A stretch of DNA of 64,000 bases from Actinopolymorpha singaporensis. GTDB taxonomy: Bacteria > Actinomycetota > Actinomycetes > Propionibacteriales > Actinopolymorphaceae. The translations under genes were made by a program, and so were the position numbers. Position 1 is the first letter of the stretch, and the number at the start of each line of letters is the position of its first letter. The notes below the pieces were generated by a model that was not told where the DNA came from, made no database searches, and worked only from the letters and a program-made list of their open reading frames with translations. The stretch lies in the NCBI RefSeq assembly GCF_900104745.1, contig NZ_LT629732.1, positions 5,381,981-5,445,980 on the forward strand, read 5' to 3'. This document shows, one piece after another, positions 1 through 64,000 of the stretch.

Positions 1-719
1 TGGATCGGCGCCTCGCCCTTGCGGTGGATGCGGACACCCTCCGAGCCGAGCGTGGTGACGACCACGCCGACCCGGGTCAGGATCTCCTCGGTGTTCCAGC
101 CGGTCTTCTGCTCGGTCAGCGCGGATTCGTACTCGTTGGAGAGGAAGTAGGTGGCGCCGTCGATCAGCTCGCGGATCAGCTCCCCGTCGGACCAGGCGAG
201 CTGCTGGGAGGGGTCGGCGGCGAACGCGTAGCCGCGGTCCCGGCACTCGTCGGTGTGCCTGCGCATCGCCTCGGGGTCGTTGGCGCCGATCACCACGAGG
301 TCGAGCCCGCCGACGCGTTCGGCCACGGGGGCGAGCTCGATCTTCCGGGCCTCGCTCATCGCGCCGGGGTAGAAGGTGGCGATCTGGGCGTGGGCGGAGT
401 CGGTCGTGCACACGAACCTCGCCGTGTGGTGTTCGTCACTTGTGTGCACCGAGCCACAGTCGACGCCGTGCCGCTCCAACCACGAACGGTAGTCGGCGAA
501 GTCGTGGCCGACCGCGCCGACGAGGACTGGGTCCAGGCCGAGGCAGGCCATGCCGAACGCGATGTTGGCGGCGACGCCACCCCGGCGTACCTCGAGGTCG
601 TCGGCGAGGAACGACACCGAGATCTTGTCCAGCTGGTCGACCACGAGGGAGTCGCGGAACTTGCCGCCGAACGTCATGAGGTGGTCGGTGGCGATCGACC
701 CGGTAACCGCGATTGGCAC
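1..719 (-). CDS. adoK: Adenosine kinase, PfkB family (3' end cut by window edge)
   Basis: Phosphorylates adenosine to AMP with ATP in the cytoplasm (purine salvage). The visible N-terminal ~239 residues start VPIAVTGSIATDHLM and contain the ribokinase-fold landmarks FLADDLEVRRGGVAANIAF (substrate lid/GG motif), DFADYRSWLERHGV, FYPGAMSEARKIELA, VIGANDPEAM and FAADPSQQL. These match, block for block, the mycobacterial adenosine kinase Rv2202c as I remember it. The C-terminal ATP site (GAGD motif) lies outside the window. The GTG start at 719 follows a GAAGGGGAC ribosome site. Its neighbourhood (erpA and glycerate kinase further on) is the conserved actinobacterial order. Another PfkB sugar kinase is the only alternative; I consider adenosine kinase clearly better. 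Confidence 0.88.
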   Translation of the reverse strand, partial: MPIAVTGSIATDHLMTFGGKFRDSLVVDQLDKISVSFLADDLEVRRGGVAANIAFGMACLGLDPVLVGAVGHDFADYRSWLERHGVDCGSVHTSDEHHTARFVCTTDSAHAQIATFYPGAMSEARKIELAPVAERVGGLDLVVIGANDPEAMRRHTDECRDRGYAFAADPSQQLAWSDGELIRELIDGATYFLSNEYESALTEQKTGWNTEEILTRVGVVVTTLGSEGVRIHRKGEAPI

Positions 720-1042
720 GAAGAAGTCCCCTTCGGAATGGTCGGACGGCGAACCGGCAGCTCACCATACCGAGCGCGGACCGGTCGGCGCCGTGCTCGG
801 CTCGGCGAGTCCGGGCCGGCCGGGCGTCTCCCCGCAGCCCTCCCAGGCCGCCGGGTGTGGCGCGGGCGCCCGTGGCAAAACCCGCGGCCGGAACCGGCGG
901 CGGTGGGACGGCGTCCATGTGGGCGGGCAGGTGTTCGCTCCGGTCGCGGCCAGGAGAGCCCCGGGCCGTGGTTGCCCGGCGCCCACCGGTCCTCGCCGGT
1001 ACGCCGGCAAAGCCAGGCACCTCGACGTCCCCGGGGGAACAC
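720..1042. other. Intergenic region between divergent adoK and lipoprotein genes
   Basis: Divergent promoter region. On the minus strand a TATGGT hexamer near 764-769 could serve adoK. The plus strand carries a GGGGGAAC ribosome site just before the lipoprotein ATG. Open frames run through it but have no recognisable protein content. I see no RNA gene here. Confidence 0.45.
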
Positions 1043-1666
1043 ATGAGGTCACCGTCCGCGGGTCCCGTCCGTCCCAACCGTCCCAACCGTCCCGTTCGCA
1101 CCGCCGCGGTCCTGGCCGCACTGGCCGTGCTGACCCTGTCCACCTCGTGCGGAGCCGGTACGACCGTCGAGGCCGGTGACCGGCCGGACTCGCCCACGGC
1201 CACGAAGTCAGCCGCCCCAACGCCGTCGGCCACCGAGTCCGCTCGGCCCACCCCGTCGGCGACCTCCTCTCCCGGCTCGACCAGGCGACCCGGCGGCGAG
1301 GGCGGCAAGGGCGGCAAGGGCGGCAAGGGCGGCGACCGGCCCGGCATGCCGCCGGCCACCCCGCCGGGAGAGAACTGGCAGCCGCTGATCCGGGTGGACG
1401 CCGTCGACGGCACACCCGCCGTCCGGACGCTGAAGGTGCACTACGCCCTGCCGACGCCGTGCTCGCCCGGCCTGCGACGCGCCGAGGTGACCGAGCGCCC
1501 CGACGCCGTGGTGATCAAGCTGCACCGCGACCCGCCCGGCAGGAGCGACGTGATCTGCGCCCAGGTGATCAAGGAGCAGTCCGTAGAGGTTCACCTGGAC
1601 ACGCCGGTCGGTGCTCGGCCGCTGGTCGACGGATCCTCCGGCCGGGTGGTCAAGCTGCGCGGCTGA
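1043..1666 (+). CDS. Putative lipoprotein of unknown function
   Basis: 207-residue protein with a basic N-terminus (RPNRPNRPVRT), a hydrophobic stretch and a lipobox LSTSC at about residues 31-35, so it should be lipid-anchored outside the membrane. A long low-complexity linker follows, rich in Ser/Thr/Pro and then Gly-Lys (GGKGGKGGKGG). The last ~75 residues are a compact domain with two cysteines (TPCSPG and VICAQV) and regularly spaced beta-strand-like segments (VRTLKVHYALP, DAVVIKLHRDPP, QSVEVHLDTPVG). I do not recognise the domain. The ATG at 1043 follows CCGGGGGAAC. A longer upstream open frame exists, but only this start gives a signal peptide. Confidence 0.72.
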   Translation: MRSPSAGPVRPNRPNRPVRTAAVLAALAVLTLSTSCGAGTTVEAGDRPDSPTATKSAAPTPSATESARPTPSATSSPGSTRRPGGEGGKGGKGGKGGDRPGMPPATPPGENWQPLIRVDAVDGTPAVRTLKVHYALPTPCSPGLRRAEVTERPDAVVIKLHRDPPGRSDVICAQVIKEQSVEVHLDTPVGARPLVDGSSGRVVKLRG

Positions 1667-1712
1667 CGCCTGTCCGCCGAATCGCCGCCGGCTCGGGACC
1701 CGCGGCGTACGC

Positions 1713-3083
1713 TCAGCCGCCGACCGCGACCCCCGCGGGCCAGGGCCCACTGCCGCCCTCGTCGTTCACGACGGTGCCCGCCGGTGCCGGCGAGCCCGCC
1801 CACACCGGACCCTCCGGATAGCGGTAGTCGGCCAGCGTGGCCGGGCGAAGCTCCGCAGACATGCCGGGCGCGGTCGGCGCGGCGTAGGCGCCGTCCACGA
1901 TCCGCACCGGGTCGACGAAGTGCTCGTGCAGGTGGTCGACGTACTCCACCACCCGGTCGGGCCGGTGCCCGCCGACGGCCACCTCGTCGAACATCGCCAG
2001 ATGCTGTACGAGTTCGCACAGGCCGACTCCTCCGGCGTGCGGGCACACCGGCACGCCGAACTTCGCCGCCAGCAGCAGGATCGCGACGTTCTCGTTCACC
2101 CCGCCGACCCGGGCCGCGTCCGGCTGCAGGACGTCGATCGCACCCGCCTGCAACAGCTGCTTGACGATGACGCGGTTCTGGGCGTGCTCGCCGGTCGCCA
2201 CCCGGATCGGGGCGATCTCGCGCCGGATCGCGGCGTGGCCGAGCACGTCGTCGGGCGAGGTCGGCTCCTCCACCCACCACAGGTCGAACTCGCGCAGTCG
2301 GCCCACCCAGCGCACCGCCTCCGCGACGTCCCAGCACTGGTTGGCGTCCACCGCGATCCGGACGTCCGGGCCGACCGCCCGGCGGGCCACGCCCAGGCGG
2401 CGCCGGTCGTCGTCGACGTCCCGGCCGACCTTCAGCTTGATCTGGCCGAACCCGTCCGCGACGGCCTGCCGGGACAACCGGTCGACGGTCGCGTCGTCGT
2501 ACCCGAGCCATCCCGGCGTGGTGGTGTACGCCGCGAGGCCACGTGCACGCAGGCGTTCCTCGCGGGCGGCCCGGCCGGGTTCGGCCGCCCGGAGCAGGTC
2601 GAGCGCCTCCTCCGGCGTGAGCGCGTCACGGAGGTAGCGCCAGTCGACCAGGCCGACGATCTGCTCCGGCGTCATGTCCGCGAGCAGTTTCCACACCGGC
2701 AGGCCCGCGCGGCGGCCGGCGAGATCCCAGACGGCGTTGACGACAGCACCGATCGCCATGTGCATCAGCCCCTTCTCGGGACCGAGCCAGCGGAACTGCG
2801 AGTCGTCCACGAGGTCGAAGTAGACCCGGCCGAGGTCGGCGCAGATCTCCTCCACGTCCCTGCCCACCAGGGCCGGGGCGAGCGCCCGGATCGCGGCACA
2901 CTGCACCTCGTTGCCCCGGCCGATGGTGAAGGCGAAGCCGTGTCCGTCGGGCCCGTCGCTGGTGCGCAGGACGACGTACGCCGCGGAGTAGTCGGGGTCG
3001 GGGTTCATTGCGTCGGAGCCGTGCAGCTCCAGGGATGTCGGGAACCGCACGTCGTGTACGTCGACCGCGACCAGTTTCGCCAC
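1713..3083 (-). CDS. L-fuconate dehydratase (enolase superfamily)
   Basis: Predicted to dehydrate L-fuconate to 2-keto-3-deoxy-L-fuconate, Mg-dependent, cytoplasmic. 456 residues, typical family length. The barrel motifs are all visible: IKLKVGRD (KxK base), AVDANQCWD and [11 protein letters not shown] (metal ligands), ATGEHAQNR (third ligand), and [11 protein letters not shown] (His of the His-Asp dyad). The N-terminal capping domain carries [15 protein letters not shown] and [13 protein letters not shown], features I associate with the FucD subgroup. The GTG at 3083 follows GAACGAGGTGACCCG; upstream extension is open but unsupported. It is divergent from an aldo/keto reductase and a lactonase that supply the preceding pathway steps, which supports fuconate over other acid sugars. 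A related sugar acid (e.g. galactonate) cannot be excluded. Confidence 0.85.
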
Positions 3084-3339
3084 CGGGTCACCTCGTTCCG
3101 GATGTCTGGGGGGGTTGGCTTCTTGTGGCTGCTTCTTTCGGGCATGGCGGTTCGCAACGTCGGCCGGACTACCGGAGACGGCCGCGCACGCGACCAGCCG
3201 AATCGTCAGACGACCACTAGGATCCGGAGTCAGCTTGCCACGTGGCCGGGCGGGGCCGGTCGACTGATCGCGGCGAGCGGCCGTCGGACCGTACGCCACG
3301 CCCCTGCCGTGTGCGAAGCAACGCGAAGCGAGGCGAAGC

Positions 3340-4335
3340 ATGGGCAAGCGGGCCACGCAGCGGCACCGGCTGGGCACGAGCGACGTGGAGGTCACCCGGC
3401 TGGGGCTGGGAACCGCCCCGCTGGGCGGGCTGTTCACCTCCGTCGCGGACGAGACCGCGACCGCGGTGGTGAAGGCCGCGCTGGACGCCGGCCTCAACTA
3501 CCTGGACACCGCTCCGCTCTACGGGCACGGAACCGCCGAGCGCCGGGTGGGCGCCGCGCTGTCCGGAACCGGCCGTTCGGAGTACGTCCTGTCCACGAAG
3601 GTGGGCCGGCTGATCGTGCCCGCGGAGGGCGCGGACGGCGGCGAGGGCGGGCCGAACGCCAACGGGTACGCCGACGCACCTCCGTCGGAGGCGGCGTTCG
3701 ACTACAGCCGGGACGGCATCCTGCGCTCGGTGACCGAGAGCCTGGAACGCCTCGGCCTGGACCGGGTGGACATCCTCTACATCCACGACCCCGACGACCA
3801 CGAGGAGGAGGCCCTCACGGTCGCCTACCCCGCGGTCCGCGAGCTCCGCGACCAGGGCGTGGTGCGCGCGATCGGCGTCGGCATGAACCAGTCCCGCATC
3901 CCGACCCGGTTCGTGCGCGAGACCGACGTCGACGCGGTGCTGCTGGCCGGGCGCTACACGCTGCTGGAGCAGCCAGGGGCGGAGGACCTGCTGCCGGCCT
4001 GCCTGGAGCGGGACACCTCGATCGTGATCGGCGGTGTCTACAACTCCGGTCTGCTGGCCGACCCCCGGCCGGGCGCGACGTACAACTACGCGGAGGCGCC
4101 GGCGCACCTGATCGCCCGGGCACAGGAGCTGGCCGCGATCTGCGAGCGGCACGGCGTACCCCTCAAGGCGGCGGCGATCCAGTTCCCGCTGTGGCACCCG
4201 GCGGTGGCGACGGTCCTCACCGGCGCACGGAGCGTGGCCGAGCTGGAGGAGAACCTCCAGATGATGGAGTACGACGTCCCGGACGCTCTGTGGGACGACC
4301 TCGCGGACGCGGGGGTGAAGCGGTATGGCGCCTGA
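3340..4335 (+). CDS. Aldo/keto reductase, probable L-fucose (D-threo-aldose) 1-dehydrogenase
   Basis: 331-residue TIM-barrel oxidoreductase expected to oxidise the anomeric carbon of L-fucose (or another D-threo-aldose) to the lactone with NAD(P). Seen: [12 protein letters not shown] at the N-terminus; [21 protein letters not shown] holding the catalytic Asp and Tyr; STKVGRL (catalytic Lys); [13 protein letters not shown] (catalytic His); and a C-terminal cofactor-binding [20 protein letters not shown]. The insertion rich in Gly/Asn after STKVGRL is usual in the aldose-dehydrogenase branch. The start at 3340 follows GCGAGGCGAAGC. It overlaps the lactonase gene by 11 bp and is divergent from the fuconate dehydratase, so the three form one catabolic unit. 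Confidence 0.83.
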
Positions 4336-5239
4336 CGCCGGCGCCGGCTCGGCCACCTCCGGCAGGGTGGGCGGCCCTGGCGGGGCGGCCCATCCCGGCG
4401 GCGTGGATGCCCACCACCACGTCTGGGACCTGTCCGTCCGCCCGGAGCCGTGGATCGCAGGGCCGCAGATGGCCCCGATCGACAAGACGTTCCACCTGTC
4501 CGACCTCGAGCCGCACGCGAAGGCGGCCGGGGTGACCCGGACCGTTCTGGTGCAGACGGTGCCCGATTTGGACGAGACGCGGGACTTCCTCGCTCTCGCC
4601 GAGGGCAGCGACCTGGTGGGCGCGGTGACCGGCTGGGTCGATCTCACCGCGGACTCGGTGGCCGACGATCTCGCCGAACTGGCCGCCGCGCCGGGCGGTC
4701 GCTTCCTCCGCGCCGTCCGGCACGGGGTGCAGGGCGAGGAGGACCCGGCCTGGTTGTGCCGCCCCGACGTCCGGCGTGGCCTCGCCGCGGTGGCGGGCGC
4801 CGGGCTGCGCTACGAGCTGCTGACGTTGCCGGAGCAGTTGCCGGCGGCGGTGGAGACGGTGGAGGCACTGCCGGAGGCGGCGTTCGTCCTCGACCACTGT
4901 TCCAAGCCGGAGATCGCCCGGGGCGAACGCGAGCCGTGGGCAGGACTGATCCGCCGGCTCGCCGCGTACCCCAACGTCACCTGCAAGCTGTCCGGGCTGG
5001 TGACGGAGGCCGACTGGGCGTCCTGGGACGTCGCCACGCTGCGGCCCTACGTCGACGTGGTGCTGGAGGCGTTCGGCCCGGACCGGGTGATGTTCGGCTC
5101 GGACTGGCCGGTGTGCCTGCTGGCCTCGTCGTACGCCGACTGGGTGTCGGCCGCCCGGGAGCTGACCGCGCACCTGGACCCGTCCGAACGCGCCGACGTG
5201 TTCGGCGGCACCGCCCGCAGGGTGTACGCGCTGGACTGA
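4325..5239 (+). CDS. Amidohydrolase-family lactonase, probable L-fuconolactonase
   Basis: Expected to open L-fucono-lactone to L-fuconate. 304 residues of the amidohydrolase-2 family: VDAHHHVWDL near residue 30 (HxH metal site), VLVQTVPDLDET, FLRAVRHGVQGEED, FVLDHCSKPEI (conserved His), NVTCKLSGLVTEADW, and FGSDWPVCLLASSYADW with the metal-ligand Asp. The last motif is the family hallmark. The first ~25 residues are Gly/Ala-rich, so the true start may be slightly internal. The ATG at 4325 lies inside the reductase gene, indicating translational coupling. No transporter or 2-keto-3-deoxyfuconate dehydrogenase lies next to it in the window. Confidence 0.83.
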   Translation: MAPDAGAGSATSGRVGGPGGAAHPGGVDAHHHVWDLSVRPEPWIAGPQMAPIDKTFHLSDLEPHAKAAGVTRTVLVQTVPDLDETRDFLALAEGSDLVGAVTGWVDLTADSVADDLAELAAAPGGRFLRAVRHGVQGEEDPAWLCRPDVRRGLAAVAGAGLRYELLTLPEQLPAAVETVEALPEAAFVLDHCSKPEIARGEREPWAGLIRRLAAYPNVTCKLSGLVTEADWASWDVATLRPYVDVVLEAFGPDRVMFGSDWPVCLLASSYADWVSAARELTAHLDPSERADVFGGTARRVYALD

Positions 5240-5313
5240 ACCCGGCTCGCGCCCCGGACTCACCGCCTACTCCGAGATCCGGGCTGTCCCTGCCCTGGTG
5301 TAGAACCTCCGGC

Positions 5314-6780
5314 ATGACCTACCGCATCGCCATCGCCGGCATGTCCACCGAGTCGAGCACGTTCACCACCCACCGCACCGGCCTGGCCGACTTCCGTGTC
5401 GGCCGGGGCGAGGAGCTCGCCGACCGCTACCCGTTCCTGGCCGGCTGGCGGCTGCCGGAGCATCCCGAGGTCGAGTTCGTCCCGTTGCTGCAGGCGTCCG
5501 CGCTGCCGGGCGGCCAGGTGCTGCCGGAGGTGTACGACGCGATCGAGGCGGAGATCCTCGAGCGGCTGCGGGCCGTGCTGGACGAGGGCGAGCTGCACGG
5601 GTTCTACTTCGACATCCACGGCGCGATGGCGGTCGAGGGCCGGCGTGACGCGGAGGCCGCGCTGGCGCACCGGATCCGGTCACTGGTCGGTTCGGACTGC
5701 GTGATCTCGGCGTCGATGGACCTGCACGGCCAGGTGTCGGAGGACCTCGCGGAGACCGTCGACCTGCTCACGGCCTACCGCACTGCTCCGCACCTGGACT
5801 ACGTCGAGACGCGCGAACGGGCGGTCCGCAACCTCGTCCGGTGCCTGGTCGAGGAGATCCGGCCTGTGCGGGCGTGGGTGCGGGTGCCGGTTCTGCTCCC
5901 GGGCGAGAAGACCAGCACCCGGGTGGAGCCGGCGAAGTCCGTCTACGCCTCGGTGGAGGAGGCCGAGCGCCTCGACGGCGTCATGGACGCCTCGCTGTGG
6001 GTCGGGTACGCCTGGGCGGACGAGCCGCGGTCGGCGGCGACCGTCGTGGTGTACGGCACCGACCAGGGCGTGGTCAGCGCCCAGGCCGAGCGGATCGCCA
6101 GGGCCTGGTGGGACGCCCGGCACGAGTTCGAGTTCTGTGCCCCGGCGGGACCTGCCGACTGGTGCGTGGCGCAGGCGTTCGAGTCCGGCCAACGGCCGTT
6201 CTTCGTCAGCGACTCCGGGGACAACCCCACCGCGGGCGGGTCCAACGACGTCGCCTGGCTGCTCGGCCACCTGCTGGCCACCCCGGCGCTGGCCTCCGGT
6301 GAACGCACCGCGATCTGGGCCAGCTGCGTCGCCCCCGACGCCGTACGCACCTGCGTGGACGCCGGTGTCGGCGCTCGGGTCGATGTCCAGGTCGGCGGTG
6401 TCTTCGGCGGCGGCGAGCCGGTGGCGATGAGCGGCGAGGTCACCCACGTCACCCGCGACGACCAGGTGGGCGGTGACATCGCGGTGGTGCGTTCCGGCGG
6501 GGTGTCCGCGGTGCTCACCAGCAGGCGCAAACCGTTCCACTACGTCGCCCACCTGCAGGCGCTCGGGCTGGAGCCGGCCGACCACGACCTGACCGCCGTG
6601 AAGATCGGCTATCTCCAGCCCGACCTCTACCAGGCGGCCAAGGGCTGGGTGCTGGCGCTGACCCCGGGAGGCGTCGACCAGGACCTGCTCCGGCTCGACT
6701 ACCAGCACGTCGTCCGGCCGGTGCACCCGCTGGACGACGACCTCGCCGACCCCGACCTGACTCCGGTGATCTTCGGGTAG
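5314..6780 (+). CDS. M81 family metallopeptidase (MlrC-like)
   Basis: 488-residue protein of the DUF1485/MlrC family, named after microcystinase C, which cleaves small peptides with a metal. Motifs: IAIAGMSTESSTF at the start, DGFYFDIHGAM-type block GFYFDIHGAMAVEGRRDAE, ISASMDLHGQVSEDL, and TAYRTAPHLDYVETRERA, which together give the metal-binding His/Asp set. The C-terminal domain has FVSDSGDNPTAGGSNDVAWLL. The natural substrate is unknown for nearly all members; they are often found with catabolic genes, as here behind the fucose block (74-bp gap). The ATG at 5314 gives the family N-terminus; the ribosome site is weak. Confidence 0.85.
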   Translation: MTYRIAIAGMSTESSTFTTHRTGLADFRVGRGEELADRYPFLAGWRLPEHPEVEFVPLLQASALPGGQVLPEVYDAIEAEILERLRAVLDEGELHGFYFDIHGAMAVEGRRDAEAALAHRIRSLVGSDCVISASMDLHGQVSEDLAETVDLLTAYRTAPHLDYVETRERAVRNLVRCLVEEIRPVRAWVRVPVLLPGEKTSTRVEPAKSVYASVEEAERLDGVMDASLWVGYAWADEPRSAATVVVYGTDQGVVSAQAERIARAWWDARHEFEFCAPAGPADWCVAQAFESGQRPFFVSDSGDNPTAGGSNDVAWLLGHLLATPALASGERTAIWASCVAPDAVRTCVDAGVGARVDVQVGGVFGGGEPVAMSGEVTHVTRDDQVGGDIAVVRSGGVSAVLTSRRKPFHYVAHLQALGLEPADHDLTAVKIGYLQPDLYQAAKGWVLALTPGGVDQDLLRLDYQHVVRPVHPLDDDLADPDLTPVIFG

Positions 6781-6806
6781 GTCGCGGGGTGAGCATGATC
6801 ATCTAA

Positions 6807-6841
6807 GGTGGGCTACCTGTCTGTCGGGTGGGCTACCTGTC
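6807..6841. repeat. 15-bp direct repeat at 20-bp period upstream of the ABC-like cluster
   Basis: GGTGGGCTACCTGTC occurs at 6807-6821 and again at 6827-6841, a 20-bp period close to two helical turns. It lies just before the first gene of the degenerate transporter cluster, downstream of a TAAGGT hexamer at 6804-6809 that could be a -10 box. It could be a two-site operator or a chance duplication. The second copy contains an alternative GTG start for the next gene. Confidence 0.5.
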
Positions 6842-6863
6842 GGCTGTCGGCACGGGGAGCGGC

Positions 6864-7703
6864 ATGGCCGGATTGCGACTGGACGACCTCAGCGTCGAGG
6901 GCGTGTGCACGTCCTGGTCGCTGACCGTGCCCGTCGGCACCGTCCGCGCGGCCGTCGTACGTGACCAGGAGTCGGTGCGCGACCTGCTCGAGGTGGTGCT
7001 CGGGCTGGTCGCACCGACCGGCGGACGGGTACTCGTCGACGACGTGAACGCCCTGGAGCAACCCGACGACCACCACCGGCGCCGACGGCACCGGGCCGGC
7101 AACGACGACCAGTGCCGGGTGCGGTACGTCCCGGCCTCGGGCGGACTCGAACCCGGGCTGACCCTCCAGCAGAACCTCACCCGCGCGAGCTGTCCCACGG
7201 TCCGGGTGTCCCGCCGGCGGGCGGCCGCGCAGGCCCGGGACACCGCGACCCGGCTCGGGCTGCGCCGACTGCTGGGTCGCTACCCCGAACAGCTCACCGT
7301 GGGCCAGCGCCAGCTCGCCGGGTTCGCGATGGCGCTGTGCTGGCGGCCGTGCGCGCTGGTGGTGGAGGACTCCCCCGACCTGCCCACGTGGGACGCGGCG
7401 CTGGAGTTCGAACGCCTGCGGCTGGACCCGGCGGCTGTGCCCGGGCCGAGGGGGCTGTTCGCGGAGGTGGCCGGGCTGGTGCTCACCACCGACCCGGCCC
7501 GCACCCGGCTGCTCGACCCGGACCCGGTTGGCGTACAGCCCGCGAGTGTCGCCGGCCTTGGGGACAGGCGGGGCGACCACGACAGGAACGACGACGACGG
7601 CGACGACGACAGGGGCGACGGCGACGGCGAGCCGTCCGGCCGGGCCGGTGAGCGCGTCGGAGGCACGTCCCGGGACACTGGCCGCGGCAGCCGCCATGCC
7701 TGA
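6864..7703 (+). CDS. ABC-transporter ATPase-like protein without Walker A (pseudo-ATPase)
   Basis: 279 residues that align to an ABC nucleotide-binding domain in order: LRLDDLSVEG (first strands), GLVAPTGGRVLVDDVNAL (the segment after the P-loop), RYVPASGGLEPGLTLQQNL (Q-loop region), LGLRRLLGRYPEQLTVGQRQLAGFAMAL (signature helix) and RPCALVVEDSP (Walker B). The P-loop is absent: the expected GxxGxGKS/T is replaced by VRDQESVRD at about residues 33-41. The signature is LTVGQ instead of LSGGQ, and Walker B ends E-D rather than D-E. So it probably cannot hydrolyse ATP. The C-terminus is an Asp/Arg-rich tail. The ATG at 6864 follows GGGGAGC; a GTG at 6828 is possible. It overlaps the next gene by 8 bp. 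Confidence 0.7.
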   Translation: MAGLRLDDLSVEGVCTSWSLTVPVGTVRAAVVRDQESVRDLLEVVLGLVAPTGGRVLVDDVNALEQPDDHHRRRRHRAGNDDQCRVRYVPASGGLEPGLTLQQNLTRASCPTVRVSRRRAAAQARDTATRLGLRRLLGRYPEQLTVGQRQLAGFAMALCWRPCALVVEDSPDLPTWDAALEFERLRLDPAAVPGPRGLFAEVAGLVLTTDPARTRLLDPDPVGVQPASVAGLGDRRGDHDRNDDDGDDDRGDGDGEPSGRAGERVGGTSRDTGRGSRHA

Positions 7704-9279
7704 GCCGCTCGCGCCGACCCGGCGAGCCGTCCTGCGCGCGGCGGCCCTGACCCCGCTGGCCGTAGCCGCCACGGGCTGCGGCGGGTCCACCGTCCTCGGC
7801 GACCGCCCCACGGTTCGGGTCGCCGTGAGCTGGAGCGCGGGTGAGCTGGGGGCGTTCCGCGACGTGCTGGCCGGGCTGAACCACCTGCCCGGCTTCGGGC
7901 CGATGACCTACGACGTGACGCCGGTGCCGTTCGGGGACGACATCGGGACCGCGCCGGCGGCGCGCGGCGCGGGACGGCTGGACCTCGTGATGCTGCCGCT
8001 TCCGGGTGAACTGCGCCGCCACCTGGACACGCTGGCGCCGATCCCCACCGACCTGTGGCCGGACTCCCCCGTCGGGTCGGCCGGGTCCGCCGCTCGATAC
8101 GCACCAGTGTGGCGGTCGCTGCTGTTCGCGGCCGGCCCGCGCGCGAACGGTCCCGGCCGCCTCCTGCCGTACGGCCTGCCGTTCAAGATGTCGAACAAGT
8201 CGGCGGTGTGGTACGACCGCGACCTGTTCCGCCGCCTGCACCTGCGGCCGCCGAGCACCTGGGCCCAGTGGCTGCGGCTCAACCAGGCCCTGCGGTCGGC
8301 AGGCCGGCGCCCCCTCGCCCTCGGCGTGGCCGACGGGTGGTCGCTCACCGACTTCTTCGAGAACGTCCTGGTCGGCACCTCGCCCTCGACGTACGAGCGA
8401 CTGGCCCGCGACCCCGCACACCGGCCCGCCCTGTGGGGCAGCGCACCCGTGCGGGCGTGCCTGCGCCGCCTGGCCGACCTGTGGAGTCCGGCCGGAACAC
8501 TGGCCGGCGGCGTGACCGGGTCGCTGGTCCGGCAGTTCCCCGAGGCAGTGCTGGAGGTGTTCGGCTACCACCGGGCCGCGATGGTGGTGGTGGCCGACTA
8601 CGCCGAGCCGTACGTACGCCGGTTCGCCACAGGTGACGGCGACAACTCCCCCGGCAGGTCCTCCTCCGGCAGGCTCCCCGCCGGCCACGGATCGGTGCGC
8701 GGGTCCGGCGGCACCGACGACCCGGGCCGCATCGGGGTGTTCCGCTTCCCGCGGATGTCGTCCGACCTGCCTGCGCCGCTGGTCGCCGGCGGCGACGTCA
8801 TGGTGCTCACCCGGCCCGCCGGTCCGAACGCTGTCGACCTGCTCCGCCGGCTCGCCCACCCGCTCGCCCCACGTCCGTGGATCGCGAGTACGGGCGGCTT
8901 CATCGCCGCGGACCACGACACGCCCGCCGGCTCGTACTCGCCGCAGGCCGCACCCCTCGCGGCCGAACTGCGCACCGGCACCTTCCACTTCGACCTGTCC
9001 GACCAACTCGGCGCGGTCGGTTCCCGGGAAGGCATGTGGCGGGCGCTGAAGGACTTCCTGGTCGACGTGTCGCCGGAGCACGACGGCGGCGAGGGCCGGA
9101 CCGTGGACGCGGCCGTCGAGCGGTTCGTCGCCCGGATGCGGCTGGCCGAGGAGCGCGAGCGGGCGTCCGACCCCGAGGACCCCGAGGACCCCGGAGACAC
9201 CGGAGACCCCGGAGACCCCGGAGACCCCGGCGGCACGTCCCGGGACACCGGCACCGGGACCGGAGGCGGCCGATGGTGA
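7696..9279 (+). CDS. Extracellular solute-binding lipoprotein with Tat-type signal
   Basis: 527 residues. The N-terminus TRRAVLRAAALTPLAVAATGC combines a twin-arginine motif with a lipobox, so it is likely exported folded and lipidated. The body resembles family 1 ABC solute-binding proteins: LPYGLPFKMSNKSAVWYDRDLFRRL, PSTWAQWLRLNQALRSAGRRPLALG and WIASTGGFIAADHDTPAGSY are typical lobe landmarks. A Ser/Gly-rich insertion interrupts the second lobe around residue 320. The C-terminus ends in an acidic Asp-Pro-Glu/Gly tail made by 9-bp DNA repeats. It overlaps both neighbours by 7-8 bp. The ligand cannot be predicted; sugars are usual for the family. Confidence 0.78.
   Translation: MPEPLAPTRRAVLRAAALTPLAVAATGCGGSTVLGDRPTVRVAVSWSAGELGAFRDVLAGLNHLPGFGPMTYDVTPVPFGDDIGTAPAARGAGRLDLVMLPLPGELRRHLDTLAPIPTDLWPDSPVGSAGSAARYAPVWRSLLFAAGPRANGPGRLLPYGLPFKMSNKSAVWYDRDLFRRLHLRPPSTWAQWLRLNQALRSAGRRPLALGVADGWSLTDFFENVLVGTSPSTYERLARDPAHRPALWGSAPVRACLRRLADLWSPAGTLAGGVTGSLVRQFPEAVLEVFGYHRAAMVVVADYAEPYVRRFATGDGDNSPGRSSSGRLPAGHGSVRGSGGTDDPGRIGVFRFPRMSSDLPAPLVAGGDVMVLTRPAGPNAVDLLRRLAHPLAPRPWIASTGGFIAADHDTPAGSYSPQAAPLAAELRTGTFHFDLSDQLGAVGSREGMWRALKDFLVDVSPEHDGGEGRTVDAAVERFVARMRLAEERERASDPEDPEDPGDTGDPGDPGDPGGTSRDTGTGTGGGRW
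9171..9231 (+). repeat. 9-bp tandem repeats encoding an Asp-Pro-rich tail
   Basis: Units of the type GACCCCGGA/GAGGACCCC repeat about seven times at the end of the binding-protein gene and encode DPEDPEDPGDTGDPGD. The unit length is a multiple of three, so copy changes would lengthen or shorten the tail without a frameshift. Confidence 0.75.
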
Positions 9280-11063
9280 TCCACAGTCACCGCGGCCTGC
9301 GGCTGGAGGTCACCAGCCGGCCGATGTCCGGCCCGCTCGTCCCCGGCGGCCGCGGCTTCGCCGGGTTGTACGCAGCCCTGCTCGTGGCGGCCGCCACGCT
9401 CCTGGTCGCGCTGCTGGTGGTCCCGACGCTCCTCACCGCCGGCTCGGCGCTCGGGTCGCCGCGCCGGCCGCACCTCGGGTACCTCGCCCAGGTGTTCACC
9501 GACGGGGACTCCCGACGGGCTTTCCTGAACACCATCGGCTGGCTGGTGGTGGCGCTGGCACTGGTGCTGGTCGGCTTCTGGATCGCGCTGCTCAGCCGGC
9601 GGCTCGGCCGCTGGTCGGTGGCTTTCCTCAACGTGCTGATGTTGCCGTTCGGCCTGTCCGCACTGGCGTCCGGCGCGGCCTTCCGGATCATCTTCGACCC
9701 CGCACCCGAACGCGGAACCGCCACCGCCATGCTGACCTACCTCTTCGGCGGCAGCCCGGTCTGGCTCGGCCCGTGGTGGGTCTGGTGGGTGCTGGTGTCG
9801 GCGTTCGCCTGGACCTGGCTCGGCTTCGTGGTGTCGTTGTTCCGGGCCGGCCTGGAGGCGATCCCGCCCGAACTCATCCGCCGCGCCCGGTTGCAGGGAC
9901 CGACCGGCCGACTGGACGGCGTGTGGCGACTTCAGTGGCGGATGCTCCGGCCGGTCACCGCGGTCATCGTCCTCACCCTCCTCGTCGCGGCCGCCCGGAT
10001 CTTCGACCTGGTGCTGATCGTGGTGCCGGTGCCGATGCAGGACGAGGTGGACGTGGTGTCGGTGCGCTGGTGGCGGCTCACCACGTCGGCCACGGAGCAG
10101 GGCGAACCCGCAGCGATCGCGCTCGTCCTGCTCGCGGTGGTGGCCGCAGCCGCACTGGGCGCCCGCAAGGGAATGCGCATCCCGCACGGCGTGCCCCAGC
10201 CGCCTCCGCCGTGGTGGCGCCGCCAGTTGCTGGCCGGCTGGCGGCGCCGCGTCCCGTGGCTGAGCGCCACGGTCGGGATCGCGGTCAGCCTGCTGTGGGC
10301 GTTCCCGTTGTTCGTACTCCTGGCGACCGCGATCCGCGCACCGGGCGACGCCGGCATGCTCGGCTGGTGGCAGCCCGTGGGCCACCTGCTCAGCCTCGCC
10401 TCGCTGGCGGAGGTGTGGAACGCCGGACTGCCCGGCGCGCTGCTCGGAACCCTCGGCGTGGCCACCGGCTCCGCGCTGCTCGTGGTGAGCATCGCGGTGG
10501 TACCCGCACATGCGCTCGCGGCCGGGGTCGTACGCGGCCGGGCGCTCACCGTCGTCCTGGCCGTCCTCAGCGTCCTGGCCGTGCTGCCGGTGCAGATGTA
10601 CGTGGGTCCGCTGCGCCAGGCGTTCACCGCGGTAGGCCTGACGGGCTCACGGCTGCCGCTGGTCCTGATGCACGCCGCGGCCGGGCTGCCGTTCGCCATC
10701 CTGCTGCTGCGGGCGGCGCTGTCCGCGGGCAACGAGGGCCGCTACGCCGACGCGTTCGGCGGCCTGACCGGCTACCGCACCGGGGCGACCCGCGTGTGGC
10801 GTACCACCGGGCCGGCGCTGGTGGCGGTGGCGGTGGTGGAGTTCGTCCTGGTGTGGGACGACTTCATCGTGAGCTTCCTGGTCAGCGGCCCGGGCGCCAG
10901 CCCGCTCACGCTCGTGCTGTGGGGCGAGGCGCGGCAGTTCGCCACCTCGACCGGGCCGGTCGCCGCGGCGGCGGTCGTCTCCGCGGCAGTGCCGTCGATC
11001 CTCCTGCTGCTGACCTGGCGGCGCTGGGTGGTCCCCGGCCTCACCGGCGGGGTGTTGCGATGA
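9273..11063 (+). CDS. ABC permease, two MalF/MalG-like halves fused
   Basis: 596-residue membrane protein containing two binding-protein-dependent permease domains in one chain. The first half has LNTIGWLVVALALVLVGFWIA and an EAA-type loop ELIRRARLQGPTGRLDGVWRL before LRPVTAVIVLTLLVAAARIF. The second half, after a cytoplasmic linker PQPPPPWWRRQ, has LLWAFPLFVLLATAIRAPG and an EAA-type loop GRYADAFGGLTGYRTGATRVW. Both EAA loops, which normally dock onto the ATPase, depart from the usual EAA-x3-G pattern, in line with a degenerate ATPase partner. About twelve membrane segments are visible. The ATG at 9273 overlaps the previous gene by 7 bp; the stop overlaps a further ATG. Confidence 0.78.
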   Translation: MVIHSHRGLRLEVTSRPMSGPLVPGGRGFAGLYAALLVAAATLLVALLVVPTLLTAGSALGSPRRPHLGYLAQVFTDGDSRRAFLNTIGWLVVALALVLVGFWIALLSRRLGRWSVAFLNVLMLPFGLSALASGAAFRIIFDPAPERGTATAMLTYLFGGSPVWLGPWWVWWVLVSAFAWTWLGFVVSLFRAGLEAIPPELIRRARLQGPTGRLDGVWRLQWRMLRPVTAVIVLTLLVAAARIFDLVLIVVPVPMQDEVDVVSVRWWRLTTSATEQGEPAAIALVLLAVVAAAALGARKGMRIPHGVPQPPPPWWRRQLLAGWRRRVPWLSATVGIAVSLLWAFPLFVLLATAIRAPGDAGMLGWWQPVGHLLSLASLAEVWNAGLPGALLGTLGVATGSALLVVSIAVVPAHALAAGVVRGRALTVVLAVLSVLAVLPVQMYVGPLRQAFTAVGLTGSRLPLVLMHAAAGLPFAILLLRAALSAGNEGRYADAFGGLTGYRTGATRVWRTTGPALVAVAVVEFVLVWDDFIVSFLVSGPGASPLTLVLWGEARQFATSTGPVAAAAVVSAAVPSILLLLTWRRWVVPGLTGGVLR

Positions 11064-11096
11064 GCGGGGTGCTGCGATGAGCGGGGTGCTGCGATG
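11060..11096 (+). repeat. 17-bp repeated ATG/TGA relay before the STAND gene
   Basis: The end of the permease gene and the spacer consist of a 17-bp unit (ATGAGCGGGGTGCTGCG) at 11060-11076 and 11077-11093, followed by a third ATG at 11094 that starts the next protein. Each unit reads ATG AGC GGG GTG CTG CGA TGA, so each six-codon mini-frame ends on a TGA that overlaps the next ATG. The permease itself ends GGVLR-stop, the same residues, so the repeat arose by duplicating its 3' end. Confidence 0.85.
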
Positions 11097-14018
11097 AGTA
11101 CGCCGCCGGTGGACGACCGGCCACCGAGCGCTCTGCCGGAGACCGGCACCGCTTCGGCCGGGCCGGGTCAGGGCCCGGGCGGCCCTCCGTCGGGCCCCGG
11201 CTACCAACCGGGCTCGGTGCGACCACCCGAACGCGCCGTCCCCGCCGAGGTCACCGATCTCGGCGGCCCAGAGCCGTGGATGCTGCGCCGCCCGCGTTCG
11301 GGTCCGCTCCACTTCCTCCTGCGCAGCACCAGCGCGATCGCCCTGGCACTGCTCAGCGGCGTGGCGGTGAACGTCCTCACCGACGTGTGGAACACCAGTC
11401 CCCTCGGCACCGACCTCAACGGCGCGGTGCGGACCGGACTGGTGGTGGTGCTGGTCGGTGTCGGACTGGTCACCGTGATCCTCCGGGTGCTCGAGCGGCG
11501 GCGCGCCCAGGCCGCCGGCCGGGGCAGGGAGCCGGCGCTGGTCGCCCCGGGTACGCCCATCCGGCCCGCCTGGCACCGGGCCAGGCCGGTGCTGGACGAC
11601 CGGGACGCCGCCGTCGCGCACGGGGTCCGCGCCCTGCGCGAGCACGGTGTCGCCGCGATCGTCGGCGAGCCCGGCACCGGCACCTCGGCGGTGGCCGACG
11701 GCGTCGTGCACGCCCTCCTTGAGCTGGGCACCATCCGGGCCGGCCAGGTCGCGCCGTTCGACCTGCGCGGCTGGGCGTGGGAGCCGGACAGCCCGCTGAC
11801 CCTGGCGAGCCATCTGCTGCCGGCGTTCGGGCAGACCGCGCCGACGTCGGACGCCGACCTGCCGGAGGCGGCCCGCCGGCTGCACGGCGTACTCACCGAA
11901 CGCCGGGTACTGCTGGTGCTGGACAACCTCACCGCGACCAGCCAGCTGGAGTGGCTGGCACCGGTGCTGTCCGCCCGGCCGCGCGAACCCCGGCTGCTCG
12001 TGGTCGGGCGGCCGGGGCTGGCCGAGCTGTTCGAGCCGTTCGAGGGGGGCGAGCCCGCAGTGCCGTATCAGGCGGCCCACGTCGGCCCGGCCGACCAGTC
12101 CGCTGGTCCCGACGGCGACGGAACGCCCGTCCGGCCGTACGAAGTGGTGACGCTGGCGCCGGTGGGCATCGAGACCCTCCGCGCGGTCTGGGTGGCCGCG
12201 GGCGGACCGAGCGACCTGCCCGGTGGCTGGCTGGACCGCGTACTCCCCCGCTGCGGCGGCCTCCCCAAGGCAGCACACGACCTCGCCCGCGAGTTCACCC
12301 GTCCGGGCGCACCGTGGACGCCGGAGGAACTCCTCAGCGCGTTCGGCGCGTTCCGCGCCAAGTCCTGCCGGCCCGGGATGGAGGCGGTCTGGACCGCGAT
12401 CCTGGAACGCACGGGGGACAGCCTGTCCCGGCGCGGCAGGTTGCTGCTGGGCGCGCTGGCCGAGCTCTCGGTGACAGAGCTCACCGTGGAGGCCATCGAG
12501 GCGGTACGCGGCAGCCTGGACGACCTGATCGAGATCCTGGAACGCGGGGAGGACCCCCTACCGGGCAGGCAGGTCGAGCCCCCACCCGATCCGGTCGCCG
12601 AACTGCGTGACCGCCGGCTCATCCGGGAGACCGCGGCCGGGCGGTACCGTCTGCCGGACGAGATTCGGACGGTGGTCCGCGCACTGGGAAACTCCTCAGA
12701 GGGCGCTCCGGGCGCGGCGGTGGCCCGGCAGGCACTCGTCCGCCACTACGCAACCCTGGCCCACACCTGGATGCGGGCGCTGGACTCCCCTCGTGGCGCC
12801 GCGGCGGCGGCCCGGTGGTTCGAGACGACGGAGCCACTGCTGGACGCACTGCTGGCGGGCGCTCCACGCGACGAGGAGCCCGGGCTCGATGCAGCAACGG
12901 CCACAGGATGGGGCGCGAGTTCCGGGCGCGGACCGGATGCCGGGCACGGAATCGGCCTGGGTGCCGGTGGGCGTGCAGGTCCGGGTGCCGGTGCGGGTGC
13001 GGGTCTGGGTTCCGGCCTGGTCGACGACCTCTGCGCCCTCGCCGACGCCCTGGACTGCTGGCGCGCCCGGACCGGCCGGCCCGGCGACCCGGGCGGACAG
13101 CCCGCGGAGTTCGTCCGCGTCCTGCGACGGTCGCGGCGGCCGGACCTCGCCCAGCTCGCCGGGATCCGGCACGCCGCCGCACTGCGCCAGGCGGGACGGC
13201 TGGCCGAGGCGGAGAGCGAACTCACGCGGGTCGCGCACACCCGGCTGCCGGTCCGCAACCGCAGGTACGCCTCCGCCCTGCAGGCACGCCGGCACCACGA
13301 GACCGCGCTGCACCTGCTGGCACTGGCCGCCGCCACCGACGATCCGACCGCCGCGGGAGTACGACTGCGCGACGCCGAGCAGGAGCTCTACCTGTGCTGG
13401 GCCGCACTGCCGGTTCGGGACGTGTCCGGCGAGGTGACCACGCTGCTGACGATGGCGGAGGTCCACCTGCGCCAGGGACTGCCCGACCGGGCGCTGGACC
13501 GGCTTGACCTGGCCGAGCTTCGGGCCGCCGACAGCGCCGACCCGAGTGGACTGGCGTACACCCACGAACTCCGCGGCGTCGCCGCCTGGATGCAGGGCAG
13601 GTCCCCGGCGGCGGTCGTTCGCTGGCAGCGCGCGCTCACCGGGTTCCGCCAGATCGCCGACACCACCGGCCAGGCCAGGTGCCTGCAGCACCTCGGCTCG
13701 GCCGTGCTGGTCGCCCCCGAGCTGACCGGGCTGTTGCTGGAGGAACGCCGCCGCCCGCACGACGAGGTGGCAGCGGCCCGGCAGGCGCAGGTCTGGCTGG
13801 AACGCAGCCGGCGGCTGCGCAGCGGGCCACCGACCGCGGTGGCCGAGGGGTACCTCACGCTGGCACGTCGGCACGCCCGCCGCGGCGGTGTCGTGTCGCC
13901 GCCCGGGCCGGAGGAACTCCCCTCCGATCCGCAGCCGCCGCGGCCGGAGTCCGTGCCGGCCACCCGGATCGGCCGGTTCCTCGCCGGCTTCGGCCGCCGT
14001 ACCTCCTCCCCCCACTGA
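11094..14018 (+). CDS. Membrane-anchored STAND/NB-ARC-like protein with altered P-loop
   Basis: 974 residues. Order: Pro/Gly-rich cytoplasmic leader (1-60), two membrane helices (about 79-97 and 112-131), then a nucleotide-binding domain, then winged-helix-like and TPR-like helices. The P-loop reads GEPGTGTS at 191-198, so the invariant lysine is threonine (T197). Walker B is RRVLLVLDNLT with Asp277, followed by the sensor-like PRLLVVGRP. A Gly/Ala repeat linker sits near residues 610-645. Beyond it are paired helices such as LAEAESELTRVAHT and LPDRALDRLDLAELRAADSA typical of TPR arrays. STAND proteins usually act as switches with helical sensors; whether this one binds nucleotide is open. 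It is coupled to the permease gene by the 17-bp relay. Confidence 0.68.
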   Translation: MSTPPVDDRPPSALPETGTASAGPGQGPGGPPSGPGYQPGSVRPPERAVPAEVTDLGGPEPWMLRRPRSGPLHFLLRSTSAIALALLSGVAVNVLTDVWNTSPLGTDLNGAVRTGLVVVLVGVGLVTVILRVLERRRAQAAGRGREPALVAPGTPIRPAWHRARPVLDDRDAAVAHGVRALREHGVAAIVGEPGTGTSAVADGVVHALLELGTIRAGQVAPFDLRGWAWEPDSPLTLASHLLPAFGQTAPTSDADLPEAARRLHGVLTERRVLLVLDNLTATSQLEWLAPVLSARPREPRLLVVGRPGLAELFEPFEGGEPAVPYQAAHVGPADQSAGPDGDGTPVRPYEVVTLAPVGIETLRAVWVAAGGPSDLPGGWLDRVLPRCGGLPKAAHDLAREFTRPGAPWTPEELLSAFGAFRAKSCRPGMEAVWTAILERTGDSLSRRGRLLLGALAELSVTELTVEAIEAVRGSLDDLIEILERGEDPLPGRQVEPPPDPVAELRDRRLIRETAAGRYRLPDEIRTVVRALGNSSEGAPGAAVARQALVRHYATLAHTWMRALDSPRGAAAAARWFETTEPLLDALLAGAPRDEEPGLDAATATGWGASSGRGPDAGHGIGLGAGGRAGPGAGAGAGLGSGLVDDLCALADALDCWRARTGRPGDPGGQPAEFVRVLRRSRRPDLAQLAGIRHAAALRQAGRLAEAESELTRVAHTRLPVRNRRYASALQARRHHETALHLLALAAATDDPTAAGVRLRDAEQELYLCWAALPVRDVSGEVTTLLTMAEVHLRQGLPDRALDRLDLAELRAADSADPSGLAYTHELRGVAAWMQGRSPAAVVRWQRALTGFRQIADTTGQARCLQHLGSAVLVAPELTGLLLEERRRPHDEVAAARQAQVWLERSRRLRSGPPTAVAEGYLTLARRHARRGGVVSPPGPEELPSDPQPPRPESVPATRIGRFLAGFGRRTSSPH

Positions 14019-14073
14019 ACCTCGGAGCCTGCGGCCGGTCCCGGCACCGGCTTCACCATCGCGGTACCGCAGC

Positions 14074-14079
14074 CATACT
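14074..14079 (+). promoter_or_regulatory. -10-like hexamer for a leaderless PHP-domain gene
   Basis: CATACT followed by 7 bases and then GTG at 14087. The spacing fits transcription starting at the start codon, as at several other genes in this window. Confidence 0.45.
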
Positions 14080-14086
14080 CGGACCC

Positions 14087-15658
14087 GTGACGTTCTCCGC
14101 GGACACCCCATCCGAGCCCGAAGCCGCCACCAGCCGGCGGGACGACCTCACCCGGATCCTGGAGGGCCGGCTGGGGCCCGGCGCGCCCGACTGGGTCTAC
14201 CTCCCTGTCGACGTTCCCCGCGGCGTCGCCGAACTCGCCGTCCGCTACGAGTACGACCGGCCCGCCACCCCGCCCGGCGTACCCGGGAACGCACTCGACA
14301 TCGGCGTCTTCGACCCGCGCGGGCACCGCGGCGGGGACCCGGCCGGGTTCCGCGGCTGGTCCGGCGGCGCCCGCGACGCGTTCGTCATCTCCGCCTCCGA
14401 CGCCACCCCCGGCTACCTGCCGGGACCGATCCAGCCCGGGACCTGGCACGTCGCGCTCGGCCCCTACACTGTCGCGCCGCAGGGCCTCGCCTACCGGGTC
14501 GAGGTGACGTTGCGTCCCGGCGAGCCCGGTGAACCGTTCGTTCCGAACCCCGCCCCGCTCCGAGCGACCGGTCGTGGGCCGACGTGGTACCGGGGCGACC
14601 TGCACACGCACACCGTCCACTCCGACGGCGTACGGGAACCGGCCGAACTCGTCGCCGCCGCACGGTCGGCCGGCCTGGACTTCGTCGTCTCGACCGAGCA
14701 CAACACGACCTCGGCCCACGGCGTCTGGGGCCACCACGTGCCGGAAGACCTGCTGGTCGTCAATGGCGAGGAGGTCACCACCCGCAACGGCCACCTGGTG
14801 GTGGCGGGCCTGCCGGCGGGTACCTGGATCGACTGGCGGTTCCGGGCCGTCGACGGCGTGCTCCACCGGGTCGCGGAGGCGCTGCACGGGTTCGGCGGAC
14901 TGGCGATCGCGGCCCACCCGTTCTGCCCGTACGTCGGCTGTGCCTGGAAGTTCGGCTTCGCCGAGGTGGACGCGGTGGAGGTGTGGAACGGCCCGTGGAC
15001 GCCCGACGACGAGGTGTCGCTGCGGCAGTGGGACGCGGCCCTGGTCGCAGGCGGCGCGGGCCTCGACGGCGGACGGTGGCTGCCCGCCGTCGGCAGCAGC
15101 GACACCCACGCCCACGGCGACACGGTCGGACTCGGCCAGACGGTGGTGTGGGCTGAGGACCTCAGCCGGGACGCGATCCTCGCCGGCGTGCGCGCGGGCC
15201 GCAGCTACGTCGCGGAGTCGGCCGCCGTGGAGGTGACCTTCCAGGCGACCGGCGCCGGCCGGACCGCCGGCATCGGCGAGCGGCTGCCCGTCGGGTCCGA
15301 CGCGCCGGTGGAACTCGCGGTGACGGTACGCGGCGTCGAGAGCGGGTTCGTCCGCTTCGTCTCCGACGAGGGAACCCTCGCCCAGCTGCCGCTGCCGACG
15401 CCCACCGGGACGGGTTCGAGGCCGGCTCCGGCGGGCGACTCTCGACCCGAGGTCGACGGTCAAGCTGAGGTCGAGGTCGAGGCTGGGACAGAGCAGGGCG
15501 AGGCCGCCCAGGTCACGTGGACCACCACCGCCGCGGTCTCGAAGTACGTCCGTGTGGAGGTACGCCACACCTCCTCCCAGCCGACCGTCTTCGAGGGCAT
15601 GGCGGCGTTCACCAACCCGATCTTCCTCGGCGTGGACCACCCGGCGGAGCGGCACTGA
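14087..15658 (+). CDS. PHP-domain phosphoesterase/CehA-McbA-like metallohydrolase
   Basis: 523 residues. The N-terminal ~165 residues are beta-rich (VELAVRYEYDRP, GPIQPGTWHVALGPY), and the PHP domain follows: YRGDLHTHTVHSDG (HxH metal site), FVVSTEHNTTS (third site), GEEVTTRNGHLVV, LAIAAHPFCP and VGSSDTHAHGDTVG (last metal ligands). This order is the CehA/McbA branch, some members of which hydrolyse carbamate or phosphate esters; the substrate here is unknown. The C-terminal domain has a repeat-rich acidic linker (EVDGQAEVEVEAG). The GTG at 14087 sits 69 bp after the STAND gene and probably has its own leaderless promoter. Confidence 0.78.
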   Translation: MTFSADTPSEPEAATSRRDDLTRILEGRLGPGAPDWVYLPVDVPRGVAELAVRYEYDRPATPPGVPGNALDIGVFDPRGHRGGDPAGFRGWSGGARDAFVISASDATPGYLPGPIQPGTWHVALGPYTVAPQGLAYRVEVTLRPGEPGEPFVPNPAPLRATGRGPTWYRGDLHTHTVHSDGVREPAELVAAARSAGLDFVVSTEHNTTSAHGVWGHHVPEDLLVVNGEEVTTRNGHLVVAGLPAGTWIDWRFRAVDGVLHRVAEALHGFGGLAIAAHPFCPYVGCAWKFGFAEVDAVEVWNGPWTPDDEVSLRQWDAALVAGGAGLDGGRWLPAVGSSDTHAHGDTVGLGQTVVWAEDLSRDAILAGVRAGRSYVAESAAVEVTFQATGAGRTAGIGERLPVGSDAPVELAVTVRGVESGFVRFVSDEGTLAQLPLPTPTGTGSRPAPAGDSRPEVDGQAEVEVEAGTEQGEAAQVTWTTTAAVSKYVRVEVRHTSSQPTVFEGMAAFTNPIFLGVDHPAERH

Positions 15659-15696
15659 GCCTCACCGGGAGCCGGCGCGGCCACATCGGGAACGAC

Positions 15697-15743
15697 GACG
15701 GCCCCACCGGTGCGGACACGAGGTCCGCCCCGGTGGGGCCGTC
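15697..15743. terminator. Strong bidirectional hairpin terminator
   Basis: A near-perfect hairpin lies between convergent genes: GACGGCCCCACCGG at 15697-15710 pairs with CCGGTGGGGCCGTC at 15730-15743, and inside it GCGGAC pairs with GTCCGC around an ACGAG loop. Followed by TCAAAGG on the plus strand. Its position between the PHP gene and erpA suits termination from both sides. Confidence 0.8.
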
Positions 15744-15805
15744 AAAGGCTCGACAGCCGTCAGCTACGCCGACCCGCCGGTAAGGGACAGGTCGTGCGGT
15801 TGGAC

Positions 15806-16171
15806 TCAGTGGAAGGAGTCGCCGCAGGCGCAGGAGCTGGTGGCGCTGGGGTTGTCGATGGTGAAGCCCTGCTTCTCGATGGTGTCGACGAAGTCGATCA
15901 CCGCACCCTGCAGGTACGGAACGCTCATCCGGTCGACGACCACACCGACGCCCCCGAACTCACGGACCGTGTCGCCGTCCAGGTCGCGCTCGTCGAAGAA
16001 GAGCTGGTAGCGCAGACCCGAACAGCCACCGGGCTGCACGGCGAGGCGCAGACGAAGATCGTCCCGACCCTCCTGCTCGAGGAGGCTCTTGACCTTCGAC
16101 GCGGCCGCGTCGGTGAGCACCACGCCGTCGGCCTGCTGGTCCTGCTGGGTCACGTCGCCCTGAATGGTCAT
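15806..16171 (-). CDS. erpA: Iron-sulfur cluster insertion protein (HesB/IscA family)
   Basis: 121-residue A-type carrier that delivers Fe-S clusters to apo-enzymes such as the lipoyl synthase encoded further on. The three conserved cysteines are in QPGGCSGLRYQLFF and SSCACGDSF. The segments VILT-like VVLTDAAASKVKSLLEQEG, FGGVGVVVDRMS and FVDTIEKQGFTIDNP match the mycobacterial homologue Rv2204c almost throughout. The ATG at 16171 gives the family N-terminus; its ribosome site AAGG is directly adjacent, and a longer upstream frame is open but unlike the family. Confidence 0.92.
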   Translation of the reverse strand: MTIQGDVTQQDQQADGVVLTDAAASKVKSLLEQEGRDDLRLRLAVQPGGCSGLRYQLFFDERDLDGDTVREFGGVGVVVDRMSVPYLQGAVIDFVDTIEKQGFTIDNPSATSSCACGDSFH

Positions 16172-16306
16172 CCTTCGGACTCCCGTGGTTGTCCCGGAGA
16201 TAGTTGTCGCAGGCTCAACGCCTGCGGGGGCACCGTACATTCCGATGCACTCGTCCATGGTCGCATAGTTCGGCCGGTACGACGTCCATCGGGACCTCGA
16301 AGGGCC

Positions 16307-17413
16307 TCAGCGTGACCAGGTTCGCGCCACCCGCCGGGCCAGCTCGACCAGACTGTCCCGTGGCGCGCCGAGAGCCCGCTCCCGGCCCACGAGTTCCACC
16401 AGCGAATAGGCGGATTCGACGCCCATCGTCCGCATTTCCCGGATTCCGACCAGCACCTGCCCGGCCAGTACTACGCAGGGCCGGATCGCGTCCCCGGCCA
16501 CCGCCGCGACGCCGGAGACCACCTTGCCGCTGGCCGACTGGAAGTCGAAGGACCCCTCACCGGTGAGCACCAGGTCCGCCGCCCGCGCCCGCTCCGGCAG
16601 CCCCACCGCGGCCGAGATCGTCTCGATGCCGGGCACCCGGGTGCCACCGAGCAGCAACACCGCGTAGCCGAGACCGCCGGCAGCGCCGGCGCCCTTCGCG
16701 TCGGCCAAAGACCGGTCGGCCCGGTCGGCGAAATGTTCCAGGGCCGCGTCCAGGGTGACCCGGCGTTCCTCCGCGACACCCTTCTGCGGGCCGAAGACGT
16801 TCGTCGCACCTCGCAGGCCCAGCAGGGGGTTGTCGACGTCGCTGGCGGCGAGGACCTCGACTCCGGCGAGCCGCGCCCGGGCGGGCGCTAGGTCGAGCGC
16901 CGTCACCCCGGCCAGTGCCGCGCCTCCGGACGCCAGGGCCCCGGCCGGCTGCGCGGTCGCACCGAGCGCGGCGAGCAGGCCCGCACCCGCGTCGTTGGTG
17001 CCGCTGCCGCCGAGGCCGAGCACCAACCGGCGAGCGCCCGACTCCAGGGCGGCCGCGACGAGTTCGCCCACGCCGTACGTCGTGGCGCGTTCGGGGTCCC
17101 GGCGCCCGGGCGGGACCAGGTCCAGTCCGCAGGCCTGCGACGTCTCGACGTAGGCGGTGCCCTCGTGCAGCAGGACGGTTGCCGGGGTGGGTTCACCGAG
17201 CGGGCCGGTGACCGTGACCGCGAGCAGCTCACCGCCCAGTGCGGCGGACAGGACGTCGACGAAGCCCGGGCCACCGTCCGACATCGGGACGGTCACCACC
17301 TCGTCGTCCGGCGCCTGGTCGTGCCAGCCGGCGGCCATCGCCTGCGCGGCCTCCACCGCCGTGAGGGTGCCGGCGAACTTGTCGGGAGCGATCAACACGC
17401 GCACGGGCGCCAT
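16307..17413 (-). CDS. glxK: Glycerate kinase (GlxK family)
   Basis: Phosphorylates D-glycerate, linking glyoxylate/allantoin breakdown to glycolysis. 368 residues, typical length. Motifs: VLIAPDKFAGTLTAVEAAQAM at the N-terminus, PMSDGGPGFVDVL, VETSQACGLDLVP, ATTYGVGELVAAALESGARRLVLGLGGSGTNDAGAG (glycine-rich site), GATNVFGPQKG and LTGEGSFDFQSASGKVVSGVA. The ATG at 17413 follows an AAGG directly abutting it; the GTG two codons on is an alternative. The gene is next to erpA as in mycobacteria (Rv2204c-Rv2205c). Confidence 0.9.
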   Translation of the reverse strand: MAPVRVLIAPDKFAGTLTAVEAAQAMAAGWHDQAPDDEVVTVPMSDGGPGFVDVLSAALGGELLAVTVTGPLGEPTPATVLLHEGTAYVETSQACGLDLVPPGRRDPERATTYGVGELVAAALESGARRLVLGLGGSGTNDAGAGLLAALGATAQPAGALASGGAALAGVTALDLAPARARLAGVEVLAASDVDNPLLGLRGATNVFGPQKGVAEERRVTLDAALEHFADRADRSLADAKGAGAAGGLGYAVLLLGGTRVPGIETISAAVGLPERARAADLVLTGEGSFDFQSASGKVVSGVAAVAGDAIRPCVVLAGQVLVGIREMRTMGVESAYSLVELVGRERALGAPRDSLVELARRVARTWSR

Positions 17414-17503
17414 CCTTGCGGGTCGGCGCGGTCCACGCCGCTCCGGGGTGCTTGGGGGCGCCGCACCAACGCCGACCACCGGGTGCGGCGTAATGCCGAG
17501 TAA

Positions 17504-17509
17504 TAGGGT
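17504..17509 (+). promoter_or_regulatory. -10 hexamer of a leaderless GNAT gene
   Basis: TAGGGT, six bases, then GTG at 17516. The spacing puts the transcription start on the start codon, and no ribosome site precedes it. Confidence 0.6.
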
Positions 17510-17515
17510 CGGACC

Positions 17516-18400
17516 GTGTTGATCAGGCCGATGCGTGACGACGACATCGGGGCGGCGCGCGCGCTCACCCACGAGGAGCTGCAACTGAGCCGCTCGGCGA
17601 CCCGGCCGGCCTCGCTGCCCGCCCCGCCCGCCGGCCCGCCGACGCCGGACTGGAGCGGCCGCTGGGAACGCCGCGCCAAGCACCTCCTGCGTCACGACGC
17701 GGAGGGATGCTGGGTGGCCGAGACCGACGGCGAAGTGGTCGGAGTGGCGATGTCGCTGCGCCGGGAGAAGCTCTGGGGACTGTCGGCTTTCTTCGTCCAC
17801 CCGCAGGCACAGGGTGCGGGTGTCGGCGCGGCGCTGCTGGACGCGGCCCTCGGCTACAGCCAGGGCTGCCTGCGCGGCATCATCATCTCCACCGCCGATC
17901 CGCGAGCCGCCCGTCGCTACCGGCTGGCCGGCTTCACCCTGCACCCCACGATCCGGGTCGCCGGTACGGTCGACCGCTCGGCGATTCCGGTGGTGGACGG
18001 CGTACGGACCGGTGGGCCCGGCGACCAGGATCTGTGCGCCTCGGTGGACCGGCGGGTGCGCGGCGCCGCGCACGGCGTCGACCACGAGTTCCTGTGCGCG
18101 GAGTACGGCCTGCTGGTGTCCGACACCTTCACCGGGAGCGGCTACTGCTTCGTCGACCCGTCCGGGTCACCGGTGCTGCTGGCCGCCACCAGCCGCAAGA
18201 TCGCCCAGCGGCTGCTGTGGGCCGCGCTGGCGGTGTCACCGGAAGGCGCGGACGTACATGTCGACTACCTCACCGCCGACCAGGAGTGGGCCGTCGACGT
18301 GGCCCTGGCTGCCGGGCTGTCCCTGCGGACCGAGGGCTACCTGTGCCTGCGCCACATGCGCCCGCCGGCGCCGTACCTGCCCTCCGGCGCGTTCCTCTGA
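17516..18400 (+). CDS. GNAT-type N-acetyltransferase with two GNAT-like halves
   Basis: 294 residues. The first half holds a full acetyl-CoA site: WVAETDGEVVGVAMSLRRE (beta strands 2-4), LSAFFVHPQAQGAGVGAALLDAAL (the Q/RxxGxG/A motif), and TADPRAARRYRLAGFTLHPT. The second half (about residues 160-285) looks like a second, divergent GNAT fold without a clear CoA loop (SGYCFVDPSGSPVLLAATSRKIAQRLLWAAL, DYLTADQEWAVDVALAAGL). The acceptor is unknown. The GTG start is chosen because the -10 hexamer sits six bases before it. It runs opposite to glycerate kinase and convergently with pspAB (34-bp gap). Confidence 0.78.
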   Translation: MLIRPMRDDDIGAARALTHEELQLSRSATRPASLPAPPAGPPTPDWSGRWERRAKHLLRHDAEGCWVAETDGEVVGVAMSLRREKLWGLSAFFVHPQAQGAGVGAALLDAALGYSQGCLRGIIISTADPRAARRYRLAGFTLHPTIRVAGTVDRSAIPVVDGVRTGGPGDQDLCASVDRRVRGAAHGVDHEFLCAEYGLLVSDTFTGSGYCFVDPSGSPVLLAATSRKIAQRLLWAALAVSPEGADVHVDYLTADQEWAVDVALAAGLSLRTEGYLCLRHMRPPAPYLPSGAFL

Positions 18401-18434
18401 CCGCCCGCAGGCAGACCCCTCTCGGGCTCCCGGC

Positions 18435-19004
18435 TCACATGCCGGGCGCACCCCACACCGGGAACCAGCGGGACAGGTCCTGCTCGATCTTCAGGTCGTT
18501 GGCCACCAGGCCGCGAGCCTGCAGCTCCAGCGCGTTGTCCCGGCGTTCGCCGGACAGCGGCGCGAAGGGGTAGAACGCGCCGCGCTTGTAGAGGTAGACC
18601 AGCGCCAGCCTGCGGCCGTCGCCGTTGACGAAGGTGACCAGCGAGCACAGCAGGGACGGGCCGAACCCGGCCGCCTCCAGCGAGGAGTTGACCGCGTGCA
18701 GGTCGGTGACCAGGCCGGAGGTGTCCTCCGGGTCGTGGCGTACGACCAGCCAGGTGAAGCCGTAGTCGTCGGTGACCCGCTCGACCTTCGGGCCCTCGTC
18801 GGCGTCCAGCAGCTCCTGGATGTCGGCCTGGGTGGTCGCGAAGGCCCCGCCCTCGGCGGCGCGGTAGCAGACCGAGCCCACGCCGGTAGGCCGGAAGTCC
18901 GCGGCCGCCTGCAGCGTCAGTGCCGCCTGCGGAAGCCCGAACAGCTGGTCGAGGTCGGGCCTCTTCGGCTGGCTACGCCCGAGGAGCGCGTCGAGGAACT
19001 TCAT
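18435..19004 (-). CDS. pspAB: PspA-associated protein PspAB
   Basis: 189-residue soluble protein starting MKFLDALLGRSQPKRP. It has FGLPQAALTLQAAADFRPTG, DDYGFTWLVVRHDP, GFGPSLLCSLVTFV, ALVYLYKRGAFYPFAPL and a C-terminal EQDLSRWFPVWG. I recognise it as PspAB by this pattern and by context: it is the last gene of a pspA-pspAA-htpX-pspAB run. Molecular role is not established; it accompanies membrane-stress operons in actinobacteria. The ATG at 19004 lies 85 bp after htpX, across a hairpin. Confidence 0.85.
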   Translation of the reverse strand: MKFLDALLGRSQPKRPDLDQLFGLPQAALTLQAAADFRPTGVGSVCYRAAEGGAFATTQADIQELLDADEGPKVERVTDDYGFTWLVVRHDPEDTSGLVTDLHAVNSSLEAAGFGPSLLCSLVTFVNGDGRRLALVYLYKRGAFYPFAPLSGERRDNALELQARGLVANDLKIEQDLSRWFPVWGAPGM

Positions 19005-19044
19005 GCCGGCAGCCTTTCGGTTCCGCTGGGGACGGAGCGTGGCC

Positions 19045-19073
19045 GTGGGCGCCCACGGTCAGCGGGCGCCCAC
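19045..19073 (-). terminator. Intercistronic hairpin between htpX and pspAB
   Basis: GTGGGCGCCC (19045-19054) pairs perfectly with GGGCGCCCAC (19064-19073) across a 9-base loop. There is no T-run, so it may stabilise or attenuate the operon transcript rather than end it. Confidence 0.5.
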
Positions 19074-19089
19074 GCGTGCGTCACTTCTT

Positions 19090-19992
19090 TCAGAGCATCG
19101 GCTTGCCGAGCTCGGCGCTCACCTGCGCCAGCCGGGCCAGGCGTTGTTCGGTCGTGGGGTGGGTGGACAGCAGGTTGCCCAGCGACCTCCCCACCGCGGC
19201 CGGGGCGAAGAAGAACGCCTGAGCCGGCTGGGACCTGCGCAGGTCCCGGGTGGGGATCGCGGACATGTCGCCGGAGATCTTGGTCAGGGCGGACGCCAGC
19301 GCCGAGGGCTGGCCGGTGAGGTAGGCACCGGCCCGGTCGGCGGCGAACTCGCGGTAGCGGGACAGCGCCCGGGTGAGCAGGAAGCTGATCACGTAGACCG
19401 CGATGCTGGCCAGCCAGACCACCGCGAACACCAGCGCGGCGTTGTTGTCCCGGCTGCCGCGGCCCATGCCGGAGTACATCCCGAACCGGGCGACCAGGCC
19501 GGCCAGTACGCCGAGGAACGACGCGATTGTCATCACCGCGACGTCGCGGTGGGCGACGTGGGACAGCTCGTGAGCCAGAACGGCCTCGAGTTCGGTGCGG
19601 TCCAGTTTCCTCATGATGCCCGTGGTGACACAGACCACGGCCTTGTTGGGGTTGCGGCCGGTGGCGAAGGCGTTCGGCATGTCCGTGGGCGCGATGGCTA
19701 CCCGCGGCTTGGGCATGTCGGCGAGCGCGCACAGCCGGTCGATCACCGCGTGCAGCTCGGGCGCCTCGTCGGGAGAGACCTCGCGGGCCCCCATCGCGGC
19801 GAGGGCGATCTTGTCGGAGAAGAACCACTGTGCCAGCAGGAACCCGCCGGCGATGATGATCACCCAGGCGAGGTTCAGCCCGGCGGCGATGAGCCCGCCG
19901 ACGGCCGCGACATACAGCAGGCCGAGCAGGAACATGACCAGGACCATCCGCGAGGTGAGGCCCCGGTCGGGTTGGAATCGTGTGCGAGCCAT
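19090..19992 (-). CDS. htpX: Membrane zinc metalloprotease HtpX
   Basis: 300-residue M48-family protease that degrades misfolded membrane proteins. Two N-terminal membrane helices (MVLVMFLLGLLYVAAVGGLIAAG, LAWVIIIAGGFLLAQWFF) precede the catalytic zinc motif VLAHELSHVAHRD (HExxH), with the third ligand in SRYREFAADRAGAYL. Two further hydrophobic helices lie between them (MTIASFLGVLAGLVARFG, AALVFAVVWLASIAVYVISFLL). The ATG at 19992 follows AAGGAGCGG; a GTG nine codons earlier overlaps that ribosome site and is unlikely. It belongs to the PspA operon, tying it to envelope stress. Confidence 0.93.
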   Translation of the reverse strand: MARTRFQPDRGLTSRMVLVMFLLGLLYVAAVGGLIAAGLNLAWVIIIAGGFLLAQWFFSDKIALAAMGAREVSPDEAPELHAVIDRLCALADMPKPRVAIAPTDMPNAFATGRNPNKAVVCVTTGIMRKLDRTELEAVLAHELSHVAHRDVAVMTIASFLGVLAGLVARFGMYSGMGRGSRDNNAALVFAVVWLASIAVYVISFLLTRALSRYREFAADRAGAYLTGQPSALASALTKISGDMSAIPTRDLRRSQPAQAFFFAPAAVGRSLGNLLSTHPTTEQRLARLAQVSAELGKPML

Positions 19993-20120
19993 GTGTTTCA
20001 CCGCTCCTTGAAGGGTCACTCATACGACGACGCGCGAGCACCAGAATGTTCCCGGCGCTCGCGCGTGTGACGTATGAGTTCGCTCACCTGCTGTGGTCGG
20101 GTTGGTGGACCCCACCCGAT

Positions 20121-20399
20121 CTATCCGGGGATGAGGCCTTCCTCCCCCAGGAGCTCCTTCACCTCGTCGACCGTTGCGTCCTCCGGCGGCAGGAACAGGT
20201 CGGACTCCTCCAGCGAGTCGTCCGGCAGCTTCGTGCCCACCGCGCGTACCTGCTCGAGGAGACCCGTCAGGGCCCCCCGGAAACCTTCCTCGTCCCCGGC
20301 GTTGACCGCGGCCTCGAGTCGCGCGTCGAGCTCGTTCAGCGCGTCGAGGTGCTCGTTGGGTACCCGAAGCTGCCCCTCGCCGAGTATGCGGACGATCAC
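20121..20399 (-). CDS. pspAA: PspA-associated protein PspAA
   Basis: 92-residue small protein beginning VIVRILGEGQLRVPNEHLDALNELD, with an acidic middle (NAGDEEGFRGALTGLLEQVRAVG) and end DDSLEESDLFLPPEDATVDEVKELLGEEG. It is the PspAA domain partner of PspA in actinobacteria and archaea. Its GTG start overlaps the pspA stop codon (GTGA), so the two are translationally coupled. Confidence 0.88.
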   Translation of the reverse strand: MIVRILGEGQLRVPNEHLDALNELDARLEAAVNAGDEEGFRGALTGLLEQVRAVGTKLPDDSLEESDLFLPPEDATVDEVKELLGEEGLIPG

Positions 20400-21220
20400 G
20401 ATCCCTCACCCTGCCTTTGTGGCTGGTCCGGTGCGGGCTGGGCGGACTGCTGCGTCGCGGACGGCGCTGCCTGCTCGCCCGGAGTTGCCTGTCCCTCGAT
20501 CTGCCGGGCCGGGGCCGAGCCCCCGCCGAGCTGGGCCTTCATCGCGGCCAGCTCGCTCTCGACGTCGTTGCCCGACGCCATGCGCTCCAGCTCCAGGGAG
20601 ATGTCGTCCTTGCTGGTGCCGGTGACGTCGTCCAGCGCGCCGGAGGCAAGCAGCTCGTCGATCGCACCGGAACGGGCCTGCAGCTCGGCCGTCTTGTCCT
20701 CGGCCCGCTGCACGGCGAGGTTGACGTCGCCCATCTCCTCGGAGATGCCGGTGAACGCCTCGCCGACCCGGGTCTGCGCCTCGGCAGCCGTGTAGGTGGC
20801 CTTGATGGTCTCCTTCTTGGTGCGGAACGCCTCGACCTTGGTCTGCAGGCGCTGCGCCGCGAGGGTGAGCTTCTCCTCTTCACCCTGCAGCGTGGCGTGC
20901 TGGGTGCTGAGGTCGCCGATCTGCTGCTCCACGCCGGACCGCCGGGTCAGCGCCTCACGGGCCAGGTCCTCCCGCCCCATGGACAGCGCCTTCTGTGCCT
21001 GGTCCTTGAGCTTGCTGGACTGCTGGTTGAGCTGGTTCATCTGCAGCTCGAGCCGCTTGCGGCTGGTCGCGACGTCAGCCACACCACGCCGGACCTTCTG
21101 GAGCATTTCCAGCTGCTTCGTGTAGGAGTAGTCGAGCGTCTCGCGCGGGTCTTCGGCGCGGTCCATCGCCTTGTTGGCCTTCGCGCGGAAGATCATCGCG
21201 AAGCGGTTGAGAATACCCAT
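20396..21220 (-). CDS. pspA: Phage shock protein A / IM30 family protein
   Basis: 274-residue peripheral membrane protein that polymerises to protect the cell membrane. It starts MGILNRFAMIFRAKANKAMDRAEDP, the family's amphipathic N-terminal helix, followed by long coiled-coil helices (YTKQLEMLQKVRRGVADVATSRKRLE, LEREALTRRSGVEQQIGDL). The C-terminal tail is Gly/Gln/Pro-rich, longer than in E. coli PspA and probably disordered. The ATG at 21220 was chosen for the family N-terminus; a longer upstream frame has no matching residues. It is the first gene of a four-gene stress operon. Confidence 0.92.
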   Translation of the reverse strand: MGILNRFAMIFRAKANKAMDRAEDPRETLDYSYTKQLEMLQKVRRGVADVATSRKRLELQMNQLNQQSSKLKDQAQKALSMGREDLAREALTRRSGVEQQIGDLSTQHATLQGEEEKLTLAAQRLQTKVEAFRTKKETIKATYTAAEAQTRVGEAFTGISEEMGDVNLAVQRAEDKTAELQARSGAIDELLASGALDDVTGTSKDDISLELERMASGNDVESELAAMKAQLGGGSAPARQIEGQATPGEQAAPSATQQSAQPAPDQPQRQGEGS

Positions 21221-21540
21221 CGAGGTCGGCCGCCCCCTTCGTCTCCAGGCCGGTCGTGCCTCCCTGCCGCGGATGGCACGGGACGGCGTCGTGTGTGGGT
21301 TCACCCTATGCCGACGAACGTACAAGGGCGACCCCACCTCCCCCGGACATTTCCCCTAGACGAGCCGCGATCCCGCGGAGTTCCCGGCGGACTTCCTCAG
21401 GGGGTGTCCTGCGGAGTTTCCGGCGGAGTTTCCGGAGTGTTCTCCGGGGATTTCCCGGCGGAGCCCGTGGTCCGATCCCGCAGCGGACGGCACCGTCGGT
21501 GACCGCCCGGGCGGGCTGGGGCACAGATTTGCCGGACCGT

Positions 21541-21546
21541 TACTCT
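21541..21546 (+). promoter_or_regulatory. -10 hexamer of the leaderless DUF3043 gene
   Basis: TACTCT, six bases, then GTG at 21553. No ribosome site is present. Confidence 0.6.
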
Positions 21547-21552
21547 GTGGGC

Positions 21553-22149
21553 GTGTTCCGACGCCGTACGACAACCGAGGCCCCCGCCGAGACGGCCACC
21601 GAGCCGACGCCGTCCACGAAGGCCGGCGGCACCGGCGGCAAGGGACGCCCCACGCCCAAGCGCCGCGAAGCCGAGCAGGCCCGCAAGACCCGGGTCAGCG
21701 CGCCACGCGACCGCAAGGAGGCGATCCGCCAGCAGCGGGAGAAGTCCCGCTCGGAGCGCGCCAAGATCCAGCAGGCGATGGCCACCGGCGACGAGCGCTA
21801 CCTCCCGGCCCGGGACAAGGGCCCGGTGCGGAGGTTCGTCCGCGACTACGTCGACTCCCGCCGCACCCCGGCGGAGTACCTCCTGCCGTACTTCCTGGTC
21901 ATCTTCATCTTCATGACCTTGCCGATGCCGCAGGTGCGGGTGGTGGCGACCTACCTCTGGCTGGTGGCGATCATCATCGTGCCGCTGGACCTGCTCCTGT
22001 TGGGGCGGCGGCTGAAGAAGCGGCTGCGCGAGGAGTTCCCCAACGACAGCCACCGCGGCGCGCTGTCGTACGGCATCATGCGCTCGACCCAGATCCGCCG
22101 GCTGCGGATGCCGAAGCCACAGGTCAAGCCCGGCGGCGAGAAGATCTAG
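21553..22149 (+). CDS. DUF3043 membrane protein
   Basis: 198-residue actinobacterial conserved protein. It has a basic, Lys/Arg-rich N-terminal half (KGRPTPKRREAEQARKTRV, KEAIRQQREKSRSERAKIQQAM), the conserved GDERYLPARDKGPVRRFVRDYVDSR, then two membrane helices (EYLLPYFLVIFIFMTLPM, YLWLVAIIIVPLDLLLLG) and a basic tail LKKRLREEFPNDSHRGALSYGIMRSTQIRRLRMPKP. Function is unknown in the family. The GTG at 21553 was chosen because the -10 hexamer lies six bases upstream; GTG at 21547 is the alternative. Confidence 0.87.
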   Translation: MFRRRTTTEAPAETATEPTPSTKAGGTGGKGRPTPKRREAEQARKTRVSAPRDRKEAIRQQREKSRSERAKIQQAMATGDERYLPARDKGPVRRFVRDYVDSRRTPAEYLLPYFLVIFIFMTLPMPQVRVVATYLWLVAIIIVPLDLLLLGRRLKKRLREEFPNDSHRGALSYGIMRSTQIRRLRMPKPQVKPGGEKI

Positions 22150-22203
22150 GGCGTACGACTGCCGGCCCGCCCGATCAGGTCCGGGGTCACCCCGGCTGGT
22201 CGG

Positions 22204-22413
22204 TCAGTCGGCGGGATGCAGGCTCATCGGGCCGTAGACCTCGCGCCCGGCTTCGAGCAACGTCACCTGGTCGACACCGCTTCCGGCGAGTTCGCGCCAG
22301 GTTTCACCGATCCAGCTCTCGGCGTCGCTCTGGGAGGGGAACTCGCGGCGGGCGAGCTCACCGGCGTCCACGGGGTTGCCCTCGGAATCTTCGAGTCGCC
22401 ACGTCCAGGTCAT
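22204..22413 (-). CDS. Small conserved hypothetical protein
   Basis: 69 residues starting MTWTWRLEDSEGNPVDAG and ending TLLEAGREVYGPMSLHPAD. The compact middle SQSDAESWIGETWRELAGSGVDQV is a recognisable pattern in small actinobacterial proteins of unknown role. It is convergent with the DUF3043 gene (54-bp gap). The frame continues upstream, but that part is Arg-rich and unlike a protein. Confidence 0.65.
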   Translation of the reverse strand: MTWTWRLEDSEGNPVDAGELARREFPSQSDAESWIGETWRELAGSGVDQVTLLEAGREVYGPMSLHPAD

Positions 22414-22564
22414 GAAAGCCGAGCTTAGAGCTTTCCCCGGCTTCGCCGTGGTCTGCTTGGTCGGGCACGGCCGGGGTCGGTCGCACAGGAACCAGGTACA
22501 GGTCCTCAGGTCCTTCCCACCCGAACGTCTCGCCGAGTTCCGGACATCTTTGACTTCCCGGGCC

Positions 22565-22770
22565 GGCCGTGAGAGCGTCCGTCCTGCACGACGTCGTCGG
22601 GCGGGACCCACCGGGTCTCGCACGCAGGGAAAGCCGGTCCGATTCCGGCGCTGACCCGCAACCGTAGGCCGCGTGCCCGCACGTCCGTACGACCTGACCC
22701 GACCACCCGGTCGAGCCGGGCTCGAGCGAACTCACCGGGTGCCCGCGGCGAGCCGGAGCACCTGCCGACG
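22565..22770 (+). ncRNA. Cobalamin (B12) riboswitch
   Basis: The B12-box core is present: GGGAAAGCCGG at 22628-22638, GATTCCGG, then CTGACCCGCAACCGTA ending near 22667, the conserved three-way-junction sequence of AdoCbl riboswitches. The 3' conserved segment AGCCGGAGCACCTGCC is at 22751-22766. It lies in the same direction as, and about 165 bp before, the gene for a secreted protein followed by an ECF transporter. It predicts repression of that operon by adenosylcobalamin. The outer boundaries are approximate; flanking 22414-22564 should hold the promoter. Confidence 0.9.
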
Positions 22771-22936
22771 ACGACCGGCTCCACGACACCCGTCGAGGTC
22801 TGCGGGCGGAGCGCGGGTCACGCACCCGAGCCCTGCCCTCGGCTACCGGCGTTCCACGCCGCACGTAGCCGGGGGCGTTCTCATGTGTGGTCCCGGTTCC
22901 CTTGGCCGTGACCGCACCACGAGAAGAGGACATCGG

Positions 22937-23716
22937 ATGAGGCTCGTTCCGAAGGTCACGCGGCGCTCCGCTGCGGCCTTCCTCCTGACCACCCTGGCGA
23001 CCGTGCTGGCCGCCGGTCTGCTCGCCACGACCGTCGGCGCGGGCGTCGCGCAGGCGTCTGCGTACCGCTACTGGGGCTTCTTCCAGTGGAAGGACAACGC
23101 CTGGAAGATGGCGTCGGTCGGGCCCGGCTCGGTCATCCCGAAGGACGGCGCCGTCGACGGCTGGCGGTTCGCGGTGTCCGGTGAGAAGTCGCCGCCCCGG
23201 TTGCCGCGGGCGGCCGCCGACTTCGCCGAGCTGTGCGGCAGCAGCAAGGCACAGGCAGGCAAGAAGCGGGTCGGGGTCGTCCTCGACTACGGCGTGGCCG
23301 ACGAGGCGCCCGGCGGGCAGCAGCCCGCGAAGCCCCGGGGCGCGTGCGCCGTCGTGGACGCCAAGGCGACCTCCGCGCAGGTGCTCGCCGCCGTCGCCGA
23401 CGTCCGCGAGCAGAAGAGCCTGGTCTGCGGGATCGACGGCTTCCCGTCCAGTGGCTGCGGCGACCCGGTGAAGAAGGCACCGGCGGTCGCCTCGCCGGAG
23501 CCGACCGTGGCGCTCGCGCTGCCCGCCAGTCACACCGACGCCAAGGCGGGCAGGAAGGGGGAGGCCGGCGAACCCCGCGAAGGCGCCGGTGACCGCGCCG
23601 TCGACGCCGGGTCCGGCGGTCTGCCCGTCCTCCCCGTGGTGGCGGTCATCGTCGTCCTGCTTGGCGGCGGGCTGTTGCTGCTGCGCCGTCGACGTAACGC
23701 CGACCAGGGCGCCTGA
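22937..23716 (+). CDS. Secreted membrane-anchored protein of the B12-regulated operon (SCO2322-like)
   Basis: 259 residues. An N-terminal signal peptide (AFLLTTLATVLAAGLLATTVGAGVAQASA) leads to an extracellular domain starting YRYWGFFQWKDNAWKMASVGPGSVIPKDGAVDGWRF, with paired cysteines (AELCGSS, GACAVVD, LVCGIDGFPSSGCGD). A flexible linker and a C-terminal membrane helix (LPVLPVVAVIVVLLGGGLLLL) end in RRRR. I recognise the type from Streptomyces SCO2322-like proteins found beside ECF transporters. It may capture a corrinoid or act with the transporter; function unproven. The ATG at 22937 follows AGAGGACATCGG. Confidence 0.75.
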   Translation: MRLVPKVTRRSAAAFLLTTLATVLAAGLLATTVGAGVAQASAYRYWGFFQWKDNAWKMASVGPGSVIPKDGAVDGWRFAVSGEKSPPRLPRAAADFAELCGSSKAQAGKKRVGVVLDYGVADEAPGGQQPAKPRGACAVVDAKATSAQVLAAVADVREQKSLVCGIDGFPSSGCGDPVKKAPAVASPEPTVALALPASHTDAKAGRKGEAGEPREGAGDRAVDAGSGGLPVLPVVAVIVVLLGGGLLLLRRRRNADQGA

Positions 23717-23720
23717 GCCG

Positions 23721-24866
23721 ATGCGCGCCGTCCACCGGCCCACGCTGCCGCGCACCCTGCATCCGGGTGCGTGGTGGCTGTGGGCGCTCGGCCTGGCGAC
23801 GGCGGCGAGCCGCACCACCAACCCGCTGCTGCTGGTGCTGGTGCTCGCCGTCGCCGGCTACGTGGTGGCGGCCCGGCGTACCTCCGCGCCGTGGGCACGT
23901 TCGTACGGCGCGTTCCTGCGGCTCGGGCTGGTGGTCATCGCGATCCGGGTGGTGTTCCAGTCGCTGTTCGGGGCGGCGGTGACCGGGCGGACGGTGCTGT
24001 TCACACTGCCGCAGGTGCCGCTGCCCGGCTGGCTGGAGGGGATCCGGATCGGCGGCGCGGTGACGGCCGAGGCACTGGCGTCCGCGGCGTACGACGGACT
24101 CCGCCTGGCCGCCGTTCTCGCCTGCATCGGCGCCGCGAACGCGCTGGCCAACCCCAAGCGGCTGCTGGCCGCGATGCCGGGTGCGCTGTACGAGCTCGGC
24201 GTGGCCGTGGTGGTCGCGATGACCTTCGCCCCGCAGTTGGTCGGAGACGCCGCCCGGGCCCGGGCGGCCCGCAGGCTGCGTGGCCGGGCGGACCGGGGCC
24301 TGCGCTCGCTGCGCGCCACCGCCGTACCCCTCCTGGAAGGCGCACTGGAGCGATCGCTGGCCCTGGCCGCGGCGATGGACTCGCGTGGGTACGGCCGGGT
24401 GGGCCAGGTGCCGCGGGCCACCCGGGTGGTGACCGCGGTGCTCGTCCTCGGCGGCCTGGTCGGCCTGTGCGCCGGCGCCTACGGGCTGCTCGCCGCCGAC
24501 GGCGGGCCGTTGTTCGGAGTGCCGATGCTGGTGGCCGGCGCTGCGGCCGCGGTGGCCGGGCTGGCGCTGGCCGGGCGGCGGGCCGTCCGCACGCGGTACC
24601 GCCCCGACCCGTGGGCGCTGCCGGAGTGGCTGGTCGCGGCCAGCGGCGTCGCAGTCGCGGCGGCGTTCACCTGGGCCGCGTCCACCGGCGTACCCGACGT
24701 GGTCGTCTCCGCCTCTCCCCTGACCCTGCCCGGACTGCCGGTGCTCCCCACCGTCGGCGCGCTGCTGGGGCTGCTGCCCGCCTGGGCCTCGCCCCCGCCG
24801 CAGCCGGCCACCGGCCCGTCCGCACCGTCGGACTCGTCCGGCCCTTCTTCGGAGGTGCTCGCGTGA
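23721..24866 (+). CDS. ecfT: ECF transporter transmembrane component (EcfT)
   Basis: 381 residues. The energy-coupling T subunit joins the S component to the two ATPases. Hydrophobic helices (NPLLLVLVLAVAGYVVAAR, LRLGLVVIAIRVVFQSLFG) precede the two coupling motifs ALERSLALAAAMDSRGYG and the ARARAARRLRG region (the Ala-Arg-Gly boxes). The chain is longer than usual because of a C-terminal part with extra helices and a Pro/Ser tail. The ATG at 23721 is 4 bp after the previous stop; the stop overlaps the next gene's GTG. Confidence 0.85.
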   Translation: MRAVHRPTLPRTLHPGAWWLWALGLATAASRTTNPLLLVLVLAVAGYVVAARRTSAPWARSYGAFLRLGLVVIAIRVVFQSLFGAAVTGRTVLFTLPQVPLPGWLEGIRIGGAVTAEALASAAYDGLRLAAVLACIGAANALANPKRLLAAMPGALYELGVAVVVAMTFAPQLVGDAARARAARRLRGRADRGLRSLRATAVPLLEGALERSLALAAAMDSRGYGRVGQVPRATRVVTAVLVLGGLVGLCAGAYGLLAADGGPLFGVPMLVAGAAAAVAGLALAGRRAVRTRYRPDPWALPEWLVAASGVAVAAAFTWAASTGVPDVVVSASPLTLPGLPVLPTVGALLGLLPAWASPPPQPATGPSAPSDSSGPSSEVLA

Positions 24867-26536
24867 TCAGGTTCGAGTCGGTGACCGTGCGCTATCCCGG
24901 CGCCGCGTCGCCGGTCCTGCAGGACGTCACCTTCGAGGTCGCCGAGGGCGAGCTGTGCCTTGTCGTCGGGCAGACCGGCGCCGGCAAGAGCACGCTGCTG
25001 CGCGCGGTCAACGGGCTGGTGCCGCACTTCACCGGCGGGACGATGGCCGGACGCGTCCTCGTCGACGGCCGGGACACCCGTACGCACCGGCCGCGCGACC
25101 TCGCCGACGTGGTCGGCGTCGTCGGGCAGGATCCCCTCGCCGGGTTCGTCACCGACACGGTGGAGGACGAGCTGGCGTACGGCATGGAGTCGCTGGGGCT
25201 GCCGCCGGACGTGATGCGTACCCGCGTGGAGGAGACACTCGACCTGCTCGGCCTGGCCGGCGTACGCGGCCGGCCGATCGCCTCGCTGTCCGGCGGGCAG
25301 CAGCAGCGCGTAGCCATCGGCGCGGTCCTCACCACCCATCCCCGGATCCTGGTGCTGGACGAGCCGACGTCGGCGCTGGACCCGCAGGCCGCCGAGGAGG
25401 TGCTCGCCGCCCTCCAGCGGCTGGTGCACGACCTCGGTGTCACCGTGCTGCTGGCCGAGCACCGGCTCGAACGAGTCGTGCAGTACGCCGACCGCGTGGT
25501 GCTGGTCCACGGCACCGGCCACGCGCTGGAGGTCGGCCCGCCGGCGCAGATGATGGCCCGCTCCTCGGTCGCGCCGCCGGTCGTCGCGCTCGGCCGGCTC
25601 GCGGGGTGGGAGCCCCTCCCCCTCAGCGTCCGGGACGCCCGGCGAATGGCCGGGCCGCTCCGCGAACGACTGGCACCTCTGCCTCCACCGGTGCGGGCCG
25701 GCGTACCCCGGAAGGCGACGTCGAACAGCCGTCCCTCGATCGACACGGTGGCCTCGGTGGCCACCGTGCACGGGCTCACCGTGCGGTACGGCGGCCGCCG
25801 GTCCGCCCAACTGCCCGCGGTCCGCGACCTCGACCTCGACGTCACCGCGGGCGAGGTGGTCGCGCTGATGGGCCGCAACGGCGCGGGCAAGTCCACGCTG
25901 CTCGGCTCGCTGGTCGGCCTGGTTCGCCCGGTGGCGGGCACGGTCCGGGTCGGCGGGGAGGACCCGGTCGACCCGGCCACCGCCAAACCGCGCACGATCG
26001 CGCGGGCGGTCGGCCTGGTGCCGCAGGACCCGAGCAGCCTGCTGTACGCGGAGACGGTGGCGCAGGAGTGCGGCCAGGCCGACCGGGACTTCGACGCACC
26101 GGCCGGGAGCTGTGCCCGGCTGCTGGAGCGGCTCGCTCCCGGCGTACCCCCCGACCGTCATCCCCGCGACCTGTCCGAGGGGCAGCGGCTGTGCCTGGCG
26201 CTCGCCGTCGTGCTCACCGGGCAGCCGCCGCTGCTGTTGCTGGACGAGCCGACGCGGGGACTCGACTACACCGCCAAGGCGCGGTTGACGCGGATCGTGC
26301 GGGACCTCGCCGCCGCCGGGCACGGCGTCGTGTTCGCCACCCACGACGTCGAGCTCGTCGCGGAGGTGGCCACCCGGGTCGTCGTGCTCGCCGACGGGGA
26401 GGTGGTCGCCGACGGGCCGGTGGGTTCGGTGGTGGCCGCGTCACCGACGTTCGCACCGCAGGTGGCGAAGATCCTGCGGCCGCTGCCCTGGCTCACCGTC
26501 GCCGACGTGGCCGCCGCGCTGGAACCCGCGTCGTGA
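24863..26536 (+). CDS. ECF transporter ATPase, two nucleotide-binding domains fused
   Basis: 557 residues with two complete ABC domains (EcfA-EcfA' in one chain). Domain 1: GQTGAGKST Walker A, GQDPLAGFVTDTVEDEL Q-loop with the ECF-type downstream segment, LSGGQQQRVAIG signature, ILVLDEPTSALD Walker B, LLAEHRLER. Domain 2: GRNGAGKST, LVPQDPSSLLYAETVAQE, LSEGQRLCLALAVVL, LLLLDEPTRGLD, FATHDVELVAEVA. Both are intact, so unlike the ATPase-like protein at 6864 this one should be active. Both ends overlap neighbours by 4 bp. Confidence 0.9.
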   Translation: MIRFESVTVRYPGAASPVLQDVTFEVAEGELCLVVGQTGAGKSTLLRAVNGLVPHFTGGTMAGRVLVDGRDTRTHRPRDLADVVGVVGQDPLAGFVTDTVEDELAYGMESLGLPPDVMRTRVEETLDLLGLAGVRGRPIASLSGGQQQRVAIGAVLTTHPRILVLDEPTSALDPQAAEEVLAALQRLVHDLGVTVLLAEHRLERVVQYADRVVLVHGTGHALEVGPPAQMMARSSVAPPVVALGRLAGWEPLPLSVRDARRMAGPLRERLAPLPPPVRAGVPRKATSNSRPSIDTVASVATVHGLTVRYGGRRSAQLPAVRDLDLDVTAGEVVALMGRNGAGKSTLLGSLVGLVRPVAGTVRVGGEDPVDPATAKPRTIARAVGLVPQDPSSLLYAETVAQECGQADRDFDAPAGSCARLLERLAPGVPPDRHPRDLSEGQRLCLALAVVLTGQPPLLLLDEPTRGLDYTAKARLTRIVRDLAAAGHGVVFATHDVELVAEVATRVVVLADGEVVADGPVGSVVAASPTFAPQVAKILRPLPWLTVADVAAALEPAS

Positions 26537-27504
26537 CCGACGCCGGGACCACCGTCGTCCGGCTGCGGCCCCGGTCGGTCGCGGCCCTCGCGGTGGCCGG
26601 CCTGGTCGGCGTACTGGGGTTCGGTTGGCCGTTCCTGACCGGAGCCGGTGACCCGGCCGCCGCGTCCGGGGGTGCCGGCCCGAACGCGCCGTACCTCTTC
26701 CTGGCTCTGCTTCCCCTCGTCATCGCGGTCGTGCTGGCCGAGCTGACCGAGGGCGGCATGGACGCCAAGGCCGTCGCCATGCTCGGCGTGCTCGCCGCGG
26801 CCGGGACCGCGCTGCGGGCGCTCAGCCCGGGCACCGGCGGGTTCGAGCCGACGCTGTTCCTGGTGATCCTCGCTGCCCGGGTGTTCGGTGCGGGGTTCGG
26901 GTTTGCGCTGGGGTCGGTGGTGATCCTGGCCAGCGGGCTGGCCACCGGCGGCGTGGGTCCGTGGCTGCCGTTCCAGATGGTCGGCCTGGCCTGGGTCGGG
27001 CTGGCTGCGGGGCTGCTGCCGCGCGCGTCCGGCCGGGCCGAGCGGGTGCTGCTCGCCGGCTACGCGGCCGTGGCGGGGTTCGCGTACGGCGCGATGCTCA
27101 ACCTGTCCTTCTGGCCGTTCTCCACCTCGCTGCCGGCCGGGATGAGCTACGCCGCCGGCGAGCCGGTGCTCACCAACCTCCGCCACTACGCGGCGTTCTA
27201 CGTCACCACGTCGTTCGGCTGGGACTGCGTACGCGCGGTGGTGAACGCGGTCCTGATCCTGATCGCCGGCCGGGTGGTGCTCGGCACCCTGCGCCGGGCG
27301 GCCAGGCGGGCGGCGTTCGAGGCTCCCGCCGACTTCGAGGCTCCCGCCGACTTCGAGGCTCCCGTCGACTTCGAGGCTCCCGTCGACTTCGAGGCGGCGC
27401 ACCCCGAGGCGCCGGCGCAGTCCGACGCGTTGGAGCAGTCGGGTCAGCCACCTCCGGCTCAGCCCACGGATCGGCCGGCAGCCACCCGTTGGGCCAGTCC
27501 GTAG
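26533..27504 (+). CDS. ECF transporter substrate-binding (S) component, probably for B12/corrinoid
   Basis: 323 residues, about six membrane helices (APYLFLALLPLVIAVVLAEL, VAMLGVLAAAGTALRALS, FGAGFGFALGSVVILASGLATGGVGPWLPFQMVGLAWVGLAAGL, FYVTTSFGWDCVRAVVNAVLILIAGRVVLG). Substrate is inferred from the cobalamin riboswitch at the head of the operon. The C-terminal ~60 residues are a cytoplasmic tail with four FEAP(A/V)D hexapeptide repeats. Its 3' end overlaps the convergent ClpP-like gene by 46 bp. Cobalt cannot be excluded as the substrate, but the CbiM-type N-terminal His is not seen. Confidence 0.82.
   Translation: MTDAGTTVVRLRPRSVAALAVAGLVGVLGFGWPFLTGAGDPAAASGGAGPNAPYLFLALLPLVIAVVLAELTEGGMDAKAVAMLGVLAAAGTALRALSPGTGGFEPTLFLVILAARVFGAGFGFALGSVVILASGLATGGVGPWLPFQMVGLAWVGLAAGLLPRASGRAERVLLAGYAAVAGFAYGAMLNLSFWPFSTSLPAGMSYAAGEPVLTNLRHYAAFYVTTSFGWDCVRAVVNAVLILIAGRVVLGTLRRAARRAAFEAPADFEAPADFEAPVDFEAPVDFEAAHPEAPAQSDALEQSGQPPPAQPTDRPAATRWASP
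27316..27395 (+). repeat. 18-bp tandem repeat, four copies
   Basis: TTCGAGGCTCCCGCCGAC is repeated at 27316, 27334, 27352 and 27370, the last two with a C-to-T change, then half a unit. It encodes FEAPAD/FEAPVD. Near identity suggests recent expansion. Confidence 0.9.
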
Positions 27505-28022
27505 CCGACGGCCTCCTCGGCGGTGAGGAACCGGCCTGTCCGCAGGTCGGCGGCGACCGACTCGGCCTGGCGCCCGGTCGCCTCCGACAGCAGGTCCACC
27601 AGGTCGTCGCGCTGACGGAGGTACTCCTGGGCGTAGGTGTCCACCTCGGTGGCGGTGCCGGTGCGCTCGGGCGCCTTCGGCTCGGCCAGCCGGAACCGCG
27701 CGTGGGGGTAAGCGACCCGTACCGGTGCCGCCGCGTACGCCGCGACCGCCGGGCCGCCCACCTCGCCGACCGCGACCGCGGTGAGCTCGGCGCGCAGCAC
27801 CCGCACCGTGTCGGCCAGGCTGAGCGCGGCGCCCGGCGTGCCGTCGGGGCAGGACAGGTGCAGCTGGATCGGGTCGGGGGCCAGCGCCTCCAGAGTGAGC
27901 AGTTGGGCGGCGGTGCGGGTGGCGCGCTCCTCGTCGAGGAAACCCCGCGCCAGTACGACCCGGCGCGCGAACAACTGCTCGGCGACGTAGGAGTCGAAGG
28001 TCATCGCCCGGTCGTCCCTCAT
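27459..28022 (-). CDS. ClpP-fold protein lacking the catalytic triad
   Basis: 187 residues that follow ClpP throughout: SYVAEQLFARRVVLARGFLDEERATRTAAQLLTLEAL (ClpP 'LLxxRiVfLg...AQLLxLE'), PIQLHLSCPDGTPGAALSLADT (the GG oxyanion segment reduced to DGT), then AVAVGEVGGPAVAAYAAAPVRVAYPHARFRLAEP. In ClpP this last block carries GQAAS and MIHQP; here the Ser position is Gly90 and the His position Ala113, and the RD of the Asp region is TG (TGRFLTAEEAVGYGLAQRV). It should be proteolytically inactive. It is 53 bp downstream of an XRE regulator gene, with ribosome site GGAGGAGCC before the ATG at 28022. Confidence 0.75.
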   Translation of the reverse strand: MRDDRAMTFDSYVAEQLFARRVVLARGFLDEERATRTAAQLLTLEALAPDPIQLHLSCPDGTPGAALSLADTVRVLRAELTAVAVGEVGGPAVAAYAAAPVRVAYPHARFRLAEPKAPERTGTATEVDTYAQEYLRQRDDLVDLLSEATGRQAESVAADLRTGRFLTAEEAVGYGLAQRVAAGRSVG

Positions 28023-28075
28023 GACGGCTCCTCCGGTGTGGTCGGCCTCTACGGGCTGGTCATGCGCTCACAGGG

Positions 28076-28396
28076 TCAGCCGCCGCCGAGCCGGACGTCG
28101 AGCCGGTGGCCGACGGCGGCGGCGTAGCGCTCCAGGGTGGACAGGCGTACGTCGACCTCACCGGCCTCCAGCCTGGCGACCGCCGACTGGGACGTACCCA
28201 TCCGCGCGGCCACCTGGGTCTGGGACAGCCCGGATCGGCGGCGCAGGTCGACCAGCGACTCGGCCAGCGCCCGCCGCCGCAGCGCCATCTCCCGGAAACC
28301 GGGCATCACCGGCAGGTCGTCGTCCCCGGCCCGGGAGGACGGGGAGGACGAGGAAGTCGGGGAAGACGAGGAAGTCGGGGAGGGCTCGTTCGCCAT
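28076..28396 (-). CDS. XRE-family DNA-binding regulator
   Basis: 106 residues: a Ser/Pro-rich N-terminus (PTSSSSPTSSSSPSS), the segment LPVMPGFREMALRRRALAESLVDLRRRSG, and a helix-turn-helix LSQTQVAARMGTSQSAVARLEAGEVDVRLSTLERYAAAVGHRLDVRL. The HTH is antitoxin/HigA-like in size. It is the first gene of a pair with the ClpP-like gene. A perfect palindrome 10 bp upstream of its ATG is the likely autoregulatory operator. Confidence 0.85.
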   Translation of the reverse strand: MANEPSPTSSSSPTSSSSPSSRAGDDDLPVMPGFREMALRRRALAESLVDLRRRSGLSQTQVAARMGTSQSAVARLEAGEVDVRLSTLERYAAAVGHRLDVRLGGG

Positions 28397-28405
28397 ACCG
28401 GAAAC

Positions 28406-28427
28406 GCTATCTCGCAAACGAGATAGC
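28406..28427. promoter_or_regulatory. Operator palindrome TATCTCG-N4-CGAGATA
   Basis: GCTATCTCG (28406-28414), CAAA, CGAGATAGC (28419-28427): a perfect 9-bp inverted repeat with a 4-bp spacer, immediately upstream of the XRE gene and also 11 bp before the stop of the gcvT gene that lies upstream. Size and symmetry suit a dimeric HTH repressor. Confidence 0.78.
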
Positions 28428-28437
28428 TGCCACCGTG

Positions 28438-29532
28438 TCAGCTCGTGGGCGAGGCTTCGACGAAGGGCGGGCGGCGAACCGCGAACGCCTCCCGCCGGCC
28501 GCGTACGTCGACCGCGACCTCGTCTCCCTCGTTCACCCGGGCGTCCAGCAGGGCCAGCCCGATCCCCATCCTTCGGGTCGGCGAGAACGTCCCGCTCGTC
28601 ACCACGCCCACGGGTGCGCCGTCGGCGTCGACCACGGACATGCCCGGCCGTGGAATGCCCCGCCCGCGTGACTCCAGGCCGAGCAGCCGCCGGGCCGGCC
28701 CGGTCGCTCGTTCCGCCGACAGCACCGCCCGGCCCCAGAACGCCGGCTTCTTCCAGCCGACGGCCCAGCCGAGGCGGGCCTGCACCGGGGTGATGTCGAG
28801 GGAGATGTCCTGCCCGTGCAGGGGGTAGCCCATCTCGGTGCGCAGGGTGTCGCGGGCGCCGAGGCCGCAGGCCGCGATGCCGTACGCCTCTCCGGCGGCG
28901 AGGATCGCGTCCCACAGGTCCGGCCCGGCGTGCGCGGGCGCCACGAGTTCGTACCCGCGCTCGCCGGTGTAGCCGGTACGGCAGACGGTGACCGGCGCTC
29001 CCTGCCAGCCGGCCTGCACGAACGACATGTACCCGTGCCCGGCAGGCAGCCCGGCGGCGGCGAGCACGTCGTCGCTGCGGGGGCCCTGGACGGCGAGCAC
29101 CACGAAATCGTCGTGCAGGTCGACGACCTCCACCCCGTCCGGCGCCTGCGCGGCGAGCCGGGCGACGACCTCGGCACAGTTGGCGGCGTTCGGCACGAGG
29201 AACACCTCGTCGTGGCCGCGCAGGTAGGCGATCAGGTCGTCCACGACACCGCCGGTCGCGTCGTCGCAGCACAGGGTGTACTGCGCCTTGCCCGGCTCGA
29301 TCCTGGCCAGGGAGTTGCTGAGAGTCGCGTCGACATAATCCGCCGCGCCTGGGCCGCTCACCCGCGCCTTGCCGAGGTGGCTCACGTCGAACACGCCCAC
29401 GCCGGACCGCACGGCCGCGTGCTCGCGCAGCACCCCTCCACCGGCGTACTCCAGCGGCATCTCCCAGCCGCCGAACTCCGCGAACTTCGCACCCAGAGCC
29501 TGGTGCCGGTCGTGCAGCGGCGAACGTCTCAT
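28438..29532 (-). CDS. gcvT: Aminomethyltransferase (glycine cleavage T protein)
   Basis: Transfers the aminomethyl carbon from lipoyl-GcvH to tetrahydrofolate, releasing ammonia. 364 residues with [74 protein letters not shown] (catalytic Asp), [47 protein letters not shown] and VTSGTFSPT. It matches mycobacterial Rv2211c closely and sits in the same neighbourhood. gcvP and gcvH are not in the window. The ATG at 29532 lies seven bases after a TAGGTT hexamer, so the message is probably leaderless. Confidence 0.92.
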
Positions 29533-29539
29533 GCCCGCG

Positions 29540-29545
29540 AACCTA
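29540..29545 (-). promoter_or_regulatory. -10 hexamer of leaderless gcvT
   Basis: TAGGTT on the minus strand (29545 to 29540), seven bases (CGCGGGC), then ATG at 29532. No ribosome site. Confidence 0.6.
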
Positions 29546-29679
29546 CCGAACCCGCACCGCGGGGACGGCGTAGCATCCGCCGGGACAGGCGTCGAAGTTC
29601 TCAAGCTCCGTTCACCCGCACGGCACCGGCAACTGACCGCACGGCATCGCCGACGAATCCGCACGAGGAGAGATCAAGC

Positions 29680-31191
29680 GTGAGTGTGAAAAGTCCGAGC
29701 ATCTCCGTCCGCAAGGCGTCCGCCCCTTCGGTGAAGGTGGACGCGCTGGTCGTCGGCGTGGCGCCCGGTGACCAGGAAGTGACGCTCGACTCCGGAGCGC
29801 GCGAGGTCGACAAGGCCCTCGGCGGCCGGCTCGCCTCCACCCTCACCGCGCTTGGCGCGAAGGGCAAGGCGGAGGAGGTGACGCTGCTTCCCTCCCCCGG
29901 CGGCGTGGACGCCACGTTGGTCGCGGCGGTCGGGCTGGGCGGTGACGAGCCCAACGCCGAGGCGCTGCGCCGGGCCGCCGGTGCGGTCGTACGCCGGCTG
30001 GCCGGCAAGGCGGACACCGTGGCGTTCGCGGTCGGTGACGGAGCCGCCGAGAGCGTCGCCGCGCTCGCCGAGGGTGTGCTGCTCGGGTCCTACACCTTCG
30101 ACCGCTACCGCACCAACGCAGACAAGCGGCCGGCGCCGATCTCCGCGGTCACGGTGCTGACCGGCAAGGCCCGCGACAAGGCCGTCAAGGCCGCCTTGGC
30201 ACGAGCCGAGGCGGTGGCGGCGGCGGTCAACCTCACCCGCGACTGGGTCAACACCGCACCCTCCGACCTCTACCCCGAGGTGTTCGCGGACGAGGCCAAG
30301 GCGGTCGGCAAGCGGGCCGGACTCACCGTCGAGGTGCTCGACCGCAAGGCGCTGGAGGCCAAGGGCTACGGCGGAACGCTCGGCGTCGGCCAGGGTTCCG
30401 AACGCGAGCCGCGGGTCGTCCGGCTGAGCTACAAGCCGGCCCGCGCCAAGAAGCACCTGGTCTTCGTCGGCAAGGGGATCACCTTCGACACCGGTGGCAT
30501 CTCCCTCAAGCCCAACGAGGGCATGCTCACCATGAAGAGCGACATGGCCGGTGCGGCGGCGGTCCTGGCCGCGGTCACCGCGGTCGCCGAACTGCAGCTC
30601 CCGGTCGCGGTGACGGCCTGGGCGCCGATGGCGGAGAACATGCCGTCCGGGTCCGCCCAGCGGCCCTCCGACGTGCTGCGCATCTACGGCGGCAAGACGG
30701 TGGAGGTGCTCAACACCGACGCCGAGGGCCGGCTCGTCCTGGCCGACGCGATCGCCCGGGCCAGCGAGGACAAGCCCGACGTCATCGTCGACGTGGCCAC
30801 CCTCACCGGCGCCTGCATGGTCGCGCTCGGCGGCCGGACGTTCGGGATCATGGGCAACGACGAGGACTTCAACTCGTTCGTACGCCAGACCGCCGGCCGC
30901 GCCGGCGAGGACGGCTGGCCGCTGCCCATTCCCGAGGGCACCCGGGAGAGCCTGGACTCCAAGGTCGCCGACCTGGCCAACGTCGCCCGCGGCCGGCTCG
31001 GTGGTGCCCTGGTGGCCGCGAGCTTCCTGAACGAGTTCGTCGGCGAGGGGATCCGGTGGGCGCACCTGGACATCGCCGGACCTTCGTACAACGACGGTTC
31101 CGCCTGGGGCTACACGCCGGTCGGCGGGACGGGCGCCAGCGTGCGCACGCTGGTCGGCCTGGCCGAGGCCGCGGCGGCCGGTGAGCTGTAG
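29680..31191 (+). CDS. pepA: Leucyl aminopeptidase (M17)
   Basis: 503-residue cytosolic di-metal exopeptidase. Active-site blocks: HLVFVGKGITFDTGGISLKPNEGMLTMKSDMAGAAAVL (Lys/Asp ligands), EVLNTDAEGRLVLADAI (the NTDAEGRL signature) and VATLTGACMVALG. The N-terminal half is the usual macro-domain-like module. The GTG at 29680 follows GAGGAGAGATCAAGC. It is homologous in position to mycobacterial pepB (Rv2213), divergent from gcvT. Confidence 0.95.
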   Translation: MSVKSPSISVRKASAPSVKVDALVVGVAPGDQEVTLDSGAREVDKALGGRLASTLTALGAKGKAEEVTLLPSPGGVDATLVAAVGLGGDEPNAEALRRAAGAVVRRLAGKADTVAFAVGDGAAESVAALAEGVLLGSYTFDRYRTNADKRPAPISAVTVLTGKARDKAVKAALARAEAVAAAVNLTRDWVNTAPSDLYPEVFADEAKAVGKRAGLTVEVLDRKALEAKGYGGTLGVGQGSEREPRVVRLSYKPARAKKHLVFVGKGITFDTGGISLKPNEGMLTMKSDMAGAAAVLAAVTAVAELQLPVAVTAWAPMAENMPSGSAQRPSDVLRIYGGKTVEVLNTDAEGRLVLADAIARASEDKPDVIVDVATLTGACMVALGGRTFGIMGNDEDFNSFVRQTAGRAGEDGWPLPIPEGTRESLDSKVADLANVARGRLGGALVAASFLNEFVGEGIRWAHLDIAGPSYNDGSAWGYTPVGGTGASVRTLVGLAEAAAAGEL

Positions 31192-31194
31192 CCC

Positions 31195-31215
31195 GAGCCG
31201 GAGGGCTCCGGGCTC
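31195..31215. terminator. Possible hairpin between convergent genes
   Basis: GAGCCGGAG followed by CTCCGGGCTC can fold into a short imperfect stem between pepA and the convergent small gene at 31248. No T-run. Confidence 0.35.
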
Positions 31216-31247
31216 GAACGACGTCACAGCGCTCCCGGCGCGGTGGG

Positions 31248-31619
31248 CTAACCCGCCTCGCCGGGAGCGGTCGGTCCCAGCGACCTCGCCTGCTTCTCCG
31301 CAGCCGCACGCCGGCTGTTCCACGCCCGCATGCGCTGGGGGTAGCCGACCACCTGGGCGTCGTAGCTGGGGATGCCGAGCCGGTTGGCGAACTCATGGGC
31401 CCTGGCGGCGTCCGGCATCCGCCGCCGGGTCCACTCCCCGTCGTCGGCGACCAGCAGCAGGGTGGTCTCTGTCACGGTCGTGCGCGGCTCGACGAAACCC
31501 TCGACGCCGCGGCGCGTACGGGCGAACTCCGTCAGGTGGGCGAGGTCCTCGCTCGCAGCCGACCCGCGTCCGTGGGCAGGGGCCGAGCCGGCGCGGCGCC
31601 GCCGGAACCATCGCCGCAT
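31248..31619 (-). CDS. Small conserved hypothetical protein
   Basis: 123 residues, Arg-rich start MRRWFRRRRAGSAPAHGRGSAASEDLAHLTEFARTRRGVEGFVEPRTTV, followed by TTLLLVADDGEWTRRRMPDAARAHEFANRLGIPSYDAQVVGYPQRMRAWNSRR. The second part resembles small alpha/beta proteins seen beside lpd/sucB in actinobacteria; no function is known to me. It has a near-ideal ribosome site AAGGAGGT six bases before the ATG, a good sign that it is real. It is divergent from lpdA. Confidence 0.7.
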   Translation of the reverse strand: MRRWFRRRRAGSAPAHGRGSAASEDLAHLTEFARTRRGVEGFVEPRTTVTETTLLLVADDGEWTRRRMPDAARAHEFANRLGIPSYDAQVVGYPQRMRAWNSRRAAAEKQARSLGPTAPGEAG

Positions 31620-31977
31620 CGCGACCTCCTTAGCAGCCGAGCTGACTTGTCGATCGAACGCACGAAGTGTGCCGCAGGTTCCGGGCGTCCGGAAGGCCCG
31701 GACACCGTGTCGCCGAGCACCGCCGGCGGGCAAGTTCCAGTCGGCACAGACACTCCCAAGCCCGTACGAACCACCACCATTCGCCGGTCCGGATACCACG
31801 CCGACGCGGCCGGGACGGACCCTTTGGGCACTTGGGCACCGAGGGTGGAAAGATGACGGTGACGTGACGACCCCGTACCGGCCCACACCGGCTCGGAGCC
31901 GTCACCACCACGTTCAGACAGCTTGAGTCAGCTCCACGCAGTTCAGGCAGGTTCAGACCAGCGGCACGGAGGACCCC
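31620..31977. other. Divergent intergenic region before lpdA
   Basis: 358 bp between the small gene on the minus strand and lpdA. It holds the AAGGAGGT ribosome site of the former and GGAGG of the latter. Open frames across it have no recognisable content; I see no RNA element. Confidence 0.4.
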
Positions 31978-33369
31978 GTGGCGGACAACGACGCCGGCAC
32001 CTCGTTCGACCTTGTGATCCTCGGCGGAGGCAGCGGCGGGTACGCGTGCGCTTTGCGCGCGGCCGAGCTCGACATGCGGGTCGCGCTCGTGGAGAAGGAC
32101 AAGCTGGGCGGCACCTGTCTGCACCGCGGGTGCATCCCCACCAAGGCGCTGCTGCACGCCGCCGAGATCGCCGACAACGCCCGCGACGGCGCCGACTTCG
32201 GCATCCGCTCGACGTTCGAGGGCGTCGACATGGCGGGGGTCAACAAGTACAAGGACGGCGTCGTCAACCGCGCCTTCCGCGGCGTCGGCGGGCTGCTCAG
32301 GGCCCGCGACGTCACCGTCGTCGAGGGCGCGGGCCGGCTGGTCGCGCCCAACGCGGTCCAGGTCAACGGCACGAGGTACGAAGCGCCCAACATCGTCCTG
32401 GCCACCGGGTCGTACTCCCGCACCCTGCCCGGGCTGGACATCGACGGCGAACGCGTCATCACCAGCGACCACGCGCTCCAGCTCACCGACGTACCCTCCT
32501 CGGTCATCGTGCTCGGCGGCGGCGTGATCGGCGTCGAGTTCGCCAGCGTCTGGCGTTCCTTCGGCGCCGACGTCACCATCATCGAGGCGCTCCCCCGGCT
32601 GCTGGCCGTCGAGGACGAGGCGAGCTCCAAGGCCGTCGAACGCGGCTTCCGCAAGCGCGGCATCACCTTCAGGACGAACACGCCGTACAAGAGCGTCGAA
32701 CGCACCGAGCAGGGCGTACGCCTGACCGCCGAGTCCGGGGAGACCTTCGAGGCCGAACTACTCCTCGTCGCGGTGGGACGCGGCCCGGTGATCGCCGACC
32801 TCGGCTACGAGGACGTCGGCGTGGCGATCGACCGCGGCTTCGTCCGCGTCGACGAACGGCTGCGCACCACGGTCCCGGGCATCCGCGCGGCAGGTGACAT
32901 CGTCTTCGGCCTGCAGTTGGCGCACCGCGGCTTCCAGCAGGGCATCTTCATCGCCGAGGACATCGCGGGCCTCGACCCGGCGGTGATCGACGAGACCGGC
33001 ATCCCGCGGGTGACCTACTGCGACCCCGAGGTGGCCTCGATGGGCCTCACGGAGGCCGCGGCCAAGGAGAAGCACGGGGCGGACGGGATCGAGACGTTCA
33101 CCTACGACCTGGCCGGCAACCCCAAGAGCCAGATCCTGAAGACGCAGGGCTTCGTGAAGGTGATCCGGGCCAAGAACGGCCCGATCGTCGGCATCCACAT
33201 GGTGGGTGCCCGGGTCGGCGAACTCGTCGGCGAGGCCCAACTGATCTACAACTGGGAGGCGTTCCCCGAGGAGGTCGCCCAGCTGGTCCACATGCACCCG
33301 ACCCAGAGCGAAGCGATCGGCGAGGCCCACCTGGCCCTCGCCGGCAAGCCGCTGCACGTGCACGGCTGA
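31978..33369 (+). CDS. lpdA: Dihydrolipoyl dehydrogenase (E3)
   Basis: 463-residue FAD flavoenzyme that reoxidises lipoyl groups of 2-oxoacid dehydrogenases and the glycine cleavage system. [22 protein letters not shown] (FAD), [18 protein letters not shown] (redox disulfide CLHRGC), [17 protein letters not shown] (NAD), [18 protein letters not shown], and C-terminal [17 protein letters not shown] (catalytic His-Glu). The GTG at 31978 follows CGGAGGACCCC. It is 50 bp upstream of the lipoyl acyltransferase gene. Confidence 0.95.
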
Positions 33370-33419
33370 GGCGCCTCGCCCCCAAGGCCCAGTTCGGCAA
33401 ACCACGACAAGGAGCAAGC

Positions 33420-35234
33420 ATGCCGGTCTCCGTCACCCTTCCCGCCCTAGGGGAGAGCGTCACCGAGGGAACTGTCACGCGGTGGCTGAAGCAGGTGGGC
33501 GAAACCGTCCAGGCTGACGAGCCGCTGCTCGAGGTCTCCACGGACAAGGTCGACACCGAGATTCCCGCGCCGAGCGCGGGCGTTCTGCTGCAGATCACCG
33601 TCGGTGAGGACGAGACCGTCGAGGTCGGCGCCGAACTCGCCGTCATCGGTTCGGAAGGCGAGCAGCCCGAGAGCGGGGGCGCGGACGACTCGGCGCAGGC
33701 CGAACAGGAGGCCGAACCCGAGCCGGAACCCGCCCAGGAGCAGGCCGAGCCGGCCGAGGCCGAGCGGGAGCCCGTGTCGGCGTCGGCCAACGGTTCGGGC
33801 GGCGGTTCGGCCGAGGGCACCTCCGTCACCCTGCCCGCGCTCGGCGAGAGTGTCACCGAGGGCACCGTCACCCGCTGGCTGAAGCAGGTCGGCGACAAGG
33901 TCGAGGCCGACGAGCCGCTGCTGGAGGTCTCCACCGACAAGGTGGACACCGAGATCCCGGCACCGAGCGCCGGCACCCTGGTCCAGATCACTGTCGGCGA
34001 GGACGAGACCGTCGAGGTGGGCGCCGAGCTGGGCGTGATCTCCACCGGCGCGGCGCCGGCGCCCCGGCACGCCGCGCCGCAGCCCAGCGAGCCGGAGCAG
34101 GCCGAACAGCCGCAGCAGGCAGAGCAGAAGCCGGCCCAGAAGGTTGAGCAGAAGGCCGAGGCCAAGCCCGAGCCGAGGCGTGAGCCCGAGCAGCCGGCGG
34201 CCCGCCAGGAGCCGGCCCAGCCCGCGGCGCAGAAGCCGGCCGCCCAGCCGCAGCGTCCCGCAGCCGCCGCCACCGAGGAGGGAGCGGCGCAGTACGTCAC
34301 CCCGCTGGTCCGCAAGCTGGCCGCCGAGCACCAGGTCGACCTGTCCTCGGTGACCGGCACCGGCGTCGGCGGACGCATCCGCAAGCAGGACGTGCTGGAC
34401 GCGGCGAAGGCCCGGCAGGAGGCCGAGCAGGTCGCCAGCCAGCAGGCCGAGTCGGCGGAGGGCCTGCCCGGCGCGGCACCGGCCGTCCAGTCCGCGCCCG
34501 CCCAGCCCAGCCCGCTTCGCGGTACGACCGAGAAGCTCAGCCGGCCGCGCAAGGTCATCGCCCAGCGGGTGCACGAGTCGCTGCAGAACACCGCCCAGCT
34601 CACCACCGTGGTCGAGGTCGACGTGACGGCCATCGCCCGGATCCGGGACCGGGTCAAGCGCGCGTTCCAGCAGCGGGAAGGCATCAAGCTGTCGTTCCTG
34701 CCGTTCTTCGCCAAGGCGGCGCTGGAGGCGCTCAAGGAGCACCCGAAGCTCAACGCCAGCCTGGACCTGGACAAGGGCGAGGTGACCTACCACGCCAACG
34801 AGAACCTCGTGATCGCGGTCGACACCGAGCGCGGCCTGATGGTGCCGGTCATCCACGACGCGGGTGACCTCAACGTCACCGGGCTCGCCAAGCGGATCAC
34901 CGACCTGGCCGAGCGCACCCGCACCAACAAGATCACGCCGAACGAGATCTCGGGCGGCACGTTCACCATCACCAACACCGGCAGCCGGGGCGCGTTGTTC
35001 GACACGCCGATCTTCTTCCAGCCGCAGGTCGCCATCCTGGGCACCGGCTCGGTGGTGAAGCGCCCGGTCGTCGTCGACACCCCGCTCGGGGAGACCATCG
35101 CCATCCGGCACATGGTCTACCTCGCGCTGAGCTACGACCACCGGCTGATCGACGGGGCGGACGCCGCGAGGTTCCTGGTCGCGGTCAAGACCCGGCTGGA
35201 GGACGGCAGCGTGGCCGCGGAGTTCAGCAGCTGA
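33420..35234 (+). CDS. sucB: Dihydrolipoamide acyltransferase (E2) with two lipoyl domains
   Basis: 604 residues. Two near-identical lipoyl domains (about 1-78 and 137-215) each with [14 protein letters not shown] holding the lipoylated lysine; acidic and Ala/Pro/Gln linkers; a peripheral-subunit-binding domain [34 protein letters not shown]; and the acyltransferase core ending [19 protein letters not shown] (HRxxDG). It corresponds to mycobacterial DlaT (Rv2215) and may serve both pyruvate and 2-oxoglutarate dehydrogenases. Lipoate for it comes from LipB/LipA encoded 5 kb away. E1 is not in the window. Confidence 0.93.
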
Positions 35235-35298
35235 GTTCCCTCCGCGCGGTAGTCGCGTTCCGTTCGTAGCAAGCGACCGGCACACGGCCAGAACGCAG

Positions 35299-35333
35299 GT
35301 CGGCCCGTTCCCGGACCCCGGGAACGGGCCGAC
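35299..35333. terminator. Perfect 16-bp hairpin after sucB
   Basis: GTCGGCCCGTTCCCGG (35299-35314), loop ACC, CCGGGAACGGGCCGAC (35318-35333). Strong GC stem without a T-run, as usual in actinobacteria. Confidence 0.8.
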
Positions 35334-35409
35334 GCGCGTCTGGCCATCTGGTGGCTTCCGCCCTTTCCCCGACCCGATCTTGGCCGAGCATGGCGACCGC
35401 CTCGCAGGG

Positions 35410-35415
35410 CATGCT
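35410..35415 (+). promoter_or_regulatory. -10-like hexamer of a leaderless epimerase gene
   Basis: CATGCT, six bases (GACGGC), then ATG at 35422. Confidence 0.4.
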
Positions 35416-35421
35416 GACGGC

Positions 35422-36318
35422 ATGAGATTCGTGCTGGCGGGTGCGTCGGGTTTCCTCGGACAGGCGCTGCGCGCGCGGCTCACCGGCGAGGGGCACGACG
35501 TGACTCAGTTGGTGCGCCGCCCGCCACAGGGCGAGGACCAGGCGCAGTGGGATCCCGACCGCGGCCAGGTCGACGCCGAGGTATTCTCCGGCGCCGGCGC
35601 GGTCGTCAACCTCGCCGGGGCCACCATCGGCCGGGTGCCGTGGACCTCGTCGTACCGGCAGACGATCCGGACCAGCCGGCTCGGCACCACCTCGACGCTC
35701 GCCCGGGCGCTGGCCGACCTTCCCGACCCGCCGGTGTTCGTGTCCGCAAGCGCCACCGGCTACTACGGCAAGGACCGCGGCGACCTGCTGCTGGACGAGG
35801 ACTCCCCCGCCGGCGACGGGTTCCTCGCCGAGCTGTGCCGCGACTGGGAGGGCGCCACCGAGCCCGCCGAACGCGCGGACGTACGGGTCGTCCACCTGCG
35901 TACGTCACCGGTGTTCGATCGTTCCGGCGGGGCGTTCAAGCTGATGGAGCGGCAGTTCCGGTTCGGTGCGGGCGGACGGCTCGGGTCGGGGCGGCAGTAC
36001 CTCCCGATGATCGCGCTGGACGACTGGCTGTCGGCGGTGCAGTTCCTGGTCGACCGGGCGGACGCGCGCGGTCCGTACAACCTCACGATCCCCGAGCCCG
36101 CGACCAACGCCGAGTTCACCAAGGTGCTCGGCGCGGCGCTGCACCGGCCGACGCTGCTGCCGGTGCCCGCGGTGGCGCTGCGCACCGCGCTCGGGGAGTT
36201 CTCGGCGGAGATGCTCGGCAGCGTGCGGCTGGCGCCGCGCCGGCTGCTGGACGCCGGGTTCACCTTCGCCGCTCCCGACGTCACCGCCCTGGTGGACAGC
36301 GCGCTGCGCCGCCGCTGA
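35422..36318 (+). CDS. TIGR01777-family epimerase / SDR protein
   Basis: 298 residues of the extended short-chain dehydrogenase fold: VLAGASGFLGQALRARL (NAD(P) glycine motif, GxxGxxG), VNLAGATIGRVPW, RTSRLGTTSTLARAL, FVSASATGYYGKDRGD (YxxxK active site), and a C-terminal DUF1731-like end FTKVLGAALHRPTLLPVPAVALRTALGEFSAEMLGSVRLAPRRLLDAGFTF. Homologue of mycobacterial Rv2216, next to the E2 gene there too. The real substrate is unknown in the family (often called SulA-like). Confidence 0.9.
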   Translation: MRFVLAGASGFLGQALRARLTGEGHDVTQLVRRPPQGEDQAQWDPDRGQVDAEVFSGAGAVVNLAGATIGRVPWTSSYRQTIRTSRLGTTSTLARALADLPDPPVFVSASATGYYGKDRGDLLLDEDSPAGDGFLAELCRDWEGATEPAERADVRVVHLRTSPVFDRSGGAFKLMERQFRFGAGGRLGSGRQYLPMIALDDWLSAVQFLVDRADARGPYNLTIPEPATNAEFTKVLGAALHRPTLLPVPAVALRTALGEFSAEMLGSVRLAPRRLLDAGFTFAAPDVTALVDSALRRR

Positions 36319-36352
36319 CCTCAGCCGCAGCGCCCGCTGTTGTGACGCCGGC

Positions 36353-38011
36353 TCAGTTCTCCTCGATGCGGGAGATCAACCACCCCTGGCCGGTCCGTAC
36401 GAGCGTGATCCGGCGGTGCTTCGGCTCACCGGCGGGGCGGGACACGCGCTCGCCGTCGTCGGAGACCACGGAGTACGCCTGCAACTGGTCGACGACCCGC
36501 AGCACCGCCCGGTCGCGGCGTTCGCTGTCCACGTGCAGCGTCCGGACCGCGAACCGCAGGCCCTCCAGATGGCAGCCGGCCCGCACGCACTTGTCGATCT
36601 CGGTCCGGTCCTCGGCGGCCAGGTCGGAGCCGGCCGGATAGTAGACGTGCGCCAGCACGGCCGGATCGTTCGTGGCGTACGCCTGCGCGCGGCGGGCGTC
36701 CAGGGTGGCAAGGACCCTTCGCCACCTCGCCTCCGCGCCGGACGGGCCCGCTGGTGCCTTCGGGGTGGCGGCCGCGCTCGGCTTTGCCGACGGCTTGGTG
36801 GAGGGCCGGGAGGTGGCGCTCGGGGTAGGCGTACCGGGCGTGGCAGTGGTGGTCGGTGACCTGCTCGCCGTGGCGCTCGGCGGGCCGGTCTGGTCGGCGC
36901 TCGGTGCGTTGTCGGAGCGCTTCGCCCACGCGATCCCGCCGACGACCGCCCCCGCGACCAGCACCACGGCGGCCGCCACCGCGGCGATCAGGCCGATCCG
37001 TGGGCCGCGTTCGTCCTCGTCCAGGTCGAGGTCGTCGTCCAGGGCACCGGGAGCACCCGGCGAGGCGAACCCGCCCGGATCGGCCGGCCCCTGCTCGCCG
37101 CGCCGCTGCGCGGTCGGCCTGCGCTCGGCGGGTGGGCTCGCCGGCGCAGATCCGTCCTCCGGGGCCGCCACGGCGTCCGGTGCCGCTGCCCCACCGCCGC
37201 CGCTCATCGCCGCGAGGTCGGCGTCGGTGAGTACCAGCCCCACCGGGAAGCGGACCGGCGCCGGAGGACATGCGGCGTAGAGCAGGTCGGCGAACTGCGC
37301 GGCGGTGGGCCTGCGAGCCGCCACCGGCTGCAGCCCCGCTCCGACGGCGTGCACCAGCCCGGACGGCGCGTCCGGAACCGCCTCGGCCAGCGGCGGGCGG
37401 CCCTGACCCGGTCGCGGAACCACGCCGGTCAGCGCGGTGTAACAGACCGCGGCCAACCCGTAGACGTCCCCGGCCGGGCTCGTCGCCGGTCCGGGCGGGC
37501 TGTCGGGGTCGGTGTAGCCGTGCGTGCCGAGAGACTCCCCGCCCTCGACCAACGCGAGAACGCCCACGTCCGTGAGCAGCGGCCGCCCGTCGGCGGTGTA
37601 GAGGATGGCCTCCGGTGTCACGTCGCCGTGCAGGAGCCCGTGCTCGTGCGCCGCGGCCAGCGCCTCCGCCACCGGTGCGGCCGTGGTGACCACCTCGCCG
37701 GGGTCCAGCCGGCCACGCCCGTGCAGGAGCTGGTCGAGGCTGCCGCCGTCGGCGTGGTCCTGCACCAGGACGATCTCGTCCCCGAGAGGCAGGGCCTCGT
37801 GGACCCGTACCAGGTGCGGGTGGTCGATCAGGCCGAGGACGGACGCGAGCCGGCGTACGTCCTCCCGCGCGTCCGGCGTGCGCGGGCGGATCCGCCGCAG
37901 GGCCACCTGCTCACCGGTGCCGTGGCGGCGGGCCTCCCACACCTCACCAGTGGCGCTCGCGCTGATCAGCGCACCCAGGTCGTAGCCCTGTACGCGAAAC
38001 TGCGCCCCCAT
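36353..38011 (-). CDS. Ser/Thr kinase-like membrane protein, probable pseudokinase
   Basis: 552 residues: kinase-like domain (1-260), acidic/Pro linker, one membrane helix (LIAAVAAAVVLVAGAVVGGIAWA), a Thr/Pro stalk, and an extracellular domain of about 140 residues with KCVRAGCHLEGLRFAVRTLHV and HRRITLVRTGQGWLISRIEE. The glycine loop is ISASATGEVW, the ATP-binding lysine position is Arg39 (VALRRI), the catalytic loop is HGDVTPEAI with Ala135 where Asn is expected, and DFG is DVG. Asp130 and Asp148 remain. The paralogue immediately upstream keeps Lys39 and Asn135. So this copy is probably inactive as a kinase and may act as a partner or scaffold. Confidence 0.75.
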   Translation of the reverse strand: MGAQFRVQGYDLGALISASATGEVWEARRHGTGEQVALRRIRPRTPDAREDVRRLASVLGLIDHPHLVRVHEALPLGDEIVLVQDHADGGSLDQLLHGRGRLDPGEVVTTAAPVAEALAAAHEHGLLHGDVTPEAILYTADGRPLLTDVGVLALVEGGESLGTHGYTDPDSPPGPATSPAGDVYGLAAVCYTALTGVVPRPGQGRPPLAEAVPDAPSGLVHAVGAGLQPVAARRPTAAQFADLLYAACPPAPVRFPVGLVLTDADLAAMSGGGGAAAPDAVAAPEDGSAPASPPAERRPTAQRRGEQGPADPGGFASPGAPGALDDDLDLDEDERGPRIGLIAAVAAAVVLVAGAVVGGIAWAKRSDNAPSADQTGPPSATASRSPTTTATPGTPTPSATSRPSTKPSAKPSAAATPKAPAGPSGAEARWRRVLATLDARRAQAYATNDPAVLAHVYYPAGSDLAAEDRTEIDKCVRAGCHLEGLRFAVRTLHVDSERRDRAVLRVVDQLQAYSVVSDDGERVSRPAGEPKHRRITLVRTGQGWLISRIEEN

Positions 38012-38030
38012 GGTCGCCTCTCGTGCGGTC

Positions 38031-38086
38031 GGACGGTGTCGAACGGTGTCGAACGGTGTCGAAGTCGAACGGTGTCGAACGGTCTC
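38031..38086. repeat. Five 10-bp direct repeats between the two kinase genes
   Basis: GGACGGTGTC, GAACGGTGTC, GAACGGTGTC at 38031-38060, then GAAGTC, then GAACGGTGTC and GAACGGTCTC at 38067-38086. Ten-base period, i.e. about one helical turn, located 20-75 bp upstream of the pseudokinase start. Could be an array of protein-binding sites. Confidence 0.8.
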
Positions 38087-38103
38087 GTCAGCGGGCGAGA
38101 AAC

Positions 38104-39900
38104 CTAGCGGGCCGGCTCCGCCGGCGTAGTACCGGCGATCTCCTTGCTGGCGGCGATCAGCCATCCGCCCGAGTCGGAGCGTTCGAGGGTGATGCGGAAG
38201 CGTTTCGGCGGCTTGCCGTCGTGCGGATAGTAGTTGCCGTCGATCCGGACCCGGTAGGGACGCAGCTGGCTCTCCGCGTCCACGACCACGCGGTCCGAAC
38301 TCTGCGACACCACGTGGAGGGAGAGGATCGGCGTACGGAGACCGTCCACGCTGGTGACGCCTTGTTGTGCGTACGTCTGCATGTCCGCGAGGTCCTGGCT
38401 CATCGGGCTGGACCCGGGCGTGTAGACCTGCTCGAGCAGCCCGCGGTTCCATTCCTTCCAGGCTCTGGCCCGGCGCAGGTCGAGCTCGTCCAGCACCTTC
38501 GCCCACCGGGCCTCCGCCGGCGACATGGCAGAGGCCCGCGTCGGTGTCGGCGTCGAGGTCGGTGCCGAGGTCGGCGTCGAGGTCGATGTCGGATCGGGGC
38601 CGGGCTCGCGAACGGCCCGCCAACCGAGTACGCCGGAGACCGCGACCACCACCAGCAGCAGCGGAATGCCGCCCAGCATCAGCAGCCGCCGAGCCCGGTC
38701 CGAACTCCCGTCGTCCTCGGCGTCCTCGGGCTCTCCGGCGTCTCCGCCGTCCTCCGCGTCCTCGGAGTCGGCGGCCTCGACGCGGCCGGATCGCCCGGAT
38801 CGGCCGGAGCGGCGGGGGCGCCAGGAGCGGCCGGTCGGCTCGTGCTCGGCGGAGTCGGGGTCCGTGGTCGCGCCGACGGCGTTCGCGGCGAAGTCACCCA
38901 ACGCGCTGGGGAAGTCCGGTGGTGCCGGAGCGTCGGTGCGCCGACCGGTCTCACTCCCCCGCGCCGGATCCTCCCGTCCGCCCCGCTCCGCGGCCGGCTC
39001 GCCCGCGCGCCCTGACCCGGGGCGCGAACCGGAGGCGCGGCCGGGGGCAGGACCCGCGCCTATGCCGAAGTCGGCACCGGTCCCGGGTCCGGGATTCGGC
39101 CCGAACGGCAACGAGTCGTCGGCACCGAGCCCGGACGGGAACCGGACCGGGACACTCGGGCAGGCCGCGGCGAGCTGGGCGCCGAGGTCCGCCATGGCCG
39201 GGCGCTGTGCGGGATGGGCCTGCAGGCCCGCCTCGACGATGTGCGCCAGCGCCGGCGGAACCCCGGGCGCCACCTGGTGCAGTGGGCGGCGGCGGAGTCC
39301 CGGCTCCGGCGGCGTGCCGGTCAGCGCCGTGTAGCACACGGCGGCCAGACCGTAGACGTCACCGGCCGGTGTCGGCGGCGTACCGTCGCTGCCGGCCGGG
39401 TCGGAGTAGCCGACGGTGCCCGCCTCGCCGCCCTCCACCAGGCGCAACAGGCCGGCGTCGGCGAGCAGCGGGCGGGCGTCGGCGGTGAATAGGACGTTCT
39501 CCGGTGTCACGTCCCCGTGCACGACGCCGCGCCGGTGCACCGCCTGGAGCGCGTCTGCCATGGCGGTCGCCATCGTGACGACCTCGCCGGGGTCCAGCGC
39601 GGGCCGGGCAAGCAGCAGCTGACCGAGGCTGCCGCCCTCGGCGTAGTCGAGGACGAACACGACCTCGCGCTCGTACGGCAGCATCTCCCGGATTCGCAGG
39701 ACGTGCGGATGGTCCAGCGACTCGAGGGCGGAGACGATCCGGCCGGCCTCCTCCTGTGCGGCAAGGTCGCGGGGGCGGACCCGCTTCAGCGCCGCCTGGG
39801 TGCCCGAGGCCTGCTCCCGGGCCAGCCAGACCTCACCCGCCGGCCCGGCGCCCAGCAGCCCCTCGATGTCGTATCCGTCGACGCGGAAGTCACCCTGCAT
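38104..39900 (-). CDS. Ser/Thr protein kinase, membrane-anchored
   Basis: 598 residues: kinase domain (1-265) with GLLGAGPAGEVWLA glycine loop, AALKR with Lys39, HGDVTPENVLF with Asp130 and Asn135, DAG (148-150) in place of DFG, and GDVYGLAAVCYTALTG (helix F). A long Pro/Gly/Asp-rich linker follows, then a membrane helix (LMLGGIPLLLVVVAVSGVLGW), a Thr/Pro stalk and an extracellular domain with SPMSQDLADMQTYAQQGVTSVDGLRTPILSLHVV and FRITLERSDSGGWLIAASKEI. The extracellular domain is homologous to that of the neighbouring pseudokinase, indicating a tandem duplication. Key catalytic residues are kept, so activity is plausible although HGD replaces HRD. Confidence 0.78.
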   Translation of the reverse strand: MQGDFRVDGYDIEGLLGAGPAGEVWLAREQASGTQAALKRVRPRDLAAQEEAGRIVSALESLDHPHVLRIREMLPYEREVVFVLDYAEGGSLGQLLLARPALDPGEVVTMATAMADALQAVHRRGVVHGDVTPENVLFTADARPLLADAGLLRLVEGGEAGTVGYSDPAGSDGTPPTPAGDVYGLAAVCYTALTGTPPEPGLRRRPLHQVAPGVPPALAHIVEAGLQAHPAQRPAMADLGAQLAAACPSVPVRFPSGLGADDSLPFGPNPGPGTGADFGIGAGPAPGRASGSRPGSGRAGEPAAERGGREDPARGSETGRRTDAPAPPDFPSALGDFAANAVGATTDPDSAEHEPTGRSWRPRRSGRSGRSGRVEAADSEDAEDGGDAGEPEDAEDDGSSDRARRLLMLGGIPLLLVVVAVSGVLGWRAVREPGPDPTSTSTPTSAPTSTPTPTRASAMSPAEARWAKVLDELDLRRARAWKEWNRGLLEQVYTPGSSPMSQDLADMQTYAQQGVTSVDGLRTPILSLHVVSQSSDRVVVDAESQLRPYRVRIDGNYYPHDGKPPKRFRITLERSDSGGWLIAASKEIAGTTPAEPAR

Positions 39901-39996
39901 GATGCGCCAATGATTCCATGGTGATCAGGCCTGGTGATCAGGCGTGACCTGCGTCGCGGCGAGACCCCGTTCCACGGCAGGGATCCCCGACAGTTC

Positions 39997-40002
39997 TAAG
40001 CT
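39997..40002 (+). promoter_or_regulatory. -10 hexamer of leaderless lipB
   Basis: TAAGCT, six bases (GCGGTC), then ATG at 40009. Confidence 0.62.
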
Positions 40003-40008
40003 GCGGTC

Positions 40009-40668
40009 ATGGGTTCCATGCGGTTCGTCCGGGCCGGCTTCGGTTCGGAGGCAGTCGAGTACACCTCCGCCTGGGCACGTCAGCGAGAGCTGCACGCCGC
40101 ACGCGTCGCCGACCAGGCCCCCGACACGGTGCTCCTGCTGGAGCACGAGGCGGTCTTCACCGCCGGCAAGCGGACCGAGCCGCACGAGCGCCCGATCGAC
40201 GGCACACCCGTCATCGACGTGGACCGCGGCGGCAAGCTCACCTGGCACGGTCCCGGCCAGCTGGTCGGTTACCCGATCGTGCGGCTGACCGAGCCGATCG
40301 ACGTGGTGGCGTTCGTACGCCGGCTCGAGGACGCGCTGATCGCGGTCTGCGCCGACGCCGGCGTGCACACGGTCCGGATCGAGGGCCGCAGCGGGGTGTG
40401 GGTGCCCGCCGACGAGCGTGGCCCCGCCCGCAAGATCGCCGCCATCGGGCTGCGGGTGGCCCAGGGCGTGACCATGCACGGGTTCGCGCTCAACTGCGAC
40501 TGCGACCTGTCGGCGTACGGCAGGTTCGTGCCGTGCGGCATCACCGACGCGGGTACGACCTCGCTGTCGGTCGAACTCGGCCGCCCGGTCGGGGTAGCCG
40601 ACGTGCTCGACGCCGTCGAACGCCGGCTCACCGAGGCGCTGGCACCGGTCGCCGACCAGGTGGCCTGA
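40009..40668 (+). CDS. lipB: Octanoyl-ACP:protein octanoyltransferase
   Basis: Moves octanoate from acyl carrier protein to lipoyl domains (E2, GcvH), first step of lipoate synthesis. 219 residues with [18 protein letters not shown] (residues 73-90), [10 protein letters not shown] (Lys142, acyl-transfer residue) and [16 protein letters not shown] (Cys176). The ATG at 40009 is chosen because the -10 hexamer is six bases upstream; ATG at 40018 is the alternative. It is followed by lipA after the opposed DUF84 gene, as in mycobacteria (Rv2217-Rv2218) but with that insertion. Confidence 0.94.
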
Positions 40669-40734
40669 GCCGTACGGGCACGCCCGGGACGGCCGAGGGG
40701 CCGCCCAGCGCCACCACCGGCCGACTGCTCCCGG

Positions 40735-41322
40735 CTACTCCGGGCGCCCGTCGAGGACCGGCTCCGCCGACGGGAACGTCAGGTCGACGTTCCGGAACGG
40801 CACCATCGCCAGCACCAGCGCGTGGGCGTAGAACGCCACCCGGTCGATGACACCGCCGGTGAGCGGGCCGACCGTTCCGGTCGTGGACTTGGTGTCGGTG
40901 CCACCCATCACCTCGTCCGTGGCGGTGCCGAGCTCGACGCCGGCGCGAATCCGGTCGGCGATCTCCGCAGGCAGGGTGAAGGTCGCGGTCCGGCTCTCGC
41001 CGCGGACGACCGGGCCGTCCGGCTCACGGCGGCCGAGGACGACGATCCAGGCCATGCAGTCCAGGGCACCGTCGCGTTCGACCACGCCGCCCTCGACGCC
41101 GACCCACAGGTTGGCGTTCGGGCGTTCCTGCCGGGCGGCCTCGGCGCGGTTACGGGCGCCGCGCAGGGTCTCCTCGTCGCCGACCGGCTGGTGAGCGACT
41201 CCCGAGGCGACGTCGACCGTGACGGAATCGACCTCGTCCTCACCCAGGGCGACCTTGACTGCTTCGAGCGTGGCGCGGCGCTTGACCGGATTGCCCGACG
41301 CGATGACTACACACATAGACAC
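40735..41322 (-). CDS. DUF84 inosine/xanthosine triphosphatase (YjjX-like)
   Basis: 195 residues; family members hydrolyse non-canonical purine NTPs (ITP, XTP) to protect nucleic acids. VVIASGNPVKRRATLEAVK at the start, GVAHQPVGDEETLRGARNRAEAA (the family's QP-x-G/S-E-T-x-x-GA-x-NR motif), WVGVEGGVV, and GGTDTKSTTGTVGPLTGGVIDR (K-x-x-GTVG-LT-G). The GTG at 41322 is preferred over the ATG at 41316 because a TAGGTT hexamer lies seven bases before it. It is divergent from lipA. Confidence 0.87.
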   Translation of the reverse strand: MSMCVVIASGNPVKRRATLEAVKVALGEDEVDSVTVDVASGVAHQPVGDEETLRGARNRAEAARQERPNANLWVGVEGGVVERDGALDCMAWIVVLGRREPDGPVVRGESRTATFTLPAEIADRIRAGVELGTATDEVMGGTDTKSTTGTVGPLTGGVIDRVAFYAHALVLAMVPFRNVDLTFPSAEPVLDGRPE

Positions 41323-41329
41323 GAGGCAC

Positions 41330-41335
41330 AACCTA
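41330..41335 (-). promoter_or_regulatory. -10 hexamer of the leaderless DUF84 gene
   Basis: TAGGTT on the minus strand, seven bases (GTGCCTC), then GTG at 41322. Confidence 0.58.
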
Positions 41336-41408
41336 ACCCCGGGTAGCAAACCCGGGGCACGGGAGGGCGGCGTACGCACGCACTTCCGGACGACTCGCCA
41401 CCGCACCG

Positions 41409-41414
41409 TACGCT
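41409..41414 (+). promoter_or_regulatory. -10 hexamer of leaderless lipA
   Basis: TACGCT, six bases (GAGGGG), then GTG at 41421. Confidence 0.6.
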
Positions 41415-41420
41415 GAGGGG

Positions 41421-42365
41421 GTGACTGCGCTGGCCCCCGACGGACGCAAGCTGCTGCGCCTCGAAGCGCGCAACAGCCAGACGCCGATCGAGAAGAAGCC
41501 CGAATGGATCAAGACCCGGGCCCGGATGGGCCCGGAGTTCACCGAGCTCCGCTCACTGGTCAAACGTGAGGGGCTGCACACGGTGTGTCAGGAGGCGGGC
41601 TGTCCCAACATCTACGAGTGCTGGGAGGACCGCGAGGCGACGTTCCTCATCGGCGGCGACCAGTGCACCCGGCGGTGCGACTTCTGCCAGATCGACACCG
41701 GCAAGCCGGCCGCCCTGGACCGTGACGAGCCGCGCCGGGTGGCCGAGAGCGTCCGCCAGATGGGCCTGCGCTACGCCACGATCACCGGCGTCGCCCGGGA
41801 CGACCTGCCCGACGGCGGGGCGTGGCTGTACGCCGAGACGGTGCGGGTCATCCACGAGCTCAACCCCGGCACCGGGGTGGAAAACCTCATCCCGGACTTC
41901 AACGGCAAGCCCGACCTGCTGCGGGAGGTGTTCGACTCCCGGCCGGAGGTGCTGGCCCACAACGTCGAGACCGTGCCCCGGATCTTCAAGCGGATCCGTC
42001 CCGGTTTCCGGTACGAACGGTCGCTGGAGGTCCTCCGGCAGGCCAGGGAGTACGGCCTGGTCACGAAGTCCAACCTCATCCTCGGCATGGGCGAGGAACG
42101 CCACGAGATCAGCGAGGCCATGCGCGACCTGGTGGACGCGGGCTGCGAGCTGCTGACGATCACGCAGTACCTCCGCCCCTCCGTACGCCACCACCCGGTC
42201 GAGCGCTGGGTGAAGCCGGAGGAGTTCGTCGAGCTCTCCGAGGAGGCGCGTGGACTAGGCTTTGCGGGAGTGATGTCCGGACCGCTCGTCCGCTCCTCCT
42301 ACCGCGCCGGCCGGCTCTACCGCCAGGCGCTGGAGTCCCGGGAGCAGCCGGCATCCTCCAGCTGA
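41421..42365 (+). CDS. lipA: Lipoyl synthase
   Basis: Radical-SAM enzyme inserting two sulfurs into octanoyl-lysine. 314 residues with both Fe-S motifs: [13 protein letters not shown] (auxiliary cluster, Cx4Cx5C) and [10 protein letters not shown] (CxxxCxxC radical-SAM cluster). Also [48 protein letters not shown], and the C-terminal [13 protein letters not shown] whose serine RSSYRA is the family's cluster ligand. GTG start by the leaderless hexamer. It depends on Fe-S delivery (erpA is in the window). Confidence 0.96.
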
Positions 42366-42427
42366 GCAACCACCCGTGCCGGGGCAGCCGACCCCGTACA
42401 CCTTGAGGAAGGACCTACCAGCCGACC

Positions 42428-43126
42428 ATGGCCAAGCGCGACGAGACTCCCGAGAACAAACAAGGCCGTGTCGCCCAGGTCCGCGCCGCCTACTCGATCA
42501 CGAAGGAAGTGCAGCCGCGGATCGGGCTGATGCTCGCCGGCATCTTCCTCGCCGTGATCGTGGTGTTCGTCGCCGTCGGTTTCGTGCTGAAGAACCCCAT
42601 CCTGTGGGGTGTCACGGGCATTCCGTTCGCCGTACTGCTCACGGTGATCTTCTTCGGCCGGCGCGTGGAGAAGGCCGCCTACTCCCGCCTGGAGGGCCAG
42701 CTCGGCGCCGGGGCCAACGCCCTGTCCACCCTGCGCAAGGGCTGGACGGTCGACCCGGCGGTCGCGGTGACGCGCAACCAGGACGTCGTACACCGCGTGG
42801 TGGGCCGGCCGGGCATCGTGCTGGTCGCCGAGGGTGCGCCCAACCGGGTCGGCAACCTGCTCGCCAACGAGAAGCGCAAGCACGCCCGGGTCGCGCCCGA
42901 CACGCCGATCTACGACGTCGTGGTCGGCGATGGTGAGGGTCAGGTGCCCCTGCGCAGGTTGTCCGGCCATGTCATGAAGCTCCCCCGCAACCTCCGCCCG
43001 GCCGAGGTCACCGAGGTGCTCAACCGGCTGAAGGCGCTGTCGGCCAACCGGAGCCAACTGCCGATCCCCAAGGGCCCGCTCCCCCGCAACGCGAAGCTTC
43101 CCCCGGGCGCGTCCCGCCCCCGGTAG
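42428..43126 (+). CDS. DUF4191 membrane protein
   Basis: 232 residues, MAKRDETPENKQGRVAQVRAAYSITKEVQPRIG, two membrane helices (LMLAGIFLAVIVVFVAVGFVL, ILWGVTGIPFAVLLTVIFFG), then a cytoplasmic domain with AYSRLEGQLGAGANALSTLRKGWTVDPAVAVTRNQDVVHRVVGRPGIVLVAEGAPNRV and LLANEKRKHARVAPDTPIYDVVVG. Homologue of mycobacterial Rv2219, always next to lipA; function unknown. Ribosome site TTGAGGAAGGACC upstream. Confidence 0.9.
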   Translation: MAKRDETPENKQGRVAQVRAAYSITKEVQPRIGLMLAGIFLAVIVVFVAVGFVLKNPILWGVTGIPFAVLLTVIFFGRRVEKAAYSRLEGQLGAGANALSTLRKGWTVDPAVAVTRNQDVVHRVVGRPGIVLVAEGAPNRVGNLLANEKRKHARVAPDTPIYDVVVGDGEGQVPLRRLSGHVMKLPRNLRPAEVTEVLNRLKALSANRSQLPIPKGPLPRNAKLPPGASRPR

Positions 43127-43166
43127 CCCGTCGCGTCCCCTGCCGCCGATTAGCCCCGTCCCAGGC

Positions 43167-43628
43167 TCAGCGCGCGCGTACCAACACGGTGCCCGCCAGC
43201 CGGTCGTGCAGGCCGCGGCCGTCCGCGTCCACGACCAGCGGCGGGATCACCAGAAGCACGAGCACCGCACGGACCAGCGAGCGGGCGAAACCCACCGGCC
43301 GGCCGTCCAGACGAGCAACCACCAGGTGCCGCATCCGCTGGCCGATGCTGGCGCCGACGAACGCCGTCATCAGCCAGATCTGCACCCCGAACACCATCAG
43401 CGGGACGAAATCGACGGCTGTCACGGGCGCCTGCCAGACGCTCGCGTCGCGGACCAGTGCGACCGCCACCAGGTTGGCCAGCAACCAGTCGAGGAGCAGG
43501 GCGGTGATCCGTGCGCCCCAGCCGGCCAGCGCGCCGCGACCGTCCTCGGGCAGGCCCAGTCGGTAGCCGGCGTACTGCTGCTCGGTGGCCGCAACCGGAC
43601 CCCGACGAGACCTCTCCTGCTCGGACAT
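43167..43628 (-). CDS. RDD-family membrane protein
   Basis: 153 residues. YRLGLPEDGRGALAGWGARITALLLDWLLANLVAVALV (Arg and Asp of the RDD motif in the first helix), TAVDFVPLMVFGVQIWLMTAFVGASIGQRMRHLVVARLDGRPVGFARSLVRAVLVLLVIPPLVVDADGRGLHDRLAGTVLV. The last segment with Asp-Arg is the family's third signature. Role unknown. Matches mycobacterial Rv2219A by position between DUF4191 and glnA. Confidence 0.9.
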   Translation of the reverse strand: MSEQERSRRGPVAATEQQYAGYRLGLPEDGRGALAGWGARITALLLDWLLANLVAVALVRDASVWQAPVTAVDFVPLMVFGVQIWLMTAFVGASIGQRMRHLVVARLDGRPVGFARSLVRAVLVLLVIPPLVVDADGRGLHDRLAGTVLVRAR

Positions 43629-43789
43629 GCTCCGAGGTTATCCTCCGACACTGGTGGTCCCACGGGGCCGTTGGCGGCGCCCAACAGGCTGTCCGCGGGT
43701 TTCACAGGGCCCCCGCCGCGCCCCTCCGAAGCCCCCGACGAGGTGCAGGGTCGGTGCCCCGCGCCGGGTCCGGGTGCGCCAAACTGGCC

Positions 43790-43827
43790 GTAACACGCGC
43801 GCAACATTGGCGATACGGCAGGGAAAC
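43790..43827 (+). promoter_or_regulatory. GlnR operator upstream of glnA, four half-sites
   Basis: GTAAC (43790), N6, GCAAC (43801), N6, GATAC (43812), N6, GAAAC (43823). This is the full a-b-a-b arrangement, each box five bases with six-base spacers, described for GlnR at Streptomyces glnA (gTnAC-n6-GaAAC). It ends 44 bp before the glnA start. Predicts nitrogen control of glnA by GlnR. Confidence 0.85.
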
Positions 43828-43871
43828 GGCCAGCTCCTAGCGTCGCCTGCCAAGAGACGGAGGAGGGCCGA

Positions 43872-45296
43872 ATGTTCGAAAGCGCCGACGAGCTGTTGGC
43901 ATTCGTACGTGACGAGGGCGTCGAGTTCATCGACGTTCGCTTCTGTGACCTGCCGGGGGTCATGCAGCACTTCAACGTGCCGGCGGGGTCGTTCACCGAA
44001 GACGACATCGCCAACGGCCTGATGTTCGACGGGTCGTCGATCCGCGGCTTCCAGGCCATCCACGAATCCGACATGAAGCTGGTTCCGGACCCGGCGACCG
44101 CGTTCGTCGACCCGTTCCGCGAGCACAAGACGATCGCCATCAACTTCTCGATCGTCGACCCCTTCACCGACGAGCCCTACAGCCGCGACCCGCGCAACGT
44201 CGCCGCCAAGGCAGAGGCCTACCTCAAGGCGAGCAACATCGCCGACACCGCCTACTTCGGACCCGAGGCGGAGTTCTACGTCTTCGACGACGTGCGGTTC
44301 GAGACCAAGCAGAACGCCGGCTACTACCACATCGACTCGATCGAGGGCGCGTGGAACACCGGCAAGGAGCAGGACGGCGGCAACAAGGGATACAAGCCGC
44401 GCTACAAGGGCGGCTACTTCCCCGTCGGCCCGACCGACCACTTCGCCGACCTGCGCGACAAGATGACGGCCCAACTCCTGGCGTCGGGCATCGAGGTCGA
44501 GCGCGCGCACCACGAGGTGGGCACCGCGGGCCAGGCCGAGATCAACTACAAGTTCGACTCGCTGCTGCACGCGGGCGACACCCTGATGCTGTTCAAGTAC
44601 ATCATCAAGAACGTCGCCTGGAACGCCGGCCACACCGCTACGTTCATGCCGAAGCCGCTGTTCGGTGACAACGGTTCGGGCATGCACTGCCACCAGAGCC
44701 TGTGGAAGGACGGCCAGCCGCTGTTCTACGACGAGCTCGGCTACGGCGGCCTGTCCGACATGGGCCGGTGGTACATCGGCGGGCTGCTCAAGCACGCGCC
44801 CAGCCTGCTGGCGTTCACCAACCCGACGGTCAACTCCTACCACCGGCTGGTCCCGGGCTTCGAGGCTCCGGTCAACCTGGTCTACAGCCAGCGCAACCGG
44901 TCCGCCGCGGTGCGGATCCCCGTCACGGGTACGAGCCCGAAGGCCAAGCGGATCGAGTTCCGCGTGCCGGACCCGTCCTGCAACCCGTACCTCGCGTTCG
45001 CGGCCATGCTGATGGCCGGCGTCGACGGCATCCGCAACAAGATCGAGCCGCCGGAGCCGATCGACAAGGACCTGTACGAGCTGCCTCCGGACGAGCACGC
45101 GGCGGTCAACCAGGTGCCGGCCTCCCTGCCGGCGGTCCTCGACCGGCTCGAGGTCGACCACGACTACCTTCTCGAAGGTGGCGTGTTCACCCCGGATCTC
45201 ATCGAGACCTGGATCGACTGGAAGCGCACCAACGAGATCGACCCCGTGCGTCTGCGTCCGCACCCGCACGAATTCGAGCTGTACTACGACATCTGA
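43872..45296 (+). CDS. glnA: Glutamine synthetase type I
   Basis: 474 residues; ATP-dependent amidation of glutamate, central to ammonium assimilation. [18 protein letters not shown] (GS signature 1), [13 protein letters not shown] (metal site), [45 protein letters not shown] (ATP-binding signature), [34 protein letters not shown], and the adenylylation loop [14 protein letters not shown], whose Tyr is the adenylyltransferase target. Ribosome site CGGAGGAGGGCCGA before the ATG. The final codons and terminator are duplicated 1 kb downstream. Confidence 0.97.
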
Positions 45297-45402
45297 TCCA
45301 CCCGGCCTGACGGCCGGAGGATCCGAAGAACGGCGGCCGGCCCGCACTCGCCCTTCGTGGCGCGTGCGGGCCGGCCGCCGTTTTCCGCGATCATGTGTAC
45401 CG
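45282..45402 (+). repeat. Left 121-bp direct repeat (3' end of glnA plus terminator), att-like
   Basis: Identical to 46281-46401 except for three transitions. It covers the last four codons and stop of glnA (TACTACGACATCTGA), the spacer and the long terminator hairpin. Identity starts and stops abruptly at both ends, so it looks like a target-site duplication by site-specific integration. Confidence 0.88.
45329..45385 (+). terminator. glnA terminator
   Basis: AACGGCGGCCGGCCCGCAC (45329-45347) pairs perfectly with GTGCGGGCCGGCCGCCGTT (45364-45382) over 19 bp, loop of 16 bases, followed by TTTTCC. The copy at 46328-46384 has one mismatch in the stem. Confidence 0.92.
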
Positions 45403-45581
45403 GACGTGTACCGCTGACCGTCGTATCGGACACAAGGTGCCGGCGATGCTGCGGCTATGACGGCAGGCCTTGGCTCCTCGAGATCTACGCCATCGAGGCA
45501 TCCGGCTGGATTGTCACCCCTGGTCCGGACGGTTACGGATCTCGCCCCCTGGGAAGCTAGCCACCCTGAAGGGAGGCTGTT

Positions 45582-46052
45582 ATGTCCGAATCACGCCCAC
45601 CCTTACCGCCGTTCAGCGAAGAGACTGCGCTGCAGAAGGTGCGGGGCGCTGAGGACGCCTGGAACACTCGCGATCCACAGGCGGTGTCCCTCGGCTACTC
45701 CGTGGACAGCCGGTGGCGTAACCGGGCTGAGTTCGTCAACGGCCGCGAGGAGATCGTCGCCTTCTTGACCCGCAAGTGGAACCGGGAGCTCGACTACCGC
45801 CTGATCAAGGAGCTGTTCGCCTTCACCGATGACCACATCGCGGTGCGTTTCGCGTATGAGTGCCACGACGACTCGGGCCAGTGGTACCGCTCCTACGGCA
45901 ACGAGAACTGGGTGTTCGACAAGAACGGCCTGATGGTGCACCGCTACGCCTGCATCAACGACCTGCCGATCAAGGAGTCTGAGCGCAAGTACCACTGGCC
46001 CATCGGCCGCCGCCCCGACGACCACGCAGGCCTGAGCGAACTGGGAATGTGA
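45582..46052 (+). CDS. NTF2-like (DUF1348) protein
   Basis: 156 residues with the cone fold typical of SnoaL/NTF2-like proteins: [118 protein letters not shown]1348 members are small soluble proteins of unknown function, often stress-related. Good ribosome site AAGGGAGGCTGTT. It is the only intact gene inside the repeat-bounded segment next to glnA, so it is likely cargo of the integrated element. Confidence 0.85.
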
Positions 46053-46277
46053 TGTGGCCGACGGGAAGCGGACACGGACATTGACGTCTGCCCCATCAAG
46101 GCCGTGAGTACATACCTGGGACACAGCGATCCCGGGCTCACGCTGCGGACGTGCACCCATCTGATGCCCTCCAGTGACGAGCGCACCCGGCGGGCTGTTG
46201 ACGCTGTACTCGGTGTACCCGATGTGAACCGAACCTCCGGCGTCGCCTCATCCTCGCAGGCCAGCGACTCTTCGTAG
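46053..46277 (+). pseudogene. C-terminal relic of a tyrosine integrase
   Basis: Read in frame from 46053 to the TAG at 46275-46277, the sequence has no start but contains VSTYLGHSDPGLTLRTCTHLM then PSSDERTRRAVDAVLGV. This is the C-terminal catalytic part of phage-type integrases: LGHS with the conserved His, then T-Y-T-H where Y is the nucleophile. Here the tyrosine is Cys. The upstream Arg/His catalytic boxes are missing. The stop is 3 bp before the right direct repeat, the usual place of int next to att. Confidence 0.82.
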
Positions 46278-46280
46278 GTC

Positions 46281-46401
46281 TACTACGACATCTGACCCAC
46301 CCGGCCTGACGGCCGAAGGATCCGAAGAACGGCGGCCGGCCCGCACTCGCCCTTCGTGGCGCGTGCGGGTCGGCCGCCGTTTTCCGCGATCATGTGTACC
46401 G
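46281..46401 (+). repeat. Right 121-bp direct repeat of the glnA 3' end, att-like
   Basis: Second copy of 45282-45402, offset 999 bp, with three transitions. It again includes an ATCTGA stop and the terminator hairpin. Directly follows the integrase relic. Confidence 0.88.
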
Positions 46402-46830
46402 ATGCGTACGGCCCCACCGGACCTCAAGCTCGACGGCTTCTCCTGCACATGTCGCCAGCTCGGAGTGCTGGCGCGGCGCCTGCTCGTGGCTCCTGTGGCG
46501 CCCGAGGGCTACTCCTGGCAGATCCCTCATGACCACCGAGGGCCGCGACTAATAGGTTCACGTGACACATCCCTTTTGGCGCGGATGCACCCAATCGCCT
46601 ACTCAGCCGTGAGGGGTGGATTGAATGGATTGCGTCCGAGCGGAAAATTGCCTGTCACCAGGCAAGGGCCACGCAGATTTCCCCCCTTAATCAACCTGGT
46701 TTGGCTTTCGCGAAGGCTCGGGTAGCAGTCTCAAGCAACCATCTGATGGCGAACCAGACTGATCATCACATGACTCGTGATGAGCCAGACAACACTGGTT
46801 ACAACATCTGATACGAACGGGGGAAATTAG
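46402..46830. other. Less GC-rich intergenic region with an operator-like palindrome
   Basis: 429 bp with visibly more A+T than the surroundings, especially 46560-46830. No convincing gene. TCATCAC (46763-46769), 7 bp, GTGATGA (46777-46783) is a perfect inverted repeat 48 bp before the next gene, a possible operator. A GGGGGAAATTA ribosome site ends the region. Confidence 0.5.
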
Positions 46831-47583
46831 ATGGGTAAATCTACCTCACTGCGCATCGCTGGTCTGGCGGTGGCGTGCGGGCTTGCCCTGCTTTCGATGC
46901 CGGGCTCGGCCAGCGCCGCTCCCGCGCCAGCGACCAAGAACGCAGCGGCCGTTAGTGCGGCATCACCGAAGGCGGACGCGCTGCCGATGTGGAAGAAGCC
47001 GAAGAACAAGTTCAACGGCTGTATCGACTCGTCGCAGCAGAACAACGAGAAGTTCGTGGTCTTCGTGCCCGGTACCGACAACGATCTGTGGATCTGGAAG
47101 GAGAACCGCGGCGCCGGTAGTGTCAACCCCTGGGTGCTGTTCACCGAGACGGAGGGAGCGAACCCCATCCCGGAGGGGGTCGTCTGCGCGACGATCACCG
47201 CACATGGCAACAACGTCGCGATCACCATCGTGACCCAGAACGACTCCACGCAGCAGGTCTGGCAGACGGACTGCACCGTCAACCCGGACAACGCTAACGA
47301 CCCGTTCGACCCGAACGAACGCTGCGCGGACTTCGAGGAGCTCACGCCGCTACCGGAGGCCACCGCCTCCGGGCCCGCGCCTGAGCGTGGGCGTGCGTAT
47401 GGGAGTGAGCCTGCGCCTGCGGTCGGCGCCCCCATTGGGCCGAACACCGGTGACGGGGCGAGCATGAGCAGTGGTTCTGGTACCGCGACCACCGCTGGCG
47501 GCGTCTTGCTGGGACTGGCAATCACAGGCGGAGCCCTAGCGCTGCGGCGCCGGCGCTTCAACAGTGACACCACTGCGGCCTGA
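46831..47583 (+). CDS. Secreted surface protein with C-terminal anchor, probable sortase substrate
   Basis: 250 residues. Signal peptide (LRIAGLAVACGLALLSMPGSASA), then MWKKPKNKFNGCIDSSQQNNEKFVVFVPGTDNDLWIWKENRG, VVCATITAHGNNVAITIVTQNDSTQQVWQTDC and ERCADFEEL, an all-beta-looking domain with four cysteines. The end has PNTGDG, a hydrophobic helix (AGGVLLGLAITGGALAL) and RRRR: the layout of a cell-wall sorting signal, with PNTG resembling LPxTG minus its leucine. Codon use is less GC-extreme than neighbours. It is 21 bp upstream of a sortase gene. The extracellular domain is not one I recognise. Confidence 0.75.
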   Translation: MGKSTSLRIAGLAVACGLALLSMPGSASAAPAPATKNAAAVSAASPKADALPMWKKPKNKFNGCIDSSQQNNEKFVVFVPGTDNDLWIWKENRGAGSVNPWVLFTETEGANPIPEGVVCATITAHGNNVAITIVTQNDSTQQVWQTDCTVNPDNANDPFDPNERCADFEELTPLPEATASGPAPERGRAYGSEPAPAVGAPIGPNTGDGASMSSGSGTATTAGGVLLGLAITGGALALRRRRFNSDTTAA

Positions 47584-47604
47584 ACCATCGGCCTGGACTA
47601 CGCA

Positions 47605-48429
47605 GTGCGACACCTACAGTGGTCGGCCCTCCGCCCCGGACATGCGGGGCGGAGGGCCGCCGCATCCCTGACGCTCATGCTCATGGCGGTGAGTGGGCTC
47701 GGGCTGATTGTTTCCGACCAACTCGGTCAGGCGTCGCCACCACCGATGCCGGTGGCGACGACGCCACCACCGGAACCAGCCCCGACAACGCCTCCACCGA
47801 AGCAGGCTGCGACGACGCCTCCACCGAAACCGATCAACACCACAGGAGGGTCCAGTCGTCAGGGGATCGCGTCACCAACGCCTGATCCCATCTCGACGCA
47901 GCTACCGACGACCAACGCGCGGCCTGTCCGACTCGACATCGGCGCCATCGATGTCGCCGCCCCCCTCATCGCGGTAGGTAACGCCCCCGACGGCACCATC
48001 GGCATCCCGCCCGAGAACAAGCCCTATCTCGCCGCGTGGTACAAGTACAGCGCCGCCCCGGGCGAACCCGGCCGTACTGTCATCGTGGGTCATCTGGACT
48101 CGATGTTCAGCCGGACCTACACCGCCGTCTTCTACCGTCTCGGCGCTTTGAAGCGCGGCCAGAAGGTGTCGGTGAGGCGCGCCGACGGAATCGTCGTCGA
48201 GTACGTCATCGACGGCGCATCGCTTCAGTCGAAGGCGAACTTTCCGACTGGCCAGATCTACGGGAAGAGTGAGCGTTCCGAACTCCGGCTCATCACCTGC
48301 GGCGGCACCTACGACAAAGCCACCGGCTGGTCAGGCAACGTCATTATCTACGGCCACATGGTCTCCTGGCACCACGTGACCGCCCCAGAGCGCAAGAAGC
48401 CGATGCACTACGACACGCCGTCGCGATGA
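47605..48429 (+). CDS. Class F-type sortase
   Basis: 274 residues. N-terminal membrane anchor (AAASLTLMLMAVSGLGLIVS), a long Pro/Thr stalk, and a sortase beta barrel: RLDIGAIDVAAPLIAVGNAPDGTIGIPP, GRTVIVGHLDSMFSRTYTAVFYRLGALKRGQKVSV (catalytic His in VGHLDS), and SELRLITCGGTYDKATGWSGNVIIYG (catalytic Cys in LITCGG; the usual downstream Arg is not obvious). Sortases of this class attach surface proteins to the wall in actinobacteria. The GTG at 47605 follows the previous gene by 21 bp, so the two look like an enzyme-substrate pair. Confidence 0.82.
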   Translation: MRHLQWSALRPGHAGRRAAASLTLMLMAVSGLGLIVSDQLGQASPPPMPVATTPPPEPAPTTPPPKQAATTPPPKPINTTGGSSRQGIASPTPDPISTQLPTTNARPVRLDIGAIDVAAPLIAVGNAPDGTIGIPPENKPYLAAWYKYSAAPGEPGRTVIVGHLDSMFSRTYTAVFYRLGALKRGQKVSVRRADGIVVEYVIDGASLQSKANFPTGQIYGKSERSELRLITCGGTYDKATGWSGNVIIYGHMVSWHHVTAPERKKPMHYDTPSR

Positions 48430-48810
48430 ACCATGACCGCAGGCGACGCGCCGCCAGGGGGCGAGGTGACACACCTGTTCTGGACCGCCCCTGTGGAACC
48501 GAGCTACGACCTCCGGGGCAGAGAGAAACTTGGCGCGGGCTGGCGACTCGTATCGCGCGAAGGGTCGGCAGGGTTTGCTCGCCGCCTGACTCGGGTCGCG
48601 GAGACCGGGGGCCGTACGCTTCCGCGGCTCGGGCGGGTTCGTGGCGTTCAGACCAGCACAGCGCGTGGACCGGCGCCCGGCATCAACCGCTGCAAGCCTG
48701 ACGGTTCTGTCGTCGGGCCACGCGCTGAGCGCTGCTTGTACGGTGGAGTTGGGACCCAGGAGATGGTCAAGCAGCCCCATGCTGGCGTTTCTCGTTAAGG
48801 GCAAACGAAA
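48430..48810. other. Intergenic region, no convincing gene
   Basis: 381 bp. Several frames are open on both strands but none has recognisable motifs. The plus frame from 48433 (121 codons) has atypical composition. Possibly decayed coding DNA of the accessory segment. Confidence 0.35.
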
Positions 48811-49215
48811 ATGTATGACGCGCTAACGGTCGAAGTTCTGGATAGAAGTGAGTGCGAGAAGTATCTCCGCGAACGTCTACTCGGCAGGGTCGTATTTGTG
48901 GACTCCTTGATGCTGGCCGTTCATCCGGTCCGCTATGCCGTTGAGGGAAACTATATCCTCTTTCGCACCCCTCACGGTGCGAAACTTCGCGCTGCAGCTC
49001 AGCGCAAGATGCTCGCTTTCGAGACCGATCACATCGATCCGGGCACCGGACACGGTTGGAGCGTCGTCGCGAGCGGCTACGCAGAGCATGTGACCGAACC
49101 GTACGAGATCCAGAGGCTCAGCGACATGGTTCCGATTCTGTGGTCACCTGCAGAAGGAACCGATCTGGTTCGGCTTTTCATAGACATCCTCCAGGGGCGA
49201 AGGTACCGGGCGTAG
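48811..49215 (+). CDS. Pyridoxamine 5'-phosphate oxidase-like FMN-binding protein
   Basis: 134 residues. EVLDRSECEKYLRERLLGRVVFVDSLMLAVHPVRYAVEGNYILFRTPHGAKLRAAAQRKMLAFETDHIDPGTGHGWSVVASGYAEHV is the split-barrel flavin-binding pattern: strand, GRV, then LFRTPHGAKL, and F-E-x-D-x-x-D-x-x-x-x-x-GWSV. Members reduce or bind FMN/F420/heme; exact role unknown. Codon use is less GC-biased than the backbone, which fits the accessory segment. The ATG at 48811 follows AGGGCAAACGAAA. Confidence 0.8.
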   Translation: MYDALTVEVLDRSECEKYLRERLLGRVVFVDSLMLAVHPVRYAVEGNYILFRTPHGAKLRAAAQRKMLAFETDHIDPGTGHGWSVVASGYAEHVTEPYEIQRLSDMVPILWSPAEGTDLVRLFIDILQGRRYRA

Positions 49216-49560
49216 ATATTGCGCCGTACTCCAAGGCGTAACCGATCAACGAGCGTGGGCTGGCCTTCTGTGACGTGGGGAACGCTGGCCCGCGCACCCG
49301 ACGGTGCGTCGACCCGAACCCACGCCGGGCCCGCTCCAACCGATGGTCCTTCTCCGCCTTGATCAGGTCCGGGGTCAACCGTGTGCTGAAAGTGATGCCC
49401 TCGCAGTGGTTCCGGTGCCTCTCGTAGGCAGCCACGCACTTGTGCGACGAACGCACGGGTCCGACGCGGAGTGCTGACGCCGGATGCCCGTGTCTGGGCG
49501 CCTTCCCGGCTGGAATGCTGACGCCGCTTTGGCCATGTGGACCGGATGCGTGGCGGACGG
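49216..49560. other. Intergenic region with a possible decayed gene
   Basis: 345 bp. On the minus strand 49178-49456 an open frame has KCVAAYERHRNHCEGITFSTRLTPDLIKAEKDHRLERARRGF, which looks like protein sequence, but the ends are disordered and no family is recognised. Could be the rest of a gene broken by the integration history of this area. Confidence 0.3.
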
Positions 49561-50472
49561 CTAGGAGGCGCTCTGCGCGACCCAGCGCATCGGGTCACCC
49601 CAGCCGAGGTCGGAGATTCCCGCCGCGTCCAGAGCCAGCGCGACCAGCGTGCGCCGGTGTGCGGCGAAGGTCAGGACATGCGCGATCATGCCGCCGTAGG
49701 TGAACACTTCGGCCGGCTCGCACAGCGCGTCGACGAACGTGTCGTCGAGCCGGCCCCGCTCGGTGGTCTCGACGACGTGCGCGAGGAAGGTCTGGCCTTC
49801 CTCGGCGAGCCGGCGGCGCAGCGAGTCCACCGACTCGTGCTCCTCGACCGACCAGTCATAGGGCCGGTTGGCCATCGCCGCGTTCCACATGCCCATCTGC
49901 CCCACCAGGCGTGACAGCAGGGAGCGGATCGTCTGCCGGTCCTCGTCGACCGACAGTTCGATCACTGCGTCGAGCCGCTCGTCATCGAGCCGGGAGGCGC
50001 GTTCGACCATCTCGCCGACGAGCCAGATGTGGTGCTCGACCATCTTGGTCAGCAGGTCCATCGAGGTCACCTTCTTCTGGGCAGGCAGCCGAAGGCTGCC
50101 GGGTGGGTGGAAGTGCACGTTGCTCGGCCCGTCGAGGCGTAGCCGCGTGGGCCGGGTCCGGTACCGGCCTGGTCCCACTCCGTAGGCCCGGGTGAAGGCC
50201 CGGGTGAACGCTTCGTGTGAGCCGTAGCCGGCCTCGACCGCGACGTCGAGGATGGTGAGTTCGGTGGACAGCAGGCGGTACGCCGCCCGCTCGAGCAGCA
50301 CCCGCCGGCGCAGTGCCGCCGGCGGCTCCCCGCCCGCCGAGGAGACGAGCCGGTCGAGGTGGAACCGGGACAGGTGCAGGCGTGCGGCCAGGTCAGCTGC
50401 GGTGGTGTCGTGGTCGTCGAGCGCGGACGCGAGGACGTCGATGAACCCGAGGAAGTGGTCGGCTGCCGGCAT
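49561..50472 (-). CDS. AraC-type HTH fused to a DinB-like domain
   Basis: 303 residues. N-terminal AraC HTH (AADLAARLHLSRFHLDRLVSSAGGEPPAALRRRVLLERAAYRLLSTELTILDVAVEAGYGSHEAFTRAFTRAYGVGPGRYR). After a spacer, a four-helix DinB/DUF664-type domain: MDLLTKMVEHHIWLVGEMVERASRLDDERLD, RSLLSRLVGQMGMWNAAMANRPYDW, GGMIAHVLTFAAHRRTLVALALDAAG, with three histidines (HHIW, AHVLTFAAHR) in the usual metal-binding arrangement. The fusion suggests a stress sensor or thiol-transferase coupled to transcription control. Confidence 0.82.
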   Translation of the reverse strand: MPAADHFLGFIDVLASALDDHDTTAADLAARLHLSRFHLDRLVSSAGGEPPAALRRRVLLERAAYRLLSTELTILDVAVEAGYGSHEAFTRAFTRAYGVGPGRYRTRPTRLRLDGPSNVHFHPPGSLRLPAQKKVTSMDLLTKMVEHHIWLVGEMVERASRLDDERLDAVIELSVDEDRQTIRSLLSRLVGQMGMWNAAMANRPYDWSVEEHESVDSLRRRLAEEGQTFLAHVVETTERGRLDDTFVDALCEPAEVFTYGGMIAHVLTFAAHRRTLVALALDAAGISDLGWGDPMRWVAQSAS

Positions 50473-50657
50473 GCCTCCATCCTGCAGGTGCCGGAGCTCG
50501 CCGCGTTTGATCGTCGTTGCGCATCGTCGACCCGGAGACGGACAGACTCCTCTGCGAACTCGCCGTCACCTGATACTGACAACCAGTGCTTGACAGCGCT
50601 GCAGCACTTCCCGCGGTCCGCAGCACCTCCAGGTGGAGGACCTCCGCACGTGGCCCC

Positions 50658-51236
50658 TCACGCCTGACGGCTGGACGGCCTGTAGTCCCGCCGGAGCAGG
50701 CCGTAGATGGCGCCGTCGTGGTAGGTGCCTTCCTCCTCCAGGGAGTAGGCCCGGCGTAGGCCTTCACGGTGGAAGCCGAGCCGCTGCAGGAGGCGTACCG
50801 ACTCGTGGTTGTCGGCGATCGTCTGGGCCTCGACGCGGTTGAGCCGCATCCTGGTGAAGCCGAATCGGAGCATCGCGCCGAGCGCCTCCGTTGCGATCCC
50901 ACGTCCCCAGTGGTCCCGGCGAAGGTCGTACCCGGCTTCGGCTCGATGGTGGAACCGCTCCCAGGAGACGAACCCGAAGAGTCCGACGGCCCGGCCTTCT
51001 CCCGAGAGCGTCACGGCCCAGTGGATCGACCTCTGTGCTGAATACTCGCGCCGCAGATCCTCGATCAGCTGCGCCGCTTGCCTCACGTCCCGCATCGGCT
51101 CGGAGTTGTACTTCTGAACCTCCGGATCGCTCCGCCAGACGAACAGGTCCGCGGCGTCCTCGGGCTCGAACTGCCGCAACACCACCCGCTCGCTCGTCAG
51201 CGTCGGAAACGTGGAGAAGTCGAAGGTGTCAGTCAC
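50658..51236 (-). CDS. GNAT acetyltransferase (RimJ-like)
   Basis: 192 residues. LTSERVVLRQFEPEDAADLFVWRSDPEVQKYNSEP, AVTLSGEGRAVGLFGFVSWERFHHRAEAGYDLRRDHWGRGIATEALGAMLRFGFTRMRLNRVEAQTIADNHESVRLLQRLGFHREGLRRAYSLEEEGTYHDGAIYGLLRRDY is the RimJ/RimL pattern, with RDHWGRGIATEAL as the CoA site. The acceptor could be a ribosomal protein or an antibiotic; not known. GTG at 51236 follows AGGAGG. Confidence 0.85.
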   Translation of the reverse strand: MTDTFDFSTFPTLTSERVVLRQFEPEDAADLFVWRSDPEVQKYNSEPMRDVRQAAQLIEDLRREYSAQRSIHWAVTLSGEGRAVGLFGFVSWERFHHRAEAGYDLRRDHWGRGIATEALGAMLRFGFTRMRLNRVEAQTIADNHESVRLLQRLGFHREGLRRAYSLEEEGTYHDGAIYGLLRRDYRPSSRQA

Positions 51237-51320
51237 TCTGCACGCCTCCTGCCGCACCGGTGGTGCGTCGTCTTCTGCCGACAGGTGGTCAGGCTCACTC
51301 AGGTACCCGATGATGGCACC

Positions 51321-52076
51321 GTGCTCGCACCCGAAGTAGCCGAGTTCGGTGACCGTGTAAAGGACGTACTGGTCCACACACTCGGAGGGAACCTCGTCGG
51401 TACGTACTTCGTCGGCTCTGTGGCCCTCGGCGGGTACGTCCCCGGGGAGAGCGACATCGACATCCTCGCCGTGTCGGACTCCGCTCTCACCCTTCCGCAG
51501 AAGCAGCGCGTCGCGTCGGCCGTCGTCGAGGCCAGTGCTGCCTGCCCGGCCCGCGGCCTGGAGTTCACGCTCTATCGCCGCGATGTCGTGGGCTCGCCTC
51601 CTGTCGGCGCCGACTTCGAGGTCAACGCCAACGGCGGGCCACGCATGCGTACGGCGATGCATCTGGACGCAACGGCCGAGCCCGGGTTCTGGTACGTGCT
51701 GGACCGGGCCATCGCGCGCCGGTCAGGTCGTGCGATCAGCGGGCCGCCACCGCGAAGGACCTTCGCCGACATCCCTCGCCGCACCCTCCTGGAAGCCATG
51801 TACGAGTCGATGGCATGGCACCGCGTTCACGAGAAGGCGACCCTCTATTCGGTACTGAACGCGTGCAGGGCATGGCGGTTCGCCCAGGAAGACGTGCTCG
51901 GGTCGAAGCTGGAAGGCGCCGCGTGGGCTCGTACCCGCTGGCCTGACGCCGGTGTCATCGATGCGGCTGTGGCTCTCCGGCGCGGTGAGGATGCAGCGCT
52001 TGACGGATCTGCGGTCGACGCGCTCCTGTCCGAGGTGGGAGCTCAGCTGCGTGCAGCCACGACTCTGGGATGCTGA
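51321..52076 (+). CDS. Nucleotidyltransferase, aminoglycoside adenylyltransferase-like
   Basis: 251 residues. VKDVLVHTLGGNLVGTYFVGSVALGGYVPGESDIDILAVSD contains the GS-x10-DxD nucleotidyltransferase site. FEVNANGGPRMRTAMHLDATAEPGFWYVLDRAIARRSGRAISGPPPRRTF and the C-terminal MYESMAWHRVHEKATLYSVLNACRAWRFAQEDVLGSKLEGAAWARTRWPD match the DUF4111 domain of AadA/ANT(9)-type enzymes. So it may adenylylate streptomycin/spectinomycin-like compounds, but chromosomal homologues often have other targets. Start GTG 51321 gives the family N-terminus; longer frames upstream are unsupported. Confidence 0.72.
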   Translation: MLAPEVAEFGDRVKDVLVHTLGGNLVGTYFVGSVALGGYVPGESDIDILAVSDSALTLPQKQRVASAVVEASAACPARGLEFTLYRRDVVGSPPVGADFEVNANGGPRMRTAMHLDATAEPGFWYVLDRAIARRSGRAISGPPPRRTFADIPRRTLLEAMYESMAWHRVHEKATLYSVLNACRAWRFAQEDVLGSKLEGAAWARTRWPDAGVIDAAVALRRGEDAALDGSAVDALLSEVGAQLRAATTLGC

Positions 52077-52549
52077 CCGGCATGTCCGACCAGATCATCG
52101 ACGTCTTCAAGGCCGACCGTCTCGACGCCGCTGCTCGCCTGTTCGTCTCCGTGTTCAACGCCGAGCCGTGGAACGACCGCTGGAGCGAGGCGTCTGTCCG
52201 GGCGCGTCTGGCGGATGTCGTTGCCACGCCGGGCTTCGTCGGCGTGGCGCTCCAGGCCGGCCAGGACCTGCACGGCTTCGCGATCGGTCACACCGAGCAG
52301 TGGTTCACCGGGAGGCACTTCCTGCTGCAGGAGATGTGCGTGCGTACCGACCTCCAACGGCAGGGCGTCGGCGCCGCACTGCTCGATGCCCTGGAGGCTC
52401 GCCTGGTCGATGTGGAGCAGATCTACCTCCTCACCGAACAGGACGGCGCGGCGCGGCGCGGCGCGGCGCAGAGGTTCTACGAGCGCTGCGGGTTTCGTGC
52501 AGCTCGGCGGACGGGCGTGATGACGAAGAGGATTCCACCCATGCCGTGA
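52070..52549 (+). CDS. GNAT acetyltransferase containing a pentanucleotide repeat
   Basis: 159 residues. MSDQIIDVFKADRLDAAARLFVSVFNAEPWND, FVGVALQAGQDLHGFAIGHTEQWF, LQEMCVRTDLQRQGVGAALLDALEARL (CoA site RxxGVG), IYLLTEQDGAARRGAAQRFYERCGFR. The ATG at 52070 overlaps the stop of the previous gene; ATG 52082 is equally possible. The codons for the segment GAARRGAAQ are a run of five GGCGC units, which can slip out of frame. Confidence 0.82.
   Translation: MLTGMSDQIIDVFKADRLDAAARLFVSVFNAEPWNDRWSEASVRARLADVVATPGFVGVALQAGQDLHGFAIGHTEQWFTGRHFLLQEMCVRTDLQRQGVGAALLDALEARLVDVEQIYLLTEQDGAARRGAAQRFYERCGFRAARRTGVMTKRIPPMP
52445..52469 (+). repeat. Five tandem GGCGC units inside a GNAT gene
   Basis: GGCGC repeated five times without error. 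Gain or loss of one unit would shift the frame and remove the last ~25 residues, including part of the GNAT fold. Confidence 0.85.
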
Positions 52550-52621
52550 CCGCAAGGGACCTCGTCCGGGCCCATCGCGTCGGCTTCGCCCGCGGGCGTG
52601 TGCCATCGCCGGCCGGCTGGG

Positions 52622-52627
52622 TAGCGT
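52622..52627 (+). promoter_or_regulatory. -10 hexamer of a leaderless ATPase gene
   Basis: TAGCGT, seven bases (AGCGCGG), then GTG at 52635. Confidence 0.5.
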
Positions 52628-52634
52628 AGCGCGG

Positions 52635-53798
52635 GTGATTCGCTGTCTGGCCGTGGAGAACTACCGGTCACTGCGGAGCCTGGTCGTCGAACTCGACCAG
52701 CTGACCGTGGTGACCGGCGCGAACGGCACCGGCAAGTCGAGCCTCTACCGCGCGCTGCGGCTGCTGGCCGACTCCGCACGCAACGGCGCCGTGGCCGCGC
52801 TGGCCCGGGAGGGCGGGCTTCCCTCGACCCTGTGGGCCGGGCCGGAGACGATCGGCAGGTCGGTGCGCGCGGGCGACCATCCGGTGCAGGGGACGGTACG
52901 CCGCGGGCCGGTCGCCCTCCGCCTGGGCTTCGCCGGCGACGACCTCGGGTACGCGATCGACTTCGGTCTGCCGCAACCGGCCCGGTCGGCGTTCCAGCTC
53001 GACCCGCTGGTGAAGCGGGAGGCGGTGTGGGCCGGACCGATCCTGCGGCCCGCGACCCTGCTGGCCGAACGCGCCGGAACCATGCTGCGAGTCCGCGACG
53101 GCCGCTCGTGGGCGACCTTCCCGGACTCGGTGGGGCCCTTCGACAGCATGCTCAGCGAGTACACCGACCCGCAGCGCGCGCCGGAGTTGCTGACGCTCCG
53201 CGAGCGGGTGCGGTCGTGGCGCTTCTACGACCAGATCCGCACCGACCAGGGAGCACCGGCCAGGCAGGTACGGATCGGCACCCGTACGCCGGTACTCGCC
53301 CACGACGGCGCCGATCTCGCCGCCGCGCTGCAGACGATCCTGGAGGTCGGCGACCACGCCGCGCTCGCCGCCGCGATCGAGGCCGCGTTCCCCGGCAGTG
53401 CGCTGGAGATCGGGATCGAGGGCCCGCGCTTCGAGGTCCGGCTGCGCCAGCCCGGCATGCTGCGGTCGCTGGGCGCCGCCGAGCTGTCCGACGGGACACT
53501 GCGCTATCTGCTGTGGACCGCCGCGCTGCTCTCCCCGCGGCTCCCGGAGTTGCTCGTACTCAACGAACCGGAGACCAGCCTGCACCCGGAGTTGGTCCGG
53601 CCGCTGGCCGACCTGATCGCGGCGAGCGCGGAGCGTACGCAAGTCGTGGTTGTCAGCCACTCACGCTCCCTGATCGACGCACTCACCGCCGACCACGACA
53701 ACGCGACCAGGATCGAACTGGTCAAGGACCTCGGCGAGACCCAGGTGGAGGGGCAGGGACGGTTCGACCATCCGCCCTGGCAGTGGCCCAAACGCTGA
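52635..53798 (+). CDS. RecF/SMC-like AAA ATPase
   Basis: 387 residues. LAVENYRSLRSLVVELDQLTVVTGANGTGKSSLYRALRLLADSA holds Walker A (GANGTGKS). Near the C-terminus come AAELSDGTLRYLLWTAALLS (signature-like), LLVLNEPETSLHPELVRPLADLIAASA (Walker B with Asn in place of the first Asp: VLNEPE) and VVVVSHSRSLIDAL. This is the ABC-type ATPase architecture of COG4637/OLD-like proteins; a nuclease domain is not present. Some relatives take part in phage defence, others are of unknown role; no partner gene is next to it, so no function is assigned. Confidence 0.8.
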   Translation: MIRCLAVENYRSLRSLVVELDQLTVVTGANGTGKSSLYRALRLLADSARNGAVAALAREGGLPSTLWAGPETIGRSVRAGDHPVQGTVRRGPVALRLGFAGDDLGYAIDFGLPQPARSAFQLDPLVKREAVWAGPILRPATLLAERAGTMLRVRDGRSWATFPDSVGPFDSMLSEYTDPQRAPELLTLRERVRSWRFYDQIRTDQGAPARQVRIGTRTPVLAHDGADLAAALQTILEVGDHAALAAAIEAAFPGSALEIGIEGPRFEVRLRQPGMLRSLGAAELSDGTLRYLLWTAALLSPRLPELLVLNEPETSLHPELVRPLADLIAASAERTQVVVVSHSRSLIDALTADHDNATRIELVKDLGETQVEGQGRFDHPPWQWPKR

Positions 53799-53826
53799 CC
53801 GCGACGTCGGCCGATCGCTGACAGGA

Positions 53827-54399
53827 TCACCGGCGAACGGCTTGGACGTCCAGTTCGACGCGGATCAGCTTGCTCAGCAGCAGCCCTCCGGTCTCCATCG
53901 GCTGGTTGAACGTGATGCCGAACTCGTACCGGTCGATGGTGGTGGTCGCGGAGAAGCCGATGCGTGGCCGCGTCGCGTCGCCCATCGGGTCCGGGCACGC
54001 TCCGTCGAACGTCGCGTCGAGGACGACCGGACGGCTCTCGCCGCGGATCGTGAGGTCTCCGTGGACCTGTAGCGACTCCTCACCGAACTCCACGCCGGTG
54101 CTGGAGAAGGTGAACGTGGGATGGCCCTCGACCCCGAAGAAGTCGGTGCTTCGCAGGTGGGCGTCGCGCTGCGCCTGGGCGGTGTCCACGCTGTCGGCCT
54201 GGACGGTCACCTCGACCGCGGAGTGCAGGGGTTCCTCCGCGACGACGATCGTTCCGTCGAAGTCGGTGAAGCGCCCGCGCACCTTCGAAAAGCCCAGGTG
54301 CTTCACCTGGAACGCCACACTGCTGTGCATCGGGTCGATCGCGTACGTCCCTGGGACGGGAAGCTGCCGGCCGTCGACGGTGCGGGTGAACGTGGTCAT
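53827..54399 (-). CDS. YceI-family lipid-binding protein
   Basis: 190 residues without signal peptide. GTYAIDPMHSSVAFQVKHLGFSKVRGRFTDFDGTIVV is the family start (DxxHSxVxFxVxHxGxSxVxGxF), then DFFGVEGHPTFTFSSTGVEF, HGDLTIRGESRPVVLDATFDG and RIGFSATTTIDRYEFGITFNQPMETGGLLLSKLIRVELDVQAVR. The lipocalin-like barrel binds polyisoprenoid chains. Ribosome site CCCGGAGGC before the ATG. Divergent from a MarR gene, which may control it. Confidence 0.9.
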   Translation of the reverse strand: MTTFTRTVDGRQLPVPGTYAIDPMHSSVAFQVKHLGFSKVRGRFTDFDGTIVVAEEPLHSAVEVTVQADSVDTAQAQRDAHLRSTDFFGVEGHPTFTFSSTGVEFGEESLQVHGDLTIRGESRPVVLDATFDGACPDPMGDATRPRIGFSATTTIDRYEFGITFNQPMETGGLLLSKLIRVELDVQAVRR

Positions 54400-54552
54400 G
54401 ACTGCTGCCTCCGGGAAGGGTTCGAGTCGTTCCTTCGCGGAGTAGACCGACCTCGAACCTCCGGCTCATCGGTCGTCCGCGATCTGTTCACGTACGCGAA
54501 CCCACACCGCTGCCGCAACCCCGCCGAGTTGCGAGTGACCCTGAGGCTCGTT

Positions 54553-54572
54553 ATGCATGCATCATGCATGAT
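54553..54572. promoter_or_regulatory. Overlapping ATGCAT palindromes at the MarR start codon
   Basis: ATGCATGCAT (54553-54562) and ATCATGCATGAT (54561-54572) are both perfect palindromes and together span the MarR ATG at 54564. Likely binding site of the MarR protein itself. Confidence 0.65.
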
Positions 54573-55088
54573 CCAGCTCGTACGGCGAACCTCCTCGGCG
54601 CGGCTGCACTCGCCCTGACCGACCGGCTGCTCGCGGGGACCACCGACGCGGCCGGCACCAGCCCGAGTGGCGCCGCCGCCCTGGTCGTACTCGCCACCAG
54701 CCCGGACCTCAACGTCACCGAGGTCGGCCGGCGAGTGGGCCTCAGTCAGCCGGCCGCCACGCGCATGGTGGACGGTCTGGTCGCCGACGGACTGCTGGCA
54801 CGCGGGCCGAGCCTCGGCCGGGCGTCCAGGGTCCGGCTGACCCGACGCGGGCGGGCCAGGGCGCGCCGCCTGCTGGGGACCCGCGGCGAGGTTCTCACCG
54901 ATGCCGTCACGGCCCTGTCCGCGACAGAGCAGGCGACGTTGTCCGCCCTGCTGGAGAAGCTGCTCACCCACCTCTACCCCACGGTGGGCAGTGCCGATCT
55001 CCTGTGCCGCCTGTGCGACCGGGCCGCGTGCACGGCAGCAGACGCGACCTGTCCGGTCGGGGCGGCGGCGAGAGAGCGGGCATCTTGA
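54564..55088 (+). CDS. MarR-family regulator with a C-terminal cysteine cluster
   Basis: 174 residues. The winged helix is TSPDLNVTEVGRRVGLSQPAATRMVDGLVADGLLARGPSLGRASRVRLTRRGRARARRLL. The C-terminus has LLCRLCDRAACTAADATCPVG: Cys spacing 2, 4 and 6, looking like a metal or Fe-S/redox site. So it probably senses a metal, redox state or electrophile. It is divergent from YceI, and its stop overlaps the start of an EamA transporter gene, so the three are a likely regulon. Confidence 0.83.
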   Translation: MHDPARTANLLGAAALALTDRLLAGTTDAAGTSPSGAAALVVLATSPDLNVTEVGRRVGLSQPAATRMVDGLVADGLLARGPSLGRASRVRLTRRGRARARRLLGTRGEVLTDAVTALSATEQATLSALLEKLLTHLYPTVGSADLLCRLCDRAACTAADATCPVGAAARERAS

Positions 55089-56011
55089 TCGGGGCCGTGC
55101 TCGCCCTCGGCTCGGCCGCCTGCTTCGGCCTCGCCGACTACGTGGGCGGGCTGCTGACCCGCCGCGCGAACGCGACCTCGGTCGCGTTCACCGTGCAGGC
55201 GAGCGGCGCCCTCGTCGTCCTCGCAGGCCTCGCCGTCACCGCCTCAGACACCTCCGACACCTACGGCACCTGCGTCGCGGCGCTCGGCTGGGGTGCACTG
55301 TCCGGCGTCGGCACAGCGGTAGGAGTCCTCTTCCTGTACAAGGGGATGGCCGGCGGCCCGATGAGTGTCGTCGTCCCACTCAGCACGATGGGCGGAGTCG
55401 TGCTTCCGGTCCTGGTGGGCGTGACGTTGCTGAGCGAGAAGCCGTCCCCGTCGGCATGGGTGGGCATCGTCCTCGCCGTGCCCGCCATCGCGCTCGTCTG
55501 TGCCGCGGGCGGATCCGGGACCAGGGTCGGCAGGGCGGCGGTGGTGGCCGCACTGGTGTCAAGCGTGGGTTTCGCACTGCAGTACGTCGCCCTGGCACAG
55601 GCCGGTTCGTCTGCCGGACTGTGGCCGGTGGCAGCCGGCCGAGTCGCCTCGATGCTGACGATGGTGGTGTCGATCCCGGTCGCTAAGTGGATGTCGCAGC
55701 TGAGGTCAGCACCGGAGACAGCACCGGGGTCAGCACCGGAGTCCCAGCCGACGCGGCGTTCTCCACTGAAGTTGCCCCCTCGCCTGGCCCTCGCCGCGGC
55801 GGGCAACGGCATCCTCGCCGCGGCAGGGCTGACGCTCTATCTCGCCGCGACCGGGCAGACCTCGATGTCGGTGGCGGTGGTGCTCTCCTCGCTCTATCCG
55901 GTGGTCCCGGTCTTGCTGGGCGTCGTGGTGCTCCGCGAACGCCTCACCCGCCGGCAGGTGGCCGGCCTGGCCACGGCGGCGGTGACCGTCGTACTCGTCA
56001 CCGCCGGTTGA
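55085..56011 (+). CDS. EamA-type DMT exporter
   Basis: 308 residues, ten hydrophobic helices in two five-helix repeats: LIGAVLALGSAACFGLADYVGGLLTRR, WGALSGVGTAVGVLFLYKGMAGGPMSVVVPLSTMGGVVLPVLVGVTLLSEKPS (first repeat), and GILAAAGLTLYLAATGQTSMSVAVVLSSLYPVVPVLLGVVVLRERLTRRQVAG (second repeat, family hallmark ALxxxP...LL..E). A Ser/Pro loop sits in the middle. Probably exports a small metabolite. The TTG at 55085 overlaps the MarR stop; the GTG at 55004 would add 27 non-family residues. Confidence 0.85.
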   Translation: MIGAVLALGSAACFGLADYVGGLLTRRANATSVAFTVQASGALVVLAGLAVTASDTSDTYGTCVAALGWGALSGVGTAVGVLFLYKGMAGGPMSVVVPLSTMGGVVLPVLVGVTLLSEKPSPSAWVGIVLAVPAIALVCAAGGSGTRVGRAAVVAALVSSVGFALQYVALAQAGSSAGLWPVAAGRVASMLTMVVSIPVAKWMSQLRSAPETAPGSAPESQPTRRSPLKLPPRLALAAAGNGILAAAGLTLYLAATGQTSMSVAVVLSSLYPVVPVLLGVVVLRERLTRRQVAGLATAAVTVVLVTAG

Positions 56012-56074
56012 CCCCACGTCAACGGACGCCTGACGACAACCCAGACCCGAACGACGGAAGTCCGGAGGACTGCG

Positions 56075-56944
56075 ATGACCGATCCTGCCCGCGACCCGAA
56101 CACCCTGCGGGTGCTGACGTTCAACCTGTACGGACCGGCGAACCCGGACTGGGACCGGCGCTCCCGGCTTGCGGGGAAGGAGCTCCGCGCGCTCAACCCC
56201 GATGTCGTCGCTTTGCAGGAAGTGCCGGTGGACGCGCGCTTCCTGCACGATCTCCTGGGTGGCGGCTACCACGTGACGCCGTTGTCCGTACGCGACGAGC
56301 ACGGGTGCGGCGCCGTGCTCGCCACGAGGCACCCTCATCGTGCGCTGACCGAACTCGACCAGCGGATCACCGAACGGTCCCGCGAAACACTGCCCTGGTG
56401 CGCGACGCTGCTGGTGGAGATGGACACCCACGTCGGTACGGTCGTGGTCGCCCACCACAAGCCGAGCTGGCCGTTCCCTTTCGAGCTGGAACGAGAACGC
56501 CAGGCGCTGCGCGCGGCCCGGGCGCTGGAGGAACTCCTCGCCTCGCACGCTGCCGCGAATCCCGAAAGTCCCATGCACGCGGTGGTTCTGGGCGACTTCG
56601 ACGCCACACCGGATGCGGCCAGCATGCAGTTCTGGCGCGGCCGCCGGTCCATGGACGGCCTCAGCGTCTGCTACCAGGACGCGTGGGAGTACGCCCACCC
56701 CGACGAGCCGGGGTTCACCTTCGAGCTGGGCAATCCGCTCGTCGACGAGGGCGAGGTCGCCACCGCCGTGAGCAGGCGCATCGACCACGTCCTGGTCCGC
56801 GCCGGCCTGCACGGCCCGACGCTGCGGGTGACGCAGTGCGAGCGGGTGCTGGACCGGCCGGTCGGCGGCGTGTGGGCCAGCGACCACTACGGCGTGATGG
56901 CCGATCTCGAGCGTCCCCGCGACCCGCCGGGCTTCCGGAGCTGA
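56075..56944 (+). CDS. Endonuclease/exonuclease/phosphatase family protein
   Basis: 289 residues. LRVLTFNLYGPANPDWDRR (Asn of the active site), DVVALQEVPVD (metal-binding Glu), VVAHHKPSWPFPFELERERQALRAARALEELL, AVVLGDFDATPDAASMQFW (GDFD) and RRIDHVLVRAG ... VWASDHYGVMADLE (SDH). All catalytic blocks of the EEP fold are present; it could be a nuclease or a phosphodiesterase. Ribosome site GTCCGGAGGACTGCG before the ATG. Confidence 0.88.
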   Translation: MTDPARDPNTLRVLTFNLYGPANPDWDRRSRLAGKELRALNPDVVALQEVPVDARFLHDLLGGGYHVTPLSVRDEHGCGAVLATRHPHRALTELDQRITERSRETLPWCATLLVEMDTHVGTVVVAHHKPSWPFPFELERERQALRAARALEELLASHAAANPESPMHAVVLGDFDATPDAASMQFWRGRRSMDGLSVCYQDAWEYAHPDEPGFTFELGNPLVDEGEVATAVSRRIDHVLVRAGLHGPTLRVTQCERVLDRPVGGVWASDHYGVMADLERPRDPPGFRS

Positions 56945-57074
56945 GCCGGACCCGTGCCGGCCGGTGTCCGGGACCGGTCAGCGGCAACGATCCTGCCTTA
57001 CCCGCTTGACCCGGCCGGGCGTACCTGCGAGCTTTCTTCGGCGCACGCACGGTCGCCGACACGGGGAGGGACAC

Positions 57075-59015
57075 GTGCACCGATACACCGAGAGCGCTCG
57101 GCGGTACGCCCTGCACGCCCGGTTGCTGTGGCGCGCCGCGCCGGTGCATTCCGTACTGAACGTGGTCCTGGTGGTGGCCAGTGCGGCGACCGTGACGTTC
57201 GGCATCGTCGCCACCGGCCGGCTGATCGGCACCCTTCCGGCCGCGGTGAAGGCCGGCGTCGGTTCACCGGCCGCCGACCGGGCGTGGTGGTGGCTGGCGG
57301 CAGCGGTCGCGGCGTACGTCACCGGCCCTCTCATCCATGCGGCAGAGAACGCGGTGGCGCAGGTGGTCTCCGCCCGTTACCTGCGGCTGGTCTTCGACAT
57401 GGTCGCCGAGGTCGGTACCGCGCCGTACGGGATCACGCACCTGGAGGATCCCGAAGTCGCCGGTCGCCTGGACGCGGTGAAGCGCGCCATGCGCGACTGG
57501 ACGTTCGTGACAGGTGTGGAACAGACCTGGAACCTGCTGGCCACCCGCCTCAGCGGAGTGGGCGCCCTGGTGGTGGCGGCGAACTGGAACTGGTGGGCCG
57601 CGCTGCTCGCCGCCGGTTCGTACGCCCTGATGGCCAAGGTGCTCGTCGCCTGGCTCGCGACCATCTTCGACGACCTGCTGGAGGCGACCGGCAACCAGCG
57701 ACGGCAGGCGAGCTACGTCCGCGACCTGATGACGGGTGCACCGGCGGCGAAGGAACTTCGCCTGTTCGGACTCGCCGACTGGCTGGTGCACCGATACTCG
57801 ACCGCCTGGCGGGACGCGATGACCGTCGTCTGGCGCAACCGCCACCGCAACCTGTGGCCGATCCTCCTGGCCTCGGCGATCACGCTGGTGGTCAACGCGG
57901 GGGTGTTCGCCCTGCTGGCCCGGGACGCGTCAGCAGGCACGGTCTCGCTGGCCTCGCTGGTCACGGTGGTGCAGGCACTGCTCGCGCTGGAGGCGTTCGG
58001 CCCGCTCGGTGACAACCAGTCCGCGCTGGGCCGTAACACCTCGACGGCGACCATGCTGGTCGCCCTGCGCCGGCGGCTCGGACTGCCCGGCCTGCCTGCG
58101 CGCTCCCCCGCCGCGGAGCCGGCCGAGCCCGTCGAGCCGGCCGAGCCCGTCGAGCACGTCGAGCCCGTCGAGCCTGAGCCGGTTCCGGCGGCGCGTTCCG
58201 CGGCCGCGGTGATCGAGCTGCGCGAGGTGACGTTCCACTACCCGAGCCGCACCGAGCCGACGATCGAGCGGCTGTCCCTGCACATTCCGGCCGGGCAGTC
58301 GGTCGCGATCGTCGGCATCAACGGCGCCGGAAAGTCGACGTTGATCAAACTGCTGTGCGGGCTCTATCCACCCGATGCCGGGATCATCCGCATCGACGGC
58401 GGCGACCCTTCGGCGGACGAGGCGACCCGCAACCGCGTCGCGGTCATCTTCCAGGACTTCGTGCGCTACCACCTTCCGCTGCGCGACAACGTGGGGTTCG
58501 GTGCGCACACCCGGCACGACGACGACGCCGTGCTGGCCAAGGCTCTCGACGACGCCGGCGGGACCTCACTGCTGGACCGGCTCGAGCGCGGCTGGGACAC
58601 CGTGCTCAGCTCGGAGTACGCCGAGGGTACGGACCTGTCCGGCGGCCAGTGGCAACGCGTGGCGCTGGCCCGGGCGCTGGCCGCGGTCGCCGGCGGCGCC
58701 GGCGTCCTCGTGCTGGACGAACCAACCGCCGCCCTCGACGTCCGGGCCGAGGCGGCGTTGTTCGACCGGTTCCTGGAGGTGACCCGCGGGATGACGACGC
58801 TGCTGGTCAGCCACCGGTTGTCCAGCGTGCGGCACGCCGACCGGATCGTGGTCATCGGCTCCACTGACCCGACCCGCACCGGGACCGGCATCGTCGAGGA
58901 CGGCAGCCACGAGGAACTGATGGCGGCAGGTGGCGCCTACGCCCGGATGTTCTCGTTGCAGGCGGCGCGGTTCGCGGCGGCCGGCGCGAGCGAGACGGCG
59001 GTGGACCCCCGATGA
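57075..59015 (+). CDS. ABC exporter subunit A (membrane and ATPase domains fused)
   Basis: 646 residues. N-terminal six-helix membrane domain (SVLNVVLVVASAATVTFGIVA, WWWLAAAVAAYVTGPLIHA, NWNWWAALLAAGSYALMAKVLVAWLA and others), a linker with EPAEPVEPAEPVE repeats, then an intact ABC domain: GINGAGKST, VIFQDFVRYHLPLRDNV, DLSGGQWQRVALARAL, GVLVLDEPTAALD, LLVSHRLSSV. Its stop overlaps the start of the partner gene, so the two probably form a heterodimer. Substrate unknown. The GTG at 57075 follows GGGGAGGGACAC. Confidence 0.87.
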   Translation: MHRYTESARRYALHARLLWRAAPVHSVLNVVLVVASAATVTFGIVATGRLIGTLPAAVKAGVGSPAADRAWWWLAAAVAAYVTGPLIHAAENAVAQVVSARYLRLVFDMVAEVGTAPYGITHLEDPEVAGRLDAVKRAMRDWTFVTGVEQTWNLLATRLSGVGALVVAANWNWWAALLAAGSYALMAKVLVAWLATIFDDLLEATGNQRRQASYVRDLMTGAPAAKELRLFGLADWLVHRYSTAWRDAMTVVWRNRHRNLWPILLASAITLVVNAGVFALLARDASAGTVSLASLVTVVQALLALEAFGPLGDNQSALGRNTSTATMLVALRRRLGLPGLPARSPAAEPAEPVEPAEPVEHVEPVEPEPVPAARSAAAVIELREVTFHYPSRTEPTIERLSLHIPAGQSVAIVGINGAGKSTLIKLLCGLYPPDAGIIRIDGGDPSADEATRNRVAVIFQDFVRYHLPLRDNVGFGAHTRHDDDAVLAKALDDAGGTSLLDRLERGWDTVLSSEYAEGTDLSGGQWQRVALARALAAVAGGAGVLVLDEPTAALDVRAEAALFDRFLEVTRGMTTLLVSHRLSSVRHADRIVVIGSTDPTRTGTGIVEDGSHEELMAAGGAYARMFSLQAARFAAAGASETAVDPR

Positions 59016-60793
59016 GAAGTTCACTACGCGGCATCTGGCTGGTCGTGGCCATGTCGGTCCGGGTCAGCCCCTGGCAGAGTTTGCTCTGCCTGGCCGAGTC
59101 ACTGGGCAGCGTCATCTCCCTGCTGCAGCCGCTCTACCTCGCGTGGTTCGTGGACGGCGTACTCCACCACGACACGGCACGTATGGCCGTCGCGGTGACG
59201 GCGTTCGCCGCCTCGACAGGCTTGAGCTGGGGCCTCGGCATGGCGGGGTGCGACGCGCGGATTCGGCAGTTCGAACGCGTCGGGTTCGCGTTCGACACCG
59301 AGATCGCCCGGATCACCGCGTCCATCCCCACCATCGACCACCTGGAGTCCGGCAAGTACCTCGACCAACTGCAGGCGCTGCGAGACCAGCAGGGCGCCCT
59401 CGGCATGGCTCTCAACAACGTGCTCAACACGTTCAAGAACGTCGTCTTCGCCGGTGGGACGATGCTGCTCGCCGCCGGCGCGGACGTCCGGCTGCTGCTG
59501 CTCGTCGTGGCCGGGCTGCCCGGCGTCGTCGCCACCCGATGGATCATTCGCTGGCAGGCGCGGGCCGAGGAAGTGTCCGCGGAGCCGGGACGGCTCGCCA
59601 CACACCTGCTGGACCTGAGTACGACGGCCGGCCCGGGCGCGGAGGTCCGCGTCTTCGGGCTGCGCGACGTGGTGCGGCACAGGCTTGACCGAGCCGTGGC
59701 CCGTTGGCGCGCGCCGACGGTCGACCTGGCCCGGCGTACCGAACTCGTCAACGCCGTCTGCGAAGCATTCTTCTTCGGCAGCGCCGGCGCGGTCCTCGCC
59801 TGGATGGTGCACGACGCGATCCGCGGGCAGGTTCCGGTCAGCGCTCTGGTGCTCGCGGTCATGCTGGTCGGCCGGCTGCAGAGCACGGCCAACGTGCTGC
59901 GGTGGTCGATCCACAACATCTCCCGGCTCACTCGTACGACCGGGCGCTTCCTGTGGCTGCGCGACTACGACCGGGAGGTACGCGCTGCGCACCGCGGCGC
60001 GCAGCCGCCGCCGGCGAGCCTTCGGCACGGAATCACGCTGGAGGGACTGAACTATGCCTACCCGGAGACGGCCGATCCCTCCCTGCGGGACGTGAGCCTG
60101 CACCTGCCGGCGGGCTCGGTCGTGGCGCTGGTGGGCGAGAACGGCGCCGGGAAATCCACCCTCGTGAAGCTGCTGACCGGGCTGTACCGCCCGACGGCGG
60201 GCCGGGTACTCGTGGACGGGGTGGACCTCGACGACCTCGACCTGCCGGCCTGGCGAACGCGGGTCTCGGGCGCCTTCCAGGACTACGCGCGGGTCGAGTT
60301 CACCGCCCGGGAATCGATCGGGGTCGGCGACCTGCCCCGCGTCGACGACGAGGCTGAAGTCAGCCGCGCGCTGCGCGAGGGTGCCGGCGAGGACGTCCTC
60401 ACCGCCCTGCCCTCCGGGCTGGCCACCCAGCTGGGCTCGTCCTGGCCGGAGGGAGTGGAGCTGTCCGGCGGGCAGTGGCAGCGGCTTGCGATCGCCCGCG
60501 GCATGATGCGCACCGACCCGTTGCTGCTCGTCCTCGACGAACCCACCGCGGCTCTCGACGCCGCCACCGAGCACGCGTTGTTCGAACGCTATGCGGCCGC
60601 CGCGCGGGCGGCCGGTGGCCGGGGCGCGGTCACCCTGCTGGTCACCCACCGGTTCTCGACGGTGGCCGCCGCCGACCTGGTTGTCGTACTGGACGGCGGC
60701 CGGGTCGCCGAGGTCGGCAGCCACGCCGAACTCGTGGCGGCGCGCGGTCACTACGCCGAGCTGTACGAGCTGCAGGCCCGCGGGTACCGCTGA
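59012..60793 (+). CDS. ABC exporter subunit B (membrane and ATPase domains fused)
   Basis: 593 residues. Six-helix membrane domain (LLCLAESLGSVISLLQPLYLAWFVDGVL, MAVAVTAFAASTGLSWGLGMAG, VCEAFFFGSAGAVLAWMVHDAI) and ATPase domain with GENGAGKST, GAFQDYARVEFTARESI, ELSGGQWQRLAIARGMM, LLLVLDEPTAALD, LVTHRFSTV. Catalytic residues are intact in both subunits. Translationally coupled to subunit A (ATGA overlap). Confidence 0.87.
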   Translation: MRSSLRGIWLVVAMSVRVSPWQSLLCLAESLGSVISLLQPLYLAWFVDGVLHHDTARMAVAVTAFAASTGLSWGLGMAGCDARIRQFERVGFAFDTEIARITASIPTIDHLESGKYLDQLQALRDQQGALGMALNNVLNTFKNVVFAGGTMLLAAGADVRLLLLVVAGLPGVVATRWIIRWQARAEEVSAEPGRLATHLLDLSTTAGPGAEVRVFGLRDVVRHRLDRAVARWRAPTVDLARRTELVNAVCEAFFFGSAGAVLAWMVHDAIRGQVPVSALVLAVMLVGRLQSTANVLRWSIHNISRLTRTTGRFLWLRDYDREVRAAHRGAQPPPASLRHGITLEGLNYAYPETADPSLRDVSLHLPAGSVVALVGENGAGKSTLVKLLTGLYRPTAGRVLVDGVDLDDLDLPAWRTRVSGAFQDYARVEFTARESIGVGDLPRVDDEAEVSRALREGAGEDVLTALPSGLATQLGSSWPEGVELSGGQWQRLAIARGMMRTDPLLLVLDEPTAALDAATEHALFERYAAAARAAGGRGAVTLLVTHRFSTVAAADLVVVLDGGRVAEVGSHAELVAARGHYAELYELQARGYR

Positions 60794-60873
60794 GGCCGGC
60801 CGCCGCGAACGCCCGTGCCGTACGGGATTCCTCCGCGGAAGAATTTCGGAGGTGGCCCATCGGGGAGGGTGCC

Positions 60874-60879
60874 TAGGCT
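60874..60879 (+). promoter_or_regulatory. -10 hexamer of a leaderless GNAT gene
   Basis: TAGGCT, seven bases (GAGCGAC), then GTG at 60887. Confidence 0.55.
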
Positions 60880-60886
60880 GAGCGAC

Positions 60887-61345
60887 GTGAGTGGCATGAG
60901 TGGCGTGGGCGGCGTGGGCGGCGTGGGCGGCGAGTTCGAGTTCGACGACGACCCCGGCCGGGTCGATCTGGACGCCCTGTGGCAGGTGCTGTCCACCCAG
61001 GTCTACTGGGGGAAGTGGCGTACCCGCGAGCACGTTCGCCGTCAGGTCGCCTCGGCCTGGCGGGTGGTCGGCGTGTACGAGGCCGCGAGCGGGCGGATGG
61101 TGGGGTTCGCGCGGGCGGTCTCCGACGGCGTGGCCCTCGCGTACCTCGCCGACGTCTACGTACTCCCCGATCTGCGGGGCAAGGGGCTCGGAACCCGCCT
61201 GGTCGAAGCCATGGTCGAGGACGGCCCCGGCGCGGACTTCCGGTGGATGCTGCACACCGCGGACGCCCACGGCCTGTACGAGAAGTTCGGCTTCGCACCA
61301 CCGGACCGGTCCTACCTCGAACGCCCCCGCAGGGACGCGGACTGA
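60887..61345 (+). CDS. GNAT acetyltransferase
   Basis: 152 residues. A Gly-Val repeat N-terminus (SGVGGVGGVGGEFEF, from 9-bp DNA repeats), then VDLDALWQVLSTQVYWGKWRTREHVRRQVASAWRVVGVYEAASGRMVGFARAVSDGVALAYLADVYVLPDLRGKGLGTRLVEAMVEDG (CoA site LRGKGLGTRL), and MLHTADAHGLYEKFGFAPPD. Typical small actinobacterial GNAT. The GTG at 60887 was chosen from the -10 hexamer spacing. Confidence 0.87.
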   Translation: MSGMSGVGGVGGVGGEFEFDDDPGRVDLDALWQVLSTQVYWGKWRTREHVRRQVASAWRVVGVYEAASGRMVGFARAVSDGVALAYLADVYVLPDLRGKGLGTRLVEAMVEDGPGADFRWMLHTADAHGLYEKFGFAPPDRSYLERPRRDAD

Positions 61346-61421
61346 AGGCTGCCCGACCGGCCGGATGCGCCCTACGTGCCTGGTCTGTCTGCCCGGTCTG
61401 CCTGCCCGGTCTGTCTGGTCC

Positions 61422-61493
61422 GGGTGATCTGGGTGGCCTGGGTGGCCTGGGTGATCTGGGTGATCTGGGTGATCTGGGTGGTCTGGGTGGTCT
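61422..61493 (+). repeat. Eight 9-bp tandem repeats (GGGTGATCT-type)
   Basis: Units GGGTGATCT, GGGTGGCCT and GGGTGGTCT follow each other eight times without interruption between the GNAT gene and the DAHP-synthase leader. In the plus frame that continues into the leader peptide they read as alternating Trp-Val-Ile/Ala. Confidence 0.88.
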
Positions 61494-61560
61494 GCCTGGA
61501 TGGCGACGCCGGCTGCCACCGGATCCTGACACCGCGTTGCCGCTCGTCGGGACCGGCGGC

Positions 61561-61566
61561 TAAGGT
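61561..61566 (+). promoter_or_regulatory. -10 hexamer of the leader-peptide transcript
   Basis: TAAGGT, seven bases (ACTCCGC), then the leader ATG at 61574. Places the transcript start on the leader start codon. Confidence 0.6.
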
Positions 61567-61573
61567 ACTCCGC

Positions 61574-61639
61574 ATGCAGTGGTGCTATCGGTTTAGCGAG
61601 CCGGCCCTGGGTGGGCACGGCGGCGACCGCATCCGCTGA
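61574..61639 (+). CDS. Aromatic amino acid leader peptide of DAHP synthase
   Basis: 21-residue peptide beginning MQWCYRF, i.e. Trp, Tyr and Phe within the first seven codons, then an ordinary Gly-rich tail to a TGA. It is followed by a terminator hairpin 19 bp after the stop and by the DAHP synthase gene. This is the classic layout of transcription attenuation: starvation for any of the three pathway end products would stall the ribosome near the start. A segment in its coding region (61600-61615) can pair with 61643-61657, and GCCCTG at 61604-61609 can pair with CAGGGC of the terminator stem. Confidence 0.78.
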   Translation: MQWCYRFSEPALGGHGGDRIR

Positions 61640-61657
61640 CATCCCCCCAGAGCCGGC

Positions 61658-61690
61658 AGGGCAGAGTCCGCACAGGACCTGCCCTTTTCT
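61658..61690 (+). terminator. Attenuator terminator before DAHP synthase
   Basis: AGGGCAG (61658-61664) pairs with CTGCCCT (61679-61685), inner TCC/GGA pair, followed by TTTTCT. A true intrinsic terminator with T-run, rare in this window. Confidence 0.85.
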
Positions 61691-61763
61691 GTGCCCCGAA
61701 CAGGGAGCCGGCCCGAGGTGACGCGGGCGGTTCCCGACACAGATCCAAGGAAAGGACCGCTCC

Positions 61764-62918
61764 GTGTCTGCCAGCCCCGCCTCAGATTCCGTGACCGCCC
61801 CCTCCGACGCCGTGCCCGGCTCCTCCGACGCCGTGCCCGGCTCGCAGCGGGCCCTCAGCGACGTCCGGATCACCCGGTCCCGTCCCCTGCTCTCACCCGC
61901 GCTGCTGCGCGACGAACTCCCGCTTCCGGACGACTCCGCGCAGGTCGTGGTCCGCGGCCGGGACGACGTCACGCGCATCCTTGCCGGCGAGGACGACCGG
62001 CTGCTCGTCGTCGTGGGGCCGTGCTCGATCCACGACCCGAAGGCCGGACTGGAGTACGCCAGGAAGCTGGCGGCGTTCGTGCCCGAGGTGGCCGCGGACC
62101 TGTGCGTGGTGATGCGGGTCTACTTCGAGAAGCCGCGTACGACGCTCGGCTGGAAGGGCCTGATCAACGACCCGGACCTCGACGGCAGCTACAACGTCAA
62201 CAAGGGCTTGCGTACGGCCCGGAAGGTGCTGCTGGACGTGCTGGCCACAGGTCTGCCGGCGGGCTGTGAGTTCCTCGACCCGATCATTCCGCAGTACATC
62301 GCTGACACCGTGAGCTGGGGTGCGATCGGCGCGCGGACCTCCGAGAGCCAGGTGCACCGGCACCTCGCCAGCGGCCTGTCCATGCCGGTGGGCTTCAAGA
62401 ACTCCACCGGCGGCGACGTGCAGGGCGCGATCGACGCGATCGGCGCCGCCGCGGTCAGCCACGTCTTCACCGGCGTCACCGAGGACGGCGTGGCCGCGAT
62501 CCTCACCACCAGCGGCAACCCCGACTGTCACGTCATCCTGCGCGGCGGGCAGACCGGGCCCAACTACGACGCAGCCGGCGTCACCGACGCTCTCGGCCGG
62601 CTGGCCAAGGCGGACCTGCGCGAACACGTGGTGGTCGACGCCAGCCACGGCAACAGTGGCAAGGACCACCTGCGCCAGCCCGTCGTCGCCGCGGACGTCG
62701 CCGCGCAGGTAGCCGCCGGACAGCGCGGAATCGTCGGCGTCATGCTGGAGAGCTTCCTGGAGCCGGGCCGGCAGAACCTCGTCGAGGGTGCGGCCGACAA
62801 GCTGCGATACGGCCAGAGCATCACCGACGCCTGCATGGGCTGGGAGCCCACGGTCGAGGTGCTGCGGGAGCTGGCGGCCGGGGTGCGCTCCCGCCGCTCG
62901 GTCGCGCGTACGAACTGA
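61764..62918 (+). CDS. aroF: Class I 3-deoxy-D-arabino-heptulosonate-7-phosphate synthase
   Basis: 384 residues; joins PEP and erythrose-4-phosphate, first step of the shikimate pathway. LLVVVGPCSIHDPKAGLEYARKL, MRVYFEKPRTTLGWKGLINDPDLDGSYNVNKGLRTARKVLL, EFLDPIIPQYIADTVSWGAIGARTSESQVHRHLASGLSMPVGFKNSTGG, ILRGGQTGPNY, VDASHGNSGKDH and GVMLESFLEPGRQ are the E. coli AroF/G/H pattern. The first 30 residues contain a duplicated SDAVPGS. Ribosome site AAGGAAAGGACC. The symbol aroF is generic; the regulating amino acid is not predictable from the protein, but the leader predicts attenuation by Trp/Tyr/Phe. Confidence 0.93.
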   Translation: MSASPASDSVTAPSDAVPGSSDAVPGSQRALSDVRITRSRPLLSPALLRDELPLPDDSAQVVVRGRDDVTRILAGEDDRLLVVVGPCSIHDPKAGLEYARKLAAFVPEVAADLCVVMRVYFEKPRTTLGWKGLINDPDLDGSYNVNKGLRTARKVLLDVLATGLPAGCEFLDPIIPQYIADTVSWGAIGARTSESQVHRHLASGLSMPVGFKNSTGGDVQGAIDAIGAAAVSHVFTGVTEDGVAAILTTSGNPDCHVILRGGQTGPNYDAAGVTDALGRLAKADLREHVVVDASHGNSGKDHLRQPVVAADVAAQVAAGQRGIVGVMLESFLEPGRQNLVEGAADKLRYGQSITDACMGWEPTVEVLRELAAGVRSRRSVARTN

Positions 62919-63043
62919 CCTTCCCCGCGGCCTCCGCGGGGTTCAGGAGGTGGGCGGATCTCCCCTACGCCACGCGAACCGGCTGTCGGTGGGCCCTGGC
63001 ATCCTCACGGCCCTCGACAACATCGACGACATCGACAACCTCG

Positions 63044-64000
63044 ATGTCCAACGCTCACGGGGAGATGGTCGGCGTGCGACACCAGGATCCAGCGGGATGG
63101 GTGCGGGTGCTGTTGTGGGAGACGGCGCAGCGGGCAGCAGACGGAGGGCGCGACCGGAGCGACCATGCCGCCCTCGAGCTTGCCGACCCGAGCCTGCCCG
63201 CACCGCTGGTCGACGGGGTGGTCGACGACTGTCTCACCGGTGCGGTCGGCCGACTGTGGGAGCGCGGCTGGCAGCCACAGGACGTGGCGGAGTTCGCGGC
63301 CAGGCGGTTGTCCGGGCCGGCCCGGCAGCTTGTGCTCGACGTGGTGGCGAGCCAGGCCGCTCGCTGTCCGAGGTCCACGCTCGATCCCCGCTGGCGATCC
63401 CAGCTGGAGGAGCTGGAGACCTCGCCGAGCTGGGCGGCCGACGGCGCGCGGCTGACGCCGTGGGCCACCCGGCGACGGCTGAGCCGGGTGGTGGCGCTCA
63501 GGCTGGCGCTCACGGTCCTGACCTTCCTGTACGCCGCACCGTCGCTCGCGGCGGTGCTTCCACCACCCGGGCGGGCCGGTGCCGCCGGTCAGGCAGGGAT
63601 GCCGGGCGTCGCCGGCACGGGTGAGCATGCTCGGCGAAATGACGCCGGCGAGAAGGTGCTGCACCGGATCCGGGCCCTGCTTGCCAAGGCGGAGTCGACG
63701 GAGTTCCCCGAGGAGGCCGAGGCGCTGAGCAGCAAGGCGCAGGCGCTGATGACGAAGTTCTCCCTGGACCAGGCCATGGTGGCCGACGACGTGTCGGTAC
63801 CTTCGGCCGGCGCGGCAGGTGCCCACGCGAGCGCCCGCCGGGTCTGGTTGCGGGCGCCCTACCTCAACGCCAAGGCCTTGCTGGCTCAGCTCGTCGCGGA
63901 AGCCAACCGCTCCCGCGTGGTGGCCTGCACCGGCATGGGATTCGTCACGATCATCGGCGCCGAGGCCGACCTGCAGATGGTGGAGCTGCTTCTCACGTCG
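63044..64000 (+). CDS. DUF2786 protein (3' end cut by window edge)
   Basis: At least 319 residues, running off the window. N-terminal part is helical (DHAALELADPSLPAPLVDGVVDDCLTGAVGRLWERGWQPQDVAEFAARRLSG). The central segment KVLHRIRALLAKAESTEFPEEAEALSSKAQALMTKFSLDQAMV is the DUF2786 motif (I-x-x-LLAKAESTxFxxEAEAFxxKAxELM). After it comes RRVWLRAPYLNAKALLAQLVAEANRSRVVACTGMGFVTIIGAEADLQMVELL. Function unknown; DUF2786 proteins are widespread in actinobacteria and some phages. Start ATG 63044 is tentative; it lies 125 bp after the DAHP synthase gene. Confidence 0.8.
   Translation, partial: MSNAHGEMVGVRHQDPAGWVRVLLWETAQRAADGGRDRSDHAALELADPSLPAPLVDGVVDDCLTGAVGRLWERGWQPQDVAEFAARRLSGPARQLVLDVVASQAARCPRSTLDPRWRSQLEELETSPSWAADGARLTPWATRRRLSRVVALRLALTVLTFLYAAPSLAAVLPPPGRAGAAGQAGMPGVAGTGEHARRNDAGEKVLHRIRALLAKAESTEFPEEAEALSSKAQALMTKFSLDQAMVADDVSVPSAGAAGAHASARRVWLRAPYLNAKALLAQLVAEANRSRVVACTGMGFVTIIGAEADLQMVELLLTS

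Follow-up and report, generated by a model that had tools for sequence, protein, structure and literature searches.

The window, a stretch of 64,000 nucleotides from Actinopolymorpha singaporensis, contains a tight four-gene operon at positions 6864-14018 of its forward strand (Table 1). In order, the genes encode a degenerate ABC protein (A), a Tat lipoprotein (B), a fused permease (C) and a membrane-anchored STAND/TPR protein (D). A and B overlap by 8 bp, and B and C by 7 bp. At the junction of C and D, the ATGA stop/start word is repeated through a 17-bp tandem repeat, which produces two 6-codon ORFs (MSGVLR). In another genome of the genus (L048), C and D are joined by a plain ATGA overlap. 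Coordinates re-read from the sequence thus bear out the gene coupling given in the preliminary description (8 bp, 7 bp and an ATG/TGA relay).

Table 1. Genes and features of the A-B-C-D unit, in positions of the window
Feature	Positions	Strand	Description
A	6864..7703	+	279-aa pseudo-ABC protein with signature LTVGQ and Walker B ED; Walker A position is degenerate and the H-loop His absent
A, Walker A-aligned stretch	6954..6983	+	VVRDQESVRD instead of GPSGxGKST
A, Walker B acidic pair	7365..7370	+	Glu168-Asp169, DE swapped to ED
B	7696..9279	+	Tat lipoprotein of 527 aa; solute-binding protein of the sugar type (SBP_bac_1)
B, lipobox Cys28	7777..7779	+	Invariant in 27 aligned sequences
C	9273..11063	+	596-aa fused permease; its halves are relatives of SugA and SugB
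C, first coupling loop	9864..9950	+	No EAA motif
C, second coupling loop	10722..10811	+	No EAA motif
C/D junction	11060..11097	+	17-bp tandem repeat with ATGA stop/start relays, two MSGVLR mini-ORFs
D	11094..14018	+	Membrane-anchored STAND-like NTPase/TPR protein, 974 aa
D, N-terminal hydrophobic hairpin	11307..11492	+	Two likely TM helices, judged by eye
D, P-loop	11664..11690	+	GEPGTGTSA, Thr197 instead of Lys
D, TPR region	13161..13703	+	Matched in D of every lineage read

B is a sugar-type solute-binding protein (SBP) by its sequence, and ligand binding is predicted. It matched Pfam SBP_bac_1 above the cut-off (3.6e-6 in the window and 2.2e-10 in Kribbella) and also matched sugar SBPs in PDB; the Pfam search gave no match for the Nocardia SBP. 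Twin Arg and lipobox were found by regular expression in 49 of 51 B sequences, and an alignment of 27 sequences has 37 invariant residues, including 13 aromatic and 6 acidic ones. This strong conservation suggests that one ligand may be common to distant actinobacteria. The nearest solved relatives of the C halves are SugB (4.6e-17) and SugA (2.7e-15). Against the Pfam BPD_transp_1 cut-off of 26.4 bits, C scored 19 bits in the window, 25.2 in Kribbella and 33.6 in locus L143, and Nocardia C had no match to this family in the Pfam search.

Degenerate nucleotide-binding proteins and coupling loops

A is still recognized by Pfam ABC_tran (2.3e-6, 28.7 bits; cut-off 25). In an alignment of 42 distinct sequences from four lineages, neither the Walker A Lys nor the Q-loop Gln is present in any sequence, and Walker B reads ED, not DE, in all 42. 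The H-loop His is also absent from all 42, although the alignment is loose there, with 35 rows gapped at this position. The predicted structure of A alone is a weak model (mean pLDDT 58) and was given no weight as evidence. The preliminary description had noted an ABC-like protein without Walker A; this holds for A in the window, and the Lys is missing in 42/42 homologues.

D was described as a STAND protein without the P-loop lysine, and residue 197 is indeed Thr within GEPGTGTS. Among the 14 D genes that have the NTPase domain, seven of which belong to a genus of another order, this position is never Lys (Thr in 12 and Ser in two; L053 by eye). The P-loop losses are thus conserved across species in both proteins, and a search for homologous loci with an intact P-loop found none among the A or D units. 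Walker B-like LLVLDN/LLLLDN was seen in D, and matches to Pfam AAA_22, NB-ARC and nSTAND1 were all below cut-off. Since the STAND NTPase domain is missing from D of Kribbella, a Streptosporangiales MAG and Nocardia, the TPR part, not the NTPase, is the conserved piece of this putative output. TPR_12 matched Kribbella D above cut-off (31 vs 30.1 bits) and was below it in D of the window, Nocardia, the MAG and L143. Residues 747-868 of D, in the TPR part, matched NF053617 (2.1e-8), at 32.6 bits against a cut-off of 1430. A kinase search at E<=1 was negative for D from the window, Kribbella, Nocardia, the MAG and L143; the five genomes scanned showed no effector domain in D, and no match to a DNA-binding domain was above cut-off.

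The EAA motif, at which the ATPase docks, was scanned in the window permease and its relatives and was found in none. The best score in the C family is 2-4 of 6 at scattered positions (47 rows, 45 distinct because two Nocardia sequences are present twice; L123 comprises only the C-terminal half and L114 is shortened). This is the level of 1000 shuffles of the halves of the window permease, the only source of the shuffles, which gave scores of 2-5 with a mode of 3. In contrast, 33 control permease ORFs (from 22 loci, about 31 distinct because L045 and L141 are the same place) scored 6 in 18 cases, 5 in 14 and 4 in one. The motif is kept in 32 of them, and controls without an EAA-like motif or spanning both halves were retained in this comparison. 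The EAA windows of C lie at the 2nd and 8th conservation percentiles of their halves (12 diverse members) and those of the controls at the 94th and 60th, in a comparison that favours the controls since it left out control ORFs without an EAA-like motif or spanning both halves. The tree used in the permease/EAA comparison was rooted at midpoint. The loops had been called weak EAA loops, which is too mild a wording.

Within lineages, some coupling loops are well conserved (76th percentile for Kribbella loop 2, 81st for g354 loop 1 and 59th for Nocardia loop 2), so that something may still dock there. This conservation tempers the result obtained between lineages.

Distribution, selection and neighbourhood

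The gene neighbourhood is kept in relatives, and the unit occurs in Kribbella, Actinopolymorphaceae, Nocardia and part of another order. A C-type permease is present in 63 of 98 Nocardia species, and all 22 Nocardia loci read have B-C-D without A. The units without A and the loss of EAA to shuffle level are added by the present analysis. Genome searches in large groups scored few candidates per genome (three in two of the searches), so absences there are weak.

The four genes are under purifying selection, with omega of 0.04-0.41 across eight species pairs (for A in the Actinopolymorpha pairs, over the first 226 codons). C has the lowest omega in 8/8 pairs (<=0.134) and is better conserved than the other three proteins, with 95-97% identity between closest relatives vs 78-82% for A, B and D. 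The frames of A and D are open in 23/23 named loci, the start of A in L072 being ambiguous. D of L053 is split over two frames.

The flanks gave no partner for the unit in a joint clustering of 53 loci (4 Actinopolymorpha, 1 MAG, 19 Kribbella, 22 Nocardia and 7 g354) with 688 gene calls from a crude caller, which overlooked some A and D genes or put them in the wrong place. Apart from the unit's own genes, just three families were shared by two lineages: an MFS transporter family flanking 14 Kribbella and 2 Nocardia loci, a second family at 2 g354 and 1 Nocardia loci, and a third at 1 Kribbella and 1 g354 locus. Flanks differ from family to family and vary within Nocardia. The Actinopolymorpha flanks presumably encode sugar-acid catabolism, CehA-like and M81-type proteins, and the Kribbella flanks what we take to be GH20, MFS, methyltransferase, RadA and DisA proteins. 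In Kribbella the unit lies at one chromosomal place, with a RadA-like neighbour in 19/19 loci. An anti-phage defence system was considered and rejected, as none of 6 proteins matched a PADLOC model at E<=0.01.

A putative receptor and alternative functions

As judged from sequence, the conserved core is the binding lipoprotein, the fused permease and a TPR protein whose N-terminal part carries a hydrophobic hairpin, and all ATP-using parts that were examined are either degenerate or missing. That the unit works as a canonical importer is very unlikely because the motif losses are fixed in the examined homologues and the genes are under purifying selection, which strongly supports the earlier statement that such an importer would be dead. 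Since the binding protein and the membrane part are kept and the residues for ATP use are lost, the unit more likely senses something extracellular instead of importing it. We consider the chances slightly better than even that a former sugar importer of the CUT1/SugABC-like type has turned into an ATP-independent transmembrane receptor. Lipoprotein B would bind an extracellular ligand and dock on permease C, which would change shape without ATP cycles. This change could be read out in the cytoplasm by pseudo-ABC A, where present, and by D, which may hold or release a putative partner. In this view the STAND domain of D is dead and would serve as a fixed scaffold, not as a switch. The preliminary description had suggested a ligand-sensing complex with the STAND/TPR protein as output. 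Sensing fits best, but the NTPase part of D is dispensable and the TPR part is what is conserved. Loss of a motif by itself is no proof that transport is lost.

The ligand-gated receptor of this best reading resembles two known systems, GlnH-GlnX-PknG and idle MalFGK2 with MalT. An SBP lipoprotein signals towards a TPR kinase in GlnH-GlnX-PknG, a conserved actinobacterial operon with a membrane relay (PMC6069109; PMC9769921), and idle MalFGK2, an ABC importer, uses its ATP-binding subunit MalK to keep MalT, a STAND protein, at the membrane (PMC10427625). GlnX has predicted four-helix-bundle sensor domains, whereas the present unit has an ABC permease fold, and PknG is a kinase whereas D has no kinase match. 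Both MalK, as an ATPase, and MalT, as a STAND transcription activator, are active, whereas both P-loops are dead here; unlike MalT, D carries a hairpin of its own and gave no DNA-binding domain match above cut-off. The unit shares with LpqY-SugABC and other CUT1 importers a sugar-family lipoprotein SBP, SugA/SugB-related permease halves and, except in Nocardia, an ABC-fold gene in the operon. It differs from them in that the ATPase motifs are dead or the gene is absent, EAA is absent, the permease halves are fused and a TPR protein with a membrane hairpin belongs to the unit. The TPR part of D resembles AfsR-type STAND/TPR regulators in its NF053617 match, but the score of D falls far short of the family cut-off, and D has a membrane hairpin and no DNA-binding domain match. 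Literature searches found no description of such a system, in agreement with the preliminary description. It is possible, at somewhat less than even chances, that the unit represents an undescribed receptor class, in which a whole SBP/permease body acts as an ATP-free ligand-gated signalling complex with the pseudo-ABC protein and the K-less STAND/TPR protein as fixed relays. If the receptor reading is true, whole ABC importers can become motorless receptors, ligand-driven coupling of SBP and permease alone can pass a signal across the membrane, and the ABC-transporter-like genes of many Nocardia and Kribbella are non-transporters. Loss of the motor makes signalling without transport directly testable.

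It is unlikely that the unit is a real importer powered by an MsiK/UgpC-type ATPase that it shares with the host, A being a vestigial subunit or a regulatory one. Streptomyces is known to have sugar importers that use MsiK as a separate ATPase, and the A. singaporensis genome holds 8 matches to NF008653 (MsiK/UgpC-like ATPases) at E<=1e-60, two of them above the curated cut-off. The Nocardia units without A and the well-conserved SBP and permease also agree with such a supply. However, the docking motif is gone from the C family and kept by control sugar permeases, which makes a foreign ATPase less likely, and a MsiK-dependent permease would not be expected to retain a degenerate ABC gene with ED in 42/42 sequences. 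The option of a foreign ATPase in the preliminary description is thus weakened, although candidate ATPases do exist in the genome.

Quite unlikely, too, is an ATP-independent transporter or channel, working by facilitated diffusion or an ion gradient and gated by the TPR protein. The strong conservation and lowest omega of C would suit it. In type I importers, however, a tightly bound ligand needs ATP-driven release, and such a hold by the SBP would hinder passive uptake here.

A role in envelope assembly or as a scaffold appears improbable to the same degree; the permease fold and the TPR protein would then organize other proteins, and ligand binding would only position the complex. It is consistent with a D made of TPR and N-terminal hairpin with no recognized catalytic domain in Kribbella, the MAG and Nocardia, and with the single chromosomal place in Kribbella, but the large number of invariant residues in the SBP, together with its lipobox, suggests a bound ligand. 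A decaying importer operon of pseudogenes, to which the motif losses and the split D of L053 might be attributed, is hardly credible given the open frames, the omega values and the same losses in separate families. This conservation contradicts recent decay, which was rejected; single genomes such as L053 could still fit it.

Conservation of the four-gene unit

The operon lies in a genome of 6.4 Mb in a single contig and encodes a pseudo-ABC protein (A), a Tat lipoprotein of the substrate-binding protein (SBP) type (B), a fused permease (C) and a membrane-anchored STAND/TPR protein (D).

Genes of the operon in the window
Gene	Position	Arrangement	Product
A	6864-7703	head to tail with B, C, D	ABC-like, no Walker A
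B	7696-9279	head to tail with A, C, D	Tat lipoprotein, sugar-SBP kind
C	9273-11063	head to tail with A, B, D	two permease halves in one chain
D	11094-14018	head to tail with A, B, C	hydrophobic hairpin, STAND-like NTPase region and TPRs

A-B-C-D is conserved as a unit. The neighbourhood noted in the preliminary description was found, with the same four genes in the same order, in 20/20 loci read from Actinopolymorphaceae and Kribbella. In 17 of these 20 loci the end of C overlaps the start of D (ATGA or GTGA), and D starts 13 and 31 bases past C in two; in L053, an Actinopolymorphaceae locus (genome G006), D is split over two reading frames, which may reflect decay, a sequencing error or frameshifting. 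Open frames for A and D were present in all 23 named loci (Actinopolymorpha, Kribbella and one Streptosporangiales metagenome-assembled genome (MAG), in which the start of A was not placed), and B and C were matched there by tblastn. A search of 117 genomes revealed the permease at E 7e-129 or better, among the matches listed, in seven of eight Actinopolymorphaceae genomes and in 32 Kribbella genomes; the listing omits 53 genomes that gave no match, so that 32 is a count and not a share of the Kribbella genomes. In this search the permease was not found in G007, of the same family, or in at least three Kribbella genomes.

The unit also occurs in more distant lineages. The permease is present in 7/16 genomes of g354, a genus of another order in the same class, and all four genes are present in 7/7 loci read. 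In Nocardia, 63 of 98 species sampled have the permease; the 22 loci read contain B, C and D, and A is absent from all of them. Two of these loci (L116 and L123) do have an ABC gene near by, which is on the opposite strand and encodes an intact Walker A. Few clear members turned up in samples drawn evenly across the phylum (396 genomes) and the class (374): besides the own genome, two from Nocardia (G350 and G581) and one from g354 (G864). Thus, the distribution is patchy.

Nucleotide-binding sites of A and D

The P-loop losses that the preliminary description reported for A and D proved to be shared across species. In an alignment of 42 distinct A sequences from four lineages with two intact ABC proteins, the Walker A lysine is never present, the residue there being Ala in 21, Arg in 12, Val in 7, Gly in one and Ile in one. 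Ala replaces the Q-loop Gln in 40 sequences, and Pro and Ser in one each; Walker B Asp-Glu is replaced by Glu-Asp in 42/42, and the H-loop His occurs in 0/42, with 35 rows gapped in that column. The region around LVPAxGGLLPHLT remains conserved, as does the former signature, which is rich in Arg. A matches Pfam ABC_tran above cut-off in the window and below it in Kribbella and at one further locus (L143).

The NTPase region of D was present in the genes read from seven Actinopolymorphaceae and seven g354 loci, and its P-loop Lys position holds Thr in 12/14 (Thr197 in the window) and Ser in 2/14, never Lys; that of L053 was read by eye in one of its two frames. D of Kribbella (423-448 aa) and of the MAG (520 aa) consists of hairpin and TPR, and Nocardia D has the hairpin, a piece matching the post-NTPase part and then TPR. 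The MAG groups with Kribbella on the permease tree (support 1.0) and Nocardia is separate, so that a single NTPase loss suffices for Kribbella and the MAG.

Permease, binding protein and a putative receptor

The closest solved structures of the two C halves, by best chains, are SugB (4.6e-17) and SugA (2.7e-15) of the trehalose importer. The family permease has lost the EAA motif, which docks the ATPase, a feature missing from the preliminary description. Scored on EAAxxDGA, which has six fixed positions, the 33 control ORFs of sugar permeases reached 6 (18 ORFs), 5 (14) or 4 (one). Best scores in 47 family rows (45 distinct) were 2-4 at scattered positions, the level reached when the halves of the window permease were shuffled 1000 times (2-5, mode 3). 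Because the first EAA residue varies in mycobacterial sugar permeases, according to a portion of PMC8603345, a relaxed pattern was also used; it matched in 4/35 family permeases, and never at loop positions. For conservation within the respective half, the two loop windows rank at the 2nd and 8th percentile among 12 diverse members and at the 94th and 60th in controls (9 and 11 sequences). Inside lineages, in contrast, certain loops show good conservation; the percentiles of loops 1 and 2 are 29th/76th in Kribbella, 27th/59th in Nocardia, 81st/31st in g354 and 5th/7th in Actinopolymorphaceae. A fair reading is that each lineage has re-shaped its coupling loops and kept a remnant Gly in them, rather than giving the loops up.

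The sequences indicate that all four genes are in use. In eight species pairs, dN/dS of the four genes was 0.04-0.41 (0.05-0.22 for A), and it was lowest for the permease in every pair. Among the closest Actinopolymorpha relatives, the window permease shows 95-97% identity versus 78-82% for A, B and D; Actinopolymorpha rutila, which is very close to the window genome, has 97% permease identity. The SBP has 37 invariant residues across 27 sequences from all lineages, 13 of them aromatic and six acidic. A regular expression found twin Arg and lipobox in 49/51 SBPs; in the remaining two, the twin Arg is accompanied by a Cys near a Pro.

An importer depends on three things: sites for ATP, an ABC dimer, and coupling helices fitting that dimer. 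Here every A that was read has its ATP sites destroyed, the ABC dimer is missing in Nocardia and the coupling helices are altered; the binding lipoprotein, the permease body and the hairpin-bearing TPR protein are kept in every locus read. The simplest reading is that the unit is a ligand receptor. Ligand-loaded B would dock on C, C would shift upon docking in a conformational relay, A and/or D may sense this shift on the inner side, and the TPR part would give the output. Of the sensing complex suggested earlier, composition, order, losses and selection are shown by the data, while we infer docking, relay and TPR output. The other early suggestion, that a foreign ATPase of the host powers the permease, is the less likely one; the genome does have eight MsiK/UgpC-like genes, but the lost EAA motif counts against it.

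The proposed receptor resembles known systems in part. As described in portions of PMC6069109 and PMC9769921, actinobacterial GlnH-GlnX-PknG works like part of it, but the unit is not a member, having neither kinase nor GlnX fold. Idle MalFGK2 similarly keeps MalT at the membrane via MalK (a section of PMC10427625), but the unit lacks an active ATPase and any DNA-binding domain above cut-off, and does not belong there either. MalT is also named many times in PMC6468293, whose subject is STAND proteins with a TPR sensor. No description of such a system was found in the open-access literature searched. If signalling were demonstrated, the unit would represent a novel receptor class.

Surroundings of the operon and the C/D junction

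Upstream of the operon (window 1713-6780) lie genes that we take to be look-alikes of an enolase-superfamily dehydratase, an aldo-keto reductase, an amidohydrolase and an M81-type protein, presumably resembling a sugar-acid catabolic cluster; they are common to Actinopolymorpha loci only. In 19 Kribbella loci (L073-L091), the unit precedes a gene that we take, from its sequence, to be RadA-like (19/19) and one presumed DisA-like (17/19). At the C/D junction of the window (11060-11097) there is a 17-bp tandem repeat with repeated ATGA stop/start words. It alters C-D spacing among close relatives: locus L048 has a plain overlap, L051 one additional unit and L050 a variant.
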